A stretch of DNA of 64,000 nucleotides from Zychaea mexicana (lineage: Eukaryota; Mucoromycota; Mucoromycetes; Mucorales; Lichtheimiaceae), in assembly GCF_025766255.1 (NCBI RefSeq), contig NW_026516772.1:1-64000 (forward strand), given 5' to 3'. Position 1 is the first letter of the stretch. Every line of letters starts with the position of its first letter. Shown here in pieces: positions 1 to 64,000 of this stretch. Below the pieces are notes generated by a model that was not told the DNA's origin, searched no databases, and saw only the letters and a list, made by a program, of their open reading frames with translations. The position numbers and the translations under genes are program-made.

Positions 1-885
1 AAGGGTCTGTACTTGACAGCTGAAGACGTTGAAGCTAACATCAACAGTGACACTTTGACGGGTGCCATCACGCGAGGTACGCAATAAAAAAATAAAGGTG
101 GATAGGATTTGTAATTCGCTAAAAAAAGAAAGCAACATTGTTCCCCGCAATTAGTCATCGCCCTGGAAAACACGCTGAACGGTACATTGATGCCCATTGA
201 GGAAATCAAACGTATTCGGGCTGTTTGCGACAAACATGGCGTGTATTTACATCTGGACGGTGCCCGTCTTTGGAACGCAAGCGCTGCTACTGGAATCCCC
301 ATGAACGAATATGGCAAGTTATTTGATTCCATCTCTGTCTGCTTGTCCAAGGGCGCGGGTGCACCCATTGGTTCAATCGTGGCTTCCACCAAGGATCGTA
401 TCCGTCATGCTCGCCATGTGCGTAAGCTCATGGGAGGTGGCTGGCGACAGGCAGGATTCCTTGCCAAGATCGCCCGTCACTGCGTTGAGACGGTGGTCCC
501 CACCATTCCCGAGACACACAAGCTCGCGACACGTCTGTCTGAGCATTTGCAATCGCTTGGTGTTCGCTTGGTGCTTCCTTGCCATACCAACATGCTGTTC
601 ATTGATGTGGCACCTACGGGACTGACCGTTGAAGATTTTGCTGTCGAACTGAGAAAGAAGAACATCAAGATTACTGCAACCCCCGGTAGCACCATTTCGC
701 GTGTGGTGTTACACTATCAGGTTACACCTGAGGTTGTCGAGCAGTTCATGGATACTGCAACCCGCGTTGTGCAGGCGCACGGCAAGCCTGTTGCATCTGC
801 TGTCGCCATGGAAACAGATGCTAAGGATAATGGCAATAGTGCAATCGAGTCCTTGAGCTCTGCTTATCCTTCGGGCAAGAACTAA
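1..885 (+). CDS. GLY1: L-threonine aldolase (low specificity), 5'-truncated by the window edge
   Basis: PLP-dependent aldolase that cleaves L-threonine/L-allo-threonine to glycine and acetaldehyde, a cytosolic route to glycine. Two exons are visible: 1-76 (already coding at base 1) and 155-885. The intron at 77-154 (gtacgc...ttag) splits a Val codon. Family hallmarks in order are ENTLNG, HLDGARLWNA, and CLSKGAGAPIGS, whose Lys (SKG) is the expected PLP Schiff-base residue; then GGGWRQAG. The C-terminal ~30 residues are a non-conserved tail ending SGKN. The N-terminal part of the enzyme (first ~100 residues in the family) lies upstream of the window. It converges on the METTL25-like gene, with only ~260 bases between stop codons. 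Family call is firm; the symbol is by similarity to yeast Gly1. Confidence 0.93.
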
Positions 886-1146
886 GTCTCCTTTCCCTCC
901 CTCGCAAATGCCATCTTGCATCTTTACATATATTCCCCCGCAACAACAGTTTCCCCTCCCCCATATTTTTTTGAAAGTCAAAAAGCATAATTTGTGTCGT
1001 ACACTTTAGACTCCCAATTTTGATGTCTTCCTCTCCGTTTTTCTTTGTTAGAAACCTCTGTCAGAAAACTTTTTAACAAAATCCATAATTTCTACATTCA
1101 AAACATATTTACATATTGTAATCGTAACGTTTAAAAAAGAATACTC

Positions 1147-3008
1147 CTATTTTGAAGCTACAATAACCATGTTTCTAGGTGATGTGATGGGATCGAATAG
1201 TGGCCACATCCAGACACCCTTTGTTTCCGAATCGGGTATATCAGCCAGCTGTTCTTTGAGATACAGCCATCGATCTGCCAAAACAATGCTTTCTAATAAC
1301 GGTGCAAGCAATGCTCGAACGGTCCACAAAATGGCAATCTGTTTATCCATTTGTCTGGTAGTCTTAAATTCTGCATAATATGCTTCTGCTTCTTCGATCG
1401 AAATTGCATCTTGAGGCATCTGCAGACGCTTTAATGCTGCTTGAACGTACACCGGGAATGACACAAAATCCTTCTTTTTGTTCAACCTGCCAATAATCGG
1501 TGGTTTGTCCACGTGGGCAAGGCCTTTCTCCACCATGATATACTATATCGAGCAACCAAACGGTGAGTCATGATGATGCATGTTTTAGTTACACACGAGA
1601 CATCAAAATTAGGAACTATTATACTAGCCCAATTCAAGCTAAAAAGATCAAAATCTTGGGGTACACGTACCTGTAGCAATGCTCGGAAAAAATGATGTTC
1701 AAAAGACTTTAATGTTTCCTCCTGTTTATCTGACCACCGTGATGGGGTTTGACATGCCAACATGTGTGCTATCGATCCCATACGATAATCCAATTGATCC
1801 TTGACGAATCCAGATAGCGGGAACCCTGCTGGTATCGATGAAGATGGTGACTCGTTGTTGCGCGGTTGATGTTCTTCCGTCAAAAAATGGTAGCAACAAC
1901 CGACATTGACAAGGGATGTGATGGCATTACTTTTGATAAATAACCGCAACATTAAGCTTGACAGATCGCCACAGGCGTGTAAACCACACACGAGCCATTT
2001 CTCGTCCTCTTGCTGTTTACTCCATCTTGCCAATAGGGTAGATACGTTCTCGGGCGTCACCATATCTGTAACATGGTTCAGCTCACCATCCGAGGGTCGT
2101 GATCGTAATGCACGTTGATCGAACCATTTAGCACCGCAGGTTTGTACTTCTGATCCATCGACGGCAAGTACATGAAGCTTGTGTTGAAAGGCAAGCGTCC
2201 TTGACAGATAGCCTTGACCTGCTCCCAAATCCATGATAGATCCAAGTTCACGACGTGAGGCAACGCGTTGGACGACCGTGCTCATTGGACCTACCTTTTA
2301 AACATAATCTGTCAGAGTCTCTCTTCCAGAAGGTTTGTAGTAGCACACTAGAAACCAAAACGAACCTCGTGTATCTTCTTTTCTGACATTCCTAACCGCA
2401 AGACCTTATCAATAGTAGTGTACTGCTTATCATCTTTAGATCAGAAATTCAGCACATGAAAAAATATAAATATGATGAGTTTAACAGGATCTAAAAAACA
2501 AAAAAGGTGGGATGGATCACGCATACTCAACAGCCAAATAAAGGTTTTCGAGGTAATGCCAATTTTTTGGCAGTTTCAACATATTCCTTGAGCGACTCGG
2601 GCCAGCCATCCTATTATCGTCGTTCACGTTACCCCCAAAAGTTATTATTCCCTTATTCCTACCCTTATTGCATAACCAAAAAAAAAACGCCAATGGGCTT
2701 ACCAGACTCGTGTTCTCTGAAGCCAGGCATACGAGTGGCGAGATCCAGTCGTAGTCGTCGTTACGATTGCTTGGTAGCAACGCTTCTCGCCACGTCGCAG
2801 GTAAAATGGACCACTGATCATGACCGACAAAGTTTACAATGTGCATGTTGATGAGTCGATCGAATTTTGACGTAAAAGAAACCAGCGATTCGAGATAAGC
2901 TTGAGGATCGGTAAAGCCATCGGGCAAATAGATCTCGCGATCCGGCAGATCTGTCAAGTTCATGGTGAACAAGGCGTTTTTTTGTGTGTTATGGGGAAGA
3001 ACCGACAA
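1147..3008 (-). CDS. METTL25/RRNAD1-like methyltransferase-domain protein
   Basis: Four exons on the minus strand rebuild a continuous 466-aa protein: 3008-2703, 2610-2532, 2290-1671 and 1542-1147. Introns are gtaagc...ag, gttgag...ag and gtacgt...ag, with phases that agree. The SAM-binding motif I is DLGAGQGYLS. The family signatures GLHACGDL and VGCCYHFLTEE follow, and the C-terminus ends LFDPITSPRN, as in animal and fungal METTL25/RRNAD1 proteins. METTL25-type proteins are putative methyltransferases with an unsettled substrate. The N-terminus contains a W..LP..WREAL stretch typical of the family. The start could instead be the second Met, 16 codons in. The second donor (gttgag) is weak, but it restores the reading frame exactly. 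Exon boundaries are inferred by eye. Confidence 0.82.
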
Positions 3009-3410
3009 ATTTTCCCTAATTTGGCGGCAAATAGAAGTTCAGCTTGAACAACCCTACTTGATAAAGCTGCTCTTATTCTATAATGATCCCATTTTAAGCA
3101 TAGAATCTTGGCACGGCATATAATATACGGACGGTTCTAGACGAAAAGATTATATGTAAAACTTAAGCTGTCAGACGCACTGCAAGGAGGCATCTTACTG
3201 TTTTGTCAATACGACTACTTTCATGACAGGTATCTTGCCAAGTTTACATCGCCGACATGACGATTACAATTATAGCATCAGCACCGGGCAGAACCTCACT
3301 TTTATAGATAAAAGCTAGACATTATTTCAGCTGCCAACGTCCGAAGCCATATTCAAAGCAGAGCGCTTCTTACGAATTCCTCTGATCTGTACCAAGAAGT
3401 TGTTGTTCTT
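3009..3410. other. Upstream region of the METTL25-like gene
   Basis: Non-coding by inspection. It lies between the first exon of the minus-strand METTL25-like gene and the transposase relic. No repeat or RNA gene is recognised. Confidence 0.4.
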
Positions 3411-3419
3411 TTTCCTGGT

Positions 3420-4250
3420 TCGGATGTTACGCCATTGCAAGTCTACTATTGGTGGCACGAGACTTTCAACCGGGAATACCACCCTAAACGACGATCAAAT
3501 GGTTTCCTCAAGGCTTATTGTTGAAAAATATAGCAATCAAGGCTTTCGCGAGGTATGTATAACAATATTTCACTAACAGAAAAACATAGCCTTTGCTTCT
3601 TGAGCTTGTTTTGCTTTATGAGCGTCAAAAAAGGTATTGTTAGTTAGCATATAGTATATATTATCTTTTAACGACAATAAATACTAGGTGTTTTGAAAGT
3701 ATACATTTGAAGTTTGTGCATTTGGTTTCGTTACGCCATTTTCCCCTGTGTTGGTTGAGTGCGAGTATGTGGAGGAGTACTGCATCGATTCCACTTACAA
3801 ACAAATCGTGCTGGGTCTGAGTTGTTTGGTATCATAGCAAACGTGAACGGTGTTGGATATCCAATAAGCAAGACCTTTGAGCAAGATCGAAACTCTTACA
3901 GAGTTTTTCGGACAACTAAAGGAAGACGGATTCGATCCATTGTTCATGTTTTCGGATATAGACGCGGCACAGATGAATGCTATCGAGGGCGTATGGGGAG
4001 AATCACGACTGCACCTTTGCCTCAGGCATATGCAACGGTCAGTGGATAAAAAAACGGCATACAATGTCCAACAAGCACGAGAAGATTTTCCCTTTGTCTA
4101 TATGCATTTTACACCATCCATCGGCGGTCGTACTGGGATCATTTGTCGAAAAGAGGATCGTCAGCATATTGTTTCGCTCATGACAAAACATTATCATCAA
4201 CATCCTTTGATTCCAGATGGTAACGTCTTCGCGCTTGTCTCACATCTTTG
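3420..4250 (+). pseudogene. MULE-type (Mutator-like) transposase relic
   Basis: Degenerate transposase with recognisable fragments in different frames. About 3430-3550 reads YWWHETFNREYHP and then, after a frame change, EKYSNQGFRE, which resembles the N-terminal domain of fungal MULE proteins. About 3760-3880 encodes an IDSTYK(T)N-like block holding the first catalytic Asp region of MULE DDE domains, then ELFGIIANVNGVGYPIS. About 3930-4050 reads FSDIDAAQMNAI and LCLRHMQRS, matching the second catalytic block (D..xAQxxAI..W) and the C/H motif. At least three frame changes and an in-frame stop separate these pieces, so it cannot make an intact protein. No terminal inverted repeats were located. 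Expected role when intact: cut-and-paste transposition. Confidence 0.7.
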
Positions 4251-4259
4251 ACCGAATTA

Positions 4260-5210
4260 CTCTGTATATATAATATGACTTCATAAATCATGTGTAAGTT
4301 AATCGTAGCGATTCTTCTGTATAGGTACTGTACAACGCACAGCCGAACAAGTCCAGCTACATGTTTTGCGTCACAAAGAATTACATAGATGCCTGGATAT
4401 ACAGCTGGTGCTACCTATATCAAATCAAACCTCAAAGGTGTTTCTAAACCATGTGGACGTATATACAATGTGTACTACCAATGAAGCATTTTAAGTCTTG
4501 TTGTGCCATTAATCAAAAGCAAGATTATCATAGATATAGCGTATGTTATCAAAAAAACCAGTTTATGACTATGCCTCTAGTATCAACGCCGTTATTACAG
4601 GTGTTGCATATGTGTAGCAGTGACACATGCATTTGCAGATGTAGGCACTCGTTGAACAGCTTTTTTACTATGATACGTTCTTCGATAATTGATGATGGTG
4701 ATGGATGTCGTTTTTATAGCTGTTTTGCATTGAAACAAAATAATGAATTTCTACAAGTTGGATGCACTGTGGTCAGTTGCCGCTCGGCAAATTCTTAAAA
4801 GTGAACATCTCCAACGGCACGCCAGAGATCGCACTTCTGGTTGTATTATTAGTAAATGGATCGCTCTGTCCACGGAACCACACCGGCAAATGCACAATTC
4901 ATCATTTCCTTTCAGAGATTGGCTGGTCTCGTTTCCTGCAGCAAGCTGCTCCTCGAAAAGCATTTATTATAAGAGTTATTTAATCAGCCCATGCTCAGGA
5001 TAGTTAGAAACACTTCTTCAAGAGAGTAGAAACGAAATCAATAAAATTTATTGTACACAAAGACAGAAGAAGACACGTTTATTTATTGTTGCTTGCAAAT
5101 GACCGGCTTGTATATGAATCCTTCGTTCCTCAAAGGAGAGGTTGCTCTCCCTTGGTCTCCTCAAGCCTCAGTTCCAAAGGAACCTACACCTCCCAATAAC
5201 AAATCACTAC
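4260..5210. other. Probable remainder of the MULE relic, no intact gene
   Basis: Contains short open frames (for example around 4740-4980) with protein-like composition but no recognisable domain. Best read as eroded transposon or spacer DNA. Confidence 0.3.
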
Positions 5211-5271
5211 AAATAGAAGAAGATGGGTGAGAGTAGTTTGTCAAGAGGGGAATTACGTGTATACTTACTTT

Positions 5272-5317
5272 GTGAGTGCACTGCGGTAAAGAACTTTACG
5301 GCATGTAGTGCGCTCAC
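5272..5317. repeat. Nested hairpin, copy 1
   Basis: GTGAGTGCACT at 5272 pairs with AGTGCGCTCAC ending at 5317 (one G-T), and inside lies the perfect inverted repeat GTAAAG-AA-CTTTAC. Potential cruciform, RNA hairpin or transposon subterminal structure. Function unknown. Confidence 0.75.
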
Positions 5318-5518
5318 GGATAGGGCTCGCTGCAATAGCGACTCGTGCACTGCGTCACAAAGATCCTAATGAAAGTCGCAAATGTACGCCGAAAACAATA
5401 ACGAATACTGATTCTGCACGTACACCACTCGGACCCAAGTAGTAGAAGACAGCCCTCAAATAGAAGAAGATGGGTGAGAGTAGTTTGTCAAGGGGGGAAT
5501 TACGTGTATACTTACTTT

Positions 5519-5564
5519 GTGAGTGCACTGCGGTAAAGAACTTTACGGCATGTAGTGCGCTCAC
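5519..5564. repeat. Nested hairpin, copy 2
   Basis: Identical to the hairpin at 5272-5317, exactly 247 bases downstream, in the second unit of the tandem duplication. Confidence 0.75.
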
Positions 5565-5706
5565 GGATAGGGCTCGCTGCAATAGCGACTCGTGCACTGC
5601 GCCACAAAGATCCTAATGAAAGTCGCAAATGTACGCCGAAAACAATAACGAATACTGATTCTGCACGTACATCCACTCGGATCAAGTAGCAGAAGGCAAC
5701 CCTTCA

Positions 5707-7440
5707 ATAAAGAAGCTGAAAAGGGTATCGTTCAATGAAGTGGAAAAGGTGGAAAAGATCTTTCGACAGTGAGGAAGAAGAAAGAGAAAGGGAAATGCGC
5801 AATCGAGTCCAGTTCTTTTGTAGGCGTCACAGTTTGACCTGTTTGACCATCCGATGTTGCACAAGGATCGCGAACAACGGATGACAATCTCTCAAGGGCC
5901 ATGCTTCACACCGATAACACCTGCACATTGTAGACGCTCCAGGCTCCATGCACACACTCGTCCCATCTCGCTACTTGGCGATCACGATGAGTTTCGTTCT
6001 TTTCTGTTCACTGAAGCTTGCCTCTTATCGGTGTACCATATGCATAAGGGGCAAGAGTCGAGTGGGAACATTTCCGAAAGTGTGTGTAACACCAAAAATC
6101 TCTTATGATTTCATGCATGAACGGTGCTTCGGAAAGTTTTTCCAGGGCACCAATTCAATAACATGGAAATCGCTACCAAGTTCACTCCAAGTAAGTTTGA
6201 CTTCCAAAATCAAAATATGTCACAACGGCCGAGTCAAAGAAAGAAGTGGTAGTGACGGTCAAGGGACACAGCCGCAACAACCAGGATGTCGATGAACAGA
6301 AGGAGTAGAAAGAAGAGCCAGGGAGCGACAACCTGTCGATGTGACGTTAAAAGAAATTATAGAGCGCGTCGTCACCTGGCTGCTCTTGTCGGCATGAGTT
6401 GCTCCTTACATCCACTACTCGATATATTTAGCGCATGTAATTAGCAAGGATGGCTTTAGCTTTTGTTCTAAGTTTGAAAATAGCAGTCAGGGTATACAGG
6501 ATGACTGGCAGCAGATATGTAGGCAGTAGCAGGGACGGCAGAGAAAAGGTTGTAACCTGATGCTTTTTGAAGCCTTCGAAAGCCTCGGAAAGCTTTCCAG
6601 AGCATTCAAAAATCTCAGAAAGCAAACATGAATTTTCGACGTAAGGCTACCAATGAACGTGTGTCAGACCTCCAACATCTGGTCTTTATCGTGAGCGGTC
6701 GAGTACCTGTACTGTACCAGCCAATGACCTTAGCAAAGATGTCCTCGCTTTTCGCGCTCCATGAAAACCCTTCTTTGGTAAGGCTTATGAGTTTGCTTTA
6801 TTGACAACCAATTGCTGTTGCCTGCGGTGTGAGTATTTCTGCTGCGGAGACATTTTGGTATAACGAATGGTATCGTAGCATTTTTCCCCGAGAATCCTTA
6901 AACGCTAAACAACACTCGGCAAGGATTGTCGGTATCCTTATACCCCCCTACTACTGGGCGTTAATTTTCAGTTGGTGACATTCCGTACTTAGTAGTGGTA
7001 TTAAATGCGTCTCTTCGTTCATTTTTTGATTTATCCTGAGCGTCGTAAGATGTAAATCCAATGTGGAAGCACGGCAACAAGCTTTATGCATCTTAGCCAT
7101 GACATTCGGAATGATTTCTCGAGTAATGCATCTACTACTGGCCGCGACGAGGCCAAACCAACGAATATACGCGATAATCCCTTGTATCCATCGGACACTC
7201 CAACGGTCTTCACCACCAATGAATGCTTTAGTCAGCACGTCACAACAGTTGGGAAGCGACTTTAGCGTCTAATAATCAATCCTGTGCCTGAGTCCCCATA
7301 GTTCTCGTGGCCCATTCGCATGCCTGATGACTTAAGTTACTGAAACACACACTCAAAACACACACACGGTACGTAATCAGCAGAAATACGGCGACGTATC
7401 TTTTGATTTTATACAGCGCAATGCTGCTTTTTTAAAAAAA
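5707..7440. other. Intergenic or eroded repeat DNA
   Basis: Short open frames occur on both strands (for example 6951-7238 minus). None has a recognisable domain, conserved motif or consistent exon structure. I see no gene I can support. Confidence 0.35.
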
Positions 7441-7463
7441 AATATGCTTTATTAATCTACATA

Positions 7464-7632
7464 CTGCTACTACTACTACTGCCACTGCTGCACTGCGCTA
7501 CACTGCTACTGCATGCCACTGCTCCACTGCTGCACTACTGCCACTGCTGCCACTGCTGCTACTGCTGCTACTGCCACTGGCTGCTGCCTGCACTGCCCAC
7601 TGCCCACTGCTGCTGCCACTGCTTCTGCTGCT
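7464..7632. repeat. ACTGC/CTGCTA-rich imperfect simple repeat
   Basis: About 170 bases built of ACTGC, CTGCTA and CTGCC units. The open frames across it (Ala/Ser/Val/Gly runs) are repeat artefacts. Confidence 0.8.
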
Positions 7633-8039
7633 ACGGGTAGTCCTGGCTGAAACGACAAACTTTTGGACGCGGCCATCCCGTTCATCGTTATGCTCGTCGA
7701 CACTGTGCACGGGTACTTTTTTGCATTCGAAATCTTGGTCACAATTTTCATGATTCAAAGAAAAGAGAGAGAGAGGAAGAGAGAGGAGCAAAGTAGCAGA
7801 AATCATTTCCATGCAGTGCTTTTATATCTTATCTGTTCGCTTGGACAGCTGATCCAAAAAAGGAAAAAAAGAAAATTGACAGCGTCACTTGCCAGCCCAG
7901 GTGATGCCATGTTACGCCGACAAGCAGTGTTGGACACGCCGAACTATGGGTCTGTCATCTCCCGAGGCATTCGGAATGCAACCTCACTGACATTCCCCTT
8001 TACAATGTGCTCACTTCAGGCTACACGTACACACTAGTC

Positions 8040-8640
8040 TTGTCTTTCTACATGGCTCTCACGAAGTGTCTCCATGTCGTCCATGATCCCGCTCTCTTGA
8101 AAACATTTTGCTACAAAAAGTGCAAGGCTCATTCTTCCTACTTCTTCTTTCGGGGTCGTCCGATGCCACTGCTGTAATTGATGATTGTACCACAGAAGTT
8201 CTAGATCGTTTGTTGCCCCTAGTAATATAGCCGACTGTTGCCAATGATGTGTACCACTAGTAGGAATATGTAAATGCGTAATGCGCTGCTTTATTATTAT
8301 ATATAATACGTAAATCAGCTGCATCAAACGTCGCATTCCTTGTCTTACTGAAAGTGCCGCCGCCACCATCAAAGAAAATGCTTTGCGCATCAGCACTGGT
8401 AGGGCTGGGTTAAGTCTTGTAATCGCCAGACACAGCGGCGCAGCGAAAATCCATCGGCAAAGATGAGCTGCCAAACGCACGTGAAGTCTCACCATCACCG
8501 TTTGCTCGGTTTCCGCTTCGCAGTTTCGTTGACACGGTAGCACCCATTGATGAGCTTGGATAAACGCAGTAATTTGGATATAGAAAATACATTGTTGTTC
8601 TTGCTGCACTTGTTGTTTCTTGACTACGACGTGCACTGAC
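8040..8640 (-). pseudogene. Broken gene with a C2H2-like zinc-finger fragment
   Basis: On the minus strand one frame reads PSPTSADAQSIFFDGGGG, then a stop, then RRSRKNEPCTFCSKMFSRER and DHGRH. The C-x2-C...F.RER..H..H pattern recalls a C2H2 finger, but Cys-His spacing is short. Stop codons interrupt the frame at two points, and Gln-rich coding-like sequence lies upstream in another frame (about 8640-8700). Either unrecognised introns or, more likely, a decayed regulatory gene. Further coding-like sequence on the same strand lies at about 8850-8990. No family can be named. Confidence 0.35.
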
Positions 8641-8999
8641 GATGGTGTGCCTACCACCGAGTTTACATGTAATTGTTGCTGTTGCTGTTCATGATGTAAG
8701 AGAACATTGATCAGGATTATCTGCCGGATTTTTTCCTCATATTTGATATACACATACCCGAGACTGACCAAGATAGTAATCCGCATTAGGTGATGATGAG
8801 AGCAAAGCCCTGATTCTGACTCTTCTTCCTTCTGTTACCTCGTGATGATAATGTTAACTAGGTTGGAGAATTGTTGGCGAGATTCCCAGAGATGCTTCAT
8901 CATTGGTGATAGAGTTCTCTCGTTGGCCGTTTAGCAAAATTGAATACTGTAAATCGTCCTCCTGCCCTACTACTACTTCGGTGCCACTATAGCAGTAGG

Positions 9000-10270
9000 C
9001 TCCAAAAAAGAAGCAATGTGCAAAGTCTGAATTGTCAGTGCCACCATCATAGTATGTAATTTTTGAGCGGCAATGGCGTAGATGATGATGTTAACGGTAG
9101 ATGAATGGGATTCAGCGTATGATAGATTGGTTGTTGTAATTATAAACGGACCAATGCTATTGCTAGCGTTGTTGCTGTTGTAGTCGAGCAGTTATAAGAG
9201 GCCGTAGATTCGTAGCTATTCTGTAATCGGTTACTCCTACTGCTGCTGCTGCCCGTGCGCGTACCGAATACAGGCATGGATAGTTCACATTTCATTCTTT
9301 CGCTACTGGAGGTGGCGGCGCAAAAATGATTGGCACTATCAATGGAAGACGTATTGTTGGTTCTAGGAATTGTTACTGACTGCTGTCAGCTACATGTCTG
9401 TTTCCATCAGCAGACTCGACATGTTGGATGCAATTTATATTGAAAGTTTAGATCAATAGTGCAAAGATGAACATATTTCTCCCAAGATTGCCATTGAACA
9501 TTGATTTGCTTCTGACACAAGTTTTAAACGAAAGTTGAATTAAAAAGCAAACGTAAATTAAATATATAATGCCAGACACGTTCTCATACAATCCGCATAA
9601 AATAATTGAAAGCATCGATATAAACTGCTTATTGCTGTGCAAAATATAGATAACGGCGGTTTTGCCATTAACAAAACTCGATGGTACTACATACGAAAAT
9701 ATATATGGAAAAACACTGAAAACATCATCATGAATATTATCATATACCTTGTAGTACTACAACACCGAACTTTCGCAATGGTTATTATTGTAATTTACAA
9801 GCTCACAGATTTCCTGTCAACTTTACCAGCTTCCATTGTAAAATTTACAAGTCCTCTATTTAACAGCTGGATTTACAAGAACCGTTGTGAGAACAGACTG
9901 GTAAAAATAAAGTTAACAGACCATTTACAAGCGTGCTCTTAATAAGTGATACGTTTTCTTCCTTGCTTATAAATAATTTCAACTCTCATCATCAAGTATG
10001 CAAAGCAGATTTCGCCTTCAAAATCATAACAATCAGCGCAAGGCATCTCCTCGAGCATCGTCCCAGCCACCTGTCTGAAGCTCTGTTTGGCATCAGCAAC
10101 AGTAATTTTACCTCGAGAGTCTCGACTAAGATGCAGGATCTCAAGAGGAAATGGGAAAGCGAAAGCTTCACTGCCAACCAATCGAGTGGTCAAGGAAGCT
10201 TGATTGAAGGGATGACTTAACCTGGTACGATAAGTGTACTACGTGGATTATAAGTATAACACCTAAGTGA
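9000..10270. other. AT-rich intergenic DNA
   Basis: No gene recognised. A minus-strand open frame at 9939-10193 has protein-like composition but no recognisable domain. Confidence 0.3.
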
Positions 10271-10279
10271 CACTAACAA

Positions 10280-10848
10280 ATGAACATGATCTGTGAAATA
10301 GAGTATGGGGCGCACACTTGGCCTCGTCTTACCCTTGGTGATGCCATCTGGCAAGGTCGCGTTTCAGCAGACTCGAATGTTGCCTTTGACAGCACCGCTG
10401 GGTTAAGCTTGAACGGGCAACCAGTGGATGTCTCCACCATTGTCCCTACCCCCAGGGGACTCATCGGCGAACAACAGAGCCACCAAAAGACAAGCATATG
10501 TCGACGATGAAACGTTAGTAAACAAAGAGTTATAGAGTCCGTTTTGAGGTTTTGTTCAGTCATCTTTACAAAGTCTAATTGCTTGATAATCATCATTTCG
10601 ACGTTAGACTTTCTCAAGTGGAACCGTTGATCATGGGCCGAACTCAGGCAGATATTGCTAAGCAGGAAAGGGTGAAGGCCTTTTACGAGCTGAAAAAGGC
10701 GCAAGAAGATCGTCAAGCGGATCTGGAACGTGCCGCAGAGGCCAAACGCGCACGTAAACACGAACGCCAGATGGAGAAGGCCCGTGCGATTTATGGAACA
10801 ATCCAAAGAACATTATTTCTTTTACTGATTCACCTGAAACAAACGTAA
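10280..10848 (+). pseudogene. Possible accessory-ORF relic beside the Harbinger transposase
   Basis: Two plus-strand open frames (10280-10510 and 10579-10848). The second has a Lys/Arg/Glu-rich helical stretch beginning MGRTQADIAKQERVKAFYE. PIF/Harbinger elements usually carry a second, Myb/SANT-like ORF ending in such a charged helix, and this one sits tail-to-tail with the Harbinger transposase relic. That link is inference; no Myb domain is visible. Confidence 0.3.
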
Positions 10849-10948
10849 TTATAGTATTTATAGTATTTATTTTCAAAAAAAAGCAAAACATTATGAACAT
10901 CCAACTAGATGTGAAAAATATGATAAAATCAGATAGCCCATCAAAATT

Positions 10949-11980
10949 TTAACTTGCTTGCTCCGTACCTCGAACTGAAGATAATTTTCTGTTAAATGCT
11001 GCATTTTCACCTCGTTTTCTGGCTTCTCCTTTGTAAGGAGTGATAACGTGTTTCAACAATGTGTATGCTGCATCACCTAGAATATACTCACCGCCTTCCA
11101 GAAACTGACCCATATTCGAGCCCATGGATGTTTTTCTGAACGCGAGAGAGTCGTGAACTTTGCCAGATTCACCAAGACCAAAAAACGAATATTGTTGTTG
11201 ATATCGCAAACAATTTGGAAACCTAACTGCATGTCGTTTTTTGCGATTGTAAAATTCATTGGGTTGATATAAAGGTCGTCTATACTCCAACACGATGTCA
11301 GTTCCATTGACGATCCTGACACATTCATTGAACGCGAGATTCTTGATGTCCTTGAGATCTTGTTTGTTGTTTCAGATGTATCTTTTCTTATTGATCAGGT
11401 CAGTACACATACGAATATACATACTTGTGCAGCGCCTTGAGTACACAGCAGTGTGTGCGATTAATAGTTGCACCTTTGGAAATGCCACATCTAGTAGCGC
11501 TGTGCATAAGATCATGGCATGTGTGACTAAACCGGTAAAGAGCCATACCACGGTATATAGCAGCAGGCATTTGCTCTGGGGTATATATCGATGTATCGTT
11601 TTCGATAAGAGCAAGAACACTATTAAATGTGCTTCTGTACATTCAAACTCGCGACAGAGCTCTTTAACATCATTTATTGTTGAAAGCTTGATCTGCAGCT
11701 AGTCGCATGTTTTTGGCTTTGGTTCAGTTCTTGGGCTAAATTAACGAGCCTGAAGGAGTGTCTGGATAATATCCATATCCAATCTTTTGACAAGGTCGTC
11801 ATCGTTTTGATAATCTTCAATGAGTTCTTCTTCTTCTTCTATTTCCATGAGTTCATTATCAAAATGTCTGAGCGGCAATCGAGTTCGTTCATGAAGAGAT
11901 GAGTTCCTTCTGAGATTCTCTGTGAAGAGTAGACATAACTCGAATATGTAAAAACCATTTTTTCGCATTTGATTACATTA
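10949..11980 (-). pseudogene. PIF/Harbinger (HARBI1-like) transposase relic
   Basis: Minus-strand fragments in order: an acidic N-terminal piece (11968-11741), a helix-turn-helix-like piece (11642-11400, CGISKGAT) and the DDE domain (about 11330-10949). The DDE domain shows the blocks FNRKKRH-like, GLGESGKVHDS, GEYILGDAAYTLL, TPY and NAAFNRKLSSVRGTEQA, characteristic of DDE_Tnp_4/HARBI1 proteins. One frameshift lies around 11205-11240 and the C-terminus is cut at a stop shortly after the catalytic Glu region. The usual first catalytic block IDGTH reads VNGTD here, so the first Asp appears to be Asn. Not functional. Termini not located. Confidence 0.8.
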
Positions 11981-12425
11981 ACTTTAGGCATTTTAAGAGT
12001 TTTTGAAATCAGATGAAAAAAGTGATAGAAGTAAAATACTATAAAATTGTAACTGAATATCTGAAGGTCTTAGTCAAACTAACCTTTACCTTCACTGTGA
12101 TAATTGGCCTGACTTTTTTATTGTATGACCTTCAGATTTGAAGCTTCAGTGTTCAATAGCCTTTGACCAGGCTTGTAATATATAGTAGGTGTCGTGGCTG
12201 ACTTACAGCAGTTTCGATTAGAAACCAGCGTCATCAAGAAAAGTACTAGTCAGGTTGCTGAGTGGGTCTATCATTTATCTGGTTTTTCTTTTCATCGTCA
12301 CAGACCCTAGTTATGTAATAGCTGTAGAAAACAAGTGAAGGATAGATCATTCATTCTTTTGAATTAAACAGCAATCTCGAAGACTTTTTCTAGTCCCTTT
12401 CTATAGTTGAACACTACAGTAGGAA
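11981..12425. other. Intergenic DNA before the nested element
   Basis: No gene. CTGAAGGTC at 12061 is repeated inverted at 12127-12135. Confidence 0.35.
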
Positions 12426-12433
12426 ACTATAAT
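12426..12433. repeat. Target-site duplication, left copy (ACTATAAT)
   Basis: Eight bases identical to 17911-17918 and directly abutting the outer element ends. Eight-base duplications are typical of hAT insertions. Confidence 0.85.
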
Positions 12434-13322
12434 TAGAGATTCGCACAGTTCGGTTCGGTTCCTCTCAAGAACCGAACCGACTAGAACTGACGAGAACCGT
12501 AGAACCGAATCGAAGAACCGAACCCATCATGTATATAAAAAAGGCAAGATTTGGTATCTTTAAATGAAAGCTGATGTGTGTGTTCAAATGTCGCGGTATA
12601 CTTGAATACTGCAGTAAAAAAGAATAGTTTATTATTGTACATTGAACAGCGATCTCAAAATGAATAAGAGAAACAGAATGTAAACATTCTTATACGATGT
12701 GGGTCATTGCATGGTTAAAAGATTAAAGCACAGTTTTTACGAAAAAAAGTGGAGCTTATAGTACTTACTTAGAGCGACTTAGTATTACTAGTACAATATG
12801 TTATCGTAACATTAGAGGAATTGAACCACAACTGGCAGTACATACAGCTGCTGTGTCTCTACGTGTGTATAGTGTATAGTGTCTCATAAAAGGCAAAGGG
12901 TGAATGGGTAAGATAATTCTGTTATGAGCCCCAGAATGCACAATCTCAAACGGAATGCACAAACTTGATAAAACTGATCGAGAAGCCATAATAAATCTAG
13001 TAAAGTAGTACGTTATGGAGAAAAATGCATTGTAGGTAGCAAAGTAGAGGAACAAGTAATGATGTGTGTCATGGGGACCGGCCATGGTTACGATGATTTT
13101 AATGCGATCTAGTAACCCTAGATGACTTATTAGCTAAGATATATCAGGATAGCCAAATTAATTTTTATTGAATAATTCATGTATGAATGTCTTGGCATGC
13201 ATATATTTAAAAATTTTGAATAAATAAAAATTGAATTATTTTTATTATATAAAAATAATACCGCATAATATAAAGCAAAACATATTTGTTATATTTTTTA
13301 TTTTATTACTTCAACAATCGAA

Positions 13323-15433
13323 ATGAACCAACTCAACCTTCTTGCCTTCTTAGCCATTATGGCTGAATTTGTTCCTATTTTAGGAATTACATTGACGCTC
13401 TTGATTGAAAGAGCAAAACACCTTGCTGAGAACCATCAGCATATTGATTATGAACCTCTTGTCACACAACTGAGGTCAGAACTGGAAAAAGACCTTACAC
13501 AGGCTAAAGTAGATAAAGAAACTAAAGATAATGCACGCAATAAAATCATTGGAAGAATTCGAGCATATGTGAGATTCCTCAAATCCTCAAATCCTCAATT
13601 TTCCGATGCAATGTTAGAAAATAACACCTCTGGTGCAGATTCCTCGCAGGGCGGCAAAGAATTCCGATTCCAAAATACTAAAGGGCTGTTCACATATATT
13701 TGTAAGGACTTCCATTTAACAAAAGAACAAATCATGGAATGGTTTATAAAACATGAACGTATTGGTTATCGAATCGAAAAGGCAATTGTATGTGATGAAA
13801 TTGCACCAGAAACTGGTGAGAAACATGTTCATATATGGATACAAATGAATGAGCGGTTCGACACAAAAACAGCACGCAAATTCTTTACTATCGATGGTGT
13901 TACTCCAAATATAAAACCAGGTGGTAATCCACAAAAGTCTATTAGCTACTGTATGAAAGGAAAAGATTATATTTGTTATAATATGGATCCAAATTATGAA
14001 GTTAAGACCAGAAAAATGCACCAACAGTTACTTGGATATCAATTAATCACGAAGCAGCTTAATATGCGGAAGGCTACCGAAATATATCCAGAATTGCTAT
14101 GGAAATATGATACTGTTAAATCAAATTTAAATTCTTACTTTCATGATGCAGATATGGAAAATAACCCTGGAAATAAATTACATATGTGGTCTATGTTTGG
14201 TATTGAAACAATGTTTAGTGGTAAAAATAAGATACCACAATACTGGATCGTAGGTCCATCAAATGTTGGAAAAACATATAATATTGATATGTTAGAACAA
14301 GGTGGACATAGGGCATATCTAATGAGTAAAGAAAATGATTGGTCAGATTATAAAGATGATGATTATGACTTTATATATAATGAAGAAACTGGTTCTGATT
14401 TCAAATTAACATTTTTAAATCAAATGTTAGAAGGAACACGGTTAAAACTTAATGGCAAATTCACAAAGTTAATAACTAAAAAGAAAAATATGCCAATAAT
14501 ACTGAATAGTAACTATATGCCGCACATGTTATACAAAAATAAATCAATATATGAGTTAGAACCAACGCTCAATCGTTTATATATTATCTATGTTGATAAG
14601 AACCGTAAAGGTCATATAATATGGAATCCATACACAATGAAGGTGAAGGATTATGAAAATAAGTTCATGTATTATGAAAACATGGATATGTATGAAGACT
14701 TATACAAAGATGAATTCGAAAACGAATACCAAGATCAGCATACATTTATCCGTTATGCACATAACAGTGGTCAGGATGGTATTAAAAAATATACACCGAT
14801 GGATAAAACAGTAGAGGAACTGCAAGAATTAGCTGATACAGAAGAATATATAAAGGAACAAGAAAAGAAACATAATAGTAATAATAAACAGAACAATAAA
14901 CAACATAAAACACCTCAACAAAATAATAGAGGATGGTCAACTGTAAAGGCACCCCTACCAGAAGATTGTAGACATTGGGAGGATGTATTAAATGATATAA
15001 AATGTGATGAAGTTATAACTGATAACATCGATTGGGAAAACCCACCACAAGACACAGAGAAACATAAATATATAGATGTCAGTACATCTGAATCAGAGCA
15101 AAGCAGTGACTGTAATATACCTAATACTATACCAAAACGTAAAAGAAAAAAAGACAAAATAAAAATAAACGGAGAAACAAGAAAGTAGTAGAAGAAATAA
15201 AACCAAAAGAATATTTTAAAAAGCATAAGGATATAAAACAGGCTATAATAGAAGATATAGATATAACAAAAGAAACTGACGTCAAAAACAAATCAACAGG
15301 TACTAATATAAGTACAAGTATAACTAATGAATGCATAAAACATAAATATAATTGGGCAAGTAAACGAAAGGTTGATGCGGTCAGTTTCAATATGAGGTTT
15401 TTTAATAAGCAAATAAATAAGAAATTAACTTAG
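13323..15433 (+). CDS. CRESS-like Rep: HUH endonuclease + SF3 helicase, with possible -1 frame extension
   Basis: The zero frame runs 13323-15188 (621 aa). The HUH domain has motif I LFTYIC (residues ~122-127), a GRS-like block ARKFFTI..PNI (~184-197), motif II HVHIWIQ (~168-174, the two metal-binding His) and motif III YCMK (~209-212, catalytic Tyr and Lys). The SF3 helicase has Walker A GPSNVGKT (~311-318), a Walker B-like DFIYNEE (~349-355) and motif C IILNSN (~392-397). Such proteins nick and unwind DNA for rolling-circle replication; the GRS block points to the geminivirus/genomovirus side of CRESS Reps. Unusual are an extra ~110-residue N-terminus (hydrophobic then helical) and a long charged C-terminal tail with PKRKRKK, a likely nuclear signal. 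After the stop at 15187, the -1 frame stays open to 15433, ending INKKLT. The switch would fit the A7 run at 15146-15152. Confidence 0.85.
15146..15152 (+). promoter_or_regulatory. Candidate -1 frameshift slippery heptamer A_AAA_AAA
   Basis: The zero-frame codons here are AGA AAA AAA, giving the canonical X_XXY_YYZ arrangement. A -1 slip would enter a frame that bypasses the stop at 15187 and adds about 90 residues. An alternative is an ordinary homopolymer indel in a decaying or mis-sequenced gene. Confidence 0.4.
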
Positions 15434-16276
15434 AGCTGAATACCATGTGTGGCCATATATTCATGTAGCATTTCCCGGGAATTAAACTTATCAACTGTTA
15501 ACCAACTATTATCCTTTACACTATATCCAACCCACTTAACCTCAAATATGTACTTATTATCAGTATACACATGTCCTACAATCTTCTCAATTTCATATGA
15601 ATTACCATGTTCTATATTTCTCTGTTCTCTTTGATTTTTTCTCTTGCGTTTAGATGTATTATTTTCAGTTTCTTCCTCACTATCTATAGCCATATCTATT
15701 GATTGATTAATATTAAGCTGTAGAAATTTCTGCTGCATGTCAACCATTTCGTTATATTCAGTATTTACTTTTTGCTCATTTGAAAATACCAAGTCAAGTT
15801 TGTTTTTCTTACTTGGGAATTCAAAGTCTTTTCCATACCATAATTTATGATGTGGTTGTACCTCTATATTATACTTATTTACAAATCGCCATATATTAGT
15901 AAGAATACAAGCAACACGAAACTGAATATTATAATATCTTATATCAGATATTTGCAATGCTGCACGATTATTATTGAATCGTTCAAATTTAGAGCCTAAC
16001 ATAGAAAACTGTACTTCTATTGCTGAACGAAATGATCCAAACTTGTTATTAAAGTATGTCTCATTGATTGTTAACTTTTGTCCTGGTTCTTTTCTTATGG
16101 GATGTAAAAAATTACGATCATAAAAACTATATCCAGCATCGGTCGCATTATCTTTGAACTTTTGTATAAATAAATTATATCCACCATCCATCCCTAAACA
16201 ATCTGCCTCACTTATTTTTTTATATAATTTCATATTAATAAACATAGTACCATCATTTCCGATAGCACATTTTTCA

Positions 16277-16750
16277 GATAGATGAATAAATTATAACAAT
16301 AAAATGTATTATTGATTTATATATAATAAATAAAGTACAATTTGATATTTAATATAAATATTTTGTTAGTTTATATTTATAAATTTAAGATATTAAAAAA
16401 ATAATTTAAAAATATATAAAATTTAAAATTATTTATCATTATTTATTTATTAAAAAGAATATTAATAATTTTTACCATTGTAAAAAAAAGAAACTAAAAC
16501 ATATTATTCATAATAAATAAAAATTTGTAAAATAAAACATAAATAATTTTAATAATTGAAAGTAGCGGAATGGTAGTGAGCACCTCCCTCCTTTACATGA
16601 GGAACTTGTGACGAAATGTAACTTGACAATGAGATTTAGAGGTAATGGGTTGGTGAGGGTGTCCAAGCCCATTACGTGTTTTCAATAATAAAAACTTTCC
16701 TTAAATTATATATAATTAATAGTTTAAAATTAATGATTATTCATCATACT
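16277..16750. mobile_element. MITE-like insert inside the DDE gene
   Basis: The ends form imperfect inverted repeats: CAGATAGATGAATAAATTATAA from 16275 against CAGTATGATGAATAATCATTAA read inward from 16751. The insert is very AT-rich except for a core at about 16560-16680. It interrupts the transposase between two codons' worth of sequence that rejoin in frame. Its CAG start and following ACAATAAAA resemble the right end of the surrounding inner element, so it may be a non-autonomous relative. Target duplication not resolved. Confidence 0.6.
16642..16675. repeat. Stem-loop in the core of the MITE-like insert
   Basis: GTAATGGGTTGG pairs with CCAAGCCCATTAC (one bulged C) around the loop TGAGGGTGT. 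It is the strongest structure in an otherwise AT-rich 474 bp. Origin-like or RNA-like; no nonanucleotide of known CRESS origins is present. Confidence 0.6.
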
Positions 16751-17910
16751 GAAACATGTGTAATTATTTCATTCATATCCTGTATAACTTGTGTACGTAC
16801 AGCTGGCCCTTTTAATTTATATGAATATAATTGTGAATGTGACTCATTTGGTTTATAATACTTTATTTTACTATCATGCCCATCAATAAATAGTGTAACA
16901 TTCTTAAAACCATCTGGATTGTTTATTATTGCTGATAGAATGCGAATACGTGGCGATGAGAACATACTATCTAGATCTTGTTTTACCTTTTTATTCAATT
17001 CATTATAGTTAGTAATCCAGAACCGCTTATATAAATCATAAAACGTTGCATATGGCATAACAGTATGCATATCCTTTCCCGATACACCTGATACCATATG
17101 ATATAATAATGCAAGTCCTTTTTCAATCTCACGATATGGCCCTGGATATTCAATATTTCCATATAAAACTGTAAGAAAATAAAATACAGGTATAAATCCA
17201 AATCTATTAAGTAATACATCCTTTATATCATTTATTGTATTATTCTTCATATCTTTAATAGCTGTTCTATGATTAAATCTATGTTGCATTTCAGGCCAAG
17301 ATTTATCAAGAAAAGTCCATTTATTATCAATTAAATTTTTAATTTCAATATCAAGTTGTTCAATGTGTTGTGTTGTGTTCATTTTTATTTGTTGTTATGT
17401 ACTTTTAACGATTGCTCTTTTTTTTCTCGTGGGGGGCTACCAATATAAATAAAAAAAATTCAATTTTTATTATTTTTATTGTAAATAAATAAATAATTCG
17501 GCCACTGATGGTTATACTGATCATAGCAATTTTATTATCTATATTACAGCTAGTAGATTATAATTGGTTAGACAACTAATAGCAGGACGCCCATGGGCGG
17601 AGAAAGCAAGCTGCTGTCTGAAGAAGTGTTTTTTTATTTTTTTCTCTTCTCTTCTTTACTATTTTTTACTCCCTTCTGCTTTTGCAGGTTTTGTTAAGTT
17701 TTTCAATAAAGTATGGCCTGCAAATACACTACTTCGTGGTCTTTTCAGAATAACATTGTTCGTAACTTCCATTATAGCCTACTTAATACTAATTACCAAA
17801 ATCGCTGATTGCAATCTTCTGCCTCTCGGTTCTTCGGTTCTATGTATACAGAACCGGTTCGGTTTCGGTTCGGTTCGGTTCCGGTTCTACAGTTCTGATA
17901 CAGATCCCTA

Positions 17911-17918
17911 ACTATAAT
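17911..17918. repeat. Target-site duplication, right copy (ACTATAAT)
   Basis: Matches 12426-12433 exactly and follows the terminal CCCTA of the outer element. Confidence 0.85.
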
Positions 17919-18133
17919 ATTTGAAATATAATAAAAGTAGTATTGAATTCTACTATTTATTAAATAAATAATTATTTTTAAGTATAAAAAAAATATATAC
18001 AGCACTATGAGAAGCAAATTATTATGCTATGTGAAGAGTCGATAAGATGATGAGGAAAAGTATGAATTATATTATTTTTTAAAGAATAAAATTCGTTGTG
18101 TATAACTTTTGTTTTAACTACGACATTCAACAA

Positions 18134-18205
18134 GGAGTTGTAACTCAGTGGTAGAGTGGAGGATTGCAGATCCTCTGGTCACGTGTTCGAACCACGTCAG
18201 CTCCT
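18134..18205 (+). tRNA. tRNA-Cys (GCA)
   Basis: 72 bases fold as a standard cloverleaf: acceptor GGAGTTG/CAGCTCC (one G-T pair), D arm ACTC-AGTGGTA-GAGT, anticodon stem GAGGA/TCCTC with loop TTGCAGA (anticodon GCA), variable TGGTC, and T arm ACGTG-TTCGAAC-CACGT. No intron and no encoded CCA. Internal A box (TAACTCAGTGG) and B box (GTTCGAACC) are present. T runs at 18243-18256 can terminate Pol III. Confidence 0.96.
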
Positions 18206-18256
18206 GAACAAAAATTGATCTTCTCAAACTGAGAAAATCATTGTTTTAGTTTTTTT

Positions 18257-18700
18257 CTGTCAAGTCGCTTTTTGGCGGTGGATCCGTAGCCAATGGGAAA
18301 GGAGAAGAACAGGAGATGATACGAGGATAGAGGGTGTCGTAGCCAGAAATGGCTGGTAATTCCTTTTACCTTTTTGGTTCTCTTGCCCCGTTTGGTGGAA
18401 CACTTCTTTAGTCACACAATCCGCAGCTATGACTTCTTCCTCTTATCGCGCAGTCGACCATTACATCATTACTCAGCAAACACTGCTGCGCAGCTACTCT
18501 TTGTCATCGTTATTAACACAATTGTATATTATATTATTATCCATCATTACCGCAGTAGCTTAGACAAAACATCTGAATATCCCTCCTCATCGCAAACAAT
18601 AAACAGTATCAATCATCTTCTCTTTATTCTTTTGTTTCCCTTTTGTTCCTCTCTCTTCTCATTGGCTACGGATTGATCCGCCAAAAAGTGACACGACAAG
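18257..18700. mobile_element. MITE with ~40-bp terminal inverted repeats
   Basis: The left end CTGTCAAGTCGCTTTTTGGCGG...ATCCGTAGCCAATGGGAAAGG matches the right end read inward, TTGTCGTGTCACTTTTTGGCGG...ATCCGTAGCCAATGAGAAGAG. No transposase frame lies inside. The shared TTTTTGGCGG and ATCCGTAGCCAAT blocks are unmistakable. No clear target duplication was found. It lies ~50 bases downstream of the tRNA-Cys gene. Confidence 0.8.
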
Positions 18701-21260
18701 GGTTGTTAAAAGATAGTCTTTATTGCTTGTAGTGGAGTGGAATACATTTATATCCTTTTTCTCTGATAAAACACGTCGGCGATTGTCATATCATACAACA
18801 TTATAATACGACACAATTACATTGCTGCCGAATCCCGCCTGGCTATCTTCTACGTTACTAGTGCGCTCATTTGTATGCTGTCAACGTATAGTAGCGCGGC
18901 GGCATTCTGTTGGTAGTAAAATTATTTGTTGCCTGGCAAAAGTAACGGAATAACTAAAGGCTGGTCATTTTACTACGACATTTTGAACACTGTGTCACAG
19001 TGTCGAATCCTTTGGGGGAAATACTGTACCCAGGGATAAGAGTAAAGGGATAGAAAAGAGCATGTAGGTAGTTGATTGATGTCGTTTTATTGTGATCGTT
19101 GATCCAACGTGCTTATACTAGAATGATATCTATCTGTATAAAAGCCTTATTAGATACACTACTACTTGATAATCCTTAACTCTCTCGTGGGAAAGTCTTT
19201 TTACAATGGATTCAGACGGATGGAAAGGTAATTGATGCTGTGGTTATTTATGGAGAGGTGATCTTCTATAGGCTTCCCTTCCTTACTCGGTGCTGTTATG
19301 TAGCATTGTGCTAAGCCAGCATGCATGTAATAGACATTTCTGTGCTCTTTGTTGCCTAGATTACCAGCGATCCTACTGCTCCTTCCAGCATACACCTTTT
19401 GGTCGTTACCACAACAACAAGCCATAGCTGGGGCCAACCCAGGATGCTTCCTGTCATTAAGCATCGGCAAACATACTAAATTGTTTCATGCACCAGACAT
19501 AGCAGATACATAGCACATACTGTTTAGGGGAGGGCGGCGTTTGGCATCCGAACTTTGAACGAATTTGCTTCGCCGCTATTGCCTGCATACACTGGAATGC
19601 TTTTCTCGGCTTCAATAGTTCGAAACTGCCGAACAATCACCGAGCGATATTAAAGGTGTCAGTCTTATCATGATCCGCGCAGTAGTTACCAAGATCTATA
19701 CTCTATAACAACAACTCACTGCTTCTGGAGCTTTCCCTCTTGCCTATCACAAAAGATACTCAAGAAGAGGAGTGGTGTTCATAGCACGAATTTACTTCTA
19801 GCGCTAACACAAGCAGGTCATCAATAATTCACCGGTTACTATTTCAGTGAAATTAATATTTCTAGATACGTATCGTTTCCTTGGCGAGACGAACAACTCA
19901 CAGGTATTATAGGAGAGCTTAGAAAAAAGGAACATACTTTTAAATAATCATCAATTCGTAATCGTAGTTTGCAAGACGGCAATTTTGTCTATACCCAGCT
20001 TTGAATTTTTGTACTTATGCTACGACATGGATAGCAGGATCAACAAATCAAACTTACTGGAGCCGTTTGGTGCTTACCTGTGTTCTCTCCACCATTCATT
20101 ATTATCCAATATGCATCAACCAATCACCCCCTTCTTTTTTACAAGAATGTTGTAAGTGTCATCATCCCCTGCTATATATAGCCAGAAATACGTCTTTCAG
20201 GTGGCATACCACGTCGATGAGTATATAGTGGCTTACTACCTATGAGAATAATGCTTTGTAAGGGATGTAGTGCTTTTGACCGTAATACCCGGACGAGGAA
20301 TCATTCTCTGATGACCAGAATCTCTAACAGCCGTAGCACTTGCTACACTTGCTATAAAAAGATGTTGTGATATGCTGCAGTTTGGGTTAACTACACAGCG
20401 TATAGAACATTGTGTGAGTGCAAAACATCGCAGTGGTAATGTTTATATTGAGCATCAGTGATGATGATTCCTTTTGGGTTAGTTTTTATTGCTCTCCAAG
20501 TCACATTGCTTCGTTAGACACTAACCTTTTGCCAAGAGAGAACATCTGTAAGATGTAATAATGTCTCGACTCAAAACAGCAGCAGCGTAAAAGCTTTTTG
20601 CTTACCAACACAATTTCTAGTTGTATCATGATTTCCGATCTCTGTTATGGAGTAAAAAAGATTTTTGAGCTGTACAGTGTAACATTTGAACCTATTAGGC
20701 TTAAATAAAAAGTACTCACCATTTATCCGTTTCATATCACCAAGTAGCGCATGTATAGATCGTGAGTATTGGTCTTGGTGATATTGATGGTGTTGTTGAC
20801 ATGGATTCTTATTGAGTTTAATCTCAAGGAAAGGAGTATCCGCCTGTTAATCTTCTTCCCTCCTGTCTGTATAACTTCATAAAGGGGTTGTGTGGCTAAA
20901 GCTACATATACATTTCTTTTAGTCTCCTTGTTTCTGTAGTATATCAAAGGGATTAAAGAATTAGAAAAGCGTTGACACGATTTATTAACAATACTGATTG
21001 TCGTAGTGATTTGTCGCCACGTGACTCTCGTGAAGTATTTAATGGAGCGACAATCTCATTAAATTATCAGCGGTGGGAAACTCTGAGAGAGAGAGAGAGA
21101 TATCTCTTTCGTTGGCGACGTTCACACATAGCGCACCCTGCATATCACTCTTTACTTGCTCCTTCCCCCCCCCAACTCTAAATATCACGAACAAGGAGAT
21201 AGTAGAAACTAAAGCGGCATAGATCTTATTTTAAACATATAATACATACAAGAGAATACC
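18701..21260. other. Long stretch without a supported gene
   Basis: Minus-strand frames at 19470-19201 and 20947-20732 look protein-like in composition but carry no recognised domain or gene structure. The last ~250 bases, with an AG-rich (GA)n stretch near 21084-21100 and a pyrimidine-rich block at 21155-21178, are probably the promoter and 5' UTR of the cytochrome b561 gene. Confidence 0.4.
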
Positions 21261-22260
21261 ATGGCGGCTATAACAGCTTACAATAGTGAGCAAGACCAAG
21301 AGACGACTCCTCTTCTTCTAAGCAATCGTCACCCTACCGATAGTACCACCACACCAAAAGAAATGAAGAGCCGTAGCGATGCAATCTTTGGAGCTGCCAC
21401 ACATGTAGGATTAGCTCTTTTTGTTGGACTGATCATTTCTGTCCTGGTGCGCATTCCGTTCAATGTGTTTACATACCATCCCATTTTCATAATGTTGTTC
21501 ATTGTGTTTACAACCGAAGGTATTGTTCTTGCTACTTTATTGTTGAACTTTCTCTTTTGAATAATGATACAAGTTGAGAGGTGGTTGTGATTTTAATTGC
21601 TTATCAGCAAATTCTTCCAAACTCACGCACTGTTGCTGATTTGTTTTTTAAAAAAGGTGTAAATCTTTTGCAAACGACCAGCACGGCAAAGGAAAAAGCA
21701 AAAGGACTGAAAAAGCACGCCTTTATGCAAGCCTCAGCATACATTTTCGCCATTGTTGGCTTCAGTTTCATAGTGTATAACAAAGCGATGATGCATAAGG
21801 AACACTTTACATCGTACGTGCTATCATACATCTTATATCAGTGTAAATGCACATGTTTAGAATGGAATAATTTAACGGAATGACGTGTTATAGAAACCAC
21901 GGCAAATTCGGTCTGACGGTCTTCTGCTACCTGTTTTTCCAATTATTGTTTGGCTTGACGATCGCTTACATTCCTAGGCTGTATGGCAATGTTACCAAGG
22001 CAAAGCAACTATGGAAATTCCACCGTATGACCGGATATATCTTGCTCGTACTCATCTGGATCACTGCCCAACTGGGTGTCCGAGCGGATTACATGTACAA
22101 AAACCTATGGTCACCCAAGCTCATCATCGGCCATTATATTGCCTTGGCGCTTGTCGTGATTGGCATTGCCGGTCGCGTACGCCTTTCAAAATGGGGATTG
22201 TCATCATCAACATCACCACCAGCAGCACTACCTCAACAAGCTGAGGTGTCACGAAACTAG
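21261..22260 (+). CDS. Cytochrome b561-domain membrane protein
   Basis: Three exons, 21261-21519, 21657-21813 and 21894-22260, join in phase to give 260 aa. Introns are gtattg...aaag and gtacgt...atag. Six membrane spans fit the b561 core. His residues at expected heme-ligand or core positions include ATHVGLAL, TYHPIFIM, LKKHAFMQ, SNHGKFG, KFHRMTGY and IGHYIALA. The join TTEG/VNLLQTTS matches the family's TEG-x-LLQ-x-TS block, which fixes the first intron. These proteins are transmembrane ferrireductase or electron-transfer proteins of vacuole, Golgi or plasma membrane. The short cytosolic N-terminus carries an acidic cluster followed by PLLL, a possible sorting signal. Substrate cannot be told from sequence. 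Confidence 0.88.
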
Positions 22261-23109
22261 TTCTGTTCCTGGATTAACCTCACAACAACACTGGGTGCTT
22301 GAACCTTAATATTGCGCGCCCGTACTTAAATCAAATCCCGCAAATTTTTTTCTGGTGCTTAATAAAAAGAACCCTTTTTACAAATATATTTTTTTCAGGT
22401 AGGTAGAGCCTGTGTTGAACGAGAAAATGCGAGCAGTTGTAGTATTCACACGAGGTTCTGCGAATTGTGCGAGTAAACTTGACCGCTGCTACGTCGTGTG
22501 GTTTTTCTCCTGCCGTCAGCAAGTGTTCTGCACACTGTATAAGCGACAATGTTGAAAGCATTATTCGCTTTGAAAATCCGAGTTATTTACTGAGATTCCC
22601 CACTCCCCTTGACATAGCTCTACTGTTGTATATCGCTTATATCCACTCTCAATATCCCGAGTTATTGCATAATGGTAGCTTTTCTTCCACCATCCTTAAT
22701 AAGAAGATTGACAACATTCTTAGTTGTCTTCTTTCAACCACTCTCTTATATCAAGCAGTGTACTAATAACAGCAAGACCATCATCATAAATGAAGGGACA
22801 CGACGGAAAGAAGAAAGCTTGTTCAGGGCTTTTAAATGACCGTTTAGTTCTTCTTTTTTTAAATAAAACTAATCAAGAAATATGTTGATGGAGTGTGAGT
22901 GTGTGTGTTGTATAAGTTGCAAATGACTATTTTGGCTTTTTAGTAAAACTGTAAATATTAAGGAAACATATTTGGATTGTTGTAAATGTCATGACAAATG
23001 AAAGAAAGAAAATGACGTTTCTTGGCTGTTGTATATGATGTAGAGTGACAGGTCTCGTAGAAATCTTGCTGGGTGTTGTATGTACTTGTACTGGTATAAT
23101 ATAGATATG
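22261..23109. other. Convergent 3' regions, no gene
   Basis: Lies between the stops of the b561 gene and the coiled-coil gene. AATAAA-like signals occur (for example 22361 and 22863). No domain-bearing frame. Confidence 0.5.
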
Positions 23110-25907
23110 TTACATTGGCTGCGGCGGACTGTTCTTCTTTTTGTTTTCAGACATGTCTAGTGACCATCGCCTTTTCCTATTTTCTTCTGTGGATGATGCT
23201 GGTGAAAGATCATTGATGTGATGGTGCTGATGATAATGAAGATGGTGTTGGTTGCTGTTGTATGATTGCTGTTGATGATGATACGAAGGGTGATGATGGT
23301 ACGCTGACGATGGAACAGGTGACATGAGTGTACCAAGTGGTAGTCCACTCGTGGTAGCAGCAGCAGCAGCAGTATTACTGGTACCGATCACTTTGTCCTT
23401 TGTTGTCATAGATGATGGTGGTAATAGTGGTCGTGGTACGATATTGACTGGAGGAATAGTAGTGCCTTGGTGACGATGTTTGGATTGTGGATGATGGATA
23501 GGTATGATGGTATGAAACGCGGATGATGGTCGCATAACACTGCTCTCATTATTCAGCTAGTAAAAGAGAATCATCTGAGAGTTATAGACACATCCGCTGA
23601 TAGCAATTCATTAGCTTTGCATCCACTTTATATTACCTCTTCTACTTTTCGTCCTCCTCGATAATACGGCATGACGTTTCCATGATGATAATTATTGTAG
23701 TATCCCAGAGGTGACAACGGCTGCTGCTGCTGTTGCTGTTGGTCGTCACCACCACGTTTCCGTTTATTATATGGCAATACTGATGGTGTAGATGATGGGG
23801 TTTCTCTTCCATTCACTTCCTTTTTTATACGTACAGGACTCGTCGTTGCCGCACTAGTGTTTCCTTTCTCCACATAGCGATAATGCTGCTCATTTCGTTT
23901 ATGCAATTCATGCAATGATTGCTGCGGATAAGCCGTCATCAGAGCAGTAGTGGGTGTCGCACTATCGCACTCCGGAGACGCTGATGATTCCTTTCCTTCT
24001 GAACCAAAATCTGGATCGCTCAACATCTGGTCTGCTAGAATACTAAGGCTGTCCAATGCCGAAATGGGCCGGTTCCCAGTCGTCGTTGCCTGTTTTTGCT
24101 GTTGTTTCGGCTGTAGTACTGGTGAGCTCTGTTTCTGCAAGAGATATGCCGAGGGCGATAGTCGCCCTACTATTGTATCGTTATTGCTTTTATCGTGTTT
24201 ATGAAGTTGTTCGTCATCATGATCATCATGATCACCCGTATCGTCATCATCGCTCGGCTGATGTCGTTGCTGTTTCGACCATGCAAGACTATGCAAATAG
24301 TTCAGCTCGGCATCACGTGCTCGTAATCGCAGCTCGGTCAAATGTAACTTGCGCATCAACACCCTGCGCTCCTCCCGCAAGTCCTTTACATCCAGTTGTG
24401 CGTTCTACAGAATAAAGTCAGATCAGTATAACCAGGGACGTTGTTACAGCAAGAAGAATAAGGCACTGGAGGAATGTCATGGTAACTGATTTGGCTCTTA
24501 AATGTTATTGTTACCTCAGGCGCCAAGCCCATCTTCTCAATCCGCTGTAAGGTGCACGATATCCGCATGAACTTTTTCGCCAATGTTTGATTTTCCTTTT
24601 GCAGTAGTTTCATTTCGACCCGGTGCTGTTTTTTTAATTCGTTCACCTAAAGAACAGAGTCAACAAACACGAGCAACAACCCTTAAACCAAGAAATCAAC
24701 CGACAAACTGCTGTGCTTACCATAGTCGTGTGGATATTTTGGATGGTATGCAGCGAGCCATTTCCTTGTGGCTGCCGTAAGCGTTCGTCTTGTGCACGTA
24801 CAACGCCTTCAAGATACTTTACTTTGTCAAGCGCACTTCGTAGCTGTAGCAGTAGTGACAAGGGAAGCTGTTAGCCGTAGGCACATTGGTTTCATTAGAG
24901 ATTGTATATACCACTCACGTTGTGTTGAAGATCAGCTGCATAAGGCATGCTCCACGTTTCCGACTGTTGTGGCCTCGTGATATCCTGTGACGATATATGA
25001 TTAACAAGACGTCCTTCTCTTTCCTTTTTTTCTCTCTCTGAAAAATGTCTTTGAAGAGGCCATGTCTTTACCTGCTGGTGCTGGTGCTGGTGCTGATGCG
25101 GCTTTATGGACCGAGATATCATATTTTATATCGTGTGTGGAGAAGAGAAGAGAAAGGGGGCGGAGCAAGAACAACAATGAGTCAATGTAGAAAAGGAAAG
25201 AGGAAGCCCCCAACTCCGCCCATGATCATCCCAAATGTTCTTGTGTACCCTTCCCTCCTGTCATCCCCTCTTCTTTTTTCGCTCACTCCTCCCATATTCT
25301 CTTTAGCACAAACCCTCCCCCTTCCCTCTCTCACTCTCTCCCCGCTCCGAAGTTTTACGCGCGCGCGCAGTATTTTACTCCATCCTTGAAAAAAGTTGTA
25401 CTTACATGACTGTGGTGTTGTTGATGATGGTGCTGGTGATGCATTAATGGTGGCGGTGGTGGTGGTGGTGGCAACAAAGAAGCACCAGTGGTGGCGGTGT
25501 TGGTGGCACCAGTGCCAGTAGCATGCTGATCACTCAGAAGTATCAACTCGATTTTCCATTTTGCATTTTCGCCCCAGCGTTCGACCTTCAAACACAGCAG
25601 CAGCAGCAGCAGCAGCAGCAAGCACGTACAGTATTAGTACTTACTGTGTTAATGCACAACACTCCGCAGCATGATTGTGCTCAGAATAGAGTTTCCCCAC
25701 CCCACCTCACCCCTCTCTCTGTATACCACTTACTTGCTGTCGTACTGCTTGAAATATATTGTCCAAGTGATCTGATGGTGAGAATGCGACTGTGGATCTT
25801 CGACCGGCCATGTTGTTGTTGCTGTGTAATGAACCATCATTGCTGTTGCTGTTGCCATCTCGAAACCGCGAAGAAGGTGCTGGTGCTGGTGGAAGCGCTT
25901 GTTGCAT
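23110..25907 (-). CDS. Coiled-coil protein of unknown function
   Basis: Eight exons on the minus strand, all introns phase 0, rebuild 639 aa: 25907-25734, 25585-25406, 25101-25072 (30 nt), 24984-24919, 24843-24721, 24646-24515, 24404-23637 and 23556-23110. The N-terminal part has SPSDHLDNIF and a Trp-containing helix (VERWGENAKWKIELILLSD), then Pro/His/Gln-rich linkers. The centre is a long coiled coil (LDKVKYLEGVVRAQDERL, VNELKKQHRVEMKLLQKEN, LREERRVLMRKLHLTELRL). The C-terminal half is low complexity with acidic Asp/His runs and ends near NRKRRWSLDMS, a basic patch with a potential phosphosite. It may be a scaffold or regulatory protein; no family recognised. The third exon is the least certain. 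Confidence 0.7.
25595..25618. repeat. (CAG)8 microsatellite at a 3' splice site
   Basis: On the minus (coding) strand this is (CTG)8 lying ~8 bases before the acceptor of exon 2 of the coiled-coil gene, in the place of the polypyrimidine tract. Confidence 0.85.
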
Positions 25908-26900
25908 TATATAACTGTCTCGGGATTGCTTATGCGTTTCTTTACAGAGTGCTGTGTATGCTACTGAGAGTGTTCGTTGTTATGAGTGAGATCAGCAATT
26001 GCCCCCAAAGACACAAAAGCGGTGTGCGCAAAGGAAGAAAGAAGGAAGGAAGAAAGAAAGAAAGAGAGAGCGAATGCCCGGCTCTTTTCGTCAAGGAAAT
26101 AAGGGGATTATTAAGAAGAAAGAAGAAAAAGTTCAGAAGAAGTTGTGGGCTTCTTCACAATATTAAGAGCCACTTAAACAGAGGAGAGAGAGAGAGAGGG
26201 GTTGGGGTATATAAGAAAAGAAGACAAACAAATATACAGAAATGTAAAGCGTGCGCTGCTTTCGTAACGGGGTCCGTCCGTAGTCTCGCTCTATCGTTCG
26301 ATTCGCTTTGTCCGTCCGTACCCGTAGTATTATTATGCGCCGGTTAAACTGAAGAAAACCCGATTCAAAGGGTTGGGGCCAAAAGAGATGGGCACTTGAA
26401 AAATAAGAGGCGTTCAAATGACTTTTGCGAATGCTGCGTACAATTGAACAAGAGCAAGAAGTGCAAAAAATTACAAGAAAAAGAAGAAGGAAAAAGAAAG
26501 GCCTTTGTATGTCCTGCAACCCGCCTCCTCGCCCTCCCCGGGACCCTACTATTACTACTACTACTACTAAAACCAGCTGAGGCTGTTGGCATAATTAAGT
26601 GTCCTCTTGGTTTCGTGTCCCGCCTACTTTACATGCAGCCATAAAACCGCCGCAGCGGCGCACCAACGCCCTTCTTTGCTTTTGCAACACGACACGACTC
26701 TTTTTGCCACGGCAACATCAGCAACAGCAACAGAACGGTGTTTCGGTCAGCTGATTCAAAATTCAAGGCGGTGCGCAAGTAGATCGCCTGACACGACATC
26801 CTAGTAGAGTAGCGGTTTGGAAGAATATTAGTACTTTAAATACAAGAGGCGGTTCAATCTCCTTCTCCTGTAAGCAGGAATGGAGATCGGTCATGGTAGT
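25908..26900. other. Upstream region of the coiled-coil gene
   Basis: Probable promoter and 5' UTR: purine-rich tracts on the plus strand (26030-26070, 26180-26200) are pyrimidine-rich on the gene's strand. Short open frames here are not convincing. Confidence 0.4.
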
Positions 26901-29118
26901 TTTACAAGTCGCGATTTGACCAATTCCAACTATTGCTAGTCGCTATAAAAATAGTATACAAAGCCTTTTATGGCTTGTTTATAAGCGCATATACATCCAT
27001 TGTCGGGGCAACCTGACCAGCGGACAGTTATAAGCGGTTTATGAGCAAGTGCACACCGCATTCGACCAAATGCCTCAAAGAAAAATTTCAACATGGAGAC
27101 GGACTCCAGATTCATGTACACTACAGCAATACAATACAGTGGACAACGATGGTGAAGAGCTATGAGTGATACAACATCTCGTATTGAAGAATGAAGGTGG
27201 GATGATAAAAGCGTCCATGTATAAAAAGACACGACCATGCCGACATATGATAACATGCACGCGACTCTGATTGTTGCATGAATAATTTCGGGCTCCATTA
27301 AAACCAGTGTCATCCACACATGGACGATGCTAGTGTCTATTTCTCAGATGAAATGATTTCAAAAGTCGATGAGGCCACTGGATAAAAGGAAAAGGATAGA
27401 CCATGATGGCAAATACGACCAGTAAGACGACGAAAGTTCAGAATTCAAAAATTATATTCCGCGCTACAGTGCCAAATCCGTCCAGTTTGAAGGCCTCAAC
27501 GGGCAGATATACAAAGATATCGGGAACAACTACACTTGGTACATTGGTCAGCACAGCCAAGAGGAAAAACAACGCGAGATACAACCAATGCGTAATGTAC
27601 CATTGCGCTGATGCCAGAACTAAAAACCATGTTTATAAAAGGATATGAAATCTGCCTACTACCTGTAACCTATCCAAGTAAAGACGTTCTTTTGCTGCTT
27701 GCATCCAACTGGAAGACGTATATGTGGACTCTCAAAGAGGCTTTGATGTCCCAGAGGCTACTGTTCGTCAATCGCAGTTTACACACGTTGTAGTCTTCTA
27801 CTACTGCTATTCCTGATGTGCTCTGCTCAAATCCAACACATTTAAACGCCAGTTCCAATCTCCATCATTGTACATGTACACTCATGCACCAAGGAACACG
27901 ACCGAATCTTTGCCCTAACCAACATTTTCCCCGATATATTGACCGAAATTACGATTAGCTACGATAGGTCAATATCGGATGGTCTACCGGCAATAGAGGA
28001 TCTCTCCATATTGTGCTTTCATGAATACTTTGCATATACATGGATAATATTGGGGAACGCCTCTCGCCTTTCAAACCTACCACACTACGTTCCTGCATTA
28101 AAGTACAATGTAACATCCTGGACACTGGATGTTACAGGTTGTTGTATATTATTTGGTCGAACACAGAAGCGGATAGCCAATCCTGACCTATACATATAAT
28201 AAAAGCGCATACGCTGAGAAGAGGAAGAGAGTTTGATCTTGCGCATCGGCAACTTCGTTTGCTATCAATGTTCATTTGTCTTGGTACGACCGACATAATC
28301 CATCCAAAACATATATATAGAGCTCACTCATATTGCTACCTCAACACTCATTAGTAACACTGCAACGTATATGCTTGTAGCTCAGCCTGTCGTTTTCTCC
28401 CCGAATCGACAACAATCTGCTTCATAGTTCTTTAGCACAAAACTTACTAGTGCAGCGCACGTTTGCTGGATGCAACAATGGCAATAGATAGTTCGCTAAC
28501 TTTTCATAGGCTCTGTTCTGATCCAGTGGTAGCACATCTGTCAACATTATAAGGTACGTTGGTACAAAAAAGAGGTACAATTCTCCTATCCGACATCATG
28601 TTGTTCTCTAGGCAACAAATTTAGACGATGATCCTTCTATCAAACTCTTTTGATCAACTGCTATACATAAATCGCATCATGCCGAGCATATATCCGGGGG
28701 TGACCGGTGGCAAAATGAGCTGGCGTTGCTTACAAAGAAAAAAGCCAATATCATCTGATGTTGATAGCAGTAACATATTTATAGACTGGAAAAGGACATG
28801 ATCTGCAGCAGAAGCAAAGCCCTACTTGACACACTCTCAAGGCAGGTTCTACAAAAGGGGTGGTTAAACTATTTATCGTGTGATGTTTAAAGGAGAATTA
28901 TCTACCCCGCGAAACTTTGTAAAATTCATTCGTTAACAACGAGAACTGACCACTTCTGCACGACGTTTCAAAGGCCGGAGTATCAACATCACACCAACAG
29001 CTTTCCCCCATCACGCCACCTAAAGTTTGATTCTGAATATTTAACGGCGCGAGCTTGTCCGTGGGGTGCTTTTTTTTTTTCGCTTTTTTTCTTCTACCAT
29101 TTGAAGGAAAAAGGTACC
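26901..29118. other. Repeat-like region with coding-like relics
   Basis: At 27420-27610 a plus-strand frame not starting with ATG reads SVQFEGLNGQIYKDIGNNYT and GQHSQEEKQREIQPM, which looks like real protein. Stops and frame changes follow through 28200. Possibly an old transposon; no family recognised. The last ~200 bases are the CPOX promoter. Confidence 0.35.
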
Positions 29119-30616
29119 ATGCTGTCCGCACGACTCACGCGACCGCTTGCGAGCCGCTGTACGTTATATATTTTAAAACAAAACTTTTGTCTCAATGTCA
29201 AGTTCCTCTCCACACTCCATTGAAAGCATATTGAAAGTACTAAACGCGTCAATACTTTTGTGTACGATAGTGCAACCACAAACAACACACGCACTACGAT
29301 CACTGTATGTATAATTACGCTCTTTACCATTTGAATGCCACGTCCCCCTTTAAGCTAATACTAACAACTTGGCCATGAACATTACACAGATCGTCAGGGT
29401 GCCAGTGTCGGTCGCTTGCCACAGTAACCACAGCAACTACGGGTCCCCGCCACCGTCGACGAAACATTGGATATATTGCCTCGGCTGCTGCAGCGGTGAC
29501 ACTGTCCTACGGTTTATGGCGCCAAAACGAGGCACATTGTGATGCTGTCTCGGATGACAAGCAGCGGGTAACTCTTGTTTTCTTTACCTTTAATTGCATT
29601 TCATCATGTAGTACGGGTCTATTAAACCATCTAAAATGTGTACGTGTGTTTAGCGAGCAGAAGGTCCCATTACAGACAGCGATCCCATGCGTCTCCGTAT
29701 GGAATCCTTTGTCAAGGGCCTACAGAACCGAATCGTGCAAGACGTCGAAGCAATTGACGGCAAACAATTTTCACGCACAGCATGGCAACGCTCTGAAGGC
29801 GGGGAAGGAATCACATGTGTATTACAAGATGGCAATGTCTTTGAAAAAGCCGGTGTGGGCGTCTCGATCGTGTATGGCCAATTGCCCAAGGCAGCCGTTG
29901 AACAGATGCGCCACGATCGAGGTAAAGAAATCACAGCCGATGGTCCCGTCCCCTTCTTCGCTGCCGGCATTTCGCTGGTGATGCATCCACACAACCCCAA
30001 CTGCCCTACTGTGCATTTGAACTACCGCTATTTTGAGATCGAGAACCCAGATGGCACGCCCAAGATGTGGTGGTTCGGTGGTGGATCTGACTTGACACCC
30101 AGTTATCTCTTTGAGGACGATGCGATCCATTTCCATCAAGTTCTCAAGGATGGGTGTGACAAGGCGGACAAACGGTACTATAAGGATTTCAAGCAGTGGT
30201 GTGACAAATACTTTTACATCAAGCATCGTGGTGAAGCACGCGGCATTGGCGGCATCTTTTTCGACGATCTGGATGACAAACCCGCAGAAGAATTGTTTGG
30301 ATTCATCAAGGACATGGGCAACCGGTTCTCCCTTTCCTACTTGCCCATCGTCAAGAAGCGCATGAACATGAAGTTTACTCCCGAAATGAAGCGATGGCAA
30401 CAGATCCGTCGTGGTCGTTATGTCGAGTTTAATTTGGTGTGGGACCGTGGTACCAAGTTTGGCTTGCAGACGCCTGGCGCACGCATTGAGGCGATCTTGA
30501 TGTCTTTGCCGCTCACCTCGCGGTGGGAATACATGCATGAGCCGGAGGCAGGCACTGAACAGGCCGATTTAGTAGAGGTGCTCAAGAACCCACGGGACTG
30601 GGTTCCTTTGGATTAA
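29119..30616 (+). CDS. HEM13: Coproporphyrinogen III oxidase, oxygen-dependent, mitochondrial type
   Basis: Converts coproporphyrinogen III to protoporphyrinogen IX by two oxidative decarboxylations in heme synthesis. Three exons, 29119-29158, 29398-29567 and 29654-30616, give 390 aa. The acceptor at 29397 is chosen because the upstream AG puts a stop in frame. The N-terminus (MLSARLTRPLASR) is Arg/Ser-rich without acids, followed by a basic stretch RHRRRN and a hydrophobic segment (IGYIASAAAAVTLSYG). This resembles a bipartite presequence to the intermembrane space. The catalytic domain shows VFEKAGVG, HPHNPNCPTVHLNYRYFE, WWFGGGSDLTP, RGIGGIFFDD, RRGRYVEFNLVWDRGTKFGL and the C-terminal PRDWV, all diagnostic. 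Yeast Hem13 is cytosolic, so the targeting region is notable. Full length. Confidence 0.95.
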
Positions 30617-30971
30617 GTACATAGCCGCATATCTAGATTTGAACAAAAAAAGCCTCTTTTTTTATTCTTTCCATTTTTCTTCTAATTACTGCCGTAGCGT
30701 GTTTCCTTTTGTATTACAGTACGATTATCATGTTCTACCGATATGCACTGCATTTTACTATTTTGGTTATAAAGTAGAATCGGTGACATCGTTCTTGATT
30801 TGTATATGACTTGCATAACACACACCGCACAGCGAGGCGGTTTCAGTGTCCCCAGGCACTCAATTGGGCTTTTGGGTTTGCGGACCTTACAATCATAGAG
30901 CACGCTACAAATTTTGTTTTTTTTTTTTTTTCTTAAAGTTTTGTTGCCAAAATAATAATACCCACTTGAGC

Positions 30972-33271
30972 ATGTTTGAAGACGACGAAGAAGAGCTCGA
31001 ATTGCTTAGGCAATATGAAAGTAAAAACAACTACGGAGACAATCACGTCAGTGCATCAGAGTAAGTTAGAAAAGAAACGGTCAAAAAAGTAGACCATCAC
31101 TATCACATGAGAAAAACAAACCTCTGATTGTTGTTTTATAACTAGGGAGGAACTTGATAGCGATACAGAAGACAAGATCTTGAGTTTGATTCACTACAGT
31201 ACTGGTCTCAAGAAAAAGAAACAACAGCAACAGCAGACGCCACAACAACAGCAACAGCAACAGCAACAACGTGCCGCATCACCAACGTCTGATCTCGATT
31301 CTAAAGTACAGCAACAAGCAGTGACTAATCGATCACAACCTGTCATTAACGATCCGTTCAACAAGAGCAGCATCAACAATCACATTACCTTTTCTAGTGG
31401 CAGTAATGACGATGATAGCAGCAGTGACGAGAGTAGTGAAAGTGAATCTGACGATGCCTTTGCAACTGCCGGTACTTCCAAGTTAACTAACGACGACAGC
31501 GAACACGAAGAAGGTGCTTTAAGCACCAGCGACGAAGAAGAAGACTCTGATGGATCATCATCGTCTTCATCTTCTTCTGACGAAGACGACGAAGACGACG
31601 ACTACGATGATTACAAGAGCGCAGTTGCTTCGGACGATGATGGCAATGCAGCTGTGCCTGCGGTAACAACGCGGTTTATCAATTTTGATACGGATAATCC
31701 GAGCTATTTGGACGAGCAGGAGGAAACAGACGAGGAACAGCAACTTAATAGCAAATTGCAGGATTTGATTCAGGATCAGGTAAATTTCTAAAAGACTGTG
31801 TGTGTGTGTGTGTGTGTGTAGGGAAGGCAGTATTTTCTAAAATCTTGATTGTTTAGATCGACAATCGCGAACGAAGTCGGAGAAAGAGAAAGTTCACAGG
31901 ACACGTATCGATTTGTTTTGCTTGTAACGCTCCAGGACATGAACGAAAGGATTGTCCAGTGGTAAGTTTGTAAACCTAAGTGGAAAAAGGCTGGCATAAT
32001 CGGATATATACTGACCAAATGGGGATTTGTCATTCACTGGAAATAGTGTGCAGAATGTGGCGAGTCTAAACATGACTACCGATGCAGCCCGGTGATGTAT
32101 TGTATTCGATGCAAAAGACGAGGTCATCAACGACGTGTAAGTTTTTCAAAGAGGGGCGGGGGGGTGTTGAATGGAGATGACGAAAAAAACAGCACACAGG
32201 GACTGAGATAGGGTCTATAGGATTGCCAATACCCCGCAGAAAATAAACCGTGCCGACGATGTCGTTCTCGCGATCATATTTCAGAGGTAAACAGGAAAGC
32301 GCGCTCTGGGCATTAATAAGAGGAAACAACAAAAAAAACTTACCAACTATATACAGCAATGTCCGTTGATTGTGCACACGTATACTCCATTGGATAATCC
32401 AGCACCAGCATCTACACCTATCGTACGCTACTGCTACAACTGTGGCGATCAGAACCATTATGGCGACGAATGCCCGATATTGCCAGAATACCTGCAACAG
32501 TTCCCGACGGTGTTTTCAATAGACAGTACGCGCTCTGACCAGCGATTCGTTTTGGATGTTTCAAAGAAGAAAAGACACAGAAACAGTAGCAACAATAGCG
32601 TTAGCAGTGCTGCGTCTGGATATCGACGAGGCCATTCGGATGAACAAAGGAGTAACGACCGGCGAGGAGGAGGAGGAGGAGGAGGAGGAAGAGACAGGGG
32701 TGATTTGGATCAGTTCTTTGACAGACCGCGATATCAAAATAACGGCAACAGCAGCAGACGTAGTAATAACAGTAATAATAATGACAATAACAGACGACCC
32801 CAGTTTATTGGACAAGCATTTCAACATCAGCTGCCACGACCATCACAACAGCAACAACAAAATCATCATCATCATCATCAGCATCGATATCAACAACCAC
32901 AAATGCAACAGCGACGCCAATCTTATTCTACCAGCCGGCCACAACCATCAGCGCCATCACATACTGTGCGAGGATTACCTCCATCACAACAAGGATCCAC
33001 ACAGTTACAACGGGGCACGGGAAGCAACAACTGGAATTCGATTCCGCAGCCGACGCGGACAGGCACGATGAATGTAAATAATGCAGCGAGACAACAACGA
33101 CAGCAGTTTGGAATGGATTTCCCGCGGGGTACGAACAATAACAACAACACTAGTAGTAGTAGTAGTAGTAGTAGTCTGCCTAGACCCAGCTCGAGTGGCG
33201 TGATTGTGCCTCAAATGAATAACCGTCAAAATGCACCTCGATACCGTGGAGGCTATAATAGCCGTAGATAG
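30972..33271 (+). CDS. Zinc-knuckle RNA-binding protein, AIR1/AIR2-ZCCHC7 type
   Basis: Six exons (30972-31060, 31146-31779, 31857-31961, 32047-32136, 32221-32286, 32357-33271) join in phase to 632 aa. The centre holds five CCHC zinc knuckles: CFACNAPGHERKDC, CAECGESKHDYRC, CIRCKRRGHQRRDC, CRRCRSRDHISEQC and CYNCGDQNHYGDEC. Introns tend to fall between knuckles. Yeast Air1/2 and human ZCCHC7 use this array in TRAMP, which adds short poly(A) tails to feed nuclear RNA to the exosome. The N-terminal ~240 residues are acidic and Gln/Ser-rich. The C-terminal ~220 are Arg/Gly/Asn/Gln/His-rich with an RGG-like start (RRGGGGGGGGRDRG). No poly(A) polymerase domain. The TRAMP role is by family; the arrangement is seen. 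Confidence 0.85.
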
Positions 33272-33799
33272 TAATAGGTGGTCTATTTGGCTACTACTAC
33301 TACTACTACTAACACCCAACCCCCCCAAAAAAAGGAACAAAAGTGCTGTGTGAAATTATTATTGTACAATAATCATAATATGAATAAAAAGAGAGAACGG
33401 TGCTATTGTTCCTTGGTCTGGTGTCTGTGTGTCTGTGTGTGGGTGGGTGTGGAATACAGGCTGATTCACGTATATTACGTTCACATGGCCTCCGCCTTCC
33501 TGTTTGCTTCGGGGATGCTCTCCTTCCTTTTATAGGTTTTGCCTCTCTTTTTGTTGCGCACTGTACAAGCGTTTACTCCGCGTCGTTATATACTTTTCGA
33601 GTCTTGGGGTCCATTTGCTCACACTCCGGTTTTCTTCTTCTCTTCTTCCCAAACTTATTTCTTTCTTGGCCCAACCCGCCTTGTTCAACCTCTTTTTTTC
33701 TTTTTTTTCTTATATTTATACTTTACGTTACGAAAAGCGCTTCTAAACGAAAACGAGCCCATTTTACAAAAGATATAATTCACCCAGGTTTTTCTCTCA
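33272..33799. other. Intergenic: 3' end and pyrimidine-rich promoter
   Basis: A (CTA)n tract lies at 33291-33310. The T/C-rich stretch 33620-33720 is typical of fungal promoters and probably belongs to the gene starting at 33800. Confidence 0.5.
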
Positions 33800-35200
33800 A
33801 TGGAAATCCCTTGTCGACGTGCCGAGGATGACAACCTTGCAAATGACAGCAAAAACAACATTGTTTTCGAAGACCGTTCGTCAATGGTGACCACACCACC
33901 TCCGTCGTATCATTATGCTATTTTAACGAGCAAAAATCACGGTGGCGGCAGCGGCGACGCCATAACCATCAGCAAGAACAACAACAACGACAACGACAAC
34001 GACGACGACGACGACGATGTTGCTGATCCATGGGTGGCCCGAGTAAGAAGCAAAAAAAAAAAACAAGATTATAGTTTTTTTTTTTTCATAATTAATATGC
34101 ATTCTTTTCCCTTATTTTGCGCCACGTATCCGTTATCATCCAGCCATCTCTCCTAAAAAACATGCTAATGTAATGTATATCAATATTACAACAACCATAG
34201 ATGAAAAGTCTAGATGAAACGGTGCTGGAGATGCGACGGGCGGTCCAAGAAACGCAATATATTATGAAAGACATGCAAACCAGATTCGAGACTACCAACC
34301 ACTTATTGCTGCGAAATTCTTCTTCGAGTACACGACAACAACAACGATCCTTACGACCCTCAAAGTAAATGTTCCTGCAAAGAAAAAGAAGAAAAAAAAG
34401 TGATAGATTGTGAGATCTTTTGATCAAATTATTGATGTGTTTGTGCAGATCATTTACATGTCCTTCCTCTATACCGTTCTTGTCCGACAACAACAAAGAC
34501 AGCGACTACGGCTTGATCGACAATCACAATTATATAAACATTGACGCCACAGCAGCAAACATTGATGCTGATGACTCGAACGATGATGATGACGACGACA
34601 ACGACGATGATGACTTGGATAGGATTACCCAATCACTTCAACAACTCATAGACCAAGCACAATCCAGTTTAAAAACGCGACTGGCAATTCGCGACCGCAG
34701 CACCATGATGCATCGTTCAAACTCATGCCCACAAATGTCGACCATTTATTCTGCACAAGGAGGACGACGGCAAAGCGAAACGGATGCACCATCCACGCCG
34801 CAACTGTTCGACTGGAACGATCAGCGTGAGCGGTTTTTTGACAGTCAGTCGCGCCTTACCCAAGCAATACAAGAATTAGCAGCGGTATGTGCTGACACGA
34901 CCAGTCACCAAGACTCTCTTGGCATGTATTCTCCTTCTCATCATCAACAAGCATCATCACCGCATATCGTACATCATCATTATCATCAAGAGCATCATCA
35001 CCACCATTACTACCACCAAGGAGAACAACAACACCAGGAACAACACAAAAGTCTTGGTAGTCATATATTCAACTATGCATCTTTGCTACGTGCTATATCC
35101 AATTCGTCTGCAGTAGCAGCTGCAGCACGACGCTTGACAGATAGCATCCACTACGGCGCCATCAGCATAAACAGCATGGACAACATGAACAGTCTGATAC

Positions 35201-35231
<31 letters not shown>

Positions 35232-35493
35232 CACGAATAAACCCTTAGTTATCCATCCACCCCGCATCTCCTTATCCAAATCCAATCTTATCCGCCTCAT
35301 GTTCTACATTACCCTGTTGATATTCTCGTTTATGAATCAGCAACAATTGCAGCAGCAGCATTACTTGTCCAAAAAATGTATTGCCGCCCGGCGCTGTGTC
35401 GGGCAATTCGTTAGTCATGCATGCGACAATTTACCCATCTCGACCTGGATTCAACACTCCACGTTGTTGGTTTATATTGTCACTCTTCTCTAA
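33800..35493 (+). CDS. Low-complexity protein with coiled coil and C-terminal membrane segment
   Basis: Three exons (33800-34042, 34201-34364, 34449-35493) join in phase to 483 aa. The N-terminus ends in an Asn/Asp run (DNDNDDDDDD). The second exon is a heptad-like helix (LDETVLEMRRAVQETQYIMK). The third has Asp, His and Asn tracts, a Ser/Arg region (RSNSCPQMS, a likely phosphosite cluster) and a hydrophobic segment LIRLMFYITLLIFSF about 60 residues from the end, plus a shorter hydrophobic tail LLVYIVTLL at the very C-terminus. This suggests a tail-anchored or hairpin membrane protein facing the cytosol. No known family recognised. The splice junctions are conventional, so the gene model is better supported than any function. 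Confidence 0.7.
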
Positions 35494-35833
35494 AGAAAAG
35501 CGCGGGGGTTTACCCTTCATACCACACGACCCTCCTCCTTGAAGAACATCACCCACCATCTATTGTAACATCCATTCTACCACTTACAACCTTCCCAGCC
35601 TTTTTATGTACAAAAATCACCACCCCGCGTTATATGTTTTGTAAATTATACTTTCTCTGCTTTTTCTTTTATGTCCTCCCACTGTTCTTTTCTGCTATTC
35701 ACCATTACGAGAACCCAAAAATTGCTTTTTTTTTTCTTCATTACTATAATACAAAGATTTCGGCAAAACAGTTTTTGCTACCGACGACATACACACGAGA
35801 GAACAAGTCTTGCTTAATTAAAACGAAAACACA
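35494..35833. other. Convergent 3' regions
   Basis: 340 bases between stops of the membrane-protein gene and the helicase gene. T/C-rich, no open frame of interest. Confidence 0.5.
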
Positions 35834-38470
35834 TTATGTACTACTACTCGCAGCACTTCTTAGTAAGACAGCACGTTCTTGCTTTTTCGCTTGCTGTTTT
35901 TTATATTCCACCAACTTGTCGCGTTCCTTCTGCCATATCTTGCGCTGGCCCATAACCATTCGAGTAATCAAATCCATGGCTTGGCCTTTTGTCAAGCTTT
36001 GCTTTGGTTCCACGTGTTGGCGTTTCAGCATTTTTATTTGTGCGTCCGTGGCTGGATGGCGACGGTAAGCTGCGGTTCGTCTCACCATAAATTGCTGTTG
36101 TTGCGAAATGTTTTGATTGAGCCAAGTATCGGCTGCGCGGATCGCCGTGGCTCGAGTGTCGGCTGTCAGCGGTAATTTTTGGCGTCGCCGGAAAACAGGC
36201 TTTTGTTTTCCACTACTGTTACGAGTCGTAGTAGTATCATTACTACTATCACTACTAGCACGAGCGTTTCTTGTTTCACGCGTCAATGTGCCTCGCCAGA
36301 GCCCATCTTTGTCCGACTGTTCTAGTCTTACAGTGCCAAAAGACAATATGCTCAACGCACATTTGTTTTGGCCCACAGTCACCCAGCTGTTTGGAGTGAC
36401 GGCATGGAGTTCAGGCGATACAGATGATTCCAACATGAATTCGTTCAGGTCGTCATACTCAGTGATCTTGACACGGATATCTTTGTGTAATAGTAAATGG
36501 TTTTGTTATATCAGTTACACTGTTCTTTTTTTTAGAAATATTAGGCAAAATTCTACCTTGATGATGTTGATCATCATCATCTTCTTCTTCTTCGTCATCA
36601 GCATTGGCGGCAGTAGCATCTTCTTCTCCCACGTGTTGTTGATTGGCCTGTGCGACGGCTCGGCGTTCCATATCGAGCACGTTTTCGTCTAAAACACACA
36701 CACACACACACACATATATAAATATAGCATAGACCAGGAAACACAGACAACAATAAAGCAATAATAGTAATAATAAATAATAATATACAAATAGTACTAC
36801 TCTGAAAAGTTTGTATTTTGTCATCAGAATTAAATAAAACAGACTTACCCCGCACTACCTGATTGTGGTCGAGCCCCATCAACGTGGGAAACGTGACCAG
36901 CCCTTCAGAACCAGCCTTGCTAAAATTATCCACAAAGTCAATGACCAAGCAGTCCTGTTTTTCTGGATAGAGTCGCATGCCCCGTCCAAACATTTGCTGA
37001 AACAGGACGTTTGACTTGGTGGGTCGTGCCATTAGGATACAGTCGATCCTGGGAATGTCTGTGCCTTCTGTCAAGATACCTGGGGGGGGGGGAGCGGGTC
37101 GATCATCCGTCGTTTCGTTATAAAGAAAGCTTTGACGTAAACTGCACAACAAGGAAGAAATAAAATAGACGTTTACCACAGTTGACCAATACTGGAAATT
37201 CACCATTACGGAACCGTTGTAACGTCTCATACCGGGTCAGCGTTGGTGTTTTACTCGTCACATAGTCTGCATCGACCCCATGGCTTCGAAACAGGTTACA
37301 CAACGCGATGGTATGTGCCATATCGACCGCAAACACCAACGTTGACCTGCGTTCTGTCGTGGCCGCAAACTTGGTCCAACTCTGATAAATCGTCTTGTTA
37401 CGCTGCTCCACATTGACCGCACGCGCCAGCTGACTCTGCATAAAATCATCATAACGTGTATGGACCTTGGAAAGATCCACCTGGGTTTCGACGGTGGTCA
37501 CCTTGATGGGACATAGCCATCCAGCCTCGATCATGTGTAATAGGTCCATGTGATAGACGATCTTGTCGAAAATCCCTTCGAGTGCAATGCCGTCGTGCCG
37601 TCGCACTGTGGCGGAACAGCCCCATACAAATATGTGGTTGTCAGCTGCAAATGTGTCAAAGTAGTCCAGAATGTTGGTGTACGTGTTGGCTGCTGCGTGG
37701 TGGACTTCGTCGATCATGATCGTTTTAAATTGTTGCGGGTCGTAGCGTTCGAGTCGAGTGGTGGCGGCCGAACGGCCTAGTGTTTGGACGGATGCGACTA
37801 CAACATCGGCAGCGTCAATGTCGGGTTTTCGGTTGCCTTGATCCACTACCACTCTCTAAACATCGTAGTGTCCAAACCCTTTTATTATCAATTTCAAGCT
37901 TTCTTTCTCTTGCTCTCTCTCTATTTGCATGATTTATGTGGGATATCTTTACCCAAGATGGATTGTAGCGTTGGATCTGTGCTTGTGCCTGGTCTAATAG
38001 CTCTGTACGATGGGCAAGAATCAATGTCTTGCGTGCCAGTGGCGCCGGATCGGGTATCTTGGCAATCAGGTTGGACATGACAACCTACATACACACACGT
38101 ACGCGTGGCCCCTTTAGTTGTCAAACTATGCTCTTCTCCCCTCCCTTTTTTTTTTCACAATTCCGTCATTACCGTCTTGCCACTTCCTAAAACAATGAGG
38201 TCAGTTTCTGTACTTAATTATTAGGACAAAAGAAGTCAAATGGAGTACGTCGTCGATCTTTTTACCTACGGGTAGTGACACAATTTGCTTACGATGCCCT
38301 TGCTTTAATTGATTTAAACATGATTCAATGCATTCGTGTTGGTAATTGCGCAAGGTCGGTATGACTGTTTCCGCAGCTGTTCTAGTCGCTGCTGCTACGG
38401 TTGCTGTACTATAGCCTCGTCGAAGGCATAGCAAGGAACACGCAATCGTTGTTGTCAGTCGTCGTGGCAT
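35834..38470 (-). CDS. IRC3: IRC3-like mitochondrial SF2 helicase
   Basis: Seven exons on the minus strand rebuild 679 aa: 38470-38266, 38186-38173 (14 nt), 38084-37953, 37855-37177, 37079-36849, 36688-36557 and 36480-35834. The N-terminus ([20 protein letters not shown]) looks like a mitochondrial presequence. Helicase motifs in order: LRNYQHEC (Q-like), GSGKT (Walker A, made by the 14-nt exon), [11 protein letters not shown] (Ia), ASVQTL (Ib), IDEVHHA (II), GCSATV (III), [12 protein letters not shown] (V) and QMFGRGMR (VI). Yeast Irc3 is a mitochondrial branch-migration helicase maintaining mtDNA. An acidic, His/Gln insert (exon 6) and a basic C-terminal domain follow the helicase core. The acceptor of exon 5 sits after an 11-base C run. 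Symbol by similarity. Confidence 0.88.
36694..36714. repeat. (CA)n microsatellite in a helicase intron
   Basis: Immediately before the acceptor of exon 6 of the IRC3-like gene, read as (TG)n on the coding strand. Confidence 0.85.
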
Positions 38471-38591
38471 ATATTACTTCTTTTTATAAAAAGGGGGAAA
38501 GAAAATAAAACAAAACAATAAAAATTCAAAATGGTATTTGTGCTTTTTTCTCTATTTTGCGTATGTGCAATGATAATGATTAAAAGTGTTA

Positions 38592-39563
38592 TTAGCTACT
38601 ACTACACAAAGTCTTTACAATGGCCCGTACTTCATCCACTTGTTCCAACCGCTTTTGCAATAACCGAACCCCTTCTCTTCGCTTTTGTCGAGCCGTATCA
38701 AATCCGGGTGGACACTCTACTCCATCCAACGTAATCAACGCCTGCATCAGCTTTTCAGATAAATAGATGCCCTTGTCCTGCATTGTCTTTTTGGTTGTCT
38801 CGTCAACAGCCGCGGATGTACTTTGTTGTTGTTGTTCGTGGACAAAGGATCGAAAGTTGTCTATATCTTGTTCCATTGTTGCCTTGATTGGGTCTACAAC
38901 CTTGCCGATACGTACAATCAGCCCATATTCTTCTGGGTTACCCGATGCCGTTTGCTGTTCTACTGCTTGTTTCTATAGAAATGATTGGTGATAGTATATC
39001 CCATAATATAAGTATAAATTCTCTGTCTTGGTTCTTTCTGTAAGGGACCGTTGCTATCCATTATATCCACTATTCCGCCTCTATAGCCACACAGATCCTT
39101 TTGACATCATCTTCGTCGTCACTTCTTACATCCACTTTTTCGCCAGTAAGAACCACGGTTGAGCCAGCTCGTATCCCGCAGCTATATAGCGTAGCCGTAT
39201 CGTCTTTCAAATTGGCTGAAAACAAGTCAACACACGCCATTTTAGTGATTGAGTTTCTCATACATGTAAACCAATACCACTACTACCAATACTACTCGCC
39301 CACTCAGAGTTTGATACATTACCACCAGAGACAGACAGTTTCATGGCAGCCACAGGCACACCTGTCACTGTTTTACACTTGAACTTCAAATCCTTCAGCA
39401 CCGCTTGGTCCAAAGTTGGGTTTTTTAATGTGACCTCAAATGTTTTCACAGCTTGTTGTCTCGTGTTACTGCCATCAATGATGCGCCATTGGACATTAAC
39501 TGTGTTCTGGAGTTCCTTCTTTGACGGTTTCCGCCATCCAAAAAAGGATGCCAAGGTTGCCAT
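38592..39563 (-). CDS. Ubiquitin-like plus BAG-domain co-chaperone (BAG1-like)
   Basis: Minus-strand exons: 39563-39323, 39215 to about 39080, and about 38972-38592. The first two give a ubiquitin-like fold ending ...KLSVSGANLKDDTATLYSCGIRAGSTVVLTGEK, the usual MKDD..TL...GI..GS pattern. The join at GAN is unambiguous. Exon 3 encodes the BAG three-helix bundle (EEYGLIVRIGKVVDPIKA, IDNFRSFV, KGIYLSEKLMQALITLDGVE, RREGVRLLQKRLEQVDEV). BAG proteins bind the Hsp70 ATPase domain as nucleotide-exchange factors; the UBL can dock on the proteasome. The donor of the second intron is unclear: TGT|gtggct keeps the frame but is weak. Otherwise the UBL part would stop at EAE. The gene is divergent from the WD40 gene. 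Confidence 0.8.
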
Positions 39564-40208
39564 GAAGGCTCTCCAGAAAATAAAGATTAAAAGTAGGTCG
39601 AGTATGGTGGGAGCGTTTTAAAAGAAAACGATCTAAATATCGAGATGATGGGGAGGCAGGAACCGTTCGTCGTCGACGTCGTTGTGTATTTCGAGAATAA
39701 AAGCAAAAAAAAAGAAAGGAATAAAGGGTGTGTTTTGTTATTTCACCCTTTTCGTCTATGTGGTATATATAAAAATATGTATGAGAAAGGAGGGACAAAG
39801 GAACCTTCACTCGACCCGAAGAAAGCGGGAAGGGAATCCTGAAACCGCTGGGTTTTATGGTGTATATTTTCTCAGGGGGGAGCACCTTTTCGATTACAAG
39901 AATAGTGTGTGGTACCTGATCATACTTACTCAGGCTTGTCCTATCTAAAAGTAATAGCATTGCAGACATGGATGTGCTCGTATGCGGATACACCCTATCA
40001 AAAGAATGCGGCGCAGTACTCTTTTGCTATGTCATGGCTTGTCTTGATGAAACTGAAGCCATCAACGCGTTTCGTCGGGCGTGAAAAGAAAACGCGTCAA
40101 ATTCAAAAAATTACAAGAAGCTCAGTCAGTCGCGCGGGGAGGTTTTTTTTCTTCTTCTTTACACTTTGACCCTCTCTTTCTCCAACAACCCACACCCGAC
40201 AAAAAAAA
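39564..40208. promoter_or_regulatory. Divergent promoter between UBL-BAG and WD40 genes
   Basis: 645 bases between two start codons pointing apart. The T/C-rich run at 40141-40190 precedes the WD40 start. No specific element identified. Confidence 0.45.
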
Positions 40209-42439
40209 ATGTCTGAACACAGTGAACAAGACATTGTGATTGACGGTGATGCCCCTTCACCCACCAAAGCTACCATAACTACTGAAGCTACTCCACCTGT
40301 TGCCGACGAATACAAAGACATGGACGAAATCGACACTGATGATCTATTGAGCGAAGCAGAGATCACGCTCAAACAACCCAAGAAAACGACAAGTAAACGA
40401 AAAGCCAAAACTGCGGCTAATGGTACTAGTACTAGTACAACGACGCGTCGCAGTACGCGTAAATCGTCAACAACAACAGCTAATGATAACGACGACAACG
40501 ACGAAGGCAACACCACCACCACTAAACGTAAATCAACACGTAAAGGCAAACAAGTCCTTATACCACCACCGGCGTCTTTGCAAAAACAAGAAAAGCCGAA
40601 AAAGAAAAAACCAGCAGGCTACGATCCAGAACGATGCAAACAATTAACTCATGCCTACCCAGACACCTATTGGCAATTCCATGCCGACACTGGCTACAGC
40701 ATGATTAACACAATCAACGACAACGCCTCGCTCGAATCTGTTCCTTGCAACATTAGCGATCAAGCAGCCATTACTTCAATGACCCTATCAGCCGACGGCA
40801 CACTTTTAGCGACCTTTTCCAACATTGGTGCGGTCAAGATCTGGGACGTTGAAAATGATTTCAAGCTGGTGCGCAAGTTGCGGGATGTCGAAGAACCGAA
40901 TATCGATGAGTTTTATTGTGGCAAGTTTGCTTCGCCTACGAGCCAGGAGCTACTGGTCACCGGTGGCAAACTCAAGGATCGACATCGATGGTCTTCGCAG
41001 GATGAAGATAATCATATTTTGCCATGTCCTATCAAGGTTAATAACATTATTGAGAGAGAGAGAGAGGGGGGGTTTGTGTGTATCTTATCAAAAATTGTAT
41101 ATCACTTAACGATGGTGTATGTTTTAGATTTTCAGCATTGCAGAGAACAAGGTTTTGGCCAAGCTTGAAGGACATAGTGAAGAAATCCTGTGTATCAAAT
41201 CGGTGACGTTTGACAAGGGCAATTATTACATTTCAACAAGTCAGGATGGATACATTATCAAGTGGCATGTGGCCGATGACTGGACGTGAGTGTCTTTTGA
41301 AGGGGTTGTTATGATTTCAAGATAGCTGTTAAACCCTCCTCCCACTCATCCTCTACTTTAAAAAAAAACAGAACACTGATAGAGTCGACGACAATGGAGG
41401 ACGGTGTGACATGCATGGCATTCACCGTCTCATTTTTACCCAACACCGGCAACAAATATTTCATGGCAGCATGTGACGAACATTTGCGACTGTATGATTT
41501 TGAAGAGGCTCAGCTATTACAAACGTTCGAGGACATGTATTCGTCGTATTGTGATTGTGGCAAATTCATCACTTGGTTGGACGAGGGTGCTGCTGGTACA
41601 CCAAGCGGGGAAGCAGAAGGAGTAAAGAAAGAAGAAGATATCAATGTGGACAAGATGGATGAAGATCCAGCAGCACCCTACAGCTATTTTATTAGTCGTG
41701 GTGCTGAAATGTGTGATGTTGATGACGGCGTGTGTAAGTGAAATTCTTAAAATAATATCATACATCTCATTAAACTAACCAACCTGGTTTACTCTAGCAT
41801 CTATACCAAACACTTGTACATTACACAAATTGGTATATCCAACAGAACCCGCTGGCAAATTCAAGCTTGAAAGTGTAAAGAAGTTCAAGCATGAAGAGTA
41901 ATGTATCACTACTACCCATCACCGTCATCGCTCCTGAATATCGTATTTATAGGGTAGACATAGATTGAGAAAACTGACTCTTAGTTTTCTTCTAAATTTA
42001 GTTACCACGCTAATTCATGGCTAGTGAAAATCACATCCAATGGACGATATATCCTTGCACCAACAATTTATGGTCAAATCTTTGTATTTAACATACTCTC
42101 GGGTCAACTGGCGGCGATTCTAAAGGAGCATGAAGGTAAAAAAGAAGACCATCGCACAAAAGAAATATGGGAAGAAACGTAACTGATTTGAATCTCTGTT
42201 TCTGGGTTTGCTAGATCTCGAAGTCCGTGATGTGATCTTCCATCCTTACCGTCCGTTGATATTCTCTAGTGGTGACGGTAATATATTGTCTTTCTTTCCA
42301 GTGATGATGTTGTTTCTTGTAAGAACCCAAGCAGCTCACTAATATATATCAAATAGACGGCTTCGTCAAAGTGTACACGTACAAGTCCTTAGAAGAAGAA
42401 GAAGAAGCGGACCTGGATGTCGGCATGTCGTCTTCATGA
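40209..42439 (+). CDS. WD40-repeat protein with basic, disordered N-terminus
   Basis: Seven exons (40209-41036, 41128-41285, 41372-41733, 41798-41897, 42002-42135, 42215-42277, 42357-42439) join in phase to 575 aa. Residues ~1-140 are acidic then Lys/Arg/Thr-rich with repeated TRKS/KRKS motifs, suggesting nuclear location or nucleic-acid contact. The rest is a beta-propeller: ITSMTLSADGTLLATFSNIGAVKIWDVE, LEGHSEEILCIKS, YYISTSQDGYIIKWHV, YFMAACDEHLRLYDFE, WLVKITSNGRYILAPTIYGQIFVFNI and DVIFHPYRPLIFSSGDDGFVKVY. An acidic insertion (EGVKKEEDINVDKMDED) interrupts the propeller. The late repeats match the C-terminal pair of DNA-damage or chromatin WD40 adaptors only generally. Specific orthology not recognised. 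Confidence 0.82.
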
Positions 42440-42759
42440 AAGCACAAAGCAGCGGCAAGTAACTAAAACAGTCAAACGACACTCAATGATAGTACCCCTT
42501 CCACATTCATCCCCATTTTTTTTAATAAGAAAGATTCACCGACAATTCCATCATATACACACACACTCACTCACTTAACAACAGCACGTGCATAATCATA
42601 GAAAACAAAGAAAAATAATGATAATAGTAATAATAAAACTGTCTAACACCCGTAAATACACATGGCCAAGAGTCTTGGAAGTCTTTTTTTTTCTGTGGTC
42701 TCTGGTACATGCATGCATGTAGGGACGAAACATTATTATTCATTAAATTATTATTGTTA
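42440..42759. other. Convergent 3' regions
   Basis: 320 bases between the stops of the WD40 and methyltransferase genes. AATAATAA-rich on the plus strand. No gene. Confidence 0.5.
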
Positions 42760-44406
42760 TTATTCCAATGCTTTAAGGGCCAAAAATGCATGCAAGCCCA
42801 TGTAAGCTTTTGACCGTACAAGGAGTGCCCGCGTGTCGTCTTGGAGTTGTCGAAACGCGTCGTCTGACATGTCGACAGCACGTTTATACCAGGGCGCTAG
42901 TCCATTGATCTTTCCCATAAACAGATTGAGGGAAGCTGTCCCGATAGGTCCGCCCCAACCCAGCGGCACTTCGCGGTATTCGCTTTGTACTATCCGGAGA
43001 TCAAGGTCGGAAAGTCGCATGTCGAGTTTGGCGCCAGCTGCTACATCCAGTCCTTGCATTGCATAAAATTGTTCGACTATTGTTATTTGTTGTTGTTGTA
43101 AATACCAAGCTGTGAGTGTGAGTCTTGTATATATACATGATAAGCCTAGAAGAAGGGAGGTGGGGGAGGAGAGCGATCTTACAGTTTTCAATAAGTTGTC
43201 GTGATTGCGACGCGTCTTGAAGCGTCACCTATTATATTTTTAGTAATTATATAGCCAAAACGTATTCCAATATACAGCTCTCTCTCTTTAAACAGCCGCA
43301 TTTCCCAGTACTTTGGGTCTGATGTGCGTTTCTTCTTTTGACTCCCTCCTCCTGGAGCGTTTCAATTGCACTGTAATTATCTACTTACTCGCATGTCTAG
43401 ATCAATACATTGTAAGCATCCACCGGGCTTTAATATTCGTAGGAGCTCATTCAAAACTTTTCGCCATTCGTCTGAAGTGAACGCCAGCACCACAAATCTG
43501 TTAATATAAAAGCGGAGAGAGAGGAGGGGGGGGGGGCGTTAAAGAGTTCAGATATTAAAAAAGAAGGTTTTTCTTTCTCGTCTTACGGACACAAAATCGT
43601 GTGCAACATCATCAAATTCGAATGAAAGTAGAGTCTTACCGTATTTGTATAAAGTCTGAGATGTATACACATAACCACACGTTTAGTTACAAGAAGTTCA
43701 AGTCACTTAATGATGGTAACAGTAATTGATTCCATATAGTGTCGATCGTTTAAAGAGGAGAGAGGAACTCACCAAAGGATTGGTCAGGATATGGGATGCC
43801 CTGCAGGATGTTTGCTCGACGAAACTGTAGGTTGACGGGTCGAATATCCTTTGGCCAGACGTCGGACATGTCGACGCCAGTAAACTGGGAGTTGTTGTAT
43901 TCTAAGCTCGTTTCGCATAACCAAGTGGCTGGCCCGCAGCACACGTCAAGAATGGCCAGCCCTCCGCGTTGAAAGTTGAGATGCTGGAATGCTTCGGCCA
44001 TCAAGTTGCTATGATTTTATGATTGTTATGCAAAAAAGGTTACTGAATCTGTTGTTGATGTTGTTGTTGGGAAGTTTTTCTTATTTTCGAGAATAGGATC
44101 TCTATGTTGTGTAACCATAAGAACAAGAAGCTGTAGCAAGCCTAGGATGCTTCCATACCATCCAAGCAATTCTTTCGTTACAAAGTGCTGTTCGTGAAGA
44201 CGATCTGATTCTTGCTCGTCGCGTGGAAGCATGTATCGACTGCCCGGTTCGTCGTGGTAGATCCGCCCTTCGATGTTTCGTACAGCTCCATCTTTATCGT
44301 CATGGTGATGGTGTTGTTGTTGTCGAGATAGCAACGAGCGAGGGTGGTTGCTACTGTGCAGAGACCGGCCGTCGTCATCTGGGCATGATGAAAGGCAGCC
44401 ACCCAT
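42760..44406 (-). CDS. SAM-dependent methyltransferase (class I, Methyltransf_25-like)
   Basis: Six exons rebuild 323 aa: 44406-44159, 44008-43773, 43655-43640 (16 nt), 43497-43389, 43228-43183 and 43076-42760. All phases agree. The N-terminus is disordered (poly-His), followed by RIYHDEPGSRYMLPRDEQESDRLHEQHF, a block widespread in mucoralean methyltransferases. SAM motif I is LDVCCGPATW, the acidic loop is FTGVDMSDV, then ANILQG.PYPDQSF, the DFIQIR microexon, and RILKPGGCLQCID (post-motif I). The substrate cannot be inferred; many paralogues of this type exist in Mucoromycota. Met-Gly-Gly-Cys at the start could allow N-myristoylation/palmitoylation, an inference only. It is downstream of and parallel to the exonuclease gene. 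Confidence 0.85.
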
Positions 44407-44894
44407 CGAGAGTTTAGTTAGAAAAGCAAAAAAGAGTGGAGGATATGTGGAATGGAAGACGAAGAAGGGATAGGAGGAGGAGGAGGATGGCTGAGGTGGA
44501 TGTGACGAAAGAAAGAGAGAAAGGGAAGGGAAAAGAGAGAGAACAAAGAAAGTTAAAAAGAAGAAACGCAAAAAAAAAGGAGTGTACAACCTAAGCGCAA
44601 AGAAAAGAAAGGCACTTTTAGATTGGATGTAACACAAGCAAATCAACAATGATGCTCCACAACTATGGGAACCCTTCCACGTTTTTCGTTTCCCGAGAAA
44701 ATGGTCCCAAACATGCCACTGCACCACACCCGCAACATGTTAAGTCGTGTGCATCGTGCAACAAGAAGCCATGATGTATTTACAAAAGAGCAGAAGATAA
44801 TGTCAAGCGAAAAAGCTACGGGTTTCGTAATGCGTTGGTTGCGTGGAGGAGGTTAAAAAAGCTATTGGCGGGGATGGTGGTGGGGGTTAAGCTT
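44407..44894. promoter_or_regulatory. Promoter region of the methyltransferase gene
   Basis: 488 bases, pyrimidine-rich on the minus strand (44440-44600). It also holds the 3' UTR of the upstream exonuclease gene. The small plus-strand frame at 44665-44856 is not supported. Confidence 0.45.
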
Positions 44895-47800
44895 TTAAGG
44901 TTGTATCGAGTGGTCAATCTGTTTATGCAATGGCGGTGGCCAAACATACTGTTGCAAATCGGCCGACGTCGCCATGGTTGTCAACATGTGGTGATACAGA
45001 TCCCGAAGCAAGAAGCCCTGGATCGCACTATAGAACAAGACATCGCTCTGCAGCCTTTCCTGATCCCACGGTGACGCCGAGAACTTCTTTTTCGCATAGT
45101 ATTTCTGGGTCAGTTCGTTATATATGTCGCGATTCTTTGAGTTTCGCAACCCGATATCCAATGCTTTGCCGAATGTGACTTGTGCATCCGCACCACCGTG
45201 AACGTCGCTATACGCCCAAGCAAGGTCTATCACCGATCCCAATGTGAATCCGAGACGTTGCTGGAACTGTTCATGGACCACGGGCATGCCCCATACCACG
45301 CGCGTCACAACACCTGGATCTTCTGCGGTCAAGATACGGCCAAGCACAGACTGAGAAATTTCGTTGTGGCGATTCAACACCCGGTCGGTGAGGATAGTGT
45401 ACGATTCCTTGGTATCCAAGATATAGATTTGAATGCCCTTCATAATGACCTCGAGGGAATCGTCCCGGCGGATGACTTGGCGTAACAAGGGAGTGATAAA
45501 GGCCATTACGGGTCCTTGCTTGTCTTGCACAATCTTGTCGATATCAATATCCAAAGCGCTCAGTTGAGCAACTTGACTGATGAGATGCACGTGGACACAG
45601 TCGTTGTCTTCCAAGAACAAGTCGTCCTGATATGTATCTTCGACTTGGACACCTGGGGCATTGTTGTAATTGCTGGCGTTGGGGTTACTGTCAGCAGAGG
45701 ATTCAGAGGATGAATCACCCGAATAGTCACTGTCGCTTTCGTCAGAACAGCCACTTATATCAGGGTTCACCACGCGTGGACCACGCTGTTTGTTCTTGAG
45801 CTTGATCTTGGGAAAGTTGTGCATAGGCATCGACATAGATTGGGGTTGTTCTTCTTGCTTATCCCAGCCATCCTCAGCATCTTCACGCGCCCAGCTGCCA
45901 AGCTGATGATGTGATACCGTATGGAACCGTGCTGTCTTCTGTTGTTGTTGTTCTTGCGGTGAAGATGTACTTGTTGTTTCTTGACGCTCCGCATTTCGAC
46001 GCTCAATTTCTTCCCAATCCGCCACAGTATCTTGGTTCTTATCCCATCCACTCAGTGAGCTCTTGGCCAGCTGATTCCATGACACATCCTCCGGTCGCAT
46101 ACTCCAATCAAATTCGCCCTGTGCATGCTTGCTGTATGCTTGACTGATGGCATTCTGGTATGTGCGACTCGATTGCGGTTGCGGTTGTTGTTGTTGTTTC
46201 TGCGACTGTTGTTGCTTGCCGCTCGTCCAATCGGTTTCTTCTACATCATCTGCGCCCCATCCACCCAGCTGTCCAATGTCCGTCTTCCTGGGGGTATCGT
46301 CATAGATATCAGCAGCAAAGTGCAGTTCGTCGCTTGGAGCCTCAAATACTGGATCCTCATCTACTTCTTCAGTAAAGTAGCTTTGTTGATCATTGATTTG
46401 AGCAGCACTACTGGCACCCGCACTGTGTTCGACTGGCATGTTGTCATAGTCGATGGTTTCGCTATGGAAAGAACTGTGTGAACCGCTGGCTTCATCCAAC
46501 GTACCAATCACACGCTCCTCGGTTGGTCTTTGCTGTTCGTGTACAAGCTCCTTCATGGATCGTCGGATCGCTTCTTCCATATCCGCAGCATATTGCGGAT
46601 TCTCGTCGTCCCAATCGAGATGTGTCTTGTTTTCTGTTGGTTGTTGTTGATTATGTAAAGAAGACATTCTCGCCTTGCCAGCCTTTTTTCTTGACTGCTG
46701 TTGTGGAGAACGTTGAGCAGCGGGGGGAACGGTAGCAGGTGTTTCGACCAGCGAAATATGATCACCGTCCGGATTGGGATCTTCCTGTTGCGCCATGAAA
46801 CGTTGACGATACCATTTTTCCAATGCCTTGCGTCCGGACGTCAAAATCACCGTATGGGGCCAGTAATGGTCGCGCCCACTTGGCCATCCTTTCGTCTTTT
46901 CATGCAATTCGACTAAACTCACGACATCAAAGACGGCGTAAACCAAAGCCTCGGGAGGCAAAGGGTTGTTGAGCCAGACACAATCCGGACCCAAGAATTG
47001 GAACGTGTCACCCAACTGTTTGGCTTTGGAGAATTCCTCAGAGGCAAACCAATCGGGACAATAGCGGGCCATGGCGTTGCTCAGACTGAGTTGTTCAACC
47101 GCAGCGGCTTTCATCTTGGCCTGCAAGTCGAGAACATGGGCAAGCTTGATTCTCTTGAATGCAGCTTCGATGGCTTGTGCATCGGCTCGGAATGCCCAGC
47201 CCATCAAAACGCGATCTGATTTGCCTTCTTCAGCTTCTTCCAAGATGGGGCCAAGACGTTGGTATGTTGCTTCCCCTCCAATGTGGTTTACCATGATAGC
47301 ATAGCCTAGTGTAGTTGATACGGCAATTTGCAAGACTTGGAGTTCTGGTAACGCCTTTTTCATGCCCAGAAACTCGCAGTCAAGCGCCAAACACGAGGCT
47401 CCACGGATAGTAGGCATGGCTTTGTCTAATTGCTCCACCGTAGTAATGGCCTTGCAAGTGACAGTTGCGTTGTTGTCGGAACCACAACGTACGTGGATGG
47501 TATGCTTGTCCTCAATGTCCCAGTTTGTGCGTGGATTAAAGTTCAACTGGACAGTTTTACGATATGTGATTGTCTTTCCAGGTGGGCGCATAAATTGTTG
47601 TGGTTGTTGGTGTAGTTGTTGCTGGACGACACCATTTGTAGTAGCATTGTTGCTACTGCTACTACTAATACCAATTATATTGTCGGATCGCGGTGACGCG
47701 TCGGATGTCATCGATGCTTGCGGTGGTTTATAAGCTTTCATGGCTTCATAATTTCTACCACGGCCAACAAGTTGTCGTAGCGGGCGCATGACATCGTCCA

Positions 47801-47924
47801 CCAGGTAATAGCCTTTATGTTCAAATTGTGAAAGCAGGCTCAATGCAGTCTCGCAAGAAAAAATGGTCGACTTCCAATAGTCAGTAATAGCAATCGCGCC
47901 ATTTGCACCATTTCTATCTGTCAT
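44895..47924 (-). CDS. DEDDy 3'-5' exonuclease-domain protein with disordered linker and C-terminal domain
   Basis: Single-exon gene of 1,009 aa from the chosen Met (MTDRNG) at 47924. The frame is open another 81 codons upstream, but that part has UTR-like composition. Exonuclease domain ~175-330: LALDCEFLG (Exo I, D and E), MGWAFRADAQAIEAA (Exo II Asp), YCPDWF, and YAVFDVVSL (Exo III, Y-x3-D). This is the DnaQ-like/RNase D fold of WRN, EXD2 and Mut-7. Residues ~360-740 are acidic, Gln-rich and carry repeated W-containing motifs (DIGQLGGWGADDVEETDW, LSGWDKNQDTVADWEE, LGSWAREDAEDGWDK). The last ~220 residues again resemble an RNase D-like fold (YILDTKESY, DLAWAYSDVH) without clear catalytic acids. 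Substrate unknown. Confidence 0.8.
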   Translation of the reverse strand: MTDRNGANGAIAITDYWKSTIFSCETALSLLSQFEHKGYYLVDDVMRPLRQLVGRGRNYEAMKAYKPPQASMTSDASPRSDNIIGISSSSSNNATTNGVVQQQLHQQPQQFMRPPGKTITYRKTVQLNFNPRTNWDIEDKHTIHVRCGSDNNATVTCKAITTVEQLDKAMPTIRGASCLALDCEFLGMKKALPELQVLQIAVSTTLGYAIMVNHIGGEATYQRLGPILEEAEEGKSDRVLMGWAFRADAQAIEAAFKRIKLAHVLDLQAKMKAAAVEQLSLSNAMARYCPDWFASEEFSKAKQLGDTFQFLGPDCVWLNNPLPPEALVYAVFDVVSLVELHEKTKGWPSGRDHYWPHTVILTSGRKALEKWYRQRFMAQQEDPNPDGDHISLVETPATVPPAAQRSPQQQSRKKAGKARMSSLHNQQQPTENKTHLDWDDENPQYAADMEEAIRRSMKELVHEQQRPTEERVIGTLDEASGSHSSFHSETIDYDNMPVEHSAGASSAAQINDQQSYFTEEVDEDPVFEAPSDELHFAADIYDDTPRKTDIGQLGGWGADDVEETDWTSGKQQQSQKQQQQPQPQSSRTYQNAISQAYSKHAQGEFDWSMRPEDVSWNQLAKSSLSGWDKNQDTVADWEEIERRNAERQETTSTSSPQEQQQQKTARFHTVSHHQLGSWAREDAEDGWDKQEEQPQSMSMPMHNFPKIKLKNKQRGPRVVNPDISGCSDESDSDYSGDSSSESSADSNPNASNYNNAPGVQVEDTYQDDLFLEDNDCVHVHLISQVAQLSALDIDIDKIVQDKQGPVMAFITPLLRQVIRRDDSLEVIMKGIQIYILDTKESYTILTDRVLNRHNEISQSVLGRILTAEDPGVVTRVVWGMPVVHEQFQQRLGFTLGSVIDLAWAYSDVHGGADAQVTFGKALDIGLRNSKNRDIYNELTQKYYAKKKFSASPWDQERLQSDVLFYSAIQGFLLRDLYHHMLTTMATSADLQQYVWPPPLHKQIDHSIQP

Positions 47925-48300
47925 GCTGACGGACGGTTGTGGTGGGAATAAGTGAGGTATGTTTGTTGTTGTTATTGCTGTTGCTACTGTTGGTTGCGAG
48001 ATTCTTTCAATTGCAATAAAAAAAGTGTGTGTACGCGTACGTGTGTGTCTGGTGGGTTGAAAGAGAAGGTGTATAAGGGCGATTTTTTTGATTTCACAGG
48101 GGAGGCGATTGAACTGTATGAAGCTAAAATTGGCATCTTTTTCGTCATACCAGATTATTGTTGGCACATGAGTATCTTACGAATAGCTATTGCTGTATTG
48201 AAGCAGAAGAGAGGACGCGGTAGAAATGCTCCAGCAAAGATGAATACAACTGTAGTAGATAAACGAACTTATTGAGTTTTGGTTTGCGGGACCAGCAGCA
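47925..48300. promoter_or_regulatory. Promoter and 5' UTR of the exonuclease gene
   Basis: Contains GTTGTTGTTATTGCTGTTGCTACTG repeats and a TGTGTGTACGCGTACGTGTGTG run. The open frame extending through it is probably not translated. Confidence 0.4.
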
Positions 48301-49786
48301 GTAACAAATCATGAGCGAAATATGTAGCCCATTTGTGTATATTGATATCGTCGGCTGAAATTGCAGGTCTTCCTCCTCTGTTGTTTGCGGAACCTTTTTT
48401 GCTTCTTCGTTAAAGTGGTTAGCTCACGTAATAATACAGTCAAATCTGTAGTTATGCATGTTCGCAGCAGTAGTGAAATACTAACTTTGCGGGGCATCTT
48501 TTATTGAATAATGAAAGTTTGTTCAATACAATCACAGAAAAGGCTGTCTGGGTAAGTTCTCTATGTGAATTGCGCTACTAGCCTTTAAAATGTTACTATA
48601 TCTCCTAAAGAAAGGATATACTATAGTCTTATGTTTACAATCTTCGTGGGTTTCAAAAGGTATCCCCGAAAGTAACATAAGACGAGTAGAGAAACTGGTT
48701 TGTTCGGTCAAGTAAAACGACATTGTCGTAGCTGCCTCCCGTGGATCGTTTCCGTCATCCTTTTCAAATGGAACGAGTATTGACAGCAGTTTGAAGTTCT
48801 CATTGAGGATAGCCAGAAATGGGCTTCTTGTCGTACAGGTATTCATATGAATATAACAGGATATGCGTTGAGACTGCCAATATCCAACAAGGACGGTATC
48901 CTTTATCCTTGTCGGAAGCGCTTCCAGGGCTAAATGACAACTCACTTTGTCATAATGATCATGAACTACCTTCGAGTCCAGGATCGGTTGCCATCAAGCC
49001 ACATTTAACATGCGTGGATCGATCAATGATATTGTAATTTCGAGAAAATGTTCTCGAAAAAACCAGACTGTAAAAGCGAGTAATCTAATCATGGTATCGG
49101 GAAAAATGTTGGTAATTTTAAAAGATCCGGTCGTGTTCCTTGGCGTATAAGCGTATTTTTACATGATAAACGGATGATGTTGACATTTAACTGTGTCAGG
49201 TTTGGAGAAAGCACTTGTACATTGTGACCGACAACCAATATCTTTTGACATATACAAGCCTCATCCGCCTCATCCATGTTGACCCAAACACCAGAGGAGC
49301 CGCATGTGTATGGAGTCTAGTAGTAGGTAATTTTCATTTTTTTCTAGCGTGCTTTGAAGGTCCAACATCAACGCACCAGTACAATATGCGTTGCAGTGAG
49401 CTGGAATGCACTTGCTGTAATTCTCGTTGCTTCTCTTCTATGGTTGACTTGGTCGATGCTGGATAACACCTCCAATGGTTTGGCTCGGCGGCGGAATCGT
49501 TTTCGACCTCTAGGGTTTTACCTTACTATCTGTATCTGCCAAAATATACTGTGTTTGCTATGGCTGACTCTATTGATTTTCCCAGTGGTTTTGTCGACAG
49601 TAATATCACCAGAGTAGCACCAGGAGTATGACAGTGCGCAGTAACCTTCGCTTACATCTGAACCTTGTATCACTTGCATATCTCCCACATATTCTACACC
49701 CTCTATGTCTTTTTACAATGTCATTCTAGAGTTAAGCTCAACAGGGTCTTCTTTCCCCGCTGCTTCAGCCAAGCCCGTTCCCTTGA

Positions 49787-49818
<32 letters not shown>

Positions 49819-50390
49819 TGAAAATCTCGTTCATCCCATTCTGCGCGCCACACATTAGATGACGAGGCATTTTGGCTATGTATATCCGACGTGCGGACTA
49901 AATTACTTGGCATGAAAGTCGGTTTTAATGTCACCGAAAGTTTTACTGCTGGCCCAGCATGATATTGAAAACATTTCCTTTTACAAAATCGGCTTCTGCT
50001 CGAGAACAGCGTCTAGACTTATACGTAATATACGTTTTTCGGCTAGAATTTGGCGTCTCGAAAGTTACTCAGGGAGATTTCCATAGCAAAAGTGTTCAGT
50101 CAATTAAACTTGTACGTACTGTAGCAAAGAAAGAAGAATGTAACGCGTATAGTGAAAAAAAACGCTCAGTTTATGTAGTAAACAACAGCTACTCGAGCTG
50201 CTTTCATCTCTTTTATTGCTCATGTAATAATTAAGAAATTGTGATCTGGCAGAGTTGTTAAATAATTGTTTTTGCTTGAGCTGTGAGGATATACCGACCA
50301 AAATTGACGAGCTTAGAGCGAGATAATAGAAAAAGTAGTATCTTACCCTGGGATTTTGTGAAAAATACATACAGCTGCTGAGCGTGGCGC
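48301..50390. other. Coding-like relics, no intact gene
   Basis: Minus-strand frames 48945-48532 (137 aa, MSCHLALEALPTRIKDTVLV) and 49934-49713 look like decayed protein-coding sequence. No family recognised; possibly old transposon remains. Confidence 0.35.
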
Positions 50391-53300
50391 TCTATCATTA
50401 AATTCAGAGGAGCTCACTGAAGCATTCGGCACGATACCAGCGCTATCTATAACAACCAGACGATAGGTCATATCATGAACAGTCCCCTTCGCTCTGACAC
50501 TGAGCTACCCTGTGGCATTTGAAAAAAAAAGCCCTGCCTGCGCTTATTCATGCCCTCAGAGAAATAGACCGTTTAAGTTAACCTGAAAAACACCAATAAT
50601 GACGATGAAAAACCAGCTCCAGAAGCTGCGTTAAACCTCCTCCACTGGCTACTTACAGCCAAGAACACAAGTAACTCTCATATTTATACTTCATGTCAAT
50701 CGTGTATACCGCTCTTCACTTCTTTTATCATCCGTGTACCACACATACAACTTCCCCTTCACTAGCATAACTTTTTCCCCACAGGGGGTTTTTCAGTCAC
50801 TGCACCCCCTCATAATACATACAAAAATGTATACATCTCATATCATCCTGTACCGCATGGAAGCGACCACATGCCCATCGGCGCCGATTATAATTTAGTC
50901 TTCTACAACTACATATATATTTTAACGTATATATACTGCCGCTACTACACAGACTTGGCTGCATATAACGTGTAGTTTTAGTTTAGGTCCAAAGCAGTAT
51001 ATTGTAGTAATAATTTGGACTTTATTGTTATGTCCAATATAGTATTTCACAATTTGAGATCGAGCGGGCGGTGCTCTGAGCAAGGCAAAAGCTATATTTA
51101 TTGGCTAGATGGTTACTAAGACGAAAAGAGACTTGTTGAGCAACACTATAATTACTAAAGGAAACATGAAGCTGAACAGAATCTAGTACTGTTTACTTTC
51201 TTGATGCAACTATCAGCTGCTGATTTATACTAGGAAAAGGCTCATACAATCATTTTGCCTGCTGTTGTGAGCTCGAATCCAAATAACTCTTTATAGAGAT
51301 CTCGATGATAAGAAAATGTGAAGTATATGGAATCCTTAAGTAAAATAAATTTTTGGCGAAACGTAATAAAATGTAAGTGTTGCATTCTCATGTCATAATA
51401 AGTAGCAATCTCTAATAATCAGGGAGAAGCTTGCTGTCGTTATACAAGAACAGTTCTTCTTAATTCTATATAGGTTCTTGCCTAATACCATTAGTAGTTA
51501 TTCACTTTAATCATTAGACAAACGATCGTCATACCTACCGTCGCTGTTATCATCTTTGTCGGTCAACTTAGCAAAATATGGAAGTCGGGTTGTTTTTACG
51601 ACATATCGATTAATAAACAGCCACATCCGAAATCTTTGCAAGCTACTTAATTTGTTCGTCAGGCCGACGATAAGGTTGCCAAAAAAACCATAATTTTTTT
51701 GGGGGTGGGGCGAAAGCAAGAGGAGAATTAAGTGAATGAAAAGTGGTTCATGTACGACTCGGCAATATCGAAGAATTTTGGTGTTATGTTATCAAAAAGC
51801 ACAACAACAGCAACGTGATTATTCCCGCCATGTTATTGCTGGTTGCAGTAGCACCAAGTTGCTGGGTCATGAATCATTAAGCTCAAAACGACATTGATCT
51901 TTTGAGGGGGGATAATATATATGTCAAGCGCAGGAGGGAGCGAGCAAGGATTGATCAACCAACGCACACCGTCATTACCCATCTTTCCGCTCCCCCTGAT
52001 GATACTACGAATGATCTCTTGTTACATAATATGAGGCTCGAACGATGAACCGTAGTGCAGGTGCATCGATAATGTGAGTTGCGCGACTGGCGTGTTGGGG
52101 ATATAAATGAGCCCGGAAAGCAAAGAGGGAAAGGACTATGCACACATGCACATAAAGAGAGAAGTAATATTTGGAGAAGTATGATGTGATTGGGATAAGA
52201 GTCAAAGTTTAAATTTGATTAAACAGTCCAAGTGCATAAACTCAAAATGTGTTCAATCTTGATACCGGGATGGCTATTAGGTTGTAGAAGCATAATACAG
52301 CTAGGCCAGTCCATCATCGTGGCTTGGGTATATACAACTTTTCCCTTCACCTCTCAGCTGTCATCGCCGCTCTCTGTATCTTTGCTAAAAATTTATAATG
52401 ATCTTTATTGTTGACGAGAGGGACGTGCATTTGGATTGGTAATTTTTTCTCAGTGCATACCATAGTTAAAAGGCCTATGATCACGGTTTTCCACATAACA
52501 CAGGCAGCATTGTAAACTTTATGCAACTTCCACCTGCACGATCTGGCTGTGCAGCAATTTGTGACGTTTATCAAAGCTTTAACTTGTAGAAGGTCAAAGA
52601 AAAGCTCTTGCTATACAATTTTCAGCACTATGTCGAGGAGAGGGATAGGGGGAGTAGCCAACACTAATGCATGCGCATTTTATTTCTACATGTCAGATCA
52701 ATAAACGTCCTGTTCTGTAAATAATAGCAGCAGTACAGTAGCAGCAGTGGATAGCAGGTAATCGAGAGTTTATCCTTAATGCAACCTGTAACGGACAAGT
52801 CCACTGAAATGGTTTAGAGCACGCTATAAATAAGGGACAACTGTGGGGAGAGTAAGATTAGTAAAACTCTATGCGAGTATGATATGTATGCAGAAGCTGT
52901 CCCGTCATTCGAGTTTTGCATGTACACACATGTACATATGATACTCGCTTGTCGTCGCAAGCTTTCTTACTCTTCCGGAAAACGCCTTAAAATGAAGATG
53001 TAGCTTTTTCTTTATGCAGCATAGATTGTACCAATATGAAACACGTAAATCTCGTTGATACGTACTATTTAGACAATTCTCACTTTAAAACAATGATCTG
53101 GTGGCGGTAATAAGTACGTGTATGCTGGGCTGCTGCTGCTGCTTTGACTGGCTAGTGCTGTAGTTTTGCTGGTACTAATAATAATAACGTTCTTCTTATC
53201 GGTTATCTCTTTGACATTGCCTTTTAAAATGTGCCAAATAATGTAATTCTCTTGGAGATAGTCAAACTTTTACAAAGGTTCGTTTGACCCTTAGTTTCGA

Positions 53301-56300
53301 GGTACGCAAATGATGGTGTCAATCGGGTCCGGCCTTAATAATATAAAATGGTAGTACAGCTTTTATTTTCGAGGAGGTTTTACCTTTTTTTTTTGGGGGG
53401 GGTGGGGGTGGGGGAAAGGAAGGAGGAAAGAGAACGCTCAATAGTGCTTCTTCTTCAATGCTTATTGGTATATGCTCATAAAACACACATTGCATTCACA
53501 AAAACTTTCGAGACGCTAGCAATAACATGACACGATCGAACCTATCATCGAGGAATATAACGATGGATCTTCTTCTTCATCATCTCCCTGCTCGCTCCTC
53601 CATTTTTTTCCTCGGTCCAGTCAACGATTCAATTATTTTACTATTTATCATTACTGAACCCTTATTTGAACTCCCCCGCCCCCCTGGTTATAATCTCATT
53701 GAAAGGAAATTTGAGAAAGAGAGAAGAGAACTAGTTTCTATAATTTTCAAACGATGCCGAAACATGTTCGTAATTCTGGTTTTCAAGCTCTTTCAGTTCG
53801 TGTTGCGAAGCATTCCTTTCCAAACCTTTGTATACACACCCGACACACACAGATCATGGCAGCGGTCACCCCAGTTACTACTTTCCCTTGTCCCTCTCCC
53901 CTTGGAAACAGAAGAATGATAAATTACATAGCTGAACAACGACGTCCGGAATAATTATATAATATCTTTACTAGCATAGTAGCAATTTGCTTGAAAGAAT
54001 GGATGCATGAACATGAGTTTTATAGTAGCATATAATGTAGACAACACGAGCTCTAGTGGATACAATTTAGCTTTTATCTTTCGTGCGCGGCCCTTTTATT
54101 ACATGTTCATGCGAGAAGTCTAAAACAGAGAGTTATATTGAAAGTATACATATAAAAGAAGAGGAGTGGAGGGCCCTGCGTAGTAGGGCATTCAAGAAGC
54201 TTTTTTCCTCTTTCATTGCCTATTGCGGGGATTCGCCCGCGCTTTTTTCTTAATATTTACCCCAGAATTTCTGCTATGGCTATTGATAAATGAACACCTG
54301 GAGTACAAAAAAAGCGGGGATGGGAGGTTATTATGTGTATGTGAGTTGCTATTGCGATTATAACTATTAATTTTTCGAAAAGGGATAGTACTGTATGTTC
54401 TATATGCCTAAAGTAAGAAAGAGGAATGAAAATAACAACAACCAGAAGGGGGGGGTGGAGTTGGGGGCAGTGATTTCGTTTGAGAAGGACATTTATATAC
54501 TCTCTTTGCTATCATACTTTACAAATATGATAAAAAAGTGGTGTATTTAGTTGTATTATAGTCCGAATCTAAATACATAGTGCGCACAAAACAACATAAA
54601 AAAAGGCGGGCAATAAGGATAGTACAAATGCATTCACATATGTCCCAATTGTATGGTCTTAACCTTAGCACCCCTTATTCTCCTCCCCTTTACCAAATTC
54701 TTGGCCTCCAGGTAAACAGACTTGTAAGTTTATGATTTTTATTTTAAAGTGATAAGAATTCAACCTGCAGAAAGAGACGGTTATTTATCTAATTCTGGGG
54801 GTGTAAATGTGTGTGGTGCTGTTTGAGTAATAAAAGCGAGAGGAGTGATTTGAAGTTGTGGTTTCTACCGATCGGCTTTTTGGGGGGAGGGGCAGGAATT
54901 GACTGATGCTATAAAGTAACTTTTTATTGAGGTTTAAACTGGATAAAGTAGGGCTTGCCTCTCAGACCCTAGAGGAACGTTAGTGCTCTTTTTTTATTTT
55001 ATAATTTACTATGTCGTTCATTTATCTGTAATTATCAAGGGTTGTATGATAGAATAACATGGAATTATGTTGTTGTCGGGTTGGGCGACGCATCTAATAT
55101 CGTCAGTGTATCTCTTCCCCCACTGTGCCCAGACAACATCAGTCAATTATGAAACAACCGCATTTTATATGTAAGTGTTTGAACACTCTTTTACTGCTCC
55201 CCACGTCTTTTCCAACTCAAAATAGCAAAACCGGGGCGCAACAATTTAACACTTTAATTGGTAATGTTGTTATACTCTATCTCCACTTCTGGTGTGTGGT
55301 GCAAAGATCAATACTTTTTTTCTCATCACATTACCAATATAAACCGGAATATGTTGTGTATGGTTTCTTTCATCATTGGTAACACATGGCGTCAGACACA
55401 CATATGCTTATCAGAGTAAACCCTTTGATTGAGAATGATGATGGATATCAAGAAACCGTGGGGAGGAGAGGGGGAAACTCCTTTTGTGCAACTTATCACG
55501 TAACGATTGTAGTATCAGCAGTGATCCGTTATCGATCAATGATGACATATATTTGCGAGAGTACAAAGAAGTAAATGTTTATGAGATGATGTCCGTGAAT
55601 TCTGACGTAACATTGCATCGTAAAGGGTAAGAAAAGGTTTAGAGTTGGTCACACATACATACGCATGGATCCGATTATGGTGTGCATCTCTTGTAAGTAT
55701 TTATGCAGATGTAGATATGACGGGAACCTATTATCCCAGTCATGATGTCTATCAGCGCCATGTTGCATTAGAGATAGAGAAGGTTAATTTTTTATGTAAC
55801 ATGTGATAAAAACATTTGACATTATAAACCAACAACAAAGCATACGGATAAGGAGCTGAGGGGTCTCTCAGCCGAAAAACAACACACAAAATGCACAATG
55901 ACCATTTGGGACACATATGGTAAAATGCCAATTGATAGTATATAGTAGTCACTTGATGAGTCAATGGTTAGCAGCGTGCACGAGAAATAAAAACAAACTA
56001 TTTTGTCAAATGATTTCTAACTTTGTTACTACACCATCAAGGGACAAACCCCTCACGCCTTCTGTTAACACAGAAATCTGCATAGTTAGTAGTCAACCTT
56101 CTCCAACTTTTTGGTTTGTTTTTAGAAACACATGGTATGAGAGGGTTGTTAGGTTTAGTTTTTCATAAAACAACGTGTACTTAAAAACCGCTTCCAGACG
56201 AGATTTGGAGGGGGACAGAGCGTGTGTGTGTGTCTTTTTGTATGGTGGTTACTGTTACTATTTATGTCACTGTACAACATTTGACTAAAATGGAGACATG

Positions 56301-58375
56301 TACTCGGTGAAACACAAGAAATGATCGAATTACTTTGCAACTGACATGTAGCAAGAGAGAGAGAGAGCGACCCCCCCACTTCCCTTCTAAAAGAAATGTT
56401 ATTTATCACACAAATTAAAGTCAGCCGGGTCACACCACGAGCATGGAAGCTTACTTGGAATAGTTTGGTAAGAAAAGAATACAAAATGAAAAGGAGTGTG
56501 TGTATTGTGTTTGTGTGCGTTGAAATCGCTTAATAGTGGGCTCGCAATTAAGTAGTTTACCGGTGCAACAGAACCATTTCTAACGAGGGGCCCGAACGTT
56601 TACTATATTTTTTTCTGTTTCCGTAGCTGAAAAGAAACAAATCGCGTGATATGGAGTGCCGTGGGTGGAGTGGAGTTTCTATCTCTATTTTTCAAAGATG
56701 TTGTTATAGTTGTTATTGATGTTAAATTGTATATAATTACAATGAATACCATCAATTATATCTCTCTCATTCTCATTCTTTCTATTTCTCACATATCAGT
56801 ACGCGAGGCACATCCTAAAAGTGTGGTATAGGAAAAGTCGATAGTGTTCTTTCGCGACCGGGCCCCGTCGATCCTTTTTCATTTCTTTATATGGTTACTA
56901 CATATACCAAGAAACTTAAAAAAATCTTGCACCCTAATTTAAACCTCTCTGTTCTCACCCCCCGACAACTCGGTCCGTCCAGTTAAACAGCGACCGACCA
57001 CAACGACGTAACTCTTACTTCATCGATTTATCGGCCAGCATGAATCGCAATACTCATAGATCAATCCAAATCTTTCTATTGGGAAGCATGATACATCATT
57101 CCCAATGTGTAGTGAACAAATGCTACTGCTGAGTAGGTTAAATAGAGCACTCGGTACAGAATCAAAAAAAAAGCTATTATTAATCCACCCCTCTTTGATT
57201 GTGACACAAAATGGGAAAAATGAAATGTTTCTTTTCGTCTGTAGTATATTAGCTGTGAAGTAAGTAAATTGAACTAGCAGAAAAAATGATGTATATATAT
57301 ATATTATAGACTAGCATATTTTGATGGTGATGCATCATGTTTCATTATAAGAAAAGATAGAGCCAGAAAATGAAAGAAATCTATTTATGTATCCTCTTTC
57401 TTGCTTCTGTCCGTATATGTATAGCATGCACCGTTTACTTTCGGCAACACACAATAAACATTTTATATTGTAGCAGCAGCAGCAGCAGCGGTAACTAAGC
57501 GACAGCTGTAACATAGCGACAAAGTGGTAACTTGGTTACCGTAACTATTGGCAGCCGCAACTAGGCAACAGGTAATAAAAACGCTGGGTGCCACCGAAGT
57601 AATCATTTTGGCGAGACAAAGAAAAAAAGGATGATCATTAATGGCTAAAGTTTTTTTAAGGTTTAGCCTCTTTGTTGGACGTTTGTTGTTGATCCTTTTT
57701 TTATTTTATTTTTTTTGTTCCTCCGCCGGTAATCGGCAATGAAATTTAGACTTTTCCATGTGTGCTGCGTTTCTCTTTAGGGGGTCGCGTTGATGGGGGG
57801 TGGAATATATTCGGGGGATTGTCAAAGAAGAACCAAAAGAGCCTGTTTACTCACAACACACATATATACTTTAATAAAGCGACAGGAAGGTAAAGTAAAG
57901 GAGCCAACCCAGAATCATACAAGTATATATGAATGATTGAAAAGCCAAAAGCCTAGTACACTGTTTACAAGCACAACAAATGCTATTTAGAGTTGTAATA
58001 TGATAATAAGACTGTCAAAGAACAAAGGCGAAGGGAACATGTATAAAACCCCATGATGCACGCCCTATGCATATAAAGTTTTTTTGGCTTGGTCATGTGT
58101 GCGTGCGTGTTATGTGTGGTTAAATGAGAAGTTGGGGGACGGGAGGGGGGGAGTCTTTAGGAAAAGTCTTATTTCTTTTTGTGATGACAACTGCCGAATT
58201 CATGCATTTTTATGTTTAAATGACGACGTGCCCCTTGGCCCCCTTTTATTTTTCCGGCCGATAGTGGCTGGTACTAATAGGAATTACGCTTCTTCTTTGG
58301 GTTTGGATTTGGGGGGTGGGAGAGGCACAAGGACTGATACATTAGGAGAGAAAGAGAACTTAATGATCGTTGTGA

Positions 58376-58401
58376 AAAAGAGAGAGAGAGAGAGAGAGAG
58401 A
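58376..58401. repeat. (AG)n microsatellite
   Basis: About 12 AG units within the region upstream of the WOPR gene. Confidence 0.85.
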
Positions 58402-59130
58402 TAGGTGTCGGGTGGGGGTGTCGTAGGGCAAAACGGGAGAGAAAAGCTTCGATCACTTTAAGAATGGATATTGTTGTTTCTTGACTAAAACACCCCAGAA
58501 TAAAGGAGGGGTTGGTTGTTCCCTTCTCTCCCTCGTAAACATCGTCTCTCTCTTTTTTAAACAGCCACGGCTTCAAAAATTTGGCTGAAAAGGCTTTTTT
58601 CAATCTTTGGGGGAGGGGGGATTGTGTGGAGGGTGCGCACACCAAGAGAAGAGAACATTCTTCCGGCATTGTATACACTGCTTGGTACTTTACTACACGC
58701 ACACGCTTAGACTACTATCGCTCACACTTGCCAACGCATTGGCACGGGTTCCAGGGTTTTAGGAATGAACAACAACACAATGTCAGATGGAAAAACAAAG
58801 AACAAAGAATGTGCCTTATTCTGTAAAACATGCGCTTTCATAATCTGATTATTATATATTTTTCATTTTAGTGTACCAAAAGTCTAGACTCTGATTTTTC
58901 CCGCCATTTCCGAGTGTCTGGTTATAAAGTTTTATTTAGGATGTGTGTGTGTAAACGAGCTAGCACAGTGCTAGTAGTAGTAGTAGTAGTTTAAGGTGTG
59001 AGCTATGCTGTTGTTGTTGTGGTGTCATGCAACCACTGATGAGTAAATAATTTGGCAAAGGTATAAATTGTATAGCACCCACCACTCTCCTCTAGGAATC
59101 CTCCCTTCCCCCCCCCCAAATTGAACCTTG

Positions 59131-59205
59131 ATAGTAATAGTAATAGTAATAGTAATGGTGATAGTAATAGTAATAATAATAACAACGATAATAATGATGA
59201 TAGTA
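59131..59205. repeat. (AGTAAT)n / TAA-rich minisatellite
   Basis: ATAGTAATAGTAATAGTAAT units with drift to AATAATAATAA, ~600 bases upstream of the WOPR start codon. Confidence 0.8.
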
Positions 59206-59525
59206 AAGCAGCCCTTTCTATATTTCATTAATCTGTTGCAATACTAGCAGCTTACCTCTACTCTTGCTAGAGGCCCCCACCCACCAACATAGTCTTTCAT
59301 AAACTTTAAATGGGATAAAGGCGTGTTGCGGTCTCGACTCCTACAAAAGGATGGAGAATCAAGATTTTTCCCGATTCGGAACTACCAAGCTTTCTTGGTG
59401 TCACTCCCCCAGGAATAGTTGCTGCCAAGAATGCTTTTTTTTGCTCATCGCAGCAGCATGCATGATGCTTTTTATGTTTTTGTCCCTTGAGATGATACGT
59501 TGATCATGGACTCCATTCTCCCTTT

Positions 59526-59774
59526 TATAAATAGCAGGGTCTCTGCTGGTCCAAATCCCCCACTTTTTTTCTTTCTTTCTCTCGTATTCTCCATCCTCTC
59601 TCTCTTTCTCTCTCTCGCCTTATCTCTACCTCTTTCTCTCTTTCTTGTCCTTTCTCTCCTCGCTTTCGCCACACCGCACTCAGCAACAACTGCCACAACA
59701 ACAACAACAACCACAACTATCAACTATCAACAACAGCAACAGCAACAACACAAAGAACTTAGAAAATACATACG
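59526..59774 (+). promoter_or_regulatory. Core promoter and 5' UTR of the WOPR gene
   Basis: TATAAATA at 59526-59533 is followed by a long C/T tract (59558-59660), a classic fungal core-promoter layout, then a CAA-rich leader up to the ATG at 59775. Confidence 0.55.
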
Positions 59775-60821
59775 ATGGAAACTTACATCGGCTACATCAA
59801 GACCCCTCAAGATGCACTTATTGTCTTTGAGGCCTGTAGACGAGGCCAACTAGATCGCGTCCAGCGTCGCCTTTCAACAAAAGAACGCATCCACATCCGA
59901 TCCGGCTCTGTCTTTGCTTGGGACGAGCGGGAAGCAGGCATGCGCCGATGGACCGATGGCCGAACATGGTCACCCAGCCGTGTGCTCGGCAGCTTTTTGA
60001 CTTATCGCGAGCTCGACACAAAGCGCCGCCCTCGCCGCTCATCGACCACCTCTTCATCATCCGTTACAACCTCCTCTGCTGCCGCCGCCGCCGCCGCTTC
60101 TCCCTCTTCATGCTTACCGGCTGGCAGCAAGGCCGCAGCTGCGTGCTCCTACAAACAAGATGGCTTGATCAAGCAGAGTTTCTCCATCTGCACCGCTGCT
60201 AACCAAAAGCTGCATCTCATCTCCTATTACACCAAGACCGATGTCCTCACTGGGCGTTTGAAGCAGCCCTCAGCCGATCCGATGCTGAGCCAAATTGTGG
60301 TGCCCAGAGGATTATATCCAGAGCTTAATCCACTGGACACTAGCGGAGGTCATTCTGCTACAATTCACAACATGCGCCAAGCATCTTCTACTTCGTCCAT
60401 GGTTTCTTCTCCGCCCATGCATCATCATCATCATCATGCTCATCACAACAAGACTTCAATTCCTCCTTCGCCTCCACCATCTCTCTCCAGCTCACCCATC
60501 TCGTCCGATGAAGATATGGTCATCGACTCCTCCTCATCGCCGCATTATGACCATCACTTTTATACAGCAACCTCACAACCACCGCCACCGCCGTCAGCCT
60601 CGTTCTGTCACTCATTACCGCCTCTATCATACCCAACAACATCATCGTCTTCATCATCTGTTGCCGCTTCTCCACTGTTAGCCGCATCACCCTCATCATC
60701 GTCTTCGTCTTCAAACGCTTCGCCATTGCTGCCGATACAAGAGATCCCTATGAACCATCGACTACGATCGTCCGAGGACCAGCGTCAGCTCAGTGCACTC
60801 CATGGCCGTCTTCACTTATAA
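59775..60821 (+). CDS. WOPR-domain transcription factor (Gti1/Pac2, Wor1/Ryp1 family)
   Basis: Single exon, 348 aa. The WOPR DNA-binding domain is in two parts, as usual. The N-terminal part (~1-80) has the signatures YIGYIKTPQDALIVFEACR, RLSTKERIHIRSGSVFAWDE, MRRWTDGRTWSPSRV and FLTYREL. The C-terminal part (~120-175) has GLIKQSFSIC, KLHLISYYTKTDVL and LKQPSADPML. A Ser/Ala-rich linker of ~40 residues joins them. The remainder is Ser/Pro/His-rich, typical of activation regions. Family members (Wor1, Ryp1, Sge1, Pac2) are master regulators of morphology, mating or virulence-type switching. The RWTDGR.WSPSR block is intact. Gene is flanked by >9 kb and >3 kb without genes. Which paralogue class (Gti1 or Pac2) is uncertain. 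Confidence 0.94.
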   Translation: METYIGYIKTPQDALIVFEACRRGQLDRVQRRLSTKERIHIRSGSVFAWDEREAGMRRWTDGRTWSPSRVLGSFLTYRELDTKRRPRRSSTTSSSSVTTSSAAAAAAASPSSCLPAGSKAAAACSYKQDGLIKQSFSICTAANQKLHLISYYTKTDVLTGRLKQPSADPMLSQIVVPRGLYPELNPLDTSGGHSATIHNMRQASSTSSMVSSPPMHHHHHHAHHNKTSIPPSPPPSLSSSPISSDEDMVIDSSSSPHYDHHFYTATSQPPPPPSASFCHSLPPLSYPTTSSSSSSVAASPLLAASPSSSSSSSNASPLLPIQEIPMNHRLRSSEDQRQLSALHGRLHL

Positions 60822-63800
60822 AACATATTGTATTATCACAACAACACCACCTCCTTTCTTTCAGCTCTTTTTTTTGTCACATACCCATCTCTTTTTCCCG
60901 TTTTATAAATCTTACAGCTAACTTTAAAGAACCATGCATTTTAAACAACTTAAAACACATTCCCAAGCACCCTCGCGATTCACTCACTTTTCACTTAAAG
61001 CACACACTTCTTGCGCACTCTCTCTCTCTCTCTCTCTCCATCTCTCTCACTCCTTATATACATAGTCACTGCCAATTCATACATAATCATAGTTGACGTC
61101 AGTGTAATAGCAAATAATAGTAGGCTCTTTGTTCATGTACACTTGTCTAGTTTTTGTCTTAATCATAAAGTTGCATTTTCCGATACCCCTCCTTTTTCCT
61201 TCAAACACGACACACTAAAAGGTTATGGTTTTCCTTCTTCTAATGCAATGTGTATGGGGTTGGTGTGCATATAAAACAAGCTCATTTTGGACTACTTGTT
61301 AGTAGAGGAGAGTCTCTCTCTCTCTCTGTGTCTGTCTCTCTTTTCAACCTAATATACCACCGTCACCCCCAAAACTTTCAACTCAACTTTGTTTGCCTGC
61401 ATACATACAGTATTCATTATAAGAAGAATGGAAGGTCTGTCCGATAAGAGAGGGAGTGGCGTAAATGATAAACCTTTTTTTCATTATTTCCTCTTTCCGT
61501 ACCTTTCTTTCTTTCTTCGCCCATCTCCTCCGACGCGCACTCTCAATAGTGTAATGCATCATTTCTTTGTGTTTCCATCAACAACAGCAGCAACCTTAAT
61601 AATGAATCCGATAATCGTTTTAACACGATAACAAAAAAAGGTTTTGACTCCGCCAGAGTTTTGGGGTCCTTTCAACGCCCAAAAGGTTTCTTTGGTAGAT
61701 CAATTCACACTGATCCGTGAAACCCACACTTAAGCTCTTTATGGAGTTTATTACTAACCAGCCAACTAGGAACCAGGAGATGCATCAAAAAAGAAGCATA
61801 TAATAGCATAAATAGTAGTTTATGGCTGCCGATATTCTTTTGTTGTTGTTACATATTGTATTTTTAAACAAGCACCAATTTACAGAACTCAAATATACAC
61901 ATAACAACTTATAAAACAACAAATCTCGTTCTTTTTTTTCTTTTGGGGGGAGGGGGCCAAAAGGAGCATATATCATACTACGGGCTAAGATTTTGCTTTT
62001 TGGAGGTGGGAAAGTTTTAATGCAAGCGATCGACCTCATACCGGGCTCGTTGTGAATCCCTCCTCCTCCCTTATTCCAATCAGTCTCCTTTCTTCCATGA
62101 CTACTAGTAGAAAGGCAGTAGTAGTAGTATGTAGTGATCCATGAGTGTGTGTGTTTTCTTAAAAATATGCCTAACTTTATATGTTGTATATCATCACATA
62201 GCATACAGACTCTAGCAAATTTTAATTTTGCTGGCCACTAAAACTGTGATTTCAGAATTTTGGGCTTTGGTGCATGTTGGTTTCCTTATATATCTAATAC
62301 ACTCTCCCTTGCCGCATCTAACGATCGATACCAGTTCTGTTTCAGCTGCTCGACACAAGATGGATGAGATAGAGTGAGTCGTTCTTTTCAAACCGGTAAA
62401 TAAGCGAATAATGTATAAATCGTTCACACAGTCGTTTGAATAGCCTCATAAGAAAAAGACAGTATGCAGCACGGTCCATGAGAGAGATTGAGAGTAGCTA
62501 CTACTACTACTACTATTACTATTATTCTTGATCTACGATTTACAGAACTGTTTATATTGTACCGAATTCTTGCATGCCGACAACAACAACATTCTTGTTG
62601 CTTCGTCAACATGCGTTGATATTCAGTTAGTGAAGCTATTGAACAATCCTATCAGCTCCAGGGTATTTTCATTCTTTTTTAATCAATGCAACCTAACGAT
62701 GCATATACATGACATATCACTCTTGCATTACTTGCGACCTTTTCCGAGAGAGCAAGAAATAAGCAGCTACATGTGTATTTACTTGACCATTACAAAGTCA
62801 GCCGGCCACACCTTCCCCTCCCCCCCAAATATTGAAGTTATCTCTTTGTGTGCTAAAGAGATGTGTGGATCGTGCTCATTCTCTCATATAGCCCCCTTGC
62901 TGTCCTTCTTGTCATGCTGTGTAAAAGTTCGCCAGCGATGACCACGGACAATGATTGCACCGGTATCTACAACTCATATCTGCCTTTTTTCTAACCTATC
63001 CATTTTCGTACTATTATGTGGAATCAAATTCCCACTTATTAATAGGGAATGAAGGCGTTCATGGGTGTGTATTGGTCGTCGAAAGCATGTTACATGTGTG
63101 TGTAGCTACCCACAAATAAGTGGACCTTGCCCGTTGTCCTCCACCCCGCGGACTAGTTTCCTTAAACTTCGCTTCCACCCGAGAGAGAGAGAGAGTGTGT
63201 GTGTACACACATGTACGCACATTCCTCCCCCAAAAACCTGTTGTTCTTTTTCTTGTCTAGTAGGTTAATTGCTATGTAGTGGTGGTGACTTAAACACTTC
63301 AATGGAAACTGAGCGGCGGAAACAGAAATGTAGTTTGGCACAATGAGTGTTGTGTCGTGTTTTTGTGCAGCACAAAGTAATAAATTTATCATTAAAAAAC
63401 CTTAAAAAAAAGGTTAAATTGCTGCCCCCACCCGTAATCATCGTCTGCTCGTTGTTTTGTCGCTTTGCCGGCCGGACCATTTATTAACTTTATAATGCAT
63501 AGTAGTGAGACAATACAGCAATTCGATATAGTTAGTATATTTTTAAAATGATAAATTAGAAATGAAGCTCATTACATTATGTACAAATTGAAGGTTAAAT
63601 GGTGCCATGATGATGATAGCGGTGACGCGGGTCCATCAGCCAACGCCATCGACAGCTCGCCCCTCTCCGTTGAGGCCTCCTCAGTTCACTCTCTCTTCCT
63701 AGATTGTTCTACTTCTTCTGTCTGAGTTACATGTTAGATGTACAACACAAAACTCCAGTCTTACACGAAAATGTACATTGTTACTGTATTTCAAAAAGAG

Positions 63801-64000
63801 GTCGAAAATTTTCTCTACATCGGACCCCCAAGAGAATGCTTAACCAATAGATCGGTAAAATGGAATCTACTTACTATTCGTGGGAATGGCAAAAAGTTAT
63901 ATAATACGAGTGCTCATTGTTTCTCGCGCGTTCTTGTTGTTATTTATTGTTGTCGCCGTTATGGCAGCTTAGCCATACAACATTGCATAATTATTTGTCA
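60822..64000. other. 3' region and intergenic DNA after the WOPR gene
   Basis: No supported gene to the end of the window. Contains (CT)n at 61018-61037 and 61313-61327, (CTA)n near 62499-62520 and CA/GT tracts near 63180-63212. Short open frames lack domains. Confidence 0.45.

What the first reader, a model, noticed from the sequence alone, without database searches (positions are those of the whole stretch)
13145..17507. Mobile element coding both a CRESS-type Rep and a DDE transposase with chromodomain
Seen: intact HUH motifs, SF3 helicase motifs, an opposing DDE gene with a chromodomain, an AT-rich block with imperfect inverted ends. Known: CRESS Reps drive rolling-circle replication, while DDE enzymes drive cut-and-paste; chromodomains steer integration of chromoviruses. 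Inference: one element may combine a replicative initiator with an integrase, e.g. an episome-forming transposon or a virus-like element that integrates by DDE chemistry. I recognise no named family with this gene content.
Basis: partly seen in the sequence, partly recalled or inferred. Interest (0 to 1): 0.9.

Follow-up and report, generated by a model that had tools for sequence, protein, structure and literature searches.

The report
Fungal transposon with viral-type replication gene
In a mould genome, a repeated jumping gene carries both a cut-and-paste transposase and a replication enzyme of the kind used by tiny circular DNA viruses, so one element may be able both to copy its DNA and to insert it.

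Summary
The finding is real. Window 13073-17591 (not 13145-17507) is one copy of a dispersed transposon of about 4.05 kb: short imperfect TIRs, a 3-bp TSD (CAT) and empty sites elsewhere. It carries a CRESS-type Rep (HUH + SF3) convergent with a DDE_Tnp_4 transposase that has an HP1-like chromodomain. Both genes show purifying selection (dN/dS 0.09-0.17 in deep pairs). This copy is damaged: a 465-bp MITE splits the DDE gene and Rep is shortened. The most unusual feature is seven head-to-tail junctions of two elements, each with a near-identical 15-nt spacer. This suggests a joined-end, perhaps circular, replicating form, but array growth by crossing-over is not excluded. Elements without Rep, or without DDE, use the same or similar ends. 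Rep plus transposase in a fungal transposon has a precedent (Tuber melanosporum, PMC3198968), so I rate this a new variant of a known kind. Integration by the DDE enzyme is well supported; rolling-circle replication by Rep is inferred.

The parts
13073..17591 (+). whole transposon copy (4519 bp here, including a 465-bp nested insert; several other copies 4.03-4.08 kb)
   Evidence: ends from alignment to other copies; end pairs in the genome; empty site
13070..13072 (.). target site duplication CAT, left copy
17592..17594 (.). target site duplication CAT, right copy
13073..13087 (+). left terminus GGGGACCGGCCATGG (imperfect TIR)
17578..17591 (+). right terminus AATAGCAGGACGCC (imperfect TIR)
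13223..13246 (+). subterminal inverted repeat, left arm (24 nt, 96% complementary to 17448-17471)
   Evidence: pair I7
17448..17471 (+). subterminal inverted repeat, right arm
   Evidence: pair I7
13323..15188 (+). Rep gene (621 aa): N-terminal helical region, HUH endonuclease, SF3 helicase; shorter at the C-terminus than in several other copies
13662..13988 (+). HUH endonuclease domain (about aa 114-222); HVH at 13824-13832, YxxK at 13947-13958
14253..14513 (+). SF3 helicase core: Walker A 14253-14276, Walker B-like YNEE 14376-14387, motif C 14505-14513
   Evidence: motif names recalled
15338..15427 (+). tail of the Rep gene in another frame in this copy; in the Rep frame in several other copies
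15430..17382 (-). DDE_Tnp_4 transposase gene with C-terminal chromodomain, interrupted in this copy (uninterrupted elsewhere as a 494-aa protein)
15487..15597 (-). chromodomain, HP1-like
16882..16884 (-). first catalytic Asp of the DDE triad (D167 of the uninterrupted protein); the second and third, D243 and E300, lie at 16186-16188 and 16015-16017
   Evidence: conserved columns of A2; residues read at these places
16281..16745 (.). nested MITE-like insert in the DDE gene; TIR GATGAATAA/TTATTCATC, TSD ATA

Best explanation
This is a TIR DNA transposon of the PIF/Harbinger-like (PHIS) superfamily that encodes two enzymes acting on its own DNA. The DDE transposase cuts at the termini and inserts the element, making a 3-bp TSD; its chromodomain probably steers insertion to H3K9-methylated chromatin. 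The CRESS-type Rep nicks and replicates a joined-end form of the element (an excised circle or a head-to-tail dimer), which raises the number of copies available for insertion. Shown: element limits, TSD and empty site, recurrence of the gene pair, purifying selection on both genes, and joined ends with a constant 15-nt spacer. Inferred: that Rep nicks at or near the junction, that circles exist, and where insertion is steered.
For: One unit: 43 of 63 Rep loci have the close-subfamily DDE gene convergent within 3.5 kb, 27 of them at 247-298 bp. End pairs give several elements of 4.03-4.08 kb.

DDE integration: 3-bp TSD in 7 of 12 single copies with both flanks read, where 12/64, about 0.2, would be expected by chance; gap-free empty sites in L027 and L060.

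Selected Rep: dN/dS 0.10-0.17 in pairs with dS above 0.4, and 0.12 between two Rep-only copies. DDE pairs against a related subfamily give 0.09-0.10.

Joined ends: six junctions by pattern plus one read, all with a 15-nt spacer; 11 of its 15 positions are the same in all seven. In the C115 dimer the outermost 3 bp match (TCA/TCA).

Fold: the HUH domain matches Vientovirus FB, TYLCV and WDV Reps. The chromodomain matches HP1.
Against: No reads or circles were examined. The four junctions folded give weak structures (z from +1.1 to -2.1). No CRESS nonanucleotide lies in non-coding parts of the window element or of the C51 X element. Elements without Rep (X-DDE, X-only) also spread, so Rep is not needed in cis. 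Five of the 12 single copies show no TSD. Of three composites whose outermost flanks were read, only C115 shows a match; C51 and C303 do not. A spacer conserved to this degree is also what neutral descent from one ancestral tandem would give. The DDE core has no significant fold match of its own; the best transposase is Tn5 at E 0.024 or below in rank 44 of the list (E 0.023).
Confidence: 0.5

Rival explanations
1. Rep is a non-replicative partner of the transposase. It binds the termini and opens or nicks DNA, taking the place that the Myb/SANT protein (ORF1) holds in PIF/Harbinger elements. The tandems come from one ancestral adjacent pair that spread and was reshuffled by crossing-over.
For: Most candidate autonomous PIF/Harbinger elements have a second, DNA-binding ORF (PMC4482050, parts 1-2 read). 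An alternative partner gene X sits in the same place in X-DDE elements and shares leader, linker and tail with the Rep gene. Copies are mosaics: SF3 and DDE distances correlate at r=0.07.
Against: The HUH and SF3 motifs are kept between species and Rep is under constraint, which mere binding would not need.
Confidence: 0.22
2. Rep belongs to its own selfish mini-element. Rep-only and X-only elements are parasites that borrow the DDE transposase in trans, and Rep-DDE copies are frequent recombinants among them.
For: Three Rep-only copies share one deletion (15643 joined to 17420) and two of them have a TSD (TTG in C68, CTC in C140). Rep stays constrained between two of them (dN/dS 0.12). Modules are reshuffled.
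Against: Those Rep-only copies still carry the end of the DDE gene, so they derive from Rep-DDE elements by deletion. Rep with convergent DDE is the commonest arrangement (43 of 63 Rep loci).
Confidence: 0.15
3. A CRESS virus or plasmid acquired a transposase and became endogenous, so these are integrated copies of a replicating virus-like element.
For: CRESS-type Rep; constant joined-end junctions; DDE-type integration.
Against: Pfam finds no capsid in Rep, DDE or X. Of 21 pattern matches in viral contigs and 39 in genome contigs none encodes a relative of Rep. Of 70 more distant DDE C-part matches (under 78% identity) 63 have no Rep match within 3.5 kb, which suggests that a transposon lineage acquired Rep.
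Confidence: 0.1

Closest known systems
Geminivirus-like transposon of Tuber melanosporum (Liu et al. 2011, PMC3198968; section 8 and passages read)
   Same: Repeated fungal element (42 Rep genes or remnants) with a CRESS-type Rep ORF, transposase ORFs and TIRs
   Different: There: interrupted Rep, two damaged transposase ORFs, 37-bp TIRs, no obvious TSD. Here: one DDE_Tnp_4-chromodomain gene, short imperfect TIRs, 3-bp TSD with empty site, partner X, 15-nt junctions. The sequences were not compared.
PIF/Harbinger and other PHIS groups (PMC4482050, parts 1-2 of 4 read)
   Same: DDE_Tnp_4-type transposase, 3-bp TSD, TIR beginning with G, about 4.1 kb, two ORFs
   Different: TSDs are not TWA; the second ORF is Rep (or X), not Myb/SANT or YqaJ; chromodomain on the transposase
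CRESS-DNA virus Reps (Geminiviridae, Redondoviridae)
   Same: HUH fold and motifs, SF3 helicase motifs
   Different: No capsid found; chromosomal, TIR-bounded, with a transposase; no nonanucleotide stem-loop found
Helitrons (recalled)
   Same: HUH enzyme and helicase in a eukaryotic transposon
   Different: Helitrons have no TIR or TSD, a different helicase family and no DDE enzyme (recalled)

Membership tests
PIF/Harbinger group of PHIS | DDE_Tnp_4-type transposase with DDE triad | tested here: met
   PF13359, 44.1 bits against cut-off 24.8; D167 and E300 invariant, D243 in at least 90% of 40 sequences
PIF/Harbinger group of PHIS | 3-bp TSD of sequence TWA | tested here: not met
   Length met (7 of 12 single copies), sequence not: CAT, ACA, ATG, AAT, TTT, TTG, CTC
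PIF/Harbinger group of PHIS | second ORF with Myb/SANT domain | tested here: not met
   Second ORF is Rep; no Myb/SANT match in Rep or X
PHIS superfamily, broad sense | related transposase, short TIR, about 3.5-4.8 kb, two ORFs | tested here: met
   no tree with named PHIS groups was built
CRESS-type Rep | HUH motifs with single Tyr plus SF3 helicase motifs | tested here: met
   Gemini_AL1 at E<=0.01 in 8 of 11 members of A1, the window's own match being below Pfam's cut-off (18.7 against 24); fold matches for the HUH domain; the SF3 part of the model is of low confidence
CRESS replicon | stem-loop origin with nonanucleotide | tested here: not met
   no TAATATTAC in the window element or the C51 X element; one NANTATTAC-type match, inside the Rep ORF; four junctions fold weakly
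CRESS replicon | circular form replicating in cells | not testable with these tools
   no reads or circular-DNA data
Geminivirus-like transposon of Tuber | homologous Rep and transposases | not tested
   the Tuber sequences were not compared here

The most novel reading that the evidence does not exclude
A transposon with an episomal replicating phase: a circle (Rep-DDE alone, or Rep-DDE with X) in which right end, 15-nt spacer and left end form the origin. Rep copies it by rolling circle, and the DDE enzyme takes unit or dimer lengths out of it and inserts them into chromatin marked for its chromodomain. That X lies both before and after Rep-DDE with the same spacer would then be circular permutation.
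Probability: 0.28. Interest if true: 0.9.

Novelty: new variant of a known kind. Interest (0 to 1): 0.63.

Why it matters
CRESS viruses are not known to have an integrase of their own, and TIR transposons normally have no replicase. Here the two enzymes are joined in a multicopy element in which both genes are under selection. That makes it possible to test directly whether a viral-type Rep can amplify a cut-and-paste transposon, and how virus-type replicons become chromosomal elements.

Tried and rejected

Led nowhere: viral contigs and genome-contig scans with the Rep alignment; NCBIfam (nothing for Rep, one sub-cut-off match for DDE); Pfam for X (only matches below cut-off); Rfam for 12500-18500 (the tRNA, and one SNORD37 match below its gathering score); literature beyond PMC3198968 (listings). 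The outer TSD of two further composites was checked and not found: C51 AAT/TTC and C303 ATA/AAT.
Full report
WHAT IS THERE. The window is G000:C12:1-64000 of a genome of 50,341,430 bases in 305 contigs. Its nearest named relatives for these proteins are Circinella minor (DDE 79%; Rep fragments 51-84%), Rhizopus stolonifer (Rep 54%) and Mucor hiemalis (DDE 56%), so the host is probably a Mucorales fungus; it was not identified further. The Rep ORF is 13323-15188 (+). The DDE ORF runs on the other strand from 17382 to 15430 and is broken by an insert. In an uninterrupted copy the DDE protein is 494 aa with DDE_Tnp_4 and a chromodomain.

LIMITS. BLASTN of window 12800-17900 against 70 loci shows sharp ends at about 13073 and 17591-17594 in most copies that reach them; some copies are truncated or interrupted before an end. 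The left end reads GGGGACCGGCCATGG and the right end AATAGCAGGACGCC; with the right end reversed they are only roughly alike. Single copies with both flanks read: 12. A 3-bp TSD is seen in 7: window CAT, C79:255k ACA, C79:92k ATG, C179 AAT, C112:734k TTT, C68 TTG, C140 CTC. It is not seen in 5: C262 TAG/AAC, C35:407k ATT/ATA, C242 TAA/CGA, C46:79k TTC/TAA, C223 GAT/CTA. Left out of this count: copies with one end truncated or not fetched, C63 (its right end belongs to an inverted piece), and members of tandems. The flanks of the window copy, joined with one CAT, match L060 (97.0%) and L027 (96.4%) over 197 bases without gaps; the place on C174 matches at 85.8% with gaps. So the empty site exists. 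Pairs of left and right ends give several copies of 4.03-4.08 kb (C179, C262, C79 twice, C46 twice, C57, C295); other pairs are longer (C256 4.4, C271 4.9, C135 5.8 kb) or shorter (C48 3.7 kb) (40 and 41 matches listed, 40 scored of 103 and of 77 candidates).

RECURRENCE. The 77 Rep matches (a lower bound; 71 of 145 candidates were scored) fall into 63 loci. 66 of the 136 C-part DDE matches, those at 78% identity or more, fall into 63 loci; the N-part matches were not used. 43 of the 63 Rep loci have such a DDE downstream and convergent within 3.5 kb; 20 Rep loci and 20 DDE loci do not. Two pairs lie on the same strand (within 1.5 kb) and three are divergent (within 3 kb); two of the divergent ones (C115, C174) are the tandems described below. 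Of the 70 dropped DDE matches 7 lie within 3.5 kb of a Rep match, 6 of them convergent, and 63 do not; counting the dropped ones would add two Rep loci (C273:500006, C83:9184). Rep queries from other sources give 65 and 75 matches in this genome. Of 19 doubtful rows compared, two short pieces (C32:9876, C63:399) are not at a known place; otherwise I saw no second Rep family. Since most distant DDE copies (44-65% identity) have no Rep nearby, a transposon lineage probably acquired Rep. In another species, Rep P0002 and DDE P0033, both from JGI, have a longest contig of exactly 4459 bases, so they probably share it; the contig could not be fetched. P0033 shows no chromodomain, so the chromodomain is not constant.

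STATE OF THE GENES. The window copy is damaged. A 465-bp MITE-like insert (16281-16745; 9-bp TIR, TSD ATA) splits the DDE gene, and the Rep tail lies in another frame. As a class, Rep is under purifying selection: among 12 copies (32 of 66 pairs printed; stops skipped), pairs with dS above 0.4 give dN/dS 0.10-0.17 and shallower pairs 0.17-0.64, except one near-identical pair with 1.28 on 11 differences. For the DDE C-part (8 copies) pairs with the related subfamily of C212:136k and C63:23.9k give 0.09-0.10, and shallower pairs up to 0.55. Gene X seems less constrained: 0.48 in the one pair tested. Sixteen copies compared by segment (best BLAST piece per segment) are mosaics. Leaving aside one near-identical copy, the Rep N-terminus comes in two forms, 4-7% and 24-26% from the window copy. 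The DDE part differs by at most 3.4% from the window copy, and SF3 and DDE distances correlate at only r=0.07. Recombination between copies is therefore common.

DERIVATIVES. Three copies (C68, C140, C174) keep Rep and both ends but have lost 15644-17419; they still carry the end of the DDE gene, so they are deletion products. Copies at C115 and C112 keep DDE but have another gene, X, where the Rep core would be. X has no Pfam match above cut-off and occurs at about 30 more loci at 42-58% identity; the one at C51 is an X-only element of about 1.15 kb with similar ends. X and the Rep gene share the leader (window 13154-13277), a linker (13582-13651, 87-89% DNA identity) and, in X-DDE copies, the C-terminal tail. 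The second gene is therefore a slot with interchangeable cores.

JUNCTIONS. A pattern joining right end and left end with a gap of 3-33 found 8 matches (2 with the pattern reversed). Six of the 8 have a spacer of exactly 15 nt: C51, C79, C115, C174, C194, C303. The other two are C32 (9-nt spacer) and C146 (probably chance). A seventh 15-nt junction was read at C53. The spacers are nearly identical (AATTTTAAAAATTCA and variants; 11 of 15 positions the same in all seven). Orders: X then Rep (C51, C79, C194); Rep-DDE then X (C53, C303); X-DDE then Rep-only (C115); Rep-DDE then Rep-only (C174). C51 and C194 may be copies of one event. At C115 the outermost flanks are TCA and TCA, as if the dimer had inserted as a unit; the spacer there also ends in TCA, so insertion of the second element beside the first is possible too. 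At C51 (if the right end 11 kb away belongs to it) and C303 the outermost flanks do not match; for the other four they were not both read. In two cases a single copy and a dimer share the second element and its right flank but differ from the left terminus outward, to within three bases: C79:255k versus C79:237k (99.75%) and C140 versus C174 (96%). For C79 the left flank of the single copy was searched and not found beside the dimer; for C140 this was not searched. That is what one-ended copying would give, but rearrangement is not excluded.

MECHANISM. Integration by the DDE enzyme rests on TSD, empty site, termini and a conserved triad (anatomy shown; catalysis inferred). The DDE model is confident (mean pLDDT 85.6). 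Its chromodomain matches HP1 chromodomains that bind H3K9me; its core has no significant match, the best transposase being Tn5 at E 0.023. The HP1 aromatic-cage residues (positions recalled) appear to be kept, so steering to methylated chromatin is a fair inference. Rep is intact in motif and fold at the HUH domain; the whole model is of low confidence (mean pLDDT 53.6). Its most natural role is to nick and replicate a joined-end form. The constant spacer fits a templated junction, but descent from one ancestral tandem and growth by crossing-over would give the same picture. The four junctions folded are not convincing origin hairpins, and no typical nonanucleotide is present outside the coding region of the window element or in the C51 X element.

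COMPARISON. Liu et al. 2011 (PMC3198968; [quoted passage not shown] The broad kind is therefore known. Against the PHIS groups (PMC4482050, parts 1-2 of 4 read) the element fits by transposase, size and TSD length, but not by TSD sequence or second ORF. In the listings of my literature searches I saw no further precedent (open-licence PMC papers only). PMC6668415 and PMC10175614 were seen as passages only.

Noticed in passing
window 16281-16745: Nested MITE-like insert, 465 bp, TIR GATGAATAA/TTATTCATC, TSD ATA, with a GC-richer centre that looks tRNA-like by eye; neither ARAGORN nor Rfam calls it.
   Followed up: partly
L042:518-1501, L072:391-1185, L073:419-1318: Gene X: interchangeable with the Rep core as second gene; no Pfam match above cut-off; about 30 further loci in the genome.
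   Followed up: partly
G000:C79 237-241k and 253-257k; C140 and C174: Pairs of copies whose identity starts at the left terminus and runs through the right end into the flank, as in one-ended copying.
   Followed up: partly
G000:C46, C112, C120, C271, C273: Copies of the element repeat at spacings near 10 kb or in clusters, as if in tandem segmental duplications.
   Followed up: no
window 12800-13072 and 17592-17876: The element sits inside another dispersed repeat (also in L019, L027, L060) whose outer parts hold ACCGAACCGAAC-like runs.
   Followed up: partly
window 18133-18206: tRNA-Cys (GCA) gene about 540 bp beyond the right end.
   Followed up: no
L065 2317-3466: Right flank of the C262 copy has long ORFs that look like a retroelement polyprotein by eye.
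   Followed up: no
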